A stretch of DNA of 64,000 nucleotides from Mesaphorura yosii (lineage: Eukaryota; Arthropoda; Collembola; Poduromorpha; Tullbergiidae). The stretch lies in contig WIXG01000115.1 in the NCBI GenBank assembly GCA_009869945.1, forward strand, positions 62,001-126,000, written 5' to 3'. Within the stretch, counting starts at the first letter, position 1, and every line of letters begins with the position of its first letter. Below are positions 1 through 64,000 of the stretch, piece after piece. A program made the translations under genes and the position numbers. The notes under the pieces are model-generated. The model was not told where the DNA came from, did no database searches, and saw nothing but the letters and a program-made list of their open reading frames with translations.

Positions 1-858
1 CGTACTAACCTTATCATTTTGTAATTTACGTTTAGCTGGGAGAAAGAATATTCTATCGGCGTATGATGCTTTGCGAACTCCGAACTTTCACTTGGCGTTA
101 GCGAATGGCGAATTGAATAAATAATTAGGCCATGATTCGAAACAATAATAAAATATTGTAAAATGGCCCGTACAATTTGTGGGTGGATGTTGCACTTCAC
201 TGAGGATTTAATTACAAGACTAAAACTTATAAAATTAATCGCACAAAAATTATGAATCGAAATTCTGAAATCTGTTCACAATACTTCGCAATCGCAAGGG
301 ACTAAAAGGCAAATGCAAAATAATAAAAGATGATCTGTTCAAAAATTATCAAGTCTACATTCAAGATCGAATGAATTAAACCACACGAGCCACGAAGCTT
401 TCCGAATTTGTGAGAGCGAGTCCTGCATATTTGCGCTGGCACCCACATAAACGTAGTACGTCCTTCTCTTGTATCTTTTGCGAACTTCAGCTGTTCGTGC
501 GTTCTTTCTCTTGGTCACGTCTTGTGATTGTGAAGTTGATGCGTCAAAAGAGTATCGACTAAGTAAATAAATATTTATCTTGCACTCGCGTTCTTCGTTT
601 CAATTGCGAATCTCGTTGCGTCTTGGACTTGGTGTTGGACAAGGAATTCTTGCTTACTCATTCATTGCTGGACAGTCAACTTGACAATATTATTGCGCAC
701 AATCAATTTTTTGATTTAGTCTCGAATTGGTAGAATTGTTTAAGATTGAATCCAGTGTCAGTGTCAGTGCAAGTGTGTGCAAAATGGAGATCAGATTCCA
801 ATAAGCAATACCCTTCACACAAATTGCACAGCATAATTCGTTCCAGTAACGACACAAA
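1..858 (+). promoter_or_regulatory. Upstream region and 5' leader of the Vps15 gene
   Basis: No open reading frame of note is present on either strand. The stretch is AT-rich and has a short GTCAGT-like repeat near 755-770. It lies directly upstream of the Vps15 start codon at 859, so it must hold the leader and probably the promoter. I could not place a transcription start or a convincing TATA box. Confidence 0.4.
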
Positions 859-3800
859 ATGGGAAATCAGCTGGTCGCCTTTGCACCATCGCTGATACGT
901 CCCGTGGAATTCTACCTGACGGATGTCCCGGAGTATACCTTCGAATCTAAGTGAGTCTCGGAAAAATAGCTAGTCAAGTAGTCAAGTTGGAAATGACCTA
1001 ACAAATTCCTCTCTTTCCAGCTTGGGGTCCACAAGATTTCTCAAAGTGTGTCGCGCAAGACACAACAATCTGCTCTATGTCATCAAAGTATTTGTCATTC
1101 ATGAACACTCTGTACCGATACAAATCTACTGTGATAGACTACTACACTTGAGGAATTGTTTGAGCACATCGCCATCACCCAATTGCCTGCCCTTCATCAA
1201 GGCCAAGGTATGTCCAGTCCAGCGCCCTACATTTCTTTCGTGAACTGACTAACTAGCACTGATTGATGGTTGTTCATATTGCAGCCAACGGAAAGATCAG
1301 TGATTGTAGTTCGTCCGTACGTCAAATACTCATTGTACGATCGCATCTCAACCAGACCGTTTATTCAGTGGTCCGAGAAACTTTGGATAGCATTTCAGCT
1401 GCTTTATGGCTTGGTACAACTGCATAAGCACGGATTGTGCCACGGTGATCTGAAGTTGGAAAACATTCTAGTAACTCCCGGACTTCGATTACTTCTCTGT
1501 GATTTCGCTCCATTCAAGCCTGTGTACTTACCACGAAACAACCCGTCGGCAATATTTGGCTTCTTTTTCGATACTGCTGGAAGGAGATGTTGTTACGTTG
1601 CTCCAGAACGGTTTCACGATGACAAGAGTCGTGTGGGTGCCGACAATTTGCTGACTCAAGAAGATGAATTGAAGCATATTTTGCTACCGACGATGGACAT
1701 ATTCTCAGCTGGTTGTTGTTTGATTGAGTTACTAACCGAAGGGCGAGTTCCCTTTGATCTCTCGCAATTGCTCTCCTTTTGTGCGAAGGACTATGAACCA
1801 TCCGCCGTAATTGAGCAAATAGATGATGTGCATGCTCGAGAACTAGTCAGTCATATGATCCAGTATAACCCAGCGGACAGATTAAGTGCAGAGGAATACC
1901 TGACAAGATATCGAGGAAAATTATTTCCAGAAGTATTTTACTCCACACTTCAGTCATATTTTGATCTGCTGTCCTTTCTACCTTTGTACAAGCCAGATTC
2001 AAGAATGGTTCGATTATACGAAGATACAAAGTAAGTTAAACTTTTTCTTACAACTAATTGGCCAGATGAATTTATAATTTAACTAGGGCTGACTTTTCTT
2101 ATCTCCACAGGAGTTTACCCGATGAGCCAGCGATCAGCCTTATATTCACATCGTTAGTTACAGCCGAAATTCGTGGACTTCAGACAACCACAGCCAAACT
2201 ATTTGCCTTGGAATCGCTACGAAATCTTTCAGCAAATCTTACGGACGAAACAATACTTGAGCGTGTAATTCCATACGTTGTACACCTTCTGCTTGATGTG
2301 ACGTCACATCGTGTTCGTGCGGAAGCACTAACGACGCTGGTTGACTGCCTGGATCTGGTTCAAGAAGTTCCGACATCGGACTACAACATATTTTCTGGTT
2401 ACATCTATCCAGGATTGGAGAAGTTGGACCGTGACATCCTAGTTCGAGTATCATTGGCGAAAAACATTTCCCGAATTGCAAAGATATCCATGAGATATCT
2501 GGAGGCATCTTTCATAAACCATCCTACTGAACTTAGTCAACAGCAACAACTACAATTTCATACAGAATTTCAATCGCAAAGTGAAGCAATTGGAAACTTT
2601 CTGAGCAGTTTGCTCACGGATACGGATTCGGTTGTGAAACGCGTGCTAGTCTCAACTCCGGGTTCACTAGCAACATTGTGCACCTACTTCGGCCCTGGAA
2701 AGGCACACGATATACTTTTGTCGCATCTAATCACATTCCTAAATGACAAGGACGATATGCAGTTGAGGGTTGCATTTTTTAAATGTGTTCCAGCCGTCGC
2801 AGCATTCATTGGTTGGCACGCAGCGCCTTTACTGATTCCACTTTTAAAACAGGTAAATCCAACATTTAATTGCTATTTATGTGGATTGTCCGAGTAAAGC
2901 TTTCATTCTCTCTTCCAGGGTTTGTCAGATGTAGAAGAGTTTGTAATGCGTGAAGCACTCCTAACGATAAAATCATTGACGGAAATTAATTTCTTTGGTC
3001 GACGCTTCCTTCTTGATTTGCTGGACGAAGCACTTCCTTTTACAATACACCCAAACTTGTGGCTACGGAATGCTGCTGTTGGAGTAATCACTTCGATTAA
3101 GAATAACTTATCGCAAGTCGATATTTATTGCCACGTCATACCTCGACTGAAAGTGTACTTAAAAACTGCGTCGCATTCCATTTGGGGAGTCAATGAAGTA
3201 TCAATATTGAGTAAAGTGAAGCAGTACTTGGAAAGACAAGTTTACGAAAGCTGTGCTCGAGCGAGGGGCACACTTTTGACGTCGACAATTGACTTCCTTC
3301 AAAATAATGATGGCAAGGGCGACGATCCGGACTCAAACGAAGTTATTAATGTAAGCTGATCAAATTTTGGTGTGTAATGGCCTGATGGTTGAATTAATTT
3401 AATTTGATGAACGATTAATTCAATAGTTCCTGGCTCGACTACGAGCAGAAGGCCTCCCTCAACCTTTGGATCCCGTGTACACAGCGTTTTTGCAAAAACA
3501 TGTATTCAAAGTAAACTTACAACGAAGTCTCCGTCAAACCCCACTTGCAATTACAAGTTTAAATTCAAGTACTTCAATCGTTGGACCTTTACCGTACGCT
3601 GGAGTGAAAGGATCCACGCTTTCTTCCACGTACAGTCAGCCTAATATCCAAAGCCACATTTTAACTCTATCGACTCCACCAATTAAAGAAATCGGCTACA
3701 ACAATGGTTCGGGAAGTGAAGTGATTCTATCGTCGCAACAAGTCTATTCAACTTACGCTCAAGCCCTTGCAACTAATTACGCGAATCAGTACCAACAGCA

Positions 3801-5444
3801 ATCATTCACCGAGCGGCCTCGTGGGATCCTGGTTGCACATTTGCATGAGCATCGAAATGCCATTCTCAAACTATGTCCATTGACATCATTCAGAGGACTT
3901 TTCGCCTCGTGTTCAAGGGAGAATGTACGAATTTGGGATGCTGAAAAGATGGAAGGCCGAAATGTGGCCAACAGGTAGAAATCCAGTAGAATATGGCTCA
4001 CGTCGGCTTAATTAATAATTAAATGGCTTAATCAAGACCATTAATTGAAATTAGATCCCGATGTATTATTAAACTGCAAGGTGATGCTATTCTGACGAAC
4101 TTAGCGTATTCTGGGCCTTCAAACGTCATTGGAATTACCGACGACAAGGATTTACACGGATTTGCGTAAGTTGACAATTTCGCCCGCTCTGTCGCTGATT
4201 GCAGCTCAATTAATTTCATGCACCACGATTTTTTAGGCTAGAGAACTTAACCGCCAGACCTGTATTCACTGTCCCTATCAATAACAAGAAACAAGACGTT
4301 GGAATTCCGGTGGCACTGGAATCGTGCTCACCGAATATATTCATTCTTGGAACTGAATTTGGAGCGTTGGTTGGATATGACATGAGACTTAAAGATAAGG
4401 AGGTTTTCCGACTACAGTCAGATCTGAAATCAGGTGAGAGCAGCAGCATCATGAGCAGTTTAGATTTGCTCGCAAATTCGAGCATCTACTTGAACTACAA
4501 TTCTTTAACAGGACTGCTCACAGCTTTGACATCGGATGAAGACAAAAACTGGATGTGCACGGGGTCGTCAAAGGGCATTCTAACTTGCTGGGACTTAAGA
4601 TTTAGTATTCCTGTAAACACCATCAAAACAGATGCGTCAATTAGGAAAATGAAAACTTCTCCATTCCACTCTTCCGGAGTCTTTACCTCTTCAAGAATTC
4701 AGAACGAGGTGTCGTTGTGGAATTTGGAAACCGGTAATTTCAGTACATATTTTGATTGAAATGCGAAGACTTGACTATAGTTTCTTCGTTGGTTTCCTTT
4801 GTGGCAGGGAGCCGTGATCTTTGCTTATGGGCTAGTCAGTCACCTCCATTGAGTCAACCAAATCAGCCCTCCGCTTCTCAAGTTGGACCTCCTGCATCGC
4901 CGACATCTCCAACTGCGCCTTCAGCTGTGCACTCGATTATGGGAATCACATTTGTGAAGTCCCTGGGAGCAATCGTTACGGGAGGAACAGACATGTGCCT
5001 GAGATGGTGGGACAGAAATTCTCCGAGTGATTCTGTCATTCTAAGTTACAAGGGTATGTGTTTGTTTAATGTGGACCCGTGTGAGTCTTAAGTTGGTTGG
5101 TCTATTAAAGTGTATTTTCGTTTATAGAAAAAGCAGAAATGCAAATAACCGGAATGCAACGAAACAGCGAGTTCAGGTTTCGGCTCGTGGATGGTGTTGA
5201 GGTGATTCATGACGTCAGTAACGCTGGACGTCCAAGTTCCTCGGCGATCGGTAGCGGTTCCGGTGCTGGCAGGCAACGCTCAAGTGACAGTGCCAGCGGA
5301 ATGCCAAATTCCTCCAACTCTGGAACGTCTGTTATGGGAAACTCACATCATAACTCCATCACAGACGTGACAACTGTATCAACTCCAAACCAGAGCTTTA
5401 TTTTAACCAGTTCATCAGATGGTGTTATAAAAGTGTGGAAATAA
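859..5444 (+). CDS. Vps15: Vps15 / PIK3R4, pseudokinase regulatory subunit of class III PI3-kinase
   Basis: Ten exons join in frame to about 1,305 residues: 859-950, 1021-1207, 1285-2030, 2111-2852, 2919-3350, 3427-3974, 4055-4165, 4237-4733, 4808-5053 and 5128-5444. Human PIK3R4 is about 1,358 residues. The product scaffolds Vps34 and Beclin-1 on endosomal and autophagic membranes. The start MGNQL is the family's N-myristoylation signal. The kinase-like domain has HGDLK (D148) instead of HRD and DFA (D166) instead of DFG, both typical of Vps15. A HEAT-type helical middle follows, with the phrase LRNAAVG near the end of exon 5. A WD40 propeller ends in DGVIKVWK, almost as in vertebrates. Exon 8 to 9 is spliced across 4734-4807, rejoining LETG to SRDLCLWAS as in the human protein. 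The stop is TAA. Family identity is very secure; individual splice sites were placed by eye. Confidence 0.95.
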
Positions 5445-5669
5445 GCTCCAATTGCTGACCCTGACCCTGCATTTTAATTATTACAATTGCGACAAGGATA
5501 CTTAAAAATGATCGTATTGACCGGTACACGTTTGTTACACAATTGCAATTGCTTACAAATGACAGCCTTACTATATTTATGCAAATTAAAGTCCAATGAT
5601 TTCTAATGACGATCCGACGCGATAAGTTTCTTCAACGTGATAGATGATAATGACGCGTATGAAAAAGTG
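5445..5669. terminator. Convergent 3' ends of Vps15 and AK9
   Basis: This 225-base spacer separates the Vps15 stop from the AK9 stop. An ATTAAA at 5585-5590 on the plus strand is a plausible polyadenylation signal for Vps15. The 3' untranslated parts of the two genes probably overlap here. I see no other feature. Confidence 0.4.
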
Positions 5670-8600
5670 TTACCACAATCTGTCCTTCGCCAGATAGGGC
5701 GGTGGGATATAATCAGTCGCAAGAGATATTTTGGATGCGGAATCTACTTTCGATAAAACTTCTTCCGCCAATTCTTCATCTTCAAGTTCCTCTTCTTTTT
5801 TAGCATCAAGCGTGTCTCCTAGCGAATCTGGCAACTTTTTGTTATGGGCAGATTTCGTTGCCGCTGGTGTGTTTGAGAGCGCGGTTGTTGCATTTTTGTA
5901 AGACAATTGCAATTCGTGAATGTGGGGGTCGACCAGCTTCTGAGCACCGCCCTTCTCGGCTAATTTCAGCAGTAATTGAAGCTTGCCCTTTGTCTCAGCC
6001 GGCACTACTCTCTTCCCGTGCGCTTTGTTCAGTTCAGAACTGAGTTTCTCGGCAGCCACTTGCGTATTCGTCATGTGCGCCATGGCTTGATGATAATGTG
6101 CACGAAGCTCAGGGGTAGCTTTCAAATTAAGAGCTAATCAGGGAAGGAAGGAATGATTATGGATCCCTTCAGACCAGCATTCCGATAGATATATGCCTAT
6201 AATGCCTACTTTTGAGATAATATCCCAAATACAAACTTGCACTCTTCTCGGCCGACATGAATGGAAACCTCGGTCGTTGCTCCGTGAGTAAAGTCAGCAT
6301 GCGACACAGTTCTTGACTCAAACCTGTTCCAATGATGTATCCGGCCGGGCTCACAGAATCCAACTGCGATTCAACAAATGAAGGTAAGGCAATGAATTTA
6401 TGAATTGCAATACATCCGCAATTTCCACGGTGCTTACAGGATTCTCGGCCAAAGCCACGTGGCTCGGAAACTTACTGGGTAGCAGGGCGTCCGCGTACAA
6501 GTAGGGCTTGCTCAAGAATTTGTCAAGATTTTCTTGGTTCATGAAGAAGTAAATCTTTCCATTGTACTCGGCACAAAATTTTGAGTCACCACGTCGCAGC
6601 CATTTGTATCTGTACACAAGTAAGGTGTGGCTTTAGGAGGTAGCATCGTGTTATACACTTTCACGCACTGAACGTACTGATATTCGCCTTCCGTGTAGAA
6701 TACTGGATCAAAGTCCTTAAATCCCCAGAATTTTTCAAGCTGCTGCACTTCATCTGGAGTCAGGACGCACGCCATGGGCAAAGTCTCAGGCGGAACGTAC
6801 TCGCACGTTGGGACGGTGTACTTCTCAGGATGGTTCAGAAACTTGTCGACGTGTTTCTGGCAGGAGAAGACATAAATTTCGTCACGATACTCAACAACTC
6901 TTGTCAGGTCCTTATTGTAATCGTCCACTCGTGACAACTCGAAGAGGTCATTAATTGCGACGGGATCATATGCGCCAAATTCCCGGGTAAATTTCGAATA
7001 GAGAATTGAAGTTAAGGGCGTCAGGCAGTCGAGAGTTATTGGCTTCCCTGCGGAATGCGTTGCCGTAGGCAGCCAGTTATGAGTTATGAGAGGTCAACGC
7101 CGCGCCATGGATGGAACTTACCATCCTGATGGTATCGAATGTATTTTTTGTGCTTCGCCATTACTTTGAAGCAATGTTCTGCAACGTTCTCGAAAATTTC
7201 TGTGGGATGCATCTTGGCATCAATATCGAGCACGCAGGGGGTTTCATTTCGGAACCAGTCGAGCATGGGAGCAGTTCTAGCTTGATTTTCTACGTACAGC
7301 TGTTCAATCATTGAAGTATTCTCCTCAAGCAATGTCTCGTAGCTAAATCATGACAATAATGCTTAATATAACTAAGTTTAAACGAAGCACACAAAATAAC
7401 TACAAATAGTATTAGACTACTTGAAAGCAGGATCGAAATGATGTCTTTCACATTGGTTGATTCGATTGATCGTTTCCGACAACTCCATTTTAAGATATAT
7501 GACAACAGCCGGCACGACCCCGCGCTGGATAAGTTCTTGCAGCTGATTCATTTCACGAGGGTAGTTATCGAACACCGCACCACGAAACTGTGCCCTTGTT
7601 AAGTTGGTAAATGTTAGAAAAGCTATTGGTTAGTGCGTGCGTGCGTGCAACCTTACCTTGGAGCCATCAGAGCCAAGTCCAGCACTCGGCAGACCATGTA
7701 AGGCGGAATCACGTATCCAGCTCGAAGATAGGCCATGATTTCATCCGCCATCAGCATGGGCTGGGGTCCGGCTGAAAGTTTCCTGGAGGATAAGTCGCAT
7801 TCTTCCGTGATTTTGTTGAAAAAGGAGTGTTTCACAATTTCGTCCATCATGGTCTCCTCCGAAACATAAAGGGCCCCAAGTTTATGAGCGAGCTGTCGTG
7901 CCACTGAAACATGCGAATTTTTATACATTTATTAAAAAACCTAAACAAAGTTTTGAATCAGCTCGGTCTCAAAACAGCAATTACGCAATGATTTGCCAGA
8001 CTTTGGAGGGCCAGTTACGACGACAAACAAAGGCATTGCCGGTCTGGGTGTCACATCGTGGTAGTCGATAAATTCCAGTATCATCTTAAATTCATGGGAC
8101 AATGCCAAAGTATGCACAATTAGGACAACATTTGGGCTGTACGATCACAACATTCTTTCATTACCTTCATGACGATCGGCGGAGCCCAGTACGCATTTAG
8201 TTCGAGCACTTTTCTCAAGTCACACTTGTCGATGAAAGCCTGCAGATGAGGGAGCCATTCGCCGTACCTTTCGAAACTCTTCTGAATTTCGTATGTAGTG
8301 TCGTCTTCGCTTGTCACAAGTCGGAGAATTACTTCAGAAGGAATCGATTCAATGGTCATTCCGTCGTCGTCATCCTCGCCTGCCTAATTTCAATCGCTGA
8401 AGTTCAAAGCAGAAGCTACGGACATACACTGAGCCAACTACTTCTCACCATAAGACATTCTTCTCTGGCCTTGGCCTTGTTCGCGGCAAAATTGTGTCTC
8501 GACCCAGGGAAGGCCATTGTCAGTCCAGGTCCAGAGTACTCATCATCCCTCGTCGCATACAATGACTTTCTTTTCTTGTAGTGTGTGCTTACTGCGTTCA

Positions 8601-10375
8601 GGTTCAAAGGCTCAATTTTCTTGTTCGTGTACTGACGTCTCGTGTACTTTCGCCCGTCTTTGACATCAACTTTCTGCTCTGATCGACGCTTGAATAGATC
8701 AACATCTTGCATCTACGGAGGTTAAAATGATTTCAGTTTTAGTGAGAAGTGATTTCAGCCGGTTCTTGGCAAATGGGCACCATGTGTGACGTACATGAGG
8801 AATTAGTATGTAATCTGGCTTGGGATCGAGGCCTCCTAACACTGCAGCGTGGTGCGCATAATCAGTATCCGCGTCTTCATTAAACCGAGGAATTCCTTCT
8901 AGGACGTACCCTCTCCACACGTAAATGGCATACACATTGTTAGGCGTGTCCACAGTCTAGTCTTCATGCAGTCTAGAAATGGTACCTGTTTAGAACATCC
9001 TGCTCCTGCAGTCGTCTTTGGAGGAACCCGAGCAAGACACTGCAGGATGGTTTCTCACCGTCGCCGTCAGGAATAACGTCTTGCCGCTCTTGCAATGCCC
9101 GATAATACCGAATCATGGAGTCGGCTAGTTAGATCAAAGTGGGTCCGTCACGCAGTGAAGACTCAATCGATTGTACCTGTCCTTGTATTGTCAACTTACG
9201 ACCAATGTAAACACATTTGAAGTACTCGACAATGCGTTTAGCAATCGTCGTCGTCCCAATCCCTGGTTTTCCGAATACGATAAACTTCAGTGGGTTGCTC
9301 AGTACCAGATCAGCGTATATGTCTTCTTCAGTTTGTGCCTTCCGTCCGCTTGGTGGTTCGAGCTCTTCCTCTTTCATCGCCCTGAGTAGACCGTGGAAAT
9401 GTCATTCAAGAGCTTTGCCCGTTATCAGACAAATGGACATACTCAAGTTCTCTCATCGCTGCCTCCACGTTGATGGGCTGCAGTTGTCTACCCTTTGCTT
9501 CAGCGGTCTCTCTCATTTCGCCCATGTTGCTCAGACTCATCGCAGAGAAGTTTGTGTAGGGCTCGACCACCGGCGGCAGTTTGACTTCAGCCGAGTCTAG
9601 TTGACAAACGCCTTGGCCGTGGTAAGTCCGCTGGAGTGCGTGAGTTGCGGCTTGTCGCTTCGCCTCCAGAATTATATCACCTTCTCCTTGCTCTTCTTTC
9701 TCCTGCCAGAACAAAAGGCAAATGGACCGACCGCAGTGCTACATGTCTTGTTTGCAGTTTACTTTACTTTATTCTCCTGATCAGGCTCACCAGGAGGCTT
9801 CAAATCATCCAATCTTCCTTCACCTTCATCTTCTTCGATTTTACTTTGTATCTGTGATAAGATTTGTCGTCTGATTAGTGGAGATTAAACCAAAGCAAAC
9901 GATTTCCTACACTTACCACTTTCATAGGTTTGTTCGGCGGATTTGGAAAGGGACGTTTTGAACGCATCGCGCGTCCTTTCTTTTTTGCCGTCCCCAATCC
10001 CGTCTCGTCTTCTAGTTCTAATTTCTCATCTGTCAGTAAATACGCGTACAAATTTCGCTCGACGTAAACCTTCTTTGCGCTCTCCACGATGCCTCTGGCA
10101 ATGGGACCATCATTTGCCAAGTCGTACTCGTCCGCGTCTGTCCCTAAGCCACGGTCTTGGTGGATGTAGTAGTCCGGTCTTGGAAGCGGGCATTTTACGT
10201 CGGACCCAATTTCTGAAGCCAGATCCTACAATCCAGCAGAGAGTGAACGCATTGCATCATTGCAATTATAATCATTCTCTTGAGTTTGGTTGCAGTGATG
10301 AGCGATAGCATCTCAATGCGTTCTTACCAACGTATGTGGAGCATCGTGAGATACGCGATAGGACCAGGCAGCCAT
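5670..10375 (-). CDS. AK9: Adenylate kinase 9-like protein (shortened)
   Basis: Seventeen exons, in transcript order, keep frame throughout: 10375-10328, 10225-9917, 9851-9768, 9702-9443, 9381-9200, 9124-8986, 8912-8795, 8712-8449, 8383-8165, 8084-7985, 7903-7657, 7594-7421, 7342-7122, 7047-6669, 6609-6438, 6363-6210 and 6133-5670. They encode about 1,177 residues, against roughly 1,900 in vertebrate AK9. AK9 is a multi-domain nucleoside mono/diphosphate kinase linked to cilia and sperm. The first P-loop reads GKPGIGTTT (residues 271-279), with Thr where the catalytic Lys should be. The second, GPPKSGKS (566-573), keeps Lys. YVLEGIPRF and FRGAVFDNYP match the NMP-binding segment of adenylate kinases. 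Two YHS-like AK9 motifs appear: YRDEIYVFSCQKHVDKFL and YNGKIYFFMNQENLDKFL. The start ATG has an AAAATGG context. A 52-codon ORF ends 8 bases before it. The first exon is the least certain part. Confidence 0.88.
7633..7648. repeat. Microsatellite (GTGC)4 in an AK9 intron
   Basis: Four exact GTGC units lie just inside the AK9 intron donor side (donor at 7656). Confidence 0.85.
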
Positions 10376-10383
10376 TTTTAGAA

Positions 10384-10542
10384 TCAATGATCGAGCCCAC
10401 CACGGTGGATACAGATTGCTTGTCCGGCTCCGGCGTCGCCATATGGTGCGTCGGATCCCGAATTTTTCTTAACTGATTTTGGAAGCAAGCCCGTGGTCCC
10501 GTGGAACCACAGTGCGGGAAAGTTTTGTTTGCCGAAGGACAT
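10384..10542 (-). CDS. Small 52-codon ORF directly upstream of AK9 (uORF or separate small protein)
   Basis: An ATG at 10542 opens a 52-residue frame that stops with TGA at 10386-10384, only 8 bases before the proposed AK9 start. The peptide begins MSFGKQNFPALWFHGTTG and continues LPKSVKKNSGSDAPYGDAG, then AGQAICIHRGGLDH. I do not recognise the family. Its second half has an inverted, diverged copy at 10737-10839. In that copy the same frame is open and several differences fall at third codon positions, which suggests protein-level constraint. It could be the first cistron of a bicistronic AK9 transcript, an inhibitory upstream ORF, or part of a separate small gene. No membrane segment or signal peptide is visible. 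Confidence 0.4.
   Translation of the reverse strand: MSFGKQNFPALWFHGTTGLLPKSVKKNSGSDAPYGDAGAGQAICIHRGGLDH
10399..10486 (-). repeat. Inverted repeat, arm 1 (within the 52-codon ORF)
   Basis: The minus strand here closely matches the plus strand at 10737-10823, by eye about 80-85% identical over some 87 bases. A spacer of about 250 bases separates the arms. Shared runs include GCTTCCAAAATCAGTTAAG and CAAGCAATCTGTATCCACC. Confidence 0.75.
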
Positions 10543-10736
10543 TTTCTGGAGGTTGCACCTCAACACTTAGCAACAAAGCTCAATTCTGATTTAATTCTGT
10601 AGTTTAGGATTAAATTCTAATATAGGAGATAATTTTAATGGCGAACTTGAACACAGAACTTGTACATGTAATTCTGAGTTGTTCGATTGTTACCATGCGC
10701 AGCGCAAGGCTTGCGATTGAGTTAACTCAAACAAAC

Positions 10737-10839
10737 GCTTCCAAAATCAGTTAAGGGAAAAAAGGGATCACCCGCACCGTATGGCGACGCCGGAGCTGGA
10801 CAAGCAATCTGTATCCACCATGGAGCCCACTCAAAATGA
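10737..10839 (+). pseudogene. Inverted partial copy of the 52-codon ORF
   Basis: On the plus strand a frame from 10738 to the TGA at 10837-10839 encodes LPKSVKGKKGSPAPYGDAG followed by AGQAICIHHGAHSK. This matches the C-terminal two thirds of the small ORF at 10384-10542. No matching N-terminal part and no ATG are seen, and an in-frame TAA lies shortly upstream, so as it stands this is a fragment or the last exon of something unseen. The spared reading frame and synonymous-looking changes (CCA/CCG, GCC/GCT) argue that both copies were coding for some time after duplication. Confidence 0.45.
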
Positions 10840-12082
10840 ACGCGGTTATTAGGCCGTGTTATGTGAGGTTTGTGAAAGGAATGGGATATTGAATTGTGTG
10901 GTGATTCGGGAATCGAGCGCGTTTAGCCAGCCGCAGAGCAGCGCACATTCATCGAATTCGTGAATTCGTAGTTGCCCACCTGCTGTTGGTCATTTTGCCC
11001 AATACCGGAAACAATTCGCCAGGACAATTTAAAGCATTGAGAATATGTCTTCCTTTCTTCGCTTCACTTTCAAAGATTATAGTGCACAGTTCCTTCCCAT
11101 GTATTTCTAGTAATTGTGTCACATAGCCGCAAGTCACGTCGACCTTCTTGTGCATTAACGAAATTGAAGCTAATCGCCGTCGCCGCCAGGGCCAGTGAGC
11201 GAGCCAAACATCGAATCGAGAAGCAAGGAGTACAAGGCAAGGTTTAGCGTTTCCAATTTTGCAACTTTTGATAGCGATCTGAGGCGAACAGAAAAAATGT
11301 GAAGATATAAAGCGCAATTGAGAAATTTTTCGGTCTTGTGTAATTTTTGCATTACTCGGACACGGACACTCGGCGAGTGACAAAGTAAACCTCCCTCTCG
11401 CACCAATGTACAACGCGGCAACCAATTATTGAATTTGTCGCCCACATTTTGCAATCAACGCACGTGTACGGTGCGATGAAAGGAAAATCGCGAATTTGCA
11501 GGGAAGGTGGAAAGATGATAAGATCAAGATGACTGATGCCCATCTTGTTTACGAATTTTGCAGCAAGGAGATTGCAAAATGTTCGTCCATGTCCGCTTCA
11601 TTTATTTCACGTGAACATTGACAGATAAACAATTTAGTAAGAAAGACGCATGAATGTCAAAATTTGGAATTCTCGTTAAGAATTATTAGCACATAATTGT
11701 GATTCACATAATTTTTAAGGCGGTCAGTGCCAAGCGACGACGAGTGACGCGCAAGCCGCGAAATCGAGTGTTAAACTATTCAGCAGATTTGCTCAGCGTG
11801 ATCCGTATAAACATGCCTTAAAAGTCAAACTGAAGCATATTAAATGAGCACCATTAGCGAGCATTCTTTTGTTGTTATTTATGACTAATCAATAGCCAAT
11901 CGCGCTGAGCGCCTTTATTTTGCACTTTTCTAAATCGATTTTGTGGACAAGAAAAACCTATTATTGACATTACAATGTCGACATCCAGACTGATTTCTTA
12001 TTCGGCGGTCTTTGGAATTCCAGGATTCCTTGCCGCGATAGTTGAGCAACCATCGCGTTGGTTTACGTTTCCACTCCCAAGA
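10840..12082. other. Intergenic stretch between AK9 and the chemoreceptor
   Basis: No gene could be supported. A 158-codon open frame on the minus strand (10949-11425) has no recognisable domain or splice-site support, and I treat it as chance. The 3' part is upstream sequence of the receptor gene. Confidence 0.4.
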
Positions 12083-12090
12083 TATAAAAA
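12083..12090 (+). promoter_or_regulatory. Candidate TATA box of the chemoreceptor gene
   Basis: TATAAAAA lies about 44 bases before the ATG at 12134. A transcription start about 30 bases downstream would give a very short leader. It would also exclude the longer in-frame start at 11975, so this element decides the start codon chosen here. Confidence 0.4.
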
Positions 12091-12133
12091 TGGATCCTGT
12101 ATGCGAATTCTGGTCAAAGAAGTCAATCAAAAT

Positions 12134-13489
12134 ATGGAGATCAGTACACAGCTCCAGGTTCAGAGTTCAGCCACAGCCATGGCGCAGACCTCCGACAGAG
12201 AGCCCTCCAGCGCGGAGACGTCAGCGCGCTCTCGGCTAGACTCCCTCTACGAGTTTTACTTCTCACTCTTCCGTTCCTTTGGCATCTTTCCATTTGAGTT
12301 TAATCGGAAGACGCTCGTGGTCACCCGACTTCGGACTCCGCTCCAAATACTCTACACAAGATTTAACATTTACTTCCTCCTCATATACTTCCTGAGTGAG
12401 GGAGCCCTGCTGTTCTACAACCATGCCACAAAATATCAGTATGACACGATAAAGAATGGGTACCTCCTCCAAGGACTCTGGTTCACAGGCTCAATTGTCG
12501 TGGGTTCCATCATGACGAGTTTTCTAGGGCAGAAGCAGGAAATGGCACAACTTCTGACCACAAGCTGCAAGCTGGAGCAATTTGTATTTAAAGGTGACTG
12601 CATGCATGCAAGTTAATCTGCGCCAGCGAAATGCAGTGAAGATTTAATGACGAATTCTGTATCCTTCGCAGACAACTCAGCACCTCGTCAAGCCCGGACG
12701 TCTTCGTTCCACAGGCAGCTGGCCCTGTACGTCGTGGCCATACTTTCGTCCCCACTTGGATTGATTCCAATCAACATTTTTTTCCCACGCTTCCCAAGCT
12801 TTCTGAACAGCGTGTTCTTACCGGACTCGACTGGCCGCACGTTGCTCGACTCGTTCATAACGGACAGTCCGCGGCTCCTCTGCACGCTAAACATACTTAT
12901 AAGGACTGTGTTCCATCTCCGCGAAGTCTACTTCCCACTCCTTGCATGGGCCTGCTTTGGAAACTGTGACATTCTCCTGAACGCGCTGTTCGCTTCAATT
13001 TCCACTGCAATTGAGCAGGCTCACAAAGAGTGCCTTGCTGACGGCACGTCTCAGGCTGCCCGTTACTCCGCTCTTAACTTGTATTCCGGTCTGCGTGTCC
13101 AACTCATCCGAATCGACTCGCACCTTGGATTGTTAATCTTCTCACAAGAAATGCTGAATCTCATTATGAATGCTTTGGTGGTTTATGCAGCGCTCGTGTT
13201 CGAGAATCCGATACTCGTGGCCTTCTTTGGCTTCAACGTATTTACAGTGACGGCGCGGATGTACATTTTCTATCTGCCAATAGCACGAGTGCTACACAGA
13301 TCCGATAACTTTATCAGAGAGATGAAGGGGCAAGTGAGTACACACAAGGACAAATTAGTCAAGGCCAAGATGCGGACCCTCCGTCCACTCTTCATGCGCC
13401 CGCTTGGTGTGCATCGAATTACGCCGAACTCTATCATGGACTACATCCTGGCCGTGTTGAGCTACATGGTCGTGGCGAGAAAGACGTGA
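12134..13489 (+). CDS. Seven-transmembrane chemoreceptor, gustatory-receptor-like
   Basis: Two exons (12134-12593 and 12672-13489) join in phase 1 to about 425 residues. That is a normal length for insect-type gustatory/odorant receptors, which are ligand-gated ion channels with an intracellular N-terminus. Several long hydrophobic segments are visible, for example IYFLLIYFLSEGALLF, LALYVVAILSSPLGLIPI, LNLIMNALVVYAALVF and ILVAFFGFNVFTVTARMYIF. The C-terminal end, SIMDYILAVLSYMVVARKT, sits where the family's TYxxxxxQF motif is expected but does not match it, so the receptor is divergent. A longer frame reaches back to an ATG at 11975, but that segment looks untranslated and contains the candidate TATA box. 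AATAAA at 13546-13551 follows the stop. Family placement is by architecture only and no ligand can be inferred. Confidence 0.7.
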
Positions 13490-13769
13490 TCTGCATCCTT
13501 GAGCCTTCCTTCCTACAATTGCAATTACTGCTTTTTCTCTTTGAGAATAAATTTAGTCTTCGTCGACTTACGTGGCTCTGATTTCTGAGTTCAAGAAGAA
13601 AGTGCAGACTTTATTGAAAGTACTTGAAACGGATTGCATGCAGAATACACATTTCAACAATTCAATCGTTTCTGTGTGAAACGTTGACGTTAACACCTCC
13701 TCATCGGGGATTCTGAATCTTATTCGCTGAGTTTCATCCCATTTTCTGAGCGTCTCAATAACGCAAATC
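13490..13769. terminator. Convergent 3' region of the receptor and the RNA-binding protein gene
   Basis: This 280-base gap holds a plus-strand AATAAA at 13546-13551, probably the receptor's polyadenylation signal. It also holds the 3' untranslated start of the minus-strand gene. No coding signal is seen. Confidence 0.45.
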
Positions 13770-16700
13770 TCAGAAGAGCATTATGTCCGCCGTGAAGTCG
13801 ATATCTGGATTACTGGAATTCAAAACAACGATTTCGTTAACGTAATGCGCAAGCATGTGATGACATTTTTTATGAGTTAATTCTGTGGACGGAAGTACCT
13901 TTGAGAAGTTTGAGACTGAGTTGGTGCTCCAGGAGCGTTGTTACTGTGACCATATCCCGAATAATAACTGCAAAAGCAAGAGAGCAGATTAGATTTTTAG
14001 CCCTCACGCATATACAACAGCGTCCGCTAAATTCAAAGTTTTCTGTACTTACTCTTGTTGCACTGCGTCGTCCGTACTTGCAGTTGCAGTCGTATTGCCG
14101 TAAGCAGCTGATGCACCTTGTGCTTGATATGATTTCGTCCTGCTAGCTCCTGCAGCAGATGGGAATAGCGGCATGGGGTAGGAAGTCGCCGCCGCCGACG
14201 AGTTCCCCAGTGCCATTTGCTGCAGATTTTTAACAGCTGTGGATACAGGTTGTCTAGGGCGAGGACCACCGTATCTTGCAACAGGCATCATGTTGGGGCT
14301 TTGCATTTGAGGTCCACCCGGCCCAACAGGGAATCTTGGCCTTACTCCTGATGGCACTCCCCTTGGGCCGAAAGTGGCTCTGACGTCAAGCAGGCTTGGA
14401 ATATGGCCTTGAGGAACATTAATACCAGCTGACTTCATTGCTTCAAGAAGTGCGACCTTGCCCACCGTCAATCTATCTCTACCGCCCCGCTCACCTCGAG
14501 ATTTCGGGCGTATTTCACCATGACCAGGACCGAGACTGAACTGACTTTGTGCGGCATACATGTCCGCTCTTGCCTGAGCTGGCGTGCGATACGCAGGAAG
14601 AGCTGGAGGTGGGTAAGGCTCACCTAAAGTCAAGGGAAGGAAAATTGCATCTTAGTAGGCAAATAAATAAGTTCCGTGACCATTGCCTTCCTTAATCCAT
14701 AGAACGTGCGCCCGTTAAGTGTGCCAATCGACGCCTGATTTTCACTAGAAGGGTATTTAGTCGTTGTAATGTTAAGCAGGAAGTAGGAGTCTCAAGCTAT
14801 ATAATTTGATCAAATCATGATTTACAAGTCCGTTATGTCAGTTATGTGTTTCTGCGAGTGAACTTGGGCTATATCTTTATCTTGACATTAAGCTTAAGCA
14901 AGATTAGGCAAAGGACGACATAATAATATTGCATCATTGCTGGGAAAGCAGAAACATAAATTAGAATTGTCGTTGCAAGAAAGAGTAAACAGTCTGAACA
15001 AGATGATGATGATGAAAACATTTGCATTTTACACGATGCATGGACTTCTATATTAATGAAGCTTACCTTTAGCTAGTTTTCTCGGTGGTGGTTGATACGC
15101 AAACCGATCTTCAATTTGTGAATGCTCTGGTCCATTCGGCTGAACGTTGTAGTAGTCATCATACGAGTATGATTCGTCTTGTTCATATCCTACGGCACAA
15201 ACACATAATGGACGTGTTGCATAGCAAGTACCTTTTCCGGAGCCCAGTTTCTTTCTCTCAGGAAATTCCTTGCAGTGAGACAGTTCCAAAGTGATGCAAT
15301 TTGGAGAATCCTGAAAAAGTATGCAATGAACTCAAACATTGATCACGAATTTGCTAGGGACATGATAGGGCACTGACGTTGCGAACGAAAAGAAACGATC
15401 TTGATTAAAATTCTTTACGATACCGATAACGATAGCCGATGTGTTACGTACGTTTGTAATTGTAATCATTCATGCGCGATCCGATTGGTTCCAATACTAA
15501 CATTCTCCAGATTGCATTAGAAGGAAACTGTCTCATTACAAGATAATTTCCTCATTCTCCGCAACCCAGGCCAGTCGAAAAGTCGGTAATTCACGTTTCT
15601 AATGCGATTGTTCAGCACGCACTGAATAAAGACCGAATCTGAATCTGGGGATAAATTCCGTTGGTTAAGGTTATCATGAATATTTTCAATAATAAATTAA
15701 CCGTAGCTTAACCGACAAGATACAATTACCGCAATACCGGAGCAGGGTGCACCGTGATTCTGCAACCGCACACCGCGTATTTCTTTCGATAGTGTTCTAC
15801 AGATTCCAATTTATTTACATACGATCGTCCAAAGACAAGTTTGCTTGGATCTCAGGGATTAAAATCAAGACTTTAACTTTAGACTGAAATTATGACGCCA
15901 CTTAACGACTTTAACAAATATTTTGACTAAAGGTTTCTAAATCTTCAAAATGAATGTATAAAAGCAAAAAGATAAACACAAGTGCTAGCGAAAGCTGACT
16001 CTGTTCTGATCAAGATCGTTGGGTCGTTAGCTGCTAGCTCTTGTAAAATGTAAGTTAACGTGGGAAGTTACGGAGTGGGCTTGGGCCGTTTGGGGGAATG
16101 GGTCACCGACTTCATCGCTTAATCTTCATATGTCAGTGCTGAATACTTGTTCAGCTTCCGTCAGGATCACCCGTATGCGTATTTAGGGACATAAACACGA
16201 TTCAACTCCACGCTATGAATTTTTTAATAGAAACATACCACCACCATACTGCTGCTGATTTCTTCCAAACTGATTTGGTGGCCCGCCAAGACCACCGCCA
16301 CCGCCGTAGTAGTCTTCCTCGTAGTAATCGTTTTGGTACATACTTCGTCTTTGTGGAGGTCTTAAGAAGGGCCTCTGTCCAGTCTCATAATACTCTCTTT
16401 CGCCAAGCGCATAGTTCTGGTCTCGTCCCATGCCCATTCCCATTTGAATTGGCGGTGGATAATACTCTTCTTCGTAATTATCGTAATAACCACCACCACT
16501 GTAGCCCGGTCCTGGTCCACCACCTCTTCCAAACCCAAATCCACCTCTGCCCCCCCCTGCCAGAATTTGTTAAGTCAGCATTAGCAGTCTATTGACAGCC
16601 AGAGGTAATATATTGCATTTGACGTATTTTATACCTCGGAGAGCCTCTACCACCTCTCATTCCTCTCCCAAAACTGCCAATACTGACACCGTCTCCAGGA

Positions 16701-17458
16701 TATCCACCACCACTTGCTTCCAGGATCACTTGATTTGCAACTTGCTTTGGGTTTACTTTGACAGCCTCTACAATTAGTTGCTGACCTCCCATCAAGTACC
16801 CGTTCATCTCGTTGATCGCGGTACGAATGTCCCCAGTCGCTTCAAGAGTCTTGAAGTATAAATATCAACCACGTAAATTAGACAAAGACAATTAGATGTG
16901 AGTTTCGTTTCTCGCATTAAAACTCATTCAACCAATCTTACCACCGATCCATTTCCATTTGGAAACACTTCGGCCTCAAGAATACGGCCATATTTCTTAA
17001 ACAGTCCCCGCAGTTCATTTGCATCGACGGATCTTGGAATATTTTTGACTGATAGCTTCATCATTTGTATGTTCGGACCTTCCTTGTTTTTGGATTCGAC
17101 GACCGATATCTTCTTGCCACTAATCTCTGTCCCGTTCAATGCTTTTATCGCTTCTCTGCCACACTCTTCTTCTTCCATGTGCTGAAAAAGAAGCAGAAAT
17201 TGGAGTCAGACCTCCGACATCAATGTGATATTGTAGTTATAAGTCGACACTTACGACAAAGGCAAAATTATTGCGAAATACTTCGCATTCGATTGTGCGG
17301 CCATACGATTCAAACATGGGTTCTAAGTCACTATTTTTGAAACCGTCAGGAAGTCCACTCAGAAATATCTTGAACGTGGCTACTTTTGACCCTCCAAATC
17401 CTCCGCCGCCACCACCTCCAGCACCACCACCTCTCTTGTTTGCGAAGGGAGGGCCCAT
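13770..17458 (-). CDS. Two-RRM RNA-binding protein with long G/Y/P-rich tail (RBM4/RBM14/lark-like)
   Basis: Eight coding exons, in transcript order: 17458-17255, 17181-16942, 16849-16635, 16546-16239, 15189-15067, 14623-14053, 13967-13899 and 13812-13770, about 590 residues. After a glycine-rich start comes RRM1, with RNP2 IFLSGL (31-36) and RNP1 NNFAFVHM (63-70). RRM2 starts near residue 110 (KLSVKNIPR). Its RNP1 position reads GSVTLEA without the usual aromatic residues, so it may bind RNA weakly or serve protein contacts. The remaining two thirds is low complexity, with RGG-like runs, YY/DY repeats (NDYYEEDYYGGGGG) and a YYSGYG stretch, as in prion-like nuclear RNA-binding proteins. No CCHC zinc knuckle of the lark/RBM4 type is visible, which favours an RBM14-like reading. 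The ATG is preceded by a splice acceptor 6 bases upstream and a noncoding first exon ending at 17557. Confidence 0.8.
14624..15066 (-). other. Intron of the RNA-binding protein gene
   Basis: This 443-base intron is bounded by GTAAGC and a TTTAG acceptor preceded by a pyrimidine tract. No ORF or structured element was noted apart from a short (GAT)n run near 15002. Confidence 0.6.
15190..16238 (-). other. Long intron of the RNA-binding protein gene
   Basis: At about 1,050 bases this is the longest intron of this gene. The donor is GTATGT and the acceptor GCCGTAG. I see no coding exon in it. Alternative exons cannot be excluded. Confidence 0.6.
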
Positions 17459-18045
17459 TGTGGTCTAGGAGTCAGAAAATACATTATTCTGTTACTCACA
17501 AAAGCTGATTTAGCTTATCATTGATTAAACGGCTAAGTTGTATTCTGAGACATTACCTGAACGTTGCGGGTTGCGGTTTTCGGCTACACGACAGGTTTAG
17601 CAAATTATCCACCCACCAATTATACTAAAATGAGGCTAGTAAAAAGACACTTCTAAATTAACTAAAATAACTTCAAAAATAACAAATAAAAATTCTCTCC
17701 ACTTCGGTCAAGCTTCGCTATGAAATGAATTCCGCCGCAAATAGTTTCGCATTTGAACGCAGATTTCCAGATGACGCTTGGTGGTTATTGTGTACATTTG
17801 TTCCGATCTCATCGAGCTCGACACGTCATCTGAAACCCGGTAAATTGAAACACATATATTTCTTGTGGGAAGTTACAGATTGTCAACTTTCAAGCTTTAA
17901 GATATCTTATCAATAACTCTGTCAATCACTTTGCTCGCCCACACCAGTTGAACTCGTCTTTCACTCCCGCAACTTCCGTGCATATTGGAAGTTCTCGACG
18001 ATCGCCATTCTGTCTTGAGACCGTGTAACAGAACGGCAGAATCTG
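17459..18045. promoter_or_regulatory. Shared head-to-head promoter region of the RNA-binding protein and USO1 genes
   Basis: The two divergent start codons are 587 bases apart. On the minus side a noncoding exon ends at 17557 (donor TTCAG/GTAATG) and splices to 17464, just before the RRM-protein ATG. The middle must drive both genes. No TATA box stands out, as is usual for constitutive genes. Confidence 0.5.
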
Positions 18046-21000
18046 ATGGAGTTTCTCAAAACTGTGCTGGGGTCTGGTCAGGGCACCGGTGTTCCTGGAA
18101 AAGGTGCTCAAAATCAGTCTGGCGCTGAAACGGTAAGCTCTCGACTCTGTATGTTATACTCTCGAGCAGATCTGTGACGGATTTTGATGTTCTCATTTCG
18201 TCCAGGTGGAACGACTCGTGGAACGATTGCAGACGTCAACTCTGTTAGAAGATCGCCGAGACGCCTGTCGAGCCCTTAGATCCCTGTCACGTAAATACCG
18301 CGTGGAGGTCGGAGCACAGGGAATGGATTCCGTGCTGCACATCCTGTCCATAGATAGAATGGATTCGGAGATTGTGACGTACTGCGTGGAAATCTTGCTA
18401 AACATTACTTCGCCAACGCTTTTAGACGATGAAGATGAGAGCGTGAAGGATGTTGGCAAGCAGTTCACAGAAATATTTACAAAAAAGAGCGACAACATTA
18501 CCATTCTTCTTTCACTGCTCGACGAATACGACTTCCGCATACGTCTTCCACTAATTAAGCTGTTAACAAATTTACTAACCAACCATCCGAAGGAAATGCA
18601 AGACACACTGCTGATAAGTCCGATGGGCACTTCCAAGTTGATGGATTTGCTAAGTGATACAAGAGAAGTTATCCGGAACGATGTAAGAATGCACACGGAA
18701 TAGCTTTCTCGGAATGCCTAGCTAATGCAAAACACTATGAAGCTTCTTTTGACTTTGATTTACAGGCGATACTTATGCTCAGTGCTCTTACGAAGAACAA
18801 CTCCAACATACAGAAAATAATAGCATTTGAGAATGGGTTTGATAAAATCCTGACAATTATCCACGAAGAGGGCCATTCGGATGGTGGACCCGTGGTCGAA
18901 GACTGTCTGAATTTATTTTTGAGCCTTCTGAGAAATAACACCAGCAATCAGACCATTTTTAGAGAAGGAAATTATGTGAAGAGGATTCTACCATTTTTCC
19001 AAGTACTAAATGATCAATCGCCTTCTGCGCCAGATGCAGACCAGCAAGGGTGGGCAACGCAAAAAGTGTCAAATTTCTACCACATGCTTCAAGTTGTTCG
19101 GACACTCGTATCGCCATTGAATCCTGCTCAAGTAACGCTTAACTGCCAGAGAGTGATGAAGACGTCCGGAGTTTTAGAGTCGTTATGCAATTTATTAATG
19201 GCCAGTGGCATTCCGGTTGAGACCTTAACTGAAGTTATCATCACTGTGGGAGAGTTGATGCGAGGTTCAATCGAAAATCAAGACTACTTCTTTTCCTTGG
19301 TTGCACCGTCCGAACCTCCAAGACCTGCACTTGTCATCTTGCTAATGTCACTAGTAAACGACGCACAATTACTGAGCCTACGCTGTGCGGTTCACTACTG
19401 TGTAAATTGCTATTTGTACAAGAACGAAAAGGGCCAGAGCGACGTAGTGAAGTCCCTCTTGCCAAATTCGACGAGTGCGAAAGGTAGTAAGCCTAAGTCT
19501 CGATAAAAATTGAGATTATTCACTTCTTCCTATGTTCTGTTTATTCCAGCTGGCGTTGTGACGGCTGGTCAGCTAATTTGCAGTGGCCTTTTTAGCAAAG
19601 ACATTTCCACGAACTGGTTTTCTTCAATATCTCTTGGACATGCGTTGCTCAATAATACCTCCCAAAAGGAATTGCTGTTGAAAGTGAAGCTGGCCACGCG
19701 AGCCGAAACACCAGCAGTAACCTTAATTCATCATATTCTGAGCACGCTAAACGCAGTGAGTGCCGCACCTTGAACGAATTCACAAATTATCGTGCTTAAA
19801 TTGTACAATATGAACTTGTCAAGCGTCCATTATTGTTTTCAGAATCCAAAAGTGCAGGTCAAATTATCCTCGCTGCAATTTCTGGCAATTTGGCTGGAGT
19901 CATGTCCAGGCGCCGTTGCACAGTTTTTAAGTAATCAACTCGCCATTCAGTACTTGATTTCACAGGTAACGAAACCGAGTAATAAATGCCGGGTGAGATT
20001 TTTCTGGTTTAATAAAAAGATTTGTCTGACAGGTTACAACAGCGGACATGATCGATAAAGAGGCTTTGGTAAATGGTCTTTGTGCGTTCGTTATGGGACT
20101 TTGTTTTTATTTTAACCCGAATACCGTCGAATCTTTTAACAAGGTAAGGTTATTGCTACCTACTTTAGGTATAAAATTCTTCTAAAATGGAGCGAACTGT
20201 TTTGCAGGAAAACTTGCATCAGCTCATGACAAATCGCATTGGAGTGGAACAAGTAACAAATGGGTTAAGCCAAATAACAAAGTCTGAGTATTACTTGCAT
20301 GCGCTCAAGCATCCACAAGTCAACGCCAGACATTCAACTGATCTTGTGTTTGACCATCATTTCGCTTTGCTCTTCAAGAAATATGAGCCCCTGATTCTAA
20401 TGCAGTTAAATAGCGAAACCACAACAGTTAACAATCCCACCGCACAAGATCAGAACTCCGCCAACGATTTATCTGCAAATGGGTACAAAGTAACGACGAG
20501 GGAATCGCCGAACGCCGTCATCGATCAGTACAAAGCATTTATCAGAAGTCAAGACGAAGCAATCGAAAGTTACAAGAAAGAAATCGGTGCACTGGTGAAA
20601 CTAAACGCGGACTACAAAGTACGAATTTCGAGTTAAAATTAAGAACTTGTTTTTCTGAGTGTCACATTCGTTCTGTAAATTATAGGGAAGACTAGAAGAA
20701 ATGTTCGGAGAAGTATTACAACTTAAGAGTCAGTTGACGCTGGTCCAAGCGCAACGGGAAGCAAATGGTGCTAGCAAACGCCAAATTCTGGAAGACGAGC
20801 ACTTGACCATTGTCGAAGCCAAGGATAAAAGAATTGAAGAATTGGTAAGAATGCCTTGATTCAAAACACCAATTAAGACGAGGAACAACCTTTTATACTA
20901 TATTTTGTCTTGCAGCAACTTCAAGTATTGAAACTGGAAAGCCACTACGGTAGCATGGCACCGGTTAAGAACCCTATACAGGAAGAATTAATTGCAAAGC

Positions 21001-21666
21001 TTGAAGAAGAAAATAAGGAGCTTGTGGAGGAGGTCGAGAGAACAAAAAAGGATCAAGAAGAATTGTTGGAGTTGTTGGCGGAACAAGACAAAAGAATTTC
21101 TGACTACAAGATTCAATTGCGCCAATTTGGAGTTCAGGTAAAGTCCACTTTAACTGACTGGCGTATTAAACCGAGGCTTTCGAGCGTAATTCATTCGAGT
21201 CTCTTTAACGATTCAGATTCCATTGGATGAAGATGAAGAATTCAACAACGCTGGTACAACTGCTGCAACTGGTGCCACAAATCTTGATGGTCCAATAAGT
21301 AGCGATGCCGGAAACGCGCCAGTTCTTGTTACTGATGAGAAAGTCACATACTTGGAGCAATTAAGTCAAAGCCAAAACCACGAGCATCAGCCACACTGTG
21401 AAACAAATCCTTTCGGCCTCTACCAGCATCCAAACCATCAATATGAAAGTGCCCATGGTCATCAAAAGCATCACGAGCCGCCACCATCGCATGAGAATGA
21501 ATACCAATCACACCAGCTTGAGGCGCTGACCGCGGTGAATGTGAATCCGTTCCAATTTCACCAACATTCTCATCTAGAGCAAGATCATGAGCAAGAAAAC
21601 GGACTTTTGATGGCTTCCCACGCGTTTTCGAATGCCGGATATGGCGGCTCGGATTTCCTGCTTTAA
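18046..21666 (+). CDS. USO1: General vesicular transport factor USO1/p115
   Basis: Ten exons: 18046-18132, 18206-18682, 18766-19483, 19550-19755, 19843-19965, 20033-20143, 20208-20618, 20686-20844, 20916-21137 and 21217-21666. They encode about 987 residues; human USO1 is 962. p115 is a dimeric golgin-like tether that docks COPII/COPI vesicles at the Golgi with GM130, Rab1 and SNAREs. The N-terminal head carries armadillo-like repeats, seen in VERLVERLQTSTLLEDRRDA and RLPLIKLLTNLLTNHPKEM. A coiled coil runs from about residue 680 to 838, including EELIAKLEEENKELVEEVER. A short acidic motif, PLDEDEEF, follows at 840-847. The last exon then adds an unusual His/Gln-rich tail with two NPF tripeptides (902-904 and 948-950), not typical of the family. 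The first ATG is used; it matches the short family N-terminus (MEFLKTVLG). Confidence 0.95.
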
Positions 21667-22309
21667 ATTGAGTCAACGACAATGGAAGCATTCGGCTATT
21701 GAACGGTAGGAATCGTGGAGATGGCTTTTACGAATGGTAAAGTTTTTAGTAAGATTATTTATTCTTCTATGATTGTAAAACGCACTTTCATGTAACTAAG
21801 CTCCAGACTGTAATTGTAATTAATAACTGTGATCGGGATCTAGGATTGAAGAAATGTATTTATTCAAGTCGTATAAAGTAGTATTTATATTTACAGAACG
21901 CCATACAATTTAGTCACGATTCCAAATATGCAATTGCAACTTCCAATAATTTTTAATTACCTCTAATAAATGAATTTACTTTTATGCATGAATTTACAAT
22001 GAATTTTACACTTAAGCTCGATTCTACATTTTGATTCAGACTTCAGACAATGCTCAACAAAAGTAAAGTATGCCCGTGCCCCGAAATCGCTTAACTTACA
22101 TAAACAACAATGATTAAATACTTATGATGGCAGTAATTGAACTAACATGAACTATGAAACAAAAGCGTTTGGCCATAAAAATTACATAAACATCATGATA
22201 ACTTTAACTTAATAATAATTATAATACTTGAACATGACCAATGCTGAAGAGAAGAAGGCTAAAATACACAGTTCTGAATCGGCACGAACATCAGAGGAAT
22301 GTGGCGTGG
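21667..22309. terminator. Overlapping convergent 3' ends of USO1 and the claudin-like gene
   Basis: A plus-strand AATAAA lies at 21965-21970 for USO1. Minus-strand AATAAA elements lie at 21859-21864 and 21758-21763 for the claudin-like gene. If these are used, the two mRNAs overlap in antisense by at least about 100 bases. The stretch is AT-rich and has no ORF. Confidence 0.45.
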
Positions 22310-23695
22310 CTACATGGACGACTCTGTAAACCCGCCCGGGCTCCCTCCACCGCCTCCTCGAGTGACGGTCCGTGCCTTCGTGTACGAAGTCTCTGTTTTC
22401 TGCTTTTTTTGCATGATGATTTTGACTGCAACCGGTTGATGCGAGACGAGAATATCTTCGAAATCTGAACTTGTCATTGGCTTAGTGGTGGTGGCTGAAG
22501 CCATGGAAGAAGAAGCCACCGGAGGAGGTGATTCCTTTTCAGGACATGGCGCTGCTGCAATTGCAATCGGTATCTTTGTACCTTCTCCTGCTGCAGGTGC
22601 AGAAGCCGGCTTCAATTTCTTCAACTTGATCCCTCGTGATGGTCGTGGGATTATCTCTTGCGTCTGCTCCGTAATCATGACCACGTCATGTGCACTTTCT
22701 TCGTGCGTGATCGTCTCACCTCTACTGGGTGGCAAACTCGGTGGAGGAGCAGTAGGTCTGAATTTTGGCGATGAAGCTGACGGCGATTCGATTCTCGGAG
22801 ATTCCCTGCCTTTTGCTGCCGGAGGCTGACTTAAAAGTATGGTCTTTGATGTTTCACGCATTTTTGCTGGAGAAATGTAAAGTTCATCGTCCTTGTTATT
22901 GTTGTCGTCTGCAGTGTCAGTGAAAAATTTCCTTCTTGGGGAACGCGGGCTGGATTGCAGTGTTGGGTACTCAGTTATGGCTAATTTTTCTGGAAAAGTA
23001 GGCGAATAGTCCGATTGAGAAGCTGGGCGCTGGTATCTGCTTGCCATTGGCGAATAGTCTCTGGCGGATGATCCCAGAGCAGAATCTCGTGGAGATCCTT
23101 CCGGCGAACTGGGTGACACGCTCAACGGACTCGAGTCATACTGGGGACTTACCCGATCTCTCGGTTCCAGATAGTTGAATCCACCGTACGGAATGTACGG
23201 TCTACGCTTTGGTGAAGTCGTGATTGTGTCCTTGTACTCTTTGTACGTCGTAGTCTCTGTTGTGTCCGTCGTGGTTGTTTTCTTCTTCGATGGTAGAGGA
23301 AGCTGTGTGGACGGAGTGGAAGTTGTGACGGGTTTCGTTGGGATTTTCTTTGACGATGAGAATTGCTTGAATAATTTGGCGCTCATTAGTTGCTCGCTTT
23401 CAGCGATAGGCGATGGCAGTTCTTCCGTCGGAGATGGCAAGGGTGATATCATTTCTTCGAGTTGCTTGGCATTCAGCTGGAGCCCTGCATCAGATTTGAG
23501 AGGCTGATCAGAATCTTTTCTGCGGCCATTTACGAATCGTGTGAGCTGTGACTTGAATGGCACGATGCTCCTGGGATACCATCTTCCGTTTTCGGGTCGC
23601 GTGATGGTGGTCGGCGGTTTACGAGGCGATGATGGGACTGCCGCTGCTTCGGTCTCTTTCTCCGAAGCAATGGTAGTTCCATCACCGGCTGATTG
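22310..23695 (-). CDS. 461-codon in-frame extension downstream of the claudin-like stop codon (readthrough candidate)
   Basis: Immediately after the TGA at 23698-23696, the same frame in the same exon stays open for 461 sense codons to a TAG at 22312-22310. It starts QSAGDGTTIASEKETEAAAV and ends GGGGGSPGGFTESSM. Composition is rich in Ser, Pro, Thr and Lys with many SP and SPRR-like sites, for example VSPQYDSSPLSVSPSSPEGS. No folded domain or membrane span is visible, so it looks like a disordered cytoplasmic tail with phosphorylation-type sites. The stop context is TGA-C, the leakiest context described in animals. With uniform codons, 461 open codons by chance has probability near 1e-10, so the stretch is almost surely translated somehow. 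An exon reached by alternative splicing past the stop is the main alternative. No strong internal acceptor with a pyrimidine tract was seen. Confidence 0.65.
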   Translation of the reverse strand, partial: QSAGDGTTIASEKETEAAAVPSSPRKPPTTITRPENGRWYPRSIVPFKSQLTRFVNGRRKDSDQPLKSDAGLQLNAKQLEEMISPLPSPTEELPSPIAESEQLMSAKLFKQFSSSKKIPTKPVTTSTPSTQLPLPSKKKTTTTDTTETTTYKEYKDTITTSPKRRPYIPYGGFNYLEPRDRVSPQYDSSPLSVSPSSPEGSPRDSALGSSARDYSPMASRYQRPASQSDYSPTFPEKLAITEYPTLQSSPRSPRRKFFTDTADDNNNKDDELYISPAKMRETSKTILLSQPPAAKGRESPRIESPSASSPKFRPTAPPPSLPPSRGETITHEESAHDVVMITEQTQEIIPRPSRGIKLKKLKPASAPAAGEGTKIPIAIAAAPCPEKESPPPVASSSMASATTTKPMTSSDFEDILVSHQPVAVKIIMQKKQKTETSYTKARTVTRGGGGGSPGGFTESSM

Positions 23696-24926
23696 TCATG
23701 GTTGCTTAACGATGGGCTCGTCCATGTATGAAGGTTGGCTCACGTGGTAGATTCCCATTTGATTACGCTCCTTCCTGGTTTTCCACTGGCGGAGTCCTTC
23801 AATGAGGAACAGAATTCCGGCCAGATGAAGCAGAACTACGCCGACTACGGCAACCACAAAAGCCCACGAGAGGTAGTTATTCACCCAGGTTTCGGCCCAA
23901 GTGCGGCTACCGCTCAAAGACCCAAATACAATGACGGCAACTTCACCAACCAACGCTGAAAAAGGCCGGCAATCGAAAAATTTCCTCAATAAATACAATT
24001 GACATAGAACACGAGTTGACTTGACCTGCATATGATTGTTCTAACCTGCCATGTTCATGAGCATTCCAAGCGCAATCAGGAAATGAATCAGTCCCTCATC
24101 CCGGCTGCTAAACTTGACCAGATACGTCAGCACGAGTATCAGACAAATTACGCATCCTCCAAAACAAAGTGTATAGCAGATTTGAACGGGGACAATGAAA
24201 CCTGCAAGCGCGAAGTTGAGTATAATTAGAGTCAAAATTCAAGGTCATGACTAACGAGATGCGAGGTGATGAGTTCAGTCTATTTTGGTGGTGTTGGGTA
24301 CAAATTCCATAAACAGGAATGCAATTAAGTTACGGTTATGAGTTATGACTGTTGACTCACTCACAATATTTTAGAAAGCATCGATGAATCATCAAATTCA
24401 TAATCCACATCACACCGCGCAATTAGCACTAATTAAATCAAATCTCTGTCAATGAGTACCCGAACTGACTCAAACTTGGGCGACTCGTGTACTTTGAAAC
24501 ATTTCAAGACGATGAATCAGCGTGGAGCTGCGTCTTTGATGGCCGATACTGTGGGACGCCATTTCAGGCGTGTGAAATTGCAATTAACTCACCCGGCAGC
24601 AGATATTCCTTGAGGTCGTAGAACGAAGCCACCACGGGGTAATAAATCCAGCGGCAGCCCTGGTATCCGTTTGTCAGATAAGGGTCGTAGTAGTACGGGT
24701 CATGCAGGTCGTTGTAGCAGCTCATCCAGAGACCAAGCTTCTGAAATTTTGTTCTGGATGGCTTGGTAGCATCGTTCACGGCGAGCCAATCGGGCGAGAC
24801 GAAAGAGACGATGATAAGGAGAAAGGCAGCGAAGAAAATGACGCACGCGAGGTGACCTGTGATCAGACGTCCACCACACGCGGGGCTCGAGCCCGTTGAA
24901 CGAGACGAGTGCGATCCGGAGTCCAT
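23696..24926 (-). CDS. Claudin/PMP22-family four-transmembrane protein
   Basis: Three coding exons (24926-24593, 24201-24046, 23955-23696), all joined in phase 1, give 249 residues. The topology is four membrane spans: about 24-42, 113-140, 148-174 and 191-217. The first extracellular loop carries the claudin signature: W47, then GLW (65-67), C70 and C91. Arthropod claudin-like proteins act in septate junctions or as glial/epithelial membrane organisers. The short cytoplasmic tail ends in PIVKQP before TGA. The start was set at the ATG at 24926 (MDSGSHSS). The frame upstream has no ATG before a stop at 25001-24999, and two leader exons are proposed further up. The closest named insect homologue could not be decided. 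The stop is followed by a long in-frame extension, listed separately. Confidence 0.85.
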
Positions 24927-26026
24927 TCTGAGAATCGGTGCGACGTACGAGGGCCTCCAGTCAATTCGCGAATCACATTGCAATGGCACGCTTTGACGCT
25001 ACGACAGGCACTGGTGACCTTCTGAACCACCGCACTGGGCGTCTGAGCTTGCCAACTTGGTAGGAAAGGAAACGATTTGGAAATGCAGAACAAGCAGGGG
25101 ACAAATTAGGCAAGACTCGCAAGAGGTGCGCCAGCACAAAAGCTAATACGAGATTTAACTAAGGACCAAGCAATGAAGCAGAATGAGAATTGAGACGAGG
25201 GCCACGCAATCCGCGATGCAATGCATCACCGTTCTTAATGTAGATTTAATGGTTGTATGGTTGTTTGTTGGTAATGGTTGTAAACCCACTTAAGATCGCA
25301 GCGCAAGAAGAAAAGAAAGAGTAGGCAAAGGCAAAGGCAAATTCAATGCGGTGAGGTACCAGAAATTTCATCACATACACCGTCCGTGCTCCGTGCGGCC
25401 GTACTAATGTGGCATATTAAAATTCAGCAGTTACATTGTAGCTAGTAGTTAACCAACTTTAGCATCATTCAGCAAGTCTTCGTGAGCCTCCTGCAAAGCA
25501 ATTGCAATCTGCTAAGGAAAGAATGACTCATGCGCTAAAAACGTATTTGTTGTTGACTGTTGGTTTAATATGCAAGAGCAAGAAGTAGACAGGACATTCT
25601 ATTTTCTAGCACAATTAGCGCCAATTTACACCTTCCGAGGAAAGAAGGTCTTGGTCTGAATCCGCGAGCCACGAGCCAGGTACCAGCGTACCGATGAACG
25701 GGTTAGGAAACTTAATAAGAGAGACTAACCAGAAGCAGCGCACAGGAAATGAGACTACACATTTTGAACAATGCGTAAATATTTGGAACAATGGGTAATA
25801 TCAGATTACGAGAAGAAGGAAAGACGAAAGAATTAGAACGAGAACGGGTATGATTTGGTTTGGCATTTGCATTGGGATTTGCACCCGTCAATTCATTTGC
25901 CCACCCAGCTGCCTGGAATTAAAGTGTGAACTGTGAACCAATGCAAATGAGGCATGTGTTAATACGATACCGATACAATGCTTTAAGCCTACCTGTCCTG
26001 AAACAATTGCACATACCAAGACTCAC
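24927..26026 (-). other. Probable leader intron of the claudin-like gene
   Basis: About 1.1 kb without a supportable ORF. It lies between the claudin-like start codon and the proposed leader exons. A pyrimidine-rich acceptor (CAAGCTCAG) near 25045 could begin the untranslated part of the coding exon. Confidence 0.3.
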
Positions 26027-26270
26027 ATGGGCGCGGTGGAGGTTCTCCTACTTGGCACCTGAACAGTGTTTATGACAATGATAAGTTGAAGGAAAAATCG
26101 TCTAAATAACTTACTAAATTCACGCCACGCACTCGATTGTTGTTGTGTTACATAACGCATGAGCTTAAATTCATAATCCATAATTCTGCACTTTGCGAGC
26201 ACTCGCGAGCATCGCAATAATGAAGAGGAAGCAAGCTCCAGCGAGTTTGCGAGACTTGTCATCTTTTATA
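26027..26270 (-). promoter_or_regulatory. Candidate TATA promoter and noncoding leader exons of the claudin-like gene
   Basis: On the minus strand TATAAAAG occupies 26270-26263. About 30 bases downstream a first exon could start and end at 26115 (GAATTTA/GTAAGT). A 32-base exon then fits between a good acceptor (pyrimidine-rich, CTGTTCAG, exon from 26058) and a good donor (26027, CCCAT/GTGAGT). Both lie upstream of the claudin-like start on the same strand, so they are best read as its leader exons. This is inferred from splice-site patterns only. Confidence 0.35.
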
Positions 26271-29200
26271 AGTGGTTTTCGGATCTTTAAGACTCGTGCA
26301 ATGCGTAATTATTGCGCATAAAATTGTGGCCTGCAAAAGGTATCTGTCGATTGTCCTTCAAGCTCAGTTTTATGTGTGTTGATTCTTGACTCAAGCTCTA
26401 TCGTAAGGTTTTTATGAGCCGAAAATTGCAAAAATAAATAAAAATATAAGTGCGAGGTACAGAAATCGTTTAATGATCTGCAATTCGCTGTCTCGCGTTC
26501 GCATTCTCATTCGCATGATTATGGCTTGCAAATGAGACAAGAGGTTAACGGTGACTAAGACAGGTCTATTAAGTCTCCGTTCTCCTTCGCACTTGAGAAA
26601 CCGATAAAAATTTAACTGCATATTGTGACTGTAATTGTTCTTAACAGGGACAACGGGCGAATTGAAATCACGAGATCAGGCATTACTGGGACAGACCAGC
26701 GCAGAGTTTGCATGATGACACACAAGATTAGGCAACTGCATTTATTGCAATACACGGACTAAAAGCAGGAAAAGATTTCATATTCTATTCTAGAACGACG
26801 CGTTTGCATTCGCGTGTGTCATAAACTCAATTTATTCGCAATTCGCGAGTAAACATAAACGGTAAATTTCCTTCACTTTCCCTTCGCCGCGCCTGCCCTT
26901 TGCGTTTTACGCTGCATTGCTTCTTTTTACGAGCTTTTGTTATTGCTTGTTCTCGTTTACTGAATGAATGGGCTCAAACAACTCCAAGTGCAAACTGCAA
27001 AGCAGTAAGCGCTGTACAAATGAGTCCCTGTAATTAGAGATGGAAATGGGATAAGGAAACGAAACGAAAATGAAGTGTGTTTAGTTGTTGTTTGCCTAAA
27101 ATCGATTTCAAACTCGTACCGAAACCATTGAAATCTAATGATCCTTTTCCTTTGAAAACCTTCGGCCTTGGCTTCGTCTACGACTCTGGCTACAGCTTTG
27201 ATGGACCATTAATTCTTCTCTTGCTATTCTGCATTCTATTCGAAAGCTGCTGTGATGACAATTAAACGAGTCTCAAGTTTTTGCTGTACCAAAGTCGTGA
27301 CACGAGAGGAGTCAAGACCATAACCTTAAAGGTCAAACTGTATAAGTAAGGGATGGCCGGCAATCAAGCATTAATTTAATCACGTTGTTGGAACTGACGA
27401 GTTGATGTTGTGTAATTGTGTAATGCCTTTGAGCCTCGCCTGCCCTGACGCTTTTACCTGCCTGCACCCGCAATGAATCGTGCGTTCGCATAAATTGCAG
27501 GATAAATTGAAATTCAACAGGAAGCGCAGCGGCAAGAGATTCGCTGGTTTGTTTTTCGCATTGTGAAATTAATGGCAATTAGCATATTAATGCAGTGAAA
27601 ATGTACCTGGCTTCATAATTAGTGTGAAAACACGAGCAATGTATGAGAAGCGGGCTGGAGTCTCGCTTTCTTAAAATGGTTCATGTTACGCATTCGCTGC
27701 GAGTTATGCAATTGTGTTCGTGTTGGCAGTGACTAACAGTTAATCTGAAGTATAGACTCTAATGCAAATACAGATTTATGCTGATCTGCAGTTGCAATTC
27801 GTCAGAACGTGAATTCTACGAGCGATAAGTATGACGGGCCCCATCCATTGTCAAATCCACGCACACGCACTCGACTCGGCGAAGACGCATTGTACGCCTT
27901 GAATTAGCATTCGGGCACTAACCAAAACTCCGCTACTCTGCTCTGTTCGCTCGCTGGATCTCAAGTTTACTTCCTGAATTCTTTAATGAATCCAAATTAC
28001 AAGCGCTAACACATTATCTCTTTGCGTAATGCTGCCAGAATGGAATCATGCGTGCGAAATTGTACTGCCCTGGCATAAGTGCGTGGATACGTAAATCTTT
28101 GCATGTAAGTGTAAAATAGCTGTTCAAATACGTATGAATGCGTGCGTGGTGTTGAAAGAAACGCCAACTTACATAATAATTACTATATTAAGAACAGGAA
28201 GGCAACAAACCAAGCTAGACGCGAAACAACCAAGCCAAACCAAGGCACGGCACGGGTGAACACCCTCTCAAAATGTTAAATGCTAATGCTAAATTGCTGA
28301 GACTATCCAAATGCTGAGGCGAGGTGTAGAAAGTTAGCTGTAAGCATTCAGGAACAACAAGAATTATGTAATTTACAGCCGTCATCAGCAAGGAACTCCG
28401 GTCCTTTTTGTTTTTAGCAACAATACGTTAATTATTCCTTTCTGAATGTGTCATGTCAATGTGTGCATAACCTTATTCCCAATCTGCTCTGAAGGCGTTG
28501 AGTGCTTCTTATTAAATACTTCAATCCGTAGTGACAGAATCGAAAGGTGCGCATACAACTGGTCTTCACATTTCGCATGGTTTCTTTTTCACATGTTACT
28601 TTATTCAGCCGTAACTTTAACGTACAACATTCATGATTCATATTCATATGCTTCTGGTTCAGTAATTTCGAGTATTTGCTTGTAATTACATTAGCCTGTA
28701 CACTGAACACTAATTTACGTAGTAAAATTCGGATTCCTACTTCACAGAGGTCGGGACTCATGAACTTGGACTTAATTTTACATTTACAACATGCACGCCT
28801 TGTCTTATATTTACGCTACGCACGTGAATTTATCTTTGTTATTTACAATACCCGAATTAGAACGAACTTTTGCTTCGCAAATACAAATTGCAAGATTTGG
28901 ACTAGCAAATAACATTTCTACGGCCGGGACTTTGGCTTACCCTGAGTACGCGAAATTAATGTTATATGAGATTGAACGGGTGAGTTTGAACGGGTAAATT
29001 TGTTAACAGCAGCCGAGTTGGAAAGATCACCTTTCGGTCGGAATTGTTAACAATTATTAGTGAACAATCTCAAAAGTTGGCCGAGCGATGACGCAGGGGT
29101 AAACAGCTACAATCTCCACCTACAACCGTACGTAATATGTCGTTAAAACTAGCCAATGTTAAAAATTTAATCACATTAGAAATTCACTACCAATACGCGA

Positions 29201-29484
29201 AACGGAATAGCAATAGCAATGGGCAACAACACATAACAATCAACTACAGCTAAATACCAAGTACTTCATAGCAGTATTAACGTAAATGTATTAACAGTTA
29301 ATGTACAATGCTGTACTGTCTTAAGGGTAATCTCAGCCGTTACACTTACACGATGCAGTTCTTAGTTCTTAACATGGCTCTTAAATAAGAAGGGACCTAC
29401 GAATTGAAGTCAACACAACTACTTTACGTCGCCAGAGTCGAACTTCCGAATATCAATATCACCTGTCAACTCTTCACTTCGAAA
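26271..29484. other. Noncoding stretch left of the alternative-first-exon gene
   Basis: No gene is supported. Open frames here are short and lack domain or codon signals. The right part probably contains the 3' untranslated region of the minus-strand gene ending at 29485. Confidence 0.35.
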
Positions 29485-30251
29485 TCACCTTACAACTGTA
29501 ACTGCATTTCTCCTGCGTCGACGTTGGGCGTGAATCTTCAAGTCCTGTGGCCTTGGTTTTGCTTTCGCTGCCTCCTCCATCGGCGTTACCGTCGTCGAGC
29601 GCATGTAATTTCCAGGTTGGTCGCCTCCGTCCTGGTGCTCTGTCGACGATTCACGGTGCTGTTGGGGCACTGCAACGATGGCAGCTAGTTTCTTGCCGGT
29701 TGACGGTGACTTATGTTCGGAGAGCGAAGTTGTTAACCTTGCCACGCTGTTTTTCTTATTCCGCGTGCCAGTGCCATAAACTTTTGCTGCGGTGTTGTTG
29801 ACGTCAACCACATCCACGACGGAGACGATGCTCGCACTCGTTGTGCTATCTAAACTTGGGCTGTTGCTGCTAGAAGTGGCTGAAAGTGGGTCTGGACTTG
29901 ACGTATACTCATTTCTATGATGCACTATGGAAGGATTAAAAGATGAAGCCACAAGTTCTTCATTATCTTGTCTCTTCCTTGATTTATGACTATTAATATC
30001 TAAAAATAGATCGGATGAAACAATAGACGAGGCTGCAGCAGTTCGGATGGAGGACGCCGCCGCTCCCGACTCCTGATGAGTGCTTGTGTTGTTGTGGCTA
30101 GTGTTATTCTGTCTGAAATCCGACGGAGACGTCAATGTTGTGGATGAATTATAATGGCCATGCCCGTTTATTGAATTTGAATTGTTTTGCTGGCTGTATT
30201 GTGTCGGTGTATGAATCACATTTCGGCTGAATTCTTCATTCTCCTTACGCA
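29485..30251 (-). CDS. Shared 3' coding exon of a single-pass membrane protein with alternative first exons
   Basis: The exon starts after a TTGCAG acceptor and reads, after two bases completing a codon, RKENEEFSRNVIHTPTQY and onward for 255 residues to a TGA. The acceptor phase (needs one upstream base) matches both proposed first exons, at 36258-34875 and 56550-56004. The segment is Ser/Asn/Thr-rich and probably disordered. It carries about seven N-x-S/T sites and a run of five arginines near the end (AQRRRRRNAV). If the basic side of the membrane span faces the cytosol, this tail is outside the cell (type II), which fits the glycosylation sites. A GTAAGG just before the stop could act as a donor to further exons, but none were found downstream. 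I do not recognise the family. Confidence 0.65.
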
Positions 30252-33200
30252 CTGCAATACAGACAGAAAATCAAACACGAGGTTATTACGTGAATTACTT
30301 CTTGAAGTTCTAAACTTGAGCTATAAAATACAGGCAGTTGCGAGTATTAAGCCAATCTGCAATTAAAGAACAGGTCCCATGTAAATATGACGTACAATCT
30401 CGAAAAGTTGGTAAGGTAAATTAGCAATAGCAATTGCCATTGCTCAACTTTGGCCATTGCACTCGCAATTCCAATGTAATAATCATAAAGTGGAGCCTGA
30501 AGTCTGGACCTCGGCCTGGAACTTTTGAAGTTAAGTTCACAACGCCGAGCAAGACCATTACTGAATACTGAAATCATGCTTCAAATCCCAAACTCAACAT
30601 GGCGGACAGCGGACGTTCAGTCTGGCTATAACTTCCAACTATGAATGGGAAAGTTTGGCGATTTGCAAGAAGTACCCGGACCGACAACACACAAGATAAA
30701 TTCTGAACCATCAAATCTGCCGCTCTACTCCGAACTGCGCTGCTACACCAGCAATACGAGAGAGATAATTAATCTCAAATCATCCATGCTTCATTGCCAT
30801 TGCCGTCTGGCAGCTGCCATACGGCCGCCGGCTGTGGATTGCTCCACTGAGAGCAGGTTTCGATGCACGAGATGAAAAATCTAAATTTGGCTTGTAAATG
30901 AACACAGCCGCCGCTGCCACCGCCGCGCACTAAACCGTAAACCATTCGCTCTCGCCTGGCAGCGCAATGCAATGCCGCGTCGGTAACAAATGTAAATTTT
31001 CTCGCAGTCGTCGGCAGAGACGAATTCTATTTTTAGAGAGCGTAGAGCAGAGGGGAGAAAGTAATTTTCTCCTGAGGGAAATTGTTGAGGAAATGACACT
31101 CCATGCCTCTTGCCTGTACTGTGTCTGTGCGAGTTTGTTGTATGGTTAAATGTTACAAATTGTAAACACACTCACTTACTGGTACGGCAGGCACCGGCAG
31201 CAGTGGCAGTAACTCATTTTATAGTTTAATATGGTATTATAACTGAATCTGCGCCAGTACAGGTCTGGTCTGCATTTATTTAATGAACTTTCCCTGCCCT
31301 GCCTCGATTTATGCGAACGAGGAAGTCCGCATGAGGAAGTGAAAGTAGTGAAAGCGGGCCTAAAAAAAGGTAGCTGGAGAAAGTAAAAGCAAAAAACGAA
31401 GAGCAGCAGCAGCAAACAGCAGTTATTCGTTGGCACTAAATCAATAGACGCACAGAACAGATAAGAACGCAAGCACATGACTGCATTGGCAGTGTGGGCC
31501 TTCACACTTTTTCCAATTTCACAATAATATTCACAAACTCCATTATTAATTCGCAGAGCTAACAAAAAATCTAATTTGCGAGGCGTAAATTGAAAATTAT
31601 AAAAAATTATTGCATTGCATTGCTTTCCACGTATTTTTTTACTATTAGATTATTCTGTTGTTTCCTGGCGCTGCTGCGCTGACATCCTCGTTTCAGAATT
31701 GCATTCTCGTAAAAAGTAATTTCGTATTAAGAACCTGCATGTTGCATAAACCATTTGTATAGCTTCTGACTAAAACAGCAGTGCTGAATTTAATAAACAC
31801 AGAAACTGCCAAAAATATCGAAAGAGGAAAGAATCTTTAAAGATTGAGATTTATGAAGATTAAAATTGAGAAACGAAGCTGAACTGGACACAAGATTAAA
31901 TGAAGTTATGAATACGAGTTCTAAGCCATCAGTTTTGAGTAAATTCACACACCAAAACTAGACAAACATCACAGTTATTCCAAGTTATATCTTGTGCATC
32001 GTGTCAGAAAAGTAACTCGTACAATAGTTGCTTAGATGCACAATATTAACCACTACGATGAAAATCGGAGGCAATTATATCACCGCTCGCAGCAAGTTCA
32101 ACCAACGAGTCCTTCGTGTATAATTATTTCAACGAGTATGGCAATGAGCAAAGTTCAACACTCTCTAAACTAAATAAACTGATACTGATTACAGGGTTCA
32201 TCGGTTCATTTCGGCGCGGATGGGCGTTCACGTGCGTGCAAGATGGATGAGGAAGTCAATGGTTATTGGTCTCCCATAAAACCATATTTCTCTGAAATTG
32301 GCGATCAGGCTCCCTGATTTAATCTCTTATGTGTCCTTGCGCCGGCAGTCATGCAGTCATGCAATTGTGTAATGTTATTTTACTCCTGCACTGCAGTGCA
32401 TTTAATAACGACTGCATTTAATGGAGGACGTTATTAGCTTAACACAATCGCGATGGCTAAGGCGATTACACTAAGCTTCAAAGGAGAAAGGTGAATTGTC
32501 ATTAATAATAATGGTCTAATAAAGCCATCGTCAGTCGCCATTCCGCAATTCCAAAAGGAGGAAGCCACGGATGGCAATGTAAACTTCTTCTAATTGGCCT
32601 CGCTCAGTGTCGACGTTTCTATGTCTTGAGATGCCCTTGCCCATACGAACGAGACAACTTAATGTTTCTATACTAACTTGCACTCGCACTGCACCATCCA
32701 AAGGCTTAAGTATTCATTAGCATGTACAAGTCTCTAAACTCGAAAGTGCATTCCAGTGCATTAACGAGAAGAAGGGTGAAAGTCGGCGAGCAAATGCGAA
32801 TTAAGTCAGTCCTCAGCTAGCACGATGTCGAGTCGAGCAAGGAAAAGCAATTAACTGTGCGGTACGGAATGGCGAAAGCAGGAGGGGAGTCCGGAAACCA
32901 CACCACACTAAAATTCCACACTTTATTCGTAGTGTGCGACTCCACACGATCCAAGAGCACTTCAAGCCGAGCAAATGTTGTTTCAAGCAGACTTCTCTTC
33001 GGTTTGTACTTTCATCGTTTAGATTTTAATCCTTTTTATTAGATTCATCTCTTAATTGGTTATATGCTAAATCGCCAAGTGGCAAGAGACAAGCGAGAAA
33101 CTTCACTTGTCGTTCTCGCACTCGCGCACGTTCCACACGCACACACTCTCGACTAATTATTATGCCATCACTGCATTCATGTGGGTGCGAAAATTGCGGA

Positions 33201-34874
33201 CACTACGACTTACATGGAGATGCCACGAGGTGCGTATCGAGATTCGGGTCGCCACCTATACCTCGATACACATCTCGTAGCATCTCCTTGTTAGACTAGA
33301 GTTAGCAGAGCCCAGCGAGTGCAGAGTTTCAAAAGTTAATGCCAGAGCAGCCTTTTAGAAAGCACGACACATGAAACATGTCCAGGGAAAGGCACAGACA
33401 CTGGACATTCATAATTGTAATTGGATTACTGTCACCGGCCACGTCCGCCCACCTTTGGTGGCATTTCTTACATTCTTACTTTCAGTTCGGTGGTCAATGT
33501 CAAAGGATGTTTCATCAACTTTTTAACAACTATTTGAGATTTACGCGTGATAGTGTTGCCGATGTATGGGAAAGTTTTTGTTCTTGCCCTTTGTGGACAA
33601 ACAAGGAATTATTGCATGTAGATAATGGAAAAGTAATAACGTCAGACGCGGACGTCGGGAAAGTTCAAGTTCAGGGTCCACGAGCATCCAGAATTACGTT
33701 GCACCGCACTGCGAACATTGTCATGTGTAGTGCAGTGCAGTGCATGTTCATGTCCAAAGAACATAAGATGCTCACGTAATATCTTAATGCTCACTTTTAT
33801 GACCAAATTTCTTTATACCAGCCAACCAGCGCTTGTCGGTCGTGGTTTAGTAAACCAAACTGTGCACATAACTCGAATTTCGAGTACAAGAGCAACTCAG
33901 AAGCGCGAATTCCAGCTCCTGAGAAAAATAATCTTATAAATTGCATTACGCATTGGCATTTCCTGTGCAAGGCGAGGACCACGTACGATGCAACGAAGCG
34001 ATGAATGAGGAAGATTTGGTTTTGCAGTGTAAATTCTCATTTGATGCGAAATTTAGTACAGAAATATCGCCAGTCGCCGGAAGGCATTTAAATAAATGCA
34101 AAACTGTGGTAGTCAACACCAGAAAGGCATCCGCCATAAACTAATTCCCGAAATGCATGTGTTTGAATGTAAAATAGGAAAATAGCCAATAAGCGTGGGA
34201 GAAAGCATGAAGCAGTGTAACGAGATTGCATTTATGGTAAAATGAAACGTGCAACGTGCTAGCTTCCTGTAGAAAATTCTTGAAGTTTATCAGACATTAT
34301 TTTTGATTACTCATAAAGTTTCTATTCCTTAAACTCGCGTAAACTACTTACAGGCAAAGCTGAGAACTGCGAGTAAAAGTAAAAGTACAACACATAAGAT
34401 TCATGAAACGAAGAGAATGTTGAATGGGCTAATAATACGCTTCGTAAAGTAGTAAACAACGACACTTCAAGACTCGACGGAGACTCACAGTCAGACTCAT
34501 GAAATGGTTCATTTGTCCGTGCAAGGCAGTGATAATCATCTAAATAAATTACTTCAACCATTTTTACTGCTTCAAGCAGCTACTTTATGGACAAATGGAC
34601 ATTTAAGGACCAGGATTGTTTACGGACTCCGTTTGGTGAGGATAGCGGAGAAAGCATAAAATCGCGTTCGAGGCTATTACTAAAGTTTATGATACATAAA
34701 CATCGGTCAGCGTGGTAGTAAATAAAATCTCAATTCTCGAACAAGAACTGACAAGGCGCGCAAAAGACAAACCACACCCGAGTTAATAAATCGGTTAGTA
34801 AATTGTGAATTCTACCAAACCAAACATCACATCACGGCAAATCTTGGCACACGAAACACGAGCTCTCGACTTAC
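30252..34874 (-). other. Intron shared by both forms of the alternative-first-exon gene
   Basis: This 4.6 kb intron is bounded by C/GTAAGT and TTGCAG. It holds the 33.2 kb hairpin. No coding exon was recognised on either strand; open frames are short and without domains. Confidence 0.45.
33212..33291 (-). ncRNA. Strong hairpin, candidate microRNA or hairpin-RNA precursor
   Basis: Bases 33216-33241 pair with 33262-33287: 26 positions, with 23 Watson-Crick pairs and three C-A/G-T positions, around a 20-base loop. A further 3 bp (33212-33214 with 33289-33291) pair beyond one T-T mismatch. Read on the minus strand, two of the three imperfect positions become G-U wobbles, so the minus transcript folds better. 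That is the strand of the intron in which it lies. Size and shape suit a pre-miRNA. The arm sequences match no microRNA I know. A small inverted-repeat element is the alternative. Confidence 0.4.
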
Positions 34875-36258
34875 GCTGTTCATCAATCGACCCTGAATTA
34901 TGTAATGAAAGAACAACAAAGAAGATCGCCAGCAGCAGCAACAGTGTAGAGACCAACATGATGGCGTACGCTACTTTGCGGTGCCTGCGTTCTTTCGGTG
35001 GAAGATCCTTCAAAGGCACATCCTTCAACGATCCCGGATCCATGCTGAACGCGAAACTGTTTGATCGACATGTTCTGTAGTATGACGAACGCAGTGGCTC
35101 CGAGCCACTGCTAGCACAACCGCCTGCAGAGTGAGTCGACCCTCCGACAGTCTTCCGCAGCCTTTTTACACGCGGACGGGGACTGCTTGCTTGGTCATCA
35201 GAACCCGAGCCAGAATTGAGTGCACTGGACGATCCACCACCACCGCCATGTAGCCTGCTTCCACTTCTGTTGCTCTTAATTGAAGATGGACGACTGCGAG
35301 GAATACTCAAGTGGGATGACGCAACACTCACACGACCGCTGGTGACACTCATTTGGCGTTTAAATTGGTACAAATCTTTAACAGTGTCGCCGCCTCCGTC
35401 ACCGCCGACGTTGTACATTTCACTGGCCGAAGGTGTAGCGGTCGGGGATAATCGACCAATGCCAGCGTACGAAAACGGTTTGTAAGGTGTGATGCTGGAC
35501 ACTTCTGCAGATGCTCGGCGGGCTTGGAGAGGATTCTGATCAGGTGACCCTGTCATTGAATTCTTGGCAGACGGTGAGTGATCGGAACGGAGTGACTGAC
35601 TGCGCGGGAGGGCTTGACTAATTGTGACTGGTGACGGTGACGGAGTTGACAAGTCTGATGTATCGCCACGAACAAGAGGATTGAGGTTAGTGTTGGCGAA
35701 TTTCAGAGGCGGAGGACGGACTTTGCCTTGCCTTGTATATTCACTGCCTGATTTATAAGGGGATGACCTACGACTATGATGATTTGCGTGTTTATTTGAT
35801 GTAGAGGACCCTGGATGAGCCTGGAGTTGAACGAAATCTTCCATCTCTGCCACTTCAATTCTATCATCATCGTCCTGGCTCGGGCTCCTCTTCTGCTTTG
35901 TCGTACTGGTCGTGCTCTTGGCCGCTTGCTGGAGTTCATCTCCTCGAATCGAGTAGCCATAGCCAGTAGAATTCCCTGGAGTGTTCTTCTCGTTTTCGCT
36001 TTCTTCCTTCTTCATATTATTATTGCAACTACTTTCAGCAGTTGTTATATTGGCATTCATTTCCTTATCTGCACGGTCAATGCTTTTGCTGCTGCCTCGC
36101 GCTAAGGCTTCAATGGCTCGGTCCTCAACCAAGTCCAAATCCAAATCATCGTCGTCTTCTGGCTCGGCCAGCCTTGCCCGTCCTCGAACCAGTGAACCGT
36201 CTCCCGAAGCAGGATGATCTTGATCTCGTTTGCCAGCAGTAGTCGAAATCATTTTCAT
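34875..36258 (-). CDS. Alternative first coding exon A: Ser/Pro-rich cytoplasmic region plus membrane span
   Basis: The ATG at 36258 opens 461 codons ending at a phase-1 donor (GAACAGC/GTAAGT). Joined to the exon at 30251 it gives a 716-residue protein; the junction codon is Leu. The first ~420 residues are low complexity, with acidic, Ser/Pro and Gly runs such as HGGGGGSSSALNSGSGSDD. A basic stretch KERRHRK immediately precedes one membrane span of about residues 430-452 (IMLVSTLLLLLAIFFVVL). Positive-inside logic puts the N-terminus in the cytosol. After the span, HNSGSIDEQ leads into the shared exon. The ORF length and the precise donor argue strongly that it is coding. The function is unknown. 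Confidence 0.65.
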
Positions 36259-39142
36259 TTAATATCCTCTTTTCTTATTTCTTTGAACTTTTTATTTTAT
36301 TGCTGCGTGCAGTGCTGCGTCGCTGTGCTGATTGTGTGAGTGTATAGAAATATAAACTTCAGCACCAAGATCGACCAAGCCAATCCGCGTAGCACAATAA
36401 GCTTTCAACCGTGGATATTTTGTGGATGATGAGATTACGGGAATAAATATAGATTTAAGGCACAATTTCTGCCGAATTGCCCACGAGGAGGTCAAGAGAC
36501 GTCTTGAATGAAATAAAATTAGGATGGCGATTACTGAAACTTGCTCCTGGCTTTCTTGGCCTTCAAAGTCCAAATAGAATTTCGAGACGGGTGGTCCAGG
36601 TATGGCGGAGGATCATTTTCTATTACTTATTCAGTACTGCACTACAACGACAATGTACACGCACGTCAGCGCAATTCAATAAACACTTGACGCCAAGTCA
36701 GCACATTCAAAAATGTCTGTACGCTGAAGTCATTTGCTAGAGATTTGATTTCAGTTAACTCACAATTTAATTTGTCGATACCGAAGAAATGGCCATCGGA
36801 AATCTTGAAATATCGTTACAATCTAATTCAATATAGTGCCAACAGGCGCAGCAGGAGCGATTCCAGAATCTTATTCTCCAGTTGCAGCACACTCTCCAGC
36901 TCTCATAATCCTAATTTACCCAGCCAGCAGTACAAAGAACTTCATTACAAGCATGAGGAAGACTCGTCCTAGTTAAGTTGGTAGTTCATTTTATAATTGC
37001 TAGGCCTTTTCCAGTATGACATGACGGTGCAGTTGAGAAAGTATAATGATGATTGTCATCGTCGTTAAAAGTACAAAGCGAAAAACTTACAAATGCAAAA
37101 TTTCTTTTTTAAAATTCTTTCAAAATAAAAGTTTGTCAGTGAAGAGATGCGATGCCCAGATTCAAAATACTGCGCCCAGTCCGTACTTTCACAACCCCAC
37201 AAATTCCAGATTCTATCTGCTGAGAGCTGATCGTCTGCTGAAGATTACCGTCACTTCATCATAACTTTTCACTGATAAAAACGAAGTAGTTTGAAGTAGG
37301 TTTCAAGGCTTGAAGATTAATCAACAGAGTATGAGGAGGAGCAAATTTACGACTTCTTCCACGTCCAAAATGGGAAACGTAAAAATCCATTAAATTCGTA
37401 AAATTCAAAGGTCAAACGTCAAGTCGAAATGATCGGGATGACTGACGAGCTGGGTAGTCATTAAACGAGTCTCAGTTTTTTTCGGAGTCAGGTCACGAAA
37501 CTCATTCTATTCATTCCACGTGCTTTGCAGTTTCTTTTCGCTCTCATTCTCCGATTATTAGTAAGTTAGAACATGTCTCTGTGGGACAATCGGTCATTAC
37601 ACTCAGATTCGACTTTCGGATTTCTGTACGCAATTTCGACGCACTTCTGTACTTGGCATTATGGCCGTAGCGGTCACAGAATGGAAAGCAACAATAGAAA
37701 TAATTCTGTAACTGCAATCGGATTAAAAGTAATGGCTTGCTCTTCCCTCGTAACCGTGAAGCTTAAGCTACTGCAAAGTTATCCGTCCAATGCAATGGAA
37801 ATGGAAGGAATTTGTCACTCATTTGCAGTCCTGCTTTGTTTTCTTAAGCTGCTAGCTCTGAATTGCGCATGCTGTGCGGATTCTATCAAATTCTATCTCA
37901 AGCACACACGATACAACTGCTGGGCCTCATTAAGACACGGAATACTTCGCGAAGCAACTTTGGCAACTTGTGTGATGCGCCAATGAATAGACGGCTTAAA
38001 GAAAGCCCGCATTGAGAAGATTTGCTGCTGTCGTCCACAGCACAGCTCAGCCGAATGCAGAAACTTTTGCTTATCTGTAAAAGTTGTTTTCGTAAATAGT
38101 TGTATTAGACGCGAAATTAGCAATTGTGTCCATTTTGCTTTATGCTCGGGGATAACAAAACTTCACTCAATCTACGGGAAAGTATTTCCGTAATCCGCTT
38201 GCAAACTCCAAGTCCAAGACTAAGACCAACTTTGGCTAAATACAAAAGTTATGAACAACGGACGGTCTTTGTCAATTGAATAACTTACACGAAAAGACGG
38301 CAGCGACTGGATCAATCTGCCTGCACTTGTGCTAGCGCTCATCAAATCATAATCTGTTCAATCTCTGTTCTGTTCTAGACGCTATTGAAAACTCTATTTG
38401 TTTTTGTATTAATCCTGTCAAACTTTTCTCCTGCCATTTCCGGAACAGTTGACATTTTCATCGGTCCAGACTGTGGAATTGTCATGACAGATTTCGAAAA
38501 CCGGCGTGGATAAAAGACACGAGTCTCCTGTCCGTGTCGGTGTGCAGGAAATATGAAAATAATTGCATCAGCAGAAGAACGCAGAAAAAAGCAAGCACTG
38601 TGTGTTGCTTGTGGCGGCATTCACCTTCACTTCGCTCGCACTCTCACAAACTCAAGCAGTCGGACCGACACGTGCCATTTCACAAATTAGATTACTTAAG
38701 CATTCATAAGATTTCACGTCTCCGCTCTGACACTGCCACCGTGTTCATACCGCATGTTCAGGCTTCCCTCCTTCCTGCAGACTCCACGAATGAGAAAAGT
38801 GCCGGAATGAAGTTTGGAAAGAAAAAATTGCAAAATCAGGAAAAAAATTGTAGAGTTGTACTTTTCTTTGAGCGACTCACGTCGTACGTTTTGCCCGTTT
38901 AAGCCTTCGTGTTCGCCCCCATCCTCTGCGTTCATGCACACTTCAAAATAAATTCGGATTCATTTGAGTTAAATGGAAGTTTACATTTTAGAAAAATGTA
39001 GATGCGAAAATTGTTGCTCTTCTCGTGAGCGAGCTTTTACGGGAAATACAAAATCAAGAATAAAAATTCTCGAGCATTGCATCCGCAAGCTCCAGATGGA
39101 TTTTATGCGCTCTTGTCCGTCATATTTGACAATTTTAACGAG

Positions 39143-39167
39143 ATTGTATTGTATTGTATTGTATTGT
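39143..39167. repeat. Microsatellite (ATTGT)5
   Basis: Five exact copies of a five-base unit are visible. Confidence 0.9.
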
Positions 39168-39497
39168 ATAGATTGAATAAATCAATACGTGTTCGATGTC
39201 CAACTAGGAGTATGACTCTGCTCCTTATTCTGTTTTTGACGACTGCAGGAAACACGACAGTAAACACACAAAAGGAATCCTGCCGGAAATATTCACCTGC
39301 ATTGCCATTGTCTAAGACACTCACTTTCTCCAAGCCAGTGCACGCACACGTTCAATTTCCGTGTGTTGGTCTCAAATCCAATATCCCAAATGCTGTTAGC
39401 CAGTTAGGCACGTACGTTTTCGACCGAATCAGATGCTTGGCTGGCAAATACTCAGGCGAAATGAAAAAGAAGGAACGTAATATGTCTCGCTGTCAAT

Positions 39498-39520
39498 GTG
39501 AACGTGAACGTGAACGTGAA
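39498..39520. repeat. Microsatellite (GTGAAC)3.8
   Basis: Nearly four copies of a six-base unit are visible within intronic or intergenic sequence. Confidence 0.85.
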
Positions 39521-42500
39521 TAGTCAATGTGACTGTAAGCGTCAGGGCGTATATTTCAATCTTTCTGTATGCATTACATCCCAAGAGAAAGTCGAACCGA
39601 GAACAAAAATTGAGATAATCTTCCATAATACGATTCGTATTATTACAAATGCATTGAAATAACAACGAATCATGTATAAATCAATTTTATTATTGCCAGT
39701 ACAAAAATGCACGCACGTTTCGCTACGTAATGGCGAGAAAACATTTGCCATGTGCATTGTATTGAAAGTTAAACATTATTATCCTATTTTTCAATCACAC
39801 TTGGAAAAGAAAAGAATACTGAGCACGAAATCTGGGAAAACTTTACTTACACTACACTCAATCCAAGCCAAGTGCGAATGCAGTGAACGGCCAAAATGGG
39901 AATGCATTTATACTTTACGCGTTACGCCTTTTCGAATACACGTGTAATTCGGATGGATGCAGTCCCGATATACTATTCAAAAAACTCTCAGCCAGATTGC
40001 AGATTTCTGTTAGCAACACAAACAAATCTTGACAGTTCAAAATTGCATCTTGCATCTTACATATTCAGACTGACTTCATTGTCAAGTTCAATACTACAGT
40101 TCCAAAAGTATGCATATGCAAGCATGATCTCAGCTCAAACCTCAGTGTCGGTGCCAATCGCAGTCACTTTCCCGTCTAACATTTTAATATCGCACGTATC
40201 AGATTTCTGGCTCCTGGTGACTAGACCTTGCATTTGCTATTGACATTGGACATCGCCAAGGACAGACAGAGGAAAAAAAACCTATCTTCATCTCTTGACT
40301 CGTCGTTTTATTCATGGTCAAGAGATTTTCATTCAGAATAGATATCTTATTTGATATCTGGTCTCGGTCTTTCGTGATGTTGCCTTTCAAAAGACGTACG
40401 AACGTCAGATTCACTTTACGAAGCAAGAATTTAATAAAGCGTCCTGCGATAACCTGAAGAAAATGCCGTGTCGCGCCATTGCGATGCATTTTATCTGCAA
40501 ATCAAAGATCACGGTCGTCCTGTCGTAGAGCAAGAAAGAAATCTCCCCATCTCGACCCACCCGTTGCAATATTTCATATTCTGTACATTATTTGAGTCAA
40601 TTCAGCCGTAAACTCCAACCAAAACTCAAACTCCTTTCTTCCATCACCCACAAACGAGTTGTACAGCAGCATTTCGCTTCTGCTCCGTTACTCTTGCCTC
40701 GTCTTGCCCAGTTTGCCGTAAGAAACCAGTGAAGCAGTTCAACGCACCAGCAAAGCCGGGCTATGGGTCAGGGTAGATTGCGGCGCAGACAACGGGAAGA
40801 AGGAAGAAGAAAGAAAGAAGAAAGGCACAGGCACTGCCAAGAAATAATTTATGGTTGAGTTGTAATTTGTGTGTACAGTACTCAAGGGTCAATGATTAAA
40901 AACTTAATTCTGGACGGAGCACTGAGCCAGGACACAACAGAACAAAGCAGAATTTTACGGGACAATGCACTGCACTCCTAGAACCTTCAGTTGATTAGGT
41001 ATTATCTTGAAGATCAGCAGCGAAGCTTGGCAGGGACAAATCCACCACAATTCCACAGTACACACATATTTTTAGAAGCGTGTGCGTTTCTTTTCGCCTG
41101 TCCTTCAACACAATCTCCAAAATCTGACACAGTCGTAGTCGTAAAATCCTTCTGTGTCAGTTTTGATTGGGCTAAGCCGTGGAATTATGCAATGTACCAA
41201 TGTGGCGTGGTGCGTGTGCTGCGTAAGACTTCTTTTTGTGACTTTCATAAAAAGAACAAGAAAAGTCGTAAAAAGGGCACTTGTGGCCAAGGCAAGTACG
41301 ACCAAATGCTGTGATGTTCGGAGAAAGGGAGAAAATGTCTACCGAAACTGGAATCTCAGAATCACGGAATCAAGCAAATTGGCAAATTCCTTCCTAACAA
41401 CTTTTACTCGTCTCGTGTAAATTGTATCAAGAAAATTGAGCAAGTTTGTAATAGCGCAGCGGTAGTCTGACCTACATTCCTCCGAAGGTATAATTAAATT
41501 TCATATTCTAACAAATTGAGATTGAGTTTTCAGATTCTAATGAACAAGATTCACGCACCCACGCTCCCTCATGCATAGAAGCTGTTTCCAGGCATCATTT
41601 CCACGTCTCCACGTGCTCGTGCTTTCTCTCGTGAAGGGCTTTCAGATAATTGACAATGAAGACTAGACAATCTCAATCACTTGCACGCGTTCTATCAAAT
41701 CTAATCTTATCCTCTGCCTTCGTCTGTGAATTCTGTCTTTATGTCTCGTGCAGGTTCGTATTCCATGCATTATGTCAACGTCTTCAGATTTACAGCCTGT
41801 CGCGACCCGCTCTCACTCAGCCAGTCAGTCAGACCCATTGCGGAAGACAAATGCAAAAAGCAAAACACTTTGCATACGGCAGTCTTCGTTCGCAGATTTC
41901 TCCATGATCTTTACAGCGTAAAGTGAAATGCGAAAGCCGAAAGCGGTCTAGGCAGGCTGGCAAAGCTACCGTCGTCGTCGCCTGACGACACGGCACATGT
42001 ACAGTGAAGAAGTCAACTTATACGCTTACGCAGGAAAAGCATATTAACTTTACAATCTAGGCCACGACCACGAGTAAAGCAAGAGCAAACTTTCTACTCA
42101 AACTCAACTCAGACTCTGACTCGAGCCTGAAGTCTGAACGCGAAAGCCGATTTCACATATTCCTTGTTCCTCCTTACTTACTCGCACTCGCGTCTCACAT
42201 GTGAACTTGTGACCTCAAAAAGCAAAAGTAAATATGCACATAATATAATATCTTCCACGGTACGGCGCATCTTAGCCCAGCATCTATCTTGTGCTGAGCG
42301 TGGCAGGATGACAGCAGGAGGAATACAAACTACGAAATGAAATTCCTGCTCGTCTTGGCCTCCGCCACTGCTGCTGCGCTGCCTTTGAATCTCAACCGAT
42401 TCCACCCAGCTCAGGCTCAGAACCTCAACTTTCATTGCAGCAGCAGTACGAGTACACGTGCATTGCGAAATGTGAACTAGAATTCGCGTTTCGCGTTTCT

Positions 42501-45500
42501 CTTTTCGCTAAGGTACCTTGTTTTTATAGGCACTTACAGCAGCGTGAGCGTGGCTTTGTTGAATGAAATACAAGAAAGATTCCAGCAAGCAATAGAATTT
42601 AGGTTTCACGCTCAACTTACCAACATAATGCATTAGTACTTGCTCGCATTCGCATTGTACTTCATCGATTTTCTTCTTATTCCTGTACGATATTTTCTTA
42701 TTTTCCTGTGCCGTACGCCGTACTCGCGTTCGTTTCTTGCAATTCACTTTTCGCAATTCTTTTCGAAATTATTTCTCTCTTAGGCGAAAGCGATGGCGAA
42801 GGTATCGGCAAGGCAAGGTTCGGAGCGCAAAAGAAAGCGAATTCTAAATCGAAAGAGGCTTTAAAATTAAAGAGATGATGATGATGTCCTTCCTGTGCTC
42901 GTCTCGTACTCTATTCTTACATTCAATTCGAAAGATTCGAATCATTGCGAATGTGAATGCGAATTCTTACCTTCGATCTCTTTCACTTCTGGATGAAACT
43001 AAAAGCTCTTTCTAAGTTTCCAAATCGCACATCCTCGCAGCCCTGCCCAAAGCCTGAGATGTGCGATTTCCATTTGCCTGCAAGATACGTTTGGGACTCT
43101 GTGTTTTATACTTTCTTTTGCTGGCGCACTTCGATTTCTTCTTTCGACTTTGGGGTAACACATCCGGACGTAAAGAAAAACAATTCCAATTTAGTGTAGC
43201 ACGCGGTACGCGGACTTGAGAAAGAATTTGGCCCAAATTGAAACAGATGGTCAAAAATACACTTTCGCGTGTCTTGAATTTTTTCTTCCAAGTGGTTCTT
43301 TTATTTTTTACTTTCGAATAAAGTACGAAATACGAAATATAGTAACCTACTTTTGGATTCACGATGTGATTTACTTTTAGAATTTATGATTAGTTTACCT
43401 GCAGGCGCTGCTTTTGAGCTGAAATCTTGGGCACTGGTAATCGAATGATCCTGTCCAAAATCAAACCGTCAGACTGGCTCGAGTCTGACGAGTCTAACTA
43501 CTTTTACCATTTTACCGTCTTATGTTACAAACTCAACAGGCCTTTCAGCGAAAGCAAAAATGCATGGGCATCAGTTCTTTGTGTTTTCATGTCGACATGA
43601 ACCTCCTACCTCGTGTAATGCTAATCCATCATTCTGGAATTCCAGTCCTTCTAATAAATTATCTGTCAGCAATTCAGTACTTACCAAACATGCCATTGAA
43701 GGACCATAATTCTTTCATACGCGTGGGCCGCCAAGCCATTCGAGTGCATTAAGAATTCATGAGAGATCACCCTAACACGACACACACTTTGCCGGAGACC
43801 ACCAACTTGTTTAACATCTCAGTCGCTCTTCATAGGGCGTGAAATGCTTTCAAGAGCGAAATCTGAGGAGCACAACTAAATATTTGTTGTTTACAGATTT
43901 TATGACGTCTCGAGGGAATATCATAAAGGTCAAAGGCAAATCGGATGGCAATTTAAATATTAGGTGTCAATAAAGGCCGAAGAGCATAAGAAAATTCGAA
44001 AATAATGTGTTGACGCTCTCGCTGACGCCTGGCATTGCAACAGGAAATGAGGCGAGAAAATTTGCCAAACGCCAATACCATCACCATCAGCAAACAGACG
44101 GGAACGAGTAATGCGCTATACACTGCGCGTGAAATCAGGAAAAGTCTGATTGATTGATGGTGCAATAACTCGAATTGTTCTTTCTTTCTTCGCCCGCTTC
44201 TTTCTTTCTCGCATTCATCCGGCGAGGCAGTTGGCAGTTCAGCACAACAACAGCGTGGAAAGCGTAAAAATTGGTGTTGTATGTAAATGCACGCTTAATG
44301 GAAGTTGGAAAATTGATTTTCTTTGCTTTGCACGGCTGCAATCGTTGAAGGACGCAGTTCACAGCACAGTGATGCTACTTTCCTTTGTACTTTATGCGTT
44401 ATCCACACTTATCGTACCTTGCTGTGCTGAATAAATAAGCTTAGGCGTGGAATACCTGAAGACATTTGCATTAGAGCCGACTTCGCATTGTGGAGGAGAA
44501 AGTAAACTTTCAGATTTTCAGTTTAAGATGCAAAAATGGAAGCGTAAGCCGACACAAAGCGAAAAAGAGCTTAAGAGCTCAAATCATCGCTTCTGTTAAT
44601 GGTGTGAGTCCAAAGAATACTTTAGCAGCCCGCTTCTACAAAGTTCATGCTTTCGGCTAACGAAACGACCGACCGAGAATCCTTTAATATAAAATTAATA
44701 CCCGTCTCGGTCTAGAATCTCGATCTCGCGACTAAGCCTTGGACTTGGACCGGCTTTACGTATTTAAGGATACGTTTCAAGACAAAATTTCATTACTCAA
44801 TGCAACAATGAATATTTTACAGGCTTGTCCACTTCAAGACGCGAAATCGCGAGTAAAGAGTAAACTAAACAATTCAGCACTTGGTACTTGGCGTGAAGAA
44901 CCTTTGAATTGGATTAGCCGATCAAGATGGACTGGAATTTGACGATATCCAAAATAACAGCCAAACGCCAATAACTCTTCAACATAAAGCACTTGGAGTT
45001 GGAACAAAAGATCACAAAATAGACGAGATAAGCGTAGCGTAAGACCGGTCGGAACCGTTTCCAAATTGATACTGCTTTGCCGGCTCAGGATGATGATGAA
45101 TTCTGTTCATTCATCAATTTTGTACTTTGTTCGAATCTCAAAGGACTCATCTGCGAAAAGTTATTCTTGACTTCGGCAAACTTTTCCCGCAGCAGGTATT
45201 GTATATTTGTATAGGCCGTAGACTTTTGTATTCGGATTTTACTAGCATGGCTGCTGCTCTGCTCGTAAGTTCATGCTTTATGCCAAAAACCCGTTCGTAT
45301 TTCGTATCACATCCGATCCCGCTCCGTCCAAATTTGAATGATGCCCGTGCTTTTCTGCCTTCTTCGCCGAGCCTGCGTTCACGAATTTTATGAGCACAGG
45401 AAACTTTTAGCAAGCGATTCGATATTCCGCTGATCCTGCCGTACTTTTTAGTTTATGAGTGTTGACTTTAGAACAGCGTTTATGTTGACGTGGGTTCTGT

Positions 45501-45797
45501 TCCAATTTTTCCCCTGCTTCCTAGCGTCTGAGTTTATTTACTTTTGCAGCTCAACGTCAAGATTACTTCGTGCTGCTATGCTTCGTGATTTTGTATCTTC
45601 TGCGTCTTCTGGTATGATTCACGGTGACAAAGCACACGGCGTGCGGTGCGCTGTCATCAACTTATTCGCAAGCGCTCACTCTCAAATTCTCCGACAGCGA
45701 TACCAATTGCATCGCTCGACTAGTCGAATTCGAACTGGTGTAAAGTCCTGGACATAAAACTAATTTTAGCAGAGTTATCGGATACATGCGAAGCTAT

Positions 45798-46103
45798 TTA
45801 TACTCGGGTGTTTATTTCTCTTACTATATAATCTCGTATACATGCCTCCAGCTTGATATGCATGAAATACAGCGTAACTAAGAAAAGAACATTTGAAATT
45901 AACCAGACCTCGGACCCGGACAGAAGCAAGATGAGAGCCGATAATTTAAACGTGGCAATGTTGAACTTTTGATCAGGCAATGCAATATATTCAATATTTA
46001 GGTCTTGACTATTCATAATTTGCGAGTTTGCAAAAGGATTCAATAAGAAAAGAATCAGACCGCTCAGAATGAGAACGCTCAAAGTTGTTGGAATGTGTGA
46101 CAT
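45798..46103 (-). CDS. Hydrophobic 101-codon ORF, doubtful
   Basis: A clean ATG-to-TAA frame encodes MSHIPTTLSVLILSGLILFL followed by two further hydrophobic segments (FKLSALILLL and VLFLVTLYFM). Near its end a GTATAC could act as a phase-1 donor after HIKLEA, which would fit the shared exon at 30251. AT-rich DNA often yields hydrophobic frames by chance, so this is only a weak candidate for a third alternative first exon or an independent small membrane protein. Confidence 0.15.
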   Translation of the reverse strand: MSHIPTTLSVLILSGLILFLLNPFANSQIMNSQDLNIEYIALPDQKFNIATFKLSALILLLSGSEVWLISNVLFLVTLYFMHIKLEACIRDYIVREINTRV

Positions 46104-49100
46104 ACCGACAAAATACGCACGTGGAATATGGTCACAGGTAGATGAATGAGCGATTTGTGATGGAATTGTGAAGGAAATGATTATAATGCAAACGTGATTT
46201 ACACTTTTTCACCGGCTCCGACGATAAATTGAGTTGACGTTAAAATCCAGGCCACTTTGCCTTTCACTCATTCACTCAGTATGATCGTAAACGCTTTCTC
46301 GTTAGATTATTTCAGAATTTCTCGCAAATTCAGGTCGCAAATGATTCGATTATGGAAATGGCCGGAGAATTAAATCAGTAACAGCGTAATAAGGTTGATA
46401 GTTTAGGTGGAAATTGGAAGCGCATTAATCAAATCTGTGCATCGTCTAAAGGCAGGTAAAAGTTAGGGTTCTGCCTTGATGTTTCCGTGCAGAATGCAGA
46501 GTCCTGTCAGCTCGAACGTCAAAGTCAACTTGAAAAGTGTGTCAAGCATGCTGTGGGCGCTGCGGTGCTTGGAAACTGTTTGACTGTTTGACAGTGTCAA
46601 GGCAAGTAGCGGGCGATACATAAGCCTGAAAGCGGCCTTTCTTGTATGTAAAATGTATACACAACTGACGAGCGACAAGTTGTCAGAGGGGCTTGGTTCG
46701 TAATTGATAAATTGCTAGTTAAAATTCTAGTTTCAGGTGCTTTGGATGCCGATAAATGAATTCAAAAAAGTCTAAAATTAACCAAGATTTTTCGAAGGTA
46801 CATTGGTATGTCTTTTTTGTTAAGGTTTGTACGGTCTATATTATAAAAATTGCCAGAAAATGAAATTGCTCGGTAGTCCGACCCTAATTTGGAATAAACT
46901 CGGGCTCTTTTCATTGGCTGAAGTTTTTGCCCACTCATTTCTTTTGCGCTTTGCTGTATAGGCTCATTAACTCAATCCTGTTGCAGACTCGAGTCGTTGA
47001 GTCTGTCCCCTTGCCTTGTCTCTCTTTGTCGTGGTCGTGATGACGAAAAGAGTTCGACAACGTGCATGGAGGAGCGGATACTGAGATTCAACATCTAAGC
47101 ATGTAGTAGTTCAAATCTTGAACGCTGGAACTGTGAGCTACTTAAACCCTCTGCCTCATTATACTTCTTATTCTTGTTCTTTCCAATTTCTTCCCCTCGT
47201 CTCATTCGAAGCTTCCATTTAATCAACTAAAACTGAATCGATAAGAAGCAGACGCAAGAACCCGGGTCTTAGTAAATTGATTGAACTCCAATGCAGGTTG
47301 CGCTGGCCCTGTATGAGTGAGTAAGTGAGCACTAAGATCATTACAGTCGAACTCTAATTTACACCCTCGCCCAACTGGCAGACCCACTGTTAGCGTATGT
47401 GTACATTGCTGCATTCTCAATTTATCCAGTGACGTTTCCCCAAAAGTCGCAAACGCCCTACTCGCCCATAAAAACCAAGCAGATTTCAGCTTTCAGGGTT
47501 GATGAATTGAGGAAAAGTCAAAGACTATCTAAATTCACCATCTTTTCTATTTTCGCTACTTTTTTGATACTCAGGCTACTCTATCAAGCCAAATGCAATG
47601 ACCACTTGGCCGGGCTGCAATGACAAGCCACGCGAACGCATAGAAGAAAGCACTCAATAGCTAGAACCTTGATTCATTCTGGGTGTACTCTCACAATAAA
47701 CCTTACAAATGCCTTGCTGACAAGGCGAACTGACAAGAGCCGAAGATGAAGGGAATCAACTCCCGTCATGTCGTAGTCGTGTTGTGTTTTTTTTTAGACT
47801 GACTTGACTTGAAGAATGTCCTAAAAGTACTTCATGCTTGTAAAAGTCAAGACCATAATTTATAGAATCTTTCCACTAGCTGGAAATCGACTGAGGCAGA
47901 GCACATTTTCATGAAAAGAAACTTAAGGAAATTGTCGACTGAGAGACTCCGGCTTATTAATTTGAGTCAAATGAAGCGTACAGACCACAATACGTTACAT
48001 TCATTAAAGAGTTAAGAATTTCCTGCTTATTGTCCGGACTCTTTCCTGTCTGGCTGCCTGACTTTCTCCGCTTCCAATTTACATAATGAGATGAATTGGA
48101 GCGAAGAGACAGAGAAAGACATTCGAGACACAAATGAGTCTCATACGTTCTCTCTCTTTTTAGCCTTCTAAATGGTAATAACAGATGAGCACACATAATG
48201 TGATGATTAGATTACAAATTACAAGCTCTGCACGCAAAATTAAGAATTTCTTACAGTTTTTGACTATGTTACACGCAGTGCGTTGGATTTCGCGAAATGA
48301 AGCCTGGAACAACGAATGAAATAAAAAGCACGAAGTGTCTGAATTTTATTTCTATTCCATTGCACATGGACACGCATGCATTTAGAAATTCATCCATTTT
48401 ACAACTTCCTTGACGTGCACGTGAAATAATGATCCGGTCCGGTCCTGGCAGCTTGGCATTCGAAAGAAATGCGAAAGACGAATTGTGGCGTAAGAAACTT
48501 TTCTAACCGGGGCGCATAATTTGTGCCCGAGCCCGCTCGTCTACGTCCACCGGCCATCAATGCGTATTTAGATTGTAAACTTTCGCCATGTTACATATAC
48601 ACGTCAAACTTTTCAAGTAACCGAGACCGCACCGCTTGTGTGAAAATTATTGTTTCAGTTCCAAACATGAACACGCTACGCAGTTTGCTTTAACAGCGCC
48701 AACTTTTCCCATCAGCCGGGTACATCATTCTAATTCTGCTGCTACTGCCCTGAACCGTCACTGTGGCCAACACCTTACCAACGGCACTCACGCGCCGATC
48801 CTGGTAAGTACATAGAGCAAAGGCACGGCCGGAGAGCAAAGCCTCCACGTCTTACCACCGTAAAAACCAATTTCGGTTTGTCATCTCGGGATTGTGGACG
48901 TGGATTGGAACTTGCGTTCCTGTTTGCCTTCAATTTACCACGCATTTAGGTCGAGTAAGAGGTAGATTTTGGATAAAGCAATTTCCAGCCGTTTTTCAGT
49001 CTCGGGTTTTGCGAAACTGAGGCGAACTCGAACTTGTTGTCGGTGCAAGTCCCAAGTAAATAACTCGAACACCATCGCTTGTCGCTTTGTTGTGGTATCA

Positions 49101-52100
49101 CCGTCACCGTCACATTGCCAAGCAGCTCAAAGGCCTGTAGGCCCAAGCTTGGACACCGGTAGTGAAGGAGACTGAATCAAACGTCGTCCTTGGAATACAA
49201 ATGAAGACGCACCGTGCTCGGGCTCGGCCGAAGAAGAAAGGGTGTGGATAACAGTTCAGTTTTCAACTGAGTCATCAACTATAACAATGACGGAAGTGAC
49301 GACTACGGCAAAAAATCTCGTAAAAACTACCAATAAAAGCGTGAGGAGGTTAGGAGATAATTTACGCATTGATTACCGGTCAGCAAACGACTTAATTCGT
49401 TTCGTTGTGTCTCAAACCAAGTCCTCACACGATAAATTTCCATATTTTTTTACAAATCGCGTAAATGAAATATGGACAAAATATTTTACTGGCATTCAGG
49501 CTCTGGCTCACATGTCTGCTTTGCGTGGACAGTTTTGGAGTCCCTGTTTTACGGCCACTTTTTCGTAATAATAACTCATTGTGTCTGGCTACAGCAATAA
49601 GTTGACTGTGAATAAGTTATTGCTTCCTGATTGTTCCTGTACTGACGTGCTCGTTACTCGCCTCGCTTATTACGCTGATTCACGCAGTGGAACACAAACA
49701 CCAGTCACAGCTGGTAGCTTCCTATTTTAGTCGCTGGACAGCCGAAAGCAGCAAAACAACAACAATCGGACAGCTGACATTTTCTCCTCTTCCTGCTGCT
49801 TGCTGCTGCTTTTCATATTTGCTGGACCAATAACAACAAATTTCACGCCACGCAGCATGTAGCACCACTGTCACGCCAAGCCACGCCACAGCGAAGCTTC
49901 AAGACTACAAAAGTAGTCCTGTCCTTCCATTTATGTGCTCAGGCTCACGCATAGGGCATATTTGCAAGGCTCAGTCGTCCATTGTGCTTATTCTGTGGCC
50001 CAAACGCCCAAAACCCTCGCAGAAATATTTTACAAAGGAATCAGGCATAATGAAATATTGGTTGACAATGCAGGGTATTATGACAAACACAAGTACAATG
50101 CACGCAAAAGCAAAACGCAGTACGCAGGTGGCGTGGCTTCGTCGTCGTCGCTTTCTCCGGTCTTGCTTTGAGCATTTTCTTGGTTTCAATTTTGGTAAAA
50201 CTTCAATAATACTTCAAATTGTCAAACGAAATGAAATCTTTGTGTTCATGCCTGACCAAGCACGGCAAACGGCACAACACACGGCATGGTAAGCAGACTC
50301 CAGCATCCAGCTCCAATATAAAGAAGGCAACGGGAACAATAAACTTTTAGCTTTGGCCTGTTCTGCTCTTTTCAACAACTTCGATCAAGTTGCATTATAT
50401 TTTGTTCTGTTTTAAGTTCTTTGTGCAGCCAACCCAAGACAAGGCAAGGCAGGCACTGCGGCCGGTTTCTTTTCTTTGTTGGGTGCTGTTGCCCTCAGTT
50501 CAGTACAAAACAGAGTACGCGTACGCATACGAATGGAGTTCAACGGCGAAAGTTTTTTCATACTTCATTTCACTCCTGAAAAGGCACAAGGTACATTGTT
50601 CCTGAGCGGCTCGTAGTCTTGGTCTTGGAGAAAGCAGAGGTAGAAGTTTAAGAGCGTGCAGGGAAGCAAATGACGTTTAAAATATTCTGCGCACGTAAGT
50701 CACTTATCTCTTTCCCAGTGCACTACGCACAACACACTGAAAATCGCACATACATAAACTCACGAGAGAACAGACTGCCATATGGGAAAGACAGCAGAGG
50801 ATCGAGGTAGAAAGGTGTAAAGGCGAATTTCGTGAATGCAAAGGAAAAAGATAATTTTGACAGACCCACAATGCGTGAAATAATTCTTTAGCTTAAAATT
50901 GCATATGGAACAAATGATTATGACTGTTTTTATGCACGCATTCTCGCATTTATTCTCCTCAGATCAAGAAGTTAAATTCTTCTTCCAGTCCCGTATTTGA
51001 ATGACTCACTTTATTGTCTTTGAAATTGTAAGCTATTGATCACGACCAAAAGCCACATACTGTAGAAAAGCTTCGACTTATTTCTTTTATTTGCTATTTT
51101 GGGTTCAAACACAATGCAAAACAAATTCCAACTGAATTGGAACCTCTGAAGCACGAGCACGATACAAACTTTATGAATTTATTTAAGCATTCCAAGGATT
51201 GACTGCGGAATACTCACGCAACGGCAAGAAAACTTTTTTACTGGTCGGGCCTTACAAAGTGTAATCATATTAAATTCTTCGAGTCGAGAAATAAAGAAAA
51301 GATCAAGTTTGGCGGCGAAAGTTGGGCGTAGAAAGTGGCCTGGCAGGTGATGGTGATGGCGACGGTTGACTGGTCGAAATGAAAATAGACAAGCAGCAGA
51401 AGCAGAAACTCTGAACAGGGAGGCAAAACGAAGACCAACCGAAACTTTCTCATTCTGTACAATTTTCTACGTCTGGTTACGTTTCCAGCTTTTGCGTGAT
51501 GTAAAAGTCAGGAAGGAAAAATAGATGAATAATTTATTACAAACTTGGAGTTCAGAATTCTTCTCTTTGCAGCACATCCTCGTGCGTCTCGTGCTCGCAA
51601 GTCGGGAACAAAAGCCCGACGCTGAAATATTACATAATATTCTTATTATCTCTGCTGCTGCCAGGCCGGAATTCTATACATAGCGAAGGTTAGCCCAGGA
51701 ATGCGTGCGCGTGAATGTATTGCATTGCGTATTCTTCGGATGCCCATATTTTACATATTATTTCGAAGAAATCTCGTTCCTCGTTATTATTGTGTTACTT
51801 TACGTATTCAAAAATCTGGATGGGAAGGTTTGTGAGTCCCAAATCGTAACGTGGGCAATTTCTTTTGTTCGAGGTTCCCACATCGCCGGCCATCAAGCAG
51901 GAAAGTGTGAAGCATATTATATTTTGCGCCATTGGAGATTGGATGTCCTCATGCTTCTGTTTCAACTTTTCAATCCTTTGCCTCTCAGTCCAGGACTTCT
52001 TCCGCCCATTCGTCGTTCTCCCGACATGCTACATAGTTTTATTCGACAGCAGGCCGTGCTGTACTGTAGACAGTGAACAGTGAACAGTGTCATCAAATGC

Positions 52101-55100
52101 CAATTTAGCGAATCTAGTGCTTGTGCTTGTGACCCAAAAACAAGATGCTGCAATAAGTGGATCTCAAACTCCAACTCCAGCTCGAGTTTTTACAAATAAT
52201 GAGGGCAACATTTGTTAGTTGGACAACAGCAGTTCAGGTTTAACTGTTCAGCATCAGCAAAACTTCACAATGAGTTTCCACGAAACGAAATACGAAGGAA
52301 AACGGATCTAATTTGAGTTGGTTTGACTTTTGACTCGAGACTCTCGTTGAGTCGAGAGTCGTCTTGAGTGAGAACTTGAACAAAGAAAATATATTTTTCT
52401 CATTAAGCGAATTAAATTATCCTTCCCTTGCCCTGCTTTGGTCTTTGTGTCTCTTTACGATCTACTTTAATATTTATTCTAGAAGACAACATTCGCATTC
52501 TTGTCTGAAAACATTTCCTTCCCTTTGCCTTCCATCTCATTGCATTCGTTCCACTTCTACTTTTACTTCAACTTCAGCTACGACCAGCAAGCAGCAACAA
52601 TGTCGTCAATTTACTTTTAACGATGATGAACTTCAGGCAGCGGACGACCGGGCAAGCAAGCAAAATTAGACAAGAAAACCGTACATAGACAAGACATTTC
52701 ATAAATGTCTTTATCTAATTTGTAACTTTCTTCAAATGAGTTTATTTCCCCATCTCCGCAAATTCAAATCCACTTCCTGAATGAGCTCATCGCTGTCGCA
52801 TACAAATGCAGAGTCCGGACAGAATGTGAAATGTACAAATGACCAGTCAACAAACTCGGCACTGCGCTGCGACTGCCCTACCCCATTTACGAAAGGAGTT
52901 TTCGTTTCGTATTCTACGACATGCATTATTTTACATGTTTTATGCGCCCCAAGGGTACAGTGAGCTTGTACTGTACACAAGACTTTATTCGCACACTTTA
53001 TTTTTGGGGCATGAAATGAATAAATGTTCGTGTCCATCGACACACACGCGAAATACGGGCGACCAGACGGCCAGTTTCGCATTTCTCCTTCTGGGCCGAA
53101 CTTTGGACGGACATTTTCGTCTTAGACGTGGACACAGTACAAGCACTAAAGTAAGGACAATTTTTTGCACAGCGAAAGAAGAATGAGTGAAAAGTTTCTC
53201 TTGTCAAGTCCAAAGAATGTGGAACAATTGTAATGGCCAGTGGCCCATAATCCGGCTACCAGCCAGCCACCGGACGTTGGACTCTACATTTTACGATCGT
53301 CGACCGACATTCCTTATACCGTAATAGGGCCATTGACTCTGCTAACTTTCCTGAACGTCTTAGCATGGATTTCGTTTGCAGGATACCGCAGTCGTAGTGT
53401 GACGGACTTTAAGTCAACGAGTTCGAGTTCTCATGAATAATCATTTAATCATCAAGCAAACATTGCCAAACTCAAGCTAAAAGAAAACAGCAACAGTCCA
53501 AATCAGGCTCATATTTAAATTAATCAAGTCTTTGAGCATGGGAATCGTTACACATGCATGCAGAAGCTATTGGTTTCTGGCTGTGGTATTCTTCAATTAA
53601 TTCTCTGTGGAATTCTGAATGCTGACTCAGCTCGTTATAATAATAAACATGACACACGGGCGCCCACTAAAAATATTAATATGTGCCGTAACATGTTCGT
53701 TTGATCACATGAACCAACGCATTGGTATAACTGGCATAACACGGAGAAAGAGTGGAGAAAGCTACATGGAGAAAGCCGCACGGCGTAAACTGACTTCATT
53801 TTAATTCATTGCTCGAGGAAATATTTAGAATCAAGTGTTATTGCTGCCATTATATGACCCATACGATTATTACAATCTATTTCTATTCACTTGATCTTCC
53901 GCAGGCAAGCGTAAGCAAGAGAAAGCGTAGATAACTATATTTGAACTGTTCGTGGCCTGCGTGAATGCGTGCACGTTTGCCTGGTTGGCATGGGCTGTTG
54001 AAATGGCGTACGGCACGCATAACACATTTAAAACCGTATAAGTATCGCATAAGATTCCAGAATCCCCAAGTCGACTGACTCGTCTGTGTTTTGTTACGCA
54101 ATGGCACTGACGTGGCGATGCAAAATATACAAAATACACAAAGCCAAGGCAAGAAAGACACGGCGCGGAGACCGAGAGAAAGGAAAGGAAGGAGCTCTGA
54201 ACTTTAAGTGTGTCAAATTGAGGGTATAATACACAGGCACGGTCCAGGACACAGGACGCGAGACGCAGTGCAATAATAATACCATTTCACGACAAGAATA
54301 CGATCACGACTAGAGTATGACTACTTTACAAAACGGAAGGAGTAGAAACCTATGATAGCATTCCATTGCATTGCCGTGGTTTACTTTGCTCTGAGAACAA
54401 GATACGACAGGACAGGAGACGAAAATGAAACCCATTTGGTCAATGTGTTCCTTTGCTTGCGTAGATTCGTATAAGTGCAAGTAATGCTTTCCTTTAGTGC
54501 TTTCTCTGGTAACCCAAAATGTAATATAAAGAGCTCCGCGTGCGACGCGTATTATTGACAGATTGCGTTTATACAGACCACCACCGGCACCGACACACGA
54601 GTGTAATGACGGTTTGCAGAGATGAGAGACAATTCATAATCTCAATCTCAAATGTGGAACAAAAGACGGCAACGGCAACGGCAGACTGGCAGGAGAATAA
54701 AGTTTATTTTGAGGCCCGTCTTTATTACTTGCGTAGCAGTATCATCTTTCAACCACATGTCTAATAAAATCTTTGTCATCATCAAAGTTCTTAGTCTTCG
54801 TCCGGGAGACTCTGAAACAATGTGCTCTGCTGATGGTGATCCTGAACTGAGCGCAAGAACTGAGAAGAAGCAGTATGGCCTGGCCAATGTCCTCGTTCAC
54901 TGTGCGCGAAATTGAGAAATTTTGTAATCTAATCTCCAGTGCCCTGCATTCTTCAAGCCAAGCAGGCAGGCAGGGAACCGGTGCCCTAGTTTCTAGTTTT
55001 AAAGAGAAAACGATCTCGATCTCGCTTCTGTCTGCTGTGCCGTGAGAATGAACACATTTCTTGCTGACGCAATTTCTTATACAACATAAAATAGTTCTTC

Positions 55101-56003
55101 CGTGACATAATTGGGGGTTGAATAACTTAATAATATGATACGTTAAGCAGTGCTCTTGCCTTGTCCTTCCGTCACACGCTGCAAATGAGATCAAAGGAAT
55201 GTGATTAAAACCCGGGATTAAAAATCTGCAATTTTTGCTGCCGCATGAATTCATATTTTACGGTTAATGAGTTTCTGAAGCATATTGATCAGAATGCTCA
55301 AAATATCTCGCCATAGTCGTGATTATACCGCCAAGCTCCAGGCTTCCGAGCGCAAAGCCCCATGGAGAGTTCCAGAGTTCACGGAAGTCAGATTTCATTA
55401 TTAACTCAAGCTGCCAGCGACAAGACTGATAAAGTTAAAGTAGAGGATACGCAGATTGCATTATTCGTTATTCGCAAGTCGCAAGGTCCCAAGCTTCCAA
55501 TTCATTCCACTTACAAACTCGACTCGACTTAAATACATAAATGCAGTTGATGTAGAAGCAGAATCAGAAAGATTCCAGCCCTAGCTTCCAGCAGCCAACT
55601 CTGGAAGGTTCAAGCTGCCACACTCTTCCATTTGCACTAATGACTTTTCCGGCCGTCTTTCGCCTTTCGCCTCTTCACATTTCACCAGAGAAGAGAACCG
55701 GTGATGCGTTGCGATGCGAGTGCTCAGTACTGGGCTCAGAATAAAAAACTTACTTTTTCAACATTTCTAATTTGTAAAAGTAAATTGAGCACGGGACAAA
55801 GAATAATTACAAACGTCAATTTCTTGTTTTCTCTTTTCGTCTTCGCCCGTGTTCCATGCAAATCTAAATGTATTGCAACCTAATTACTTGCCCTTAGCTC
55901 ATGCTCATGAAGACGTCAACTGAAGGCGTTACGTGAGAACAGGCAAAAGGTTGTCCTGCGAGTCGCAGTCGCTCTGAGACGTGGACATTTAATTACACCT
56001 TAC

Positions 56004-56550
56004 CTAAATCGTCAATGAGGGGAGCGAGTCGAAGCGTGATGCCCACAAGCAGCATGCTCATCGCGAGAAGGGCGAGCGCAGTGATCACAATTGTCCATTT
56101 CGCTCGGCGTGCTTCATTCTTGTCGGTGAATCCAAAGCGAGGACGTAGAGGTCTTGGTCGTGGAATCCGCCGTCGTGCCACCACCGCCGCGAGCGGGACG
56201 GCTGTCGCCAAACCCCGCTGGACCGCGGTCAGATGCCAGCCAGGAGCGAGTGTGCCGGACACGGGTGCGAGTGAGAACTCGTACGTCACCGACGTGGATG
56301 GCGGCAGCGGGAGACTTGTGACCAGCGGTACAGTTGAACTAAGCCCGTTTGTGATAGCACCACCGGAACTGGGGCCCCCATTCGACGTGCCACCAGCAGA
56401 CGTATTCGAATTGCTGCTGGCTGATATGGGAAGCAGTTGGCCCGTGTTTCCGGAGCTCGGTTTTACACTGTTGCCCCTTAAACTACTCGATGTCAGATCA
56501 CCCATCGAGCAAGACCTGGGTGCAACGCTGTAATTGGGAATTGCATCCAT
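56004..56550 (-). CDS. Alternative first coding exon B: short cytoplasmic region plus membrane span
   Basis: The ATG at 56550 (MDAIPNYSVAPRSCSMGD) opens 182 codons ending at a phase-1 donor (GATTTAG/GTAAGG). Joined to the exon at 30251 across a 25.8 kb intron it gives a 437-residue protein; the junction codon is Val. The first ~120 residues are Ser/Gly/Thr-rich. A strongly basic patch (ARRRIPRPRPLRPR, then NEARRAK) precedes a single membrane span of about 152-173 (TIVITALALLAMSMLLVGI). After it comes LRLAPLIDDL. Span position, phase and the ID(D/E) residues before the junction parallel exon A. An independent gene that merely shares phase is possible but less likely. Confidence 0.6.
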
Positions 56551-59500
56551 TTAATTTTACTGATGCGCCATAATTTAATGCCGTAAATGGTAACAATTTG
56601 TGATGTTCGAGCCAAACGTCTTTGATATATCAGTATTTTGTACATGTTCGTTCATTCGTTTGTTCAAATATGAATATTTCTATACTTTTCGTATATTCAT
56701 ATTCAAACACTGTTGCAATACAAGTGCAATATTTATACTCAGAAACCTCTCTCTCAACTCCCCACTGCACCATAATCATCGTGATAATAAATTGAACTTT
56801 CTCGCTCGGGCTCGGTGGCAGTCTCGGTTGCGCCATTAAATCAGTTTGTTTACTCCACGCGCGCGAGCCCGTCCACCATGCATCAAATTATGATACGGAA
56901 CAATAAGCTTTAAAATTCGGTCTCGTTCTTTTCCAGTGAACTGAATTCGATGGCCGACAAAGGAAAAAGCTTACTTTAACACTGCAGATTTAGGATGTCA
57001 AGTGTGAATTCTATTGGAAAATGTTTGGAATGAAATACGAAACAAGAGAAAGTTTAATACCGTCAACTCTTTCAAATTCAGATTGCATTCAGTTTGCCAC
57101 ATTGTAGGAAATGGGCTATCGCTACATTCGAAGAGCAGAGCAGAGCAGCAATTGAATTCGAGTCGAGAATCTAGACAAAGTGATACAAATGTTTTTGCAA
57201 ACCACCTCAGATTACGAGCAAGCAGTAGGCTCAATCGACCAGTATGCTGCCGTATTTGCAGTTTTACGAGTTTCGCATTGAGCTTATTTGCATATTTATA
57301 TTTTTATTGCCCACAAGAACAAATACAAATATACGCCATTAAATATAATTCGCAAACTTTCCAACTCCAACAACTTGACTTGCCTCGTATTTGCATTCAG
57401 CTTGACTGGAGACTGGAAATACATCAAAGCACCGGCCTAGCCTTAATTCCGTATTACAAATGGGGCTTTATTCTCAAATGGTAAATGGGTAAATCTAATA
57501 AAGCCTTATATTTCGCTTGAGTGTAACATAGATTGCAGTCCCAGGCACTTGAGCTGAGCCCACTTTCCATTTCCCTACATTGGATGCAGGCTTTTACTTC
57601 CGCATTCGCATTCACGTAGAGCTTTCGCTCAAGAGAGCATTTTAAAAGAATTTTCCGGTACAAAAAAGTGTTTTGTATTCTTCCAGTTCCCGTTTTCTTT
57701 TGCAAAAATACTTCGCAACAACAAACACGCACACGGCAAGGTACAACAACCCACACAGTTGCTGTTACGTGTCTGAATTCACTAAAATCCGACAAGACTT
57801 TAAAGCTACCGCTGCCGTTGTTGTACTTTGTGCTTTCTAAATGGACGGTTTCTAAATGTGGAAAATTTATGCCCGACATTTCTTAACATCCTTCTTCTGG
57901 TATCTGGTTACTTGTGTGGAGAATTCTAGGACAAAGTCGGAGTCTAGTCAGTGAGTCGTTCTTACTTTAAAGTCTATAAATAAATGAGTGACTTGGTTTG
58001 TGTCAGTTTAATCGGCGCACTGAACAAAAACACGTGCTGATATTAAAAACAAAAGAAGAACCCGAGCCAGAGTAATTTAATTTAGGAGAAAGTTTGGCTC
58101 AACTCAGAATAAACGCAAGTACGGGCTTCTGTTCCAGCGAAACAGAATTCGTCTTGGGGTTTCGATGCCCTTCACGGTTGTCGCGTAGATAGCAAATGAA
58201 TTTGATGAACTGTGTGTATTGTGCATTGGTTCTGACAAAACAAGCGACTGGATTTTACACAATCTTAAATCACATAGTTAATTAACCTCTCAAATGCAGG
58301 AATGAGCTGCTTCTTTCACGTCTTTGTTTACAAAACTGTAAACCAGGCGCGCTTTGATTTGTTTTAACTACATCAAACGAAAACTTAACATCTCAACACG
58401 GTTTCACATTGCTTACTGAGTATTGTACTTTTTGAAACTTAAGAAAAGAAAGTAAATGCAGCGTCGTTTCCACCAAAGAAATTCCGCGCCCACAAAGGAG
58501 ACCAAAGAACAAAATCGCGAAGAGGCTCTCCATATTTCATATTTTATTAAAAATTTCTGCAGTGCAGGGTGCACTTTCTTCTTATTTCTTAAGAGAATTC
58601 CACACCGAAATGCTTCAAAAGCTTCACACTGCAGACTGAGCAAAGCTTTGCGAGTTTCGAGTGCAGGAAGAAATTAATTCATTCCCGTTAATTTTTTGCT
58701 CCATTCGCTTTATGTTTAAATAAATCTTGCGCTGCGTGCTTGTTATTTGAATAAAGAAATCTCATTAATGAAAGGCAAAGGAGTTGTTCATTTGGTCTCT
58801 CCATACCCGCCGTGCACTGTAGTTCTAGGGGCTTGTGCCTTGCGAAATGAACAAATTACAGTCTCGCTTGCCGTCGTCGCCCTTTGAAAGTTTGCCCTGC
58901 TCTTGCGTCTCGCCTATGCTGCCCTACTGCAATTGATGCATGGTCTGATGAGTTCGGCGCTCGCGCTCGTAATTACAATATTTACATAGCATGCATTTTT
59001 ATGTGCTGCTGTACTGTTGCAACAAACTCAAGAGAATGATGAATAATGAGCTGCCTTTCTTTCGTACATTTTATTTGCCTCGTTTTGTGCCTGTACTGTG
59101 TTGAGACTGCTTCTAATTTCTGCAGTCGTTCAATCCCAAAAATAACAGCTCGTTTGCAAGAACATTCATCAAAATTCAATGACCCCTTTTACCGACGACG
59201 GATTCGTTTATACCAAACGCACACCACGCGTGCATTGAAACACCATTTCTCTGGCTCATGGTAGCAAGACCAAGTCTGCAGCCCTCGAATTGAAATATCG
59301 TCAACGGACCTCCACTTCAAACTTATATTAATCTTATTAACCATCTGCGTATGATGACAAAAGGAACTGAGAAGAAACGGGACGAAGCTTGGCTGACAAT
59401 TATTGATTCGCTGGATTTCAGTTTTTGCTTTATACTCGAACTGACTATACAATTTCGACAATTTGACACGGTTTAACGCGAAAAACAAACATGACCCAAT

Positions 59501-62500
59501 ACCAAAACTAAAACTAATACCGACACTTACATGCCTACAGCAAAGAAAGCCTGCCTGTAGCTGGCCGCATTGTTTACACGGCTTTTCTCTGGTTAAACAG
59601 GCGGTTAGCGACTGGCTTGTAAAAACCAATGCGCCGAGTGCCAGTGATTTCGAGGTTAAAAATCAAAAACTTCACTAACGATAATCCTGGGCAGGCCCAG
59701 GTTCGTACGTAATTCCAAAGAATGTTCATTTCTTGCGGAAATGAGAAAGTTTAGCGTTTAACGTTCAGCCTTCGCCTGACCGAGCGTACACACTACACAC
59801 GTGTTCAGAGGTGAATTTAAATGAGTCCCTTGTTCACACTTGCCAATGCCATCCCTTTACTCTTACATTCGCAATTCCCTGTCATTATCATTCTTTGTAT
59901 AAAATCCTCTCACTCTCGTCTCACGCTAAAGACAACAATGCAATGGAAGAGAAGAGTGGAGCTGTATAGCTCGATGGCCGTGACAATGGTATAATAGCCA
60001 AAGTCAGCTCAAAGTCGATTCCGGCATACATTCTCAATGTTGCAATAGCAATGGCATTCAAGTGCTCGGAAATGGCTCTCTTCAGTCACGTTAAATTGCC
60101 GACGATTTAACCCCGTACAAAGCACATTCGGGTACAGTATAAATGATTCCAAGTATTAATCCCGAGTAAATAAAGTAATTCAACTGCAAAATATGTACGC
60201 ACTGTCGCAGGCAGCGGGAATTGACGCAATGAAGCAATCAGCTTCATCCGGGATTATTTTCATTTTTATTATTACTGCGACAGTCATCAATACTGCAGCT
60301 GCAACGGTTCCATAGTCCATAGCAGTGTCAAAAGCGTATCATAAAAGAGGACGACACTGAAACGCATTGCAATGAAATGGCTGAAAGACTTCAAAATCCG
60401 AATTCAAATTCAATACAAGGCAGCCAGTTTATCTCTACATTTCATCAAAAGAAATTCCCTCAAAGAAAGGATTACAGCGCGGACATGTTCGAGTTCGAGT
60501 GGAAGGACCGTTCCGTTGTTTTCAACTTGAAATTGAAGCTCCAATCCAGTAGTTATGAAACAAAGAATGTCGCCGTTCCCGCTTTATATTAATGAATTCA
60601 GTATTGTATTACTTTTAATCAAGCACTGGTTCATTCAAAGTACAAAACACAGAATAGAAGAAATTGTTTAAAAGTCCTTCTTTACAATTCCAGCCAGAGG
60701 AAAGGAACGACGCAAAGATTTTGTTTTAATCAAAACCCTCTCACGTATTGACTTAAAAATCAATACACCGCATTCAGCATTTGTTTTTTGGGCGTAAAAT
60801 CTGAAGTCTGGAAAGTCTGAAAAATGAGCATTAAATGAAAATCCATTTCAAGTATGAAGTTCTTAAGACTTTCACTGCCGACACGATGGGTTCAGGGAGA
60901 AGCCAAAAGCCAAAAGCAATGTACGGTCTGGAAGAAGTTTCATTAACACTTGAGATTTTAGAGTTTTGATAAGAAGTAAGAAAAAATTCGTTCGCACGTA
61001 CGCATCTGTTTGCCCTGCTCGGCTCGGCCTGCACGCTGCACCACACGAACACATTGATCTCGAACCAAACAAACCCACCGCCGAACGTAAAATAAAGATA
61101 TTTATGATCTCATAAATGTTACACTTGGGAGTTTTTAGTACCATTGCCTTCGCCTTGCCTTTCTTCTGCCAGCAGCACAGCCCAGCCCAGTTTGCCAATG
61201 TGTATTATACGGTAGTAAATTGGTAATAAGAAAAATCGGAAAGAAAATCAAAGAGAATGGAAGAAATGGAATGTGTCATGAGAAATGTGTGCTCGCGTCT
61301 GATATTACTTGAGGGAAAGCTTAACTTGTCCTGTCCATAATGGAATTCAGGTCAACGATGTCGATTTGGGTTTCCAGACGGAAGGAGAAATAGAAAGCAG
61401 CAAGGCGAATGCGAAGACAAAGTCAAATCCAATACGATTCCATATGCTCATAGGCGCTTTGCTGCAGAGAAGAGGTTTAACCTTTGACTACTTGAGTGGT
61501 AATGTGGAATTCATCATTTCACACATGCGAAACGAGGCATGGGCCTCATTTCGCGAGTCAACCGTCGTATGCGGCCACGATTTTCCAGCTCCAACATTTA
61601 TTATCATGACTTTAATTCAATGGCTTGGCTCGGTTTGGCGTGCCACGCTGGCCTACCCTTTTGTCTTATTCGCTTGAAAAATGTTTCGAACCTCGTACTC
61701 CTACATAATTTATTTCCTGAACCGTGCTCAGCTGAGTGGACCGAGCCATGCCACATACTAGTTCATATGGAGCGAAGGCTGAATTAATTGAAAAAGAAGC
61801 AGCAGTAGCCGTCGCAACCCGCCGAGGTGGTGGCAAACTGGTAAAATGAAGAAACCTAAATTAAAAATGATGACTCTAACCTTCCCCAATCATTTGTCAT
61901 TGGCGAGGCGATGCTGGGAGGAAATCCTAAGCACATTAGCCAGTAGCCAATGGTATTGTGTATTGATTTTTGCAGTCAGGTTTAGGAGAGTATGACTGGA
62001 CTGGACGACTGGAGTCTGGTGCCAAAACGTGTATTTTTCAATATGTGCGTTAAGAGAGTTAAGAGAACGGACTTGCACGGTCATTTTTCTTTTCCTTTTC
62101 CTGTGTCCAAACACTACACTTCAGAGCGTTGAACAAAACCAGTCAACTTAAGAAATAAATGGTTCCGGAAATACAAGATTAATAGCAATCCAGGCCTTCT
62201 TCGAAGCTTCTCGGCTCAATTTTGGATTCCCTCAATTATGAGACTGCTTGCTTCTTCAACGTCATTTGCTGATAAATACGTTTGCTCCATATAGTCAATA
62301 CAAGAAAAAGCTCGGCAGCCGTGCAGTTTGCAGTTCGCAACCTCATAATTTGACATTGAACTTGAATCCATCGTTTCAATCAAACCAAGTACAAAGTCAG
62401 CGGGCCGTATTTCAACCGCAGTGCAGCACAGAAACAACGAAAACGCCCAACTTGGCTTGACTTTCAAAGTCTATCTTTGTCTCCAACATTTATAGCCATC

Positions 62501-64000
62501 CTAGTCCTGGCAGTGGAGGGTGAATGCATTTTTCTGATATATTAAATACATTCTCGTGAAGCTCAGTTGGGTTTCAGCTCAGCACGTTTAACTCCACATT
62601 AAATTATTGCCATTGCATTGGTACGCCACAAGCCGAGCCCCGCCAAGCTAACAGACGTGGATTACTACAATACCAAAGAAAATTGAAAAAGAAGACATAA
62701 CACAAAACATATGCCTGCTCATTCGAAATACGCACGCATCATGTTCATGTGGCTTCACTCCCACATTAACTCAACATTTAAAAGTGCCATTCCATAACTT
62801 ACAGTTATAAAATACAACGATCACGAAATACGAAGCGAACGCACTGCGAGCGTACCCAACTACTTTCTCCCATCCGGTATCATCGCATCTTGTATCATTG
62901 TAGCTTAAGATGGCTTATGGCTTTCGTGGTTGTGGTTGTCATGTTCGTGAACAATACAAATAAATACTGCGCTTATGTTCTTTAGAAAATATTAAGCATT
63001 TACTTCCATGTTTCCATTTATACGAGGCGCAGGCGTACGCACTGCTTAGCGTGCGGATGCTCGTACCTCGTTACATTGTCATTTGAGGGTTTAATGCTGC
63101 GTAGTCCTTCGAGCACTTCGACATCGTCGAGTCGACTTTCTCTTATTCCCATTGTGCAAGGAATGGAATGATAAGGCAATGCAATGGGTGAAGGATTATT
63201 CGATGTTCGAATTCGATGTTAGTTTCAGTTGTTCCGTTGCTCGCTGTGCTGGTAGCCTGCGGCGAGAATTTTCTTGGGAGATTCGTACTTGTACAACAAA
63301 TGCAATGCAAGTTTGTGCTATGCGCTTTGTAATGTGTACATTGTACTGATGAAATATGATGGAAAACCGAGGAGAAGCACGAGTATTGGATGTGTTTACT
63401 TTTCGGATTGGATCTTGGATCGCGTCCTCGAGATTATGTAAACCAAGAATATAGAATACTCGGAGTCTGGATATTCGCATTCAATATTTGCATTGCGTGA
63501 TACAAGGCAAGGACGTAGGAAGGTTGCACGCATGGAGCACTCTGTATAGCTTTTTGTAGAAGTCGTAATAATCGAAGAAAACAACAGCAGGGAGGAAGGA
63601 GAAAGGAAAAGAAAGCAGAGTAGAGAACTTGACAATGCTACAAAGAATGAGGAAAAGAGTGAAAGGGAACAAAATATGGAATAAAGATGAAGATGATTAT
63701 GACGAACTCGTCTTCATATTTTTCTACATCATTTCCTATTTCTTTACGTTTTGGCTTGGATAATCCATTGTCTTGCATTCGAATTCGCAGTTCACAGACG
63801 GGAAAGTAATAACGCATGTACACGTTCAAAACCCAAATATGAGAAGACAAATACAGTCTGTTGTCCTGTTGCTACTGCACTGTGGCTGCTTTTGAAAAAT
63901 GACGACGGAATATGAAGAAGACAGAAGATAATGGAAAATGAAGTGCAGTACTTGAGAGCCCTGTGTACCAACTGCGTGTGTAAGAAAGTTGATGGTTTTG
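56551..64000. other. Noncoding right end of the window
   Basis: About 7.4 kb without a supportable gene. The first few hundred bases should contain the leader and promoter of form B. Beyond that I see only AT-rich sequence and short chance ORFs on both strands. Confidence 0.4.

Follow-up and report, generated by a model that had tools for sequence, protein, structure and literature searches.

The window analysed here, i.e., the entire 64,000-nucleotide stretch of DNA at positions 62001-126000 of contig C115, carries on its minus strand a three-exon gene (exon borders placed by eye, Table 1) whose spliced open reading frame, ORF1, encodes a protein of 249 amino acids. Against the PMP22/EMP/MP20/Claudin family (PF13903), this product scores 85.8 bits (E=4.3e-24) relative to a curated cut-off of 29.1, and its first extracellular loop harbors the residues W...GLW..C...C, which we take to be the claudin-family pattern for that loop. 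Among solved structures the nearest chain, that of the calcium channel gamma-1 subunit, matches weakly (E=0.011). What sets the gene apart from the PF13903 family is a possible tail of 461 residues past an in-frame stop.

The 3' end of the coding part of exon 3 reads CAA-CCA-TGA-CAA-TCA (V-K-Q-P-stop), and the frame then runs on through 461 sense codons before it is closed by a TAG. A first-pass annotation of this DNA had described a claudin-like gene with a TGA-C stop followed by 461 in-frame sense codons; translation of the exons and the TAG at 22312-22310 bear this out, as does TGA-CAATCA for the UGA-then-C context to which it had pointed. Its figure of 711 residues for the claudin product with a recoded stop likewise agrees with the 249 residues of ORF1 and the 461-codon extension.

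Table 1. Features of the claudin gene and its 3' side, in positions of the window.
Feature	Positions	Strand	Details
Claudin exon 1	24593..24926	-	ATG at 24926; ends in phase 1; donor GTGAGT
Claudin exon 2	24046..24201	-	translated in the spliced product
Claudin exon 3, coding part up to the TGA	23699..23955	-	C-terminal ...VKQP
TGA, candidate leaky stop	23696..23698	-	read from sequence and translation
CAATCA hexamer, fits CARYYA	23690..23695	-	motif as described in PMC4132726
Predicted RNA hairpin, 25 pairs	23624..23690	-	folding
Extension of 461 codons, Ser/Pro/Thr/Lys-rich	22313..23695	-	open frame, codon score, Pfam
TAG closing the extended protein	22310..22312	-	sequence; C-terminus ...TESSM
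Region with two AATAAA, 3' of the TAG	21758..21864	-	starts at 21864 and 21763

Coding potential of the extension

The 64-kb window has 169 stop-to-stop frames of 80 codons or more, of which the 461-codon run is the second longest. The longest (34795-36258, minus strand) comprises 487 codons, has one hydrophobic stretch near its end as judged by eye, and gave no Pfam match at E <= 0.01. How probable it is that 461 codons remain open by chance depends on the background chosen. With the stop frequency seen in the +1 and +2 frames of this stretch, which contain 15 and 17 stops, the probability is 8e-8; with that of the window minus strand it is 3e-10, and with that of the sequence just beyond the TAG 2e-14. 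Pooling all frames of the stretch gives 2e-5, a conservative value in which the open frame itself is counted. Taken over all frames, stops occur at 0.023 per triplet in the extension stretch and at 0.046 in the window minus strand. We also measured the open run following ten hand-picked ORF-closing stops, obtaining 461 codons for the claudin, 82 for a paralogue on C142 described below, and 1, 3, 4, 5, 9, 11, 14 and 27 codons for the eight others, some of which may be stops that end an exon frame within an intron. A search of the extension against the 93.0-Mb assembly (1127 contigs) returned a single match at E <= 0.001, namely itself, and the extension therefore does not look like a repeat.

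A codon-composition score was trained on 3093 codons from 16 further long ORFs in the window, chosen by length and resemblance without annotation, with the extension kept out. In frame, the extension scores 0.116 bits/codon, ranking fifth among the 169 ORFs counted above, many of which were themselves in the training set, and the score is above zero in all six of its pieces (76-77 codons each). In the same stretch the +1 and +2 frames score negative and one antisense frame is weakly positive (0.056 bits/codon); ORF1, in which membrane residues are abundant, scores -0.002. The score reflects mostly residue make-up. Ser, Pro, Thr and Lys abound in the extension, in line with the Ser/Pro-rich tail predicted earlier. 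A synonymous-only codon score lends the tail frame no support (2.6 bits, with 10.4 for the +1 frame), a measure that has little power since ORF1 itself gains only 7.6 bits over 249 codons; when the tail protein was back-translated 2000 times with synonymous codons drawn at background frequencies, 36 of the sequences scored as well as the extension. The 461-residue tail yielded no Pfam match at E <= 1.

A scan for 12 poly(A)-like hexamer variants found none between the TGA and the TAG, and the mRNA thus probably covers the extension; the first such hexamer 3' of the TAG lies at 21986, followed by the two AATAAA listed in Table 1. On the plus strand, a gene at 18188-21666 converges on the claudin gene, leaving about 640 bases between the final stops, and the 3' UTRs of the two genes may overlap. 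This gene resembles that of the vesicle tethering factor USO1/p115; the Pfam matches of its product are to other helical-repeat families, are weak, and fall short of the respective cut-offs. Elsewhere in the window, exons at 1267-4759 (plus strand) resemble those of the kinase/HEAT/WD protein PIK3R4/VPS15, their first ORF matching the protein kinase domain with E 2.5e-16. In the assembly as a whole, the odorant-binding family PF01395 has four matches (C21, C653, C7 and C872; best E 1.8e-5), and a search for COX1 found no match. PF02949 gave none either, a negative that does not establish absence because that profile had no hit anywhere. Among single-domain arginine kinases of the PDB, the arginine kinase exons of the genome agree best with chain 4bg4 (shrimp), at 620 bits compared with 566 for 1m15 (Limulus), although two-domain entries reach higher totals; in viral contigs this kinase had no relative. 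The kinase and PF01395 matches point to an arthropod and lean towards Pancrustacea.

Sequence context and predicted structure at the stop codon

The claudin stop reads UGA-CAAUCA, in agreement with the UGA-CARYYA readthrough context. CARYYA is the hexamer described as important for extension in tobacco mosaic virus, and its placement 3' of UGA in an OPRL1 reporter is reported to give about 15% readthrough, the native CUAG motif giving more (PMC4132726). Counting TGA triplets on both strands of the window and of up to nine further loci of the same assembly, 12 of 4160 are followed by CARYYA, and both claudin stops, that of the present gene and that of the C142 paralogue, are among the 12. Seven such places fall within the window, and the frames of the other six then stay open for 7-28 codons.

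Folding predicts an RNA hairpin directly 3' of the stop. Its helices, of 2, 9, 3, 2 and 9 pairs, are interrupted by 1x1 mismatches and capped by a loop of 9 nt; the first of the 9-bp helices begins 8 nt 3' of the UGA. For the 119 nt starting at the UGA the predicted energy is -39.4 kcal/mol, a value reached by none of 200 shuffles (mean -25.8, sd 3.4; z -3.99), and the 100 nt that directly follow the stop have a z of -4.84 when 1000 shuffles are used. Scanning the gene from 25000 to 22000 with a 100-nt window at 291 places, each compared with 60 shuffles, gave the three lowest z values (-5.16, -5.11 and -4.83) in windows over the stop and its 3' side. Control windows from both strands of the 64 kb (n=800) had a lowest z of -4.29, with one at or below -3.99; two of the 800 reached -36.7 kcal/mol or lower, so that a fold of this raw energy also occurs elsewhere in the 64 kb. 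The native energy was reached by 5 of 2000 synonymous codon resamplings, by 3 of 2000 synonymous permutations within the 33-codon segment and by 2 of 2000 codon-order shuffles. Because protein-preserving shuffles rarely match it, the predicted hairpin depends on local codon choice beyond the encoded residues. In three longer folding contexts the basal pairs shift and the core helices are kept in all three.

Comparable elements have been described in Drosophila, where dfr has a stem-loop at +10 to +58 (PMC13170385) and the stem-loop of headcase is reported to be both necessary and sufficient (PMC8417969). A stem-loop by itself proves little, since among the 1012 Drosophila genes reported to satisfy stem-loop criteria within 60 nt after the stop, only 50 are given as candidates also by conservation or ribosome profiling (PMC13170385).

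Claudin paralogues in the genome

Searching the same genome with the claudin revealed a relative on C142 with 43% identity over residues 158-234; its hand-assembled protein is 36% identical to the claudin in the part before the stop. Exon 3 of this paralogue ends AAA-GCC-TGA-CAA-CTA, so that CARYYA again follows the TGA, and the frame continues for 82 open codons to a TAA. The chance of such a run is 0.2-2% at intron, 3'-flank and window stop rates, and 15% if the sparse stops of the first claudin's extension are taken as background. The C142 extension is Pro-rich and matches nothing in the genome except itself. Between the two tails no recognisable similarity was found, only short Pro-rich matches (best E 1.4), and folding found no hairpin at the C142 stop (z 0.13). 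The C142 locus contains two tandem sets of claudin-type 5' exons (approximately 58136-58443 and 60220-60601), both ending in phase 1 as judged by eye, and a single set of downstream exons (approximately 60777 and 61327 on), which bears the TGA-CAACTA stop. Either one gene has alternative 5' exons here, or a gene has been partly duplicated.

Three further claudin-family loci, C808, C613 and C1120, have stops lacking CARYYA that are followed by 5, 9 and 1 open codons, respectively, and an additional weak family match lies on C174 (E 0.036). The candidate leaky-stop arrangement is thus present in at most two of the five claudin-family loci examined. The first-pass annotation had proposed a comparison of orthologues; none of seven pattern matches in viral contigs (claudin as query) and none of 21 in genome contigs (alignment of the two paralogues as query) is a relative, and an orthologue was not found in the contigs searched.

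Discussion

We propose that the claudin UGA is read through at some rate, giving rise to a 249-residue and a 711-residue form, with the leak set by CARYYA and the hairpin; we put the probability of this explanation at roughly 85%. Readthrough had already been named as the lead route to the long protein, and that choice is strengthened by the CARYYA hexamer, the hairpin at the stop and the similar arrangement on C142, three lines of evidence that were not used in picking the finding. They are also our reason for favouring readthrough over sequencing error, strain mutation or splicing. Judging from the sequence, ribosomes probably pass the UGA and add the 461-residue tail on some molecules. A near-cognate tRNA would decode the UGA at some rate, a rate that would be set by UGA-CARYYA and, in the first claudin gene, by the hairpin starting at the stop, which, if it forms in the cell, would meet the ribosome while the UGA sits in the A site. 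Extrapolating from reporter values, perhaps 5-20% of the molecules would carry the tail. In the PMP22/claudin family the C-terminus lies inside the cell, and the Ser/Pro-rich tail of the long form would therefore be cytoplasmic. The tail looks disordered and may be phosphorylated; that it binds a scaffold is a guess. Joined to cytoplasmic partners, such a tail could connect the claudin to them in a dosed fashion.

The alternative that survives best, although it is unlikely, is alternative splicing: an intron with its donor in exon 3 and its acceptor within the open stretch would remove the TGA and yield a long form without recoding. A candidate donor, CAC/GTGAGC at 23743, lies 45 nt 5' of the TGA and agrees with the consensus at 7 of 9 positions, and a second at 23884 (6 of 9) is compatible with the same five in-frame acceptors, whose AGs at 23661, 23349, 23304, 23286 and 22482 are preceded by 10-12 pyrimidines in 15 nucleotides, a count on which the two real acceptors of the claudin gene score 10 and 11. 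Splice-like matches of this kind are common, however, with 109 AG sites in the open stretch, and splicing leaves unexplained why the frame is open from the TGA to the acceptor, as well as CARYYA, the hairpin and the C142 arrangement.

Less probable still is that a 711-residue claudin has lost a sense codon, whether through a sequencing error, a strain-specific nonsense change or decay of the gene. The stop is known as a single copy in a single assembly, as such an event would have it, but a random nonsense change is not expected to fall on CARYYA with a hairpin directly 3', nor to be mirrored past the conserved part of a paralogue where CARYYA occurs too. The low stop rate in all frames of the stretch would suit a separate coding unit with its own promoter or internal start, or a 3' UTR left open by chance where stops are few. 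We regard both as very improbable given the in-frame continuity from the TGA, CARYYA, the hairpin and the paralogue, and given that after eight other stops the frame stays open for only 1-27 codons. Decoding of the UGA as selenocysteine, which the predicted 3' hairpin might bring to mind, is the least credible reading, as a selenocysteine element is absent among the three Rfam matches (E up to 5) in 21500-25000 and claudins are not known to have a redox role that would need the residue.

Readthrough of the claudin UGA would have close precedents. As proposed here for the claudin, headcase and dfr/vvl in Drosophila combine a leaky stop, a close 3' hairpin and a C-terminal extension in the same frame; they differ in not being claudins, the dfr stop being given as UAG-C, whereas the claudin, a candidate for readthrough, has UGA with the full CARYYA plus a predicted hairpin. 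With the tobacco mosaic virus type both claudin paralogues share CARYYA directly 3' of the stop, and they depart from it in being cellular claudin-family genes, one of them with an additional predicted hairpin. FlyBase is reported to have listed 328 annotated readthrough genes in 2015, with extensions of 4 to more than 1000 residues (PMC4528330), and a 2016 study describes readthrough as abundant in most insects tested and in the crustacean Daphnia pulex, and, by its account, in no species tested outside Pancrustacea (PMC5100048). Since readthrough is, by these accounts, common in insects and a crustacean, the mechanism is already known. As to the target, no readthrough claudin appeared among the matches listed in a search of titles and the starts of abstracts. 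To that extent a claudin as a readthrough target, in two paralogues, is new, and a precedent in flies may exist.

More tentatively, and with the balance tipping slightly against it, the leaky UGA-CARYYA may be a shared ancestral switch of a branch of the claudins, in which the tails have diverged while termination sets the ratio of tailed to tail-less protein and with it the anchoring of junctions. At one locus, the combination of CARYYA with a 3' hairpin would provide a compact natural test of how two cis signals add. Claudin-type proteins seal epithelia, and many are linked to the cytoskeleton via their tails. If the claudin UGA is indeed read through, the structure of the barrier would depend on the efficiency of translation termination, perhaps in two genes at once.
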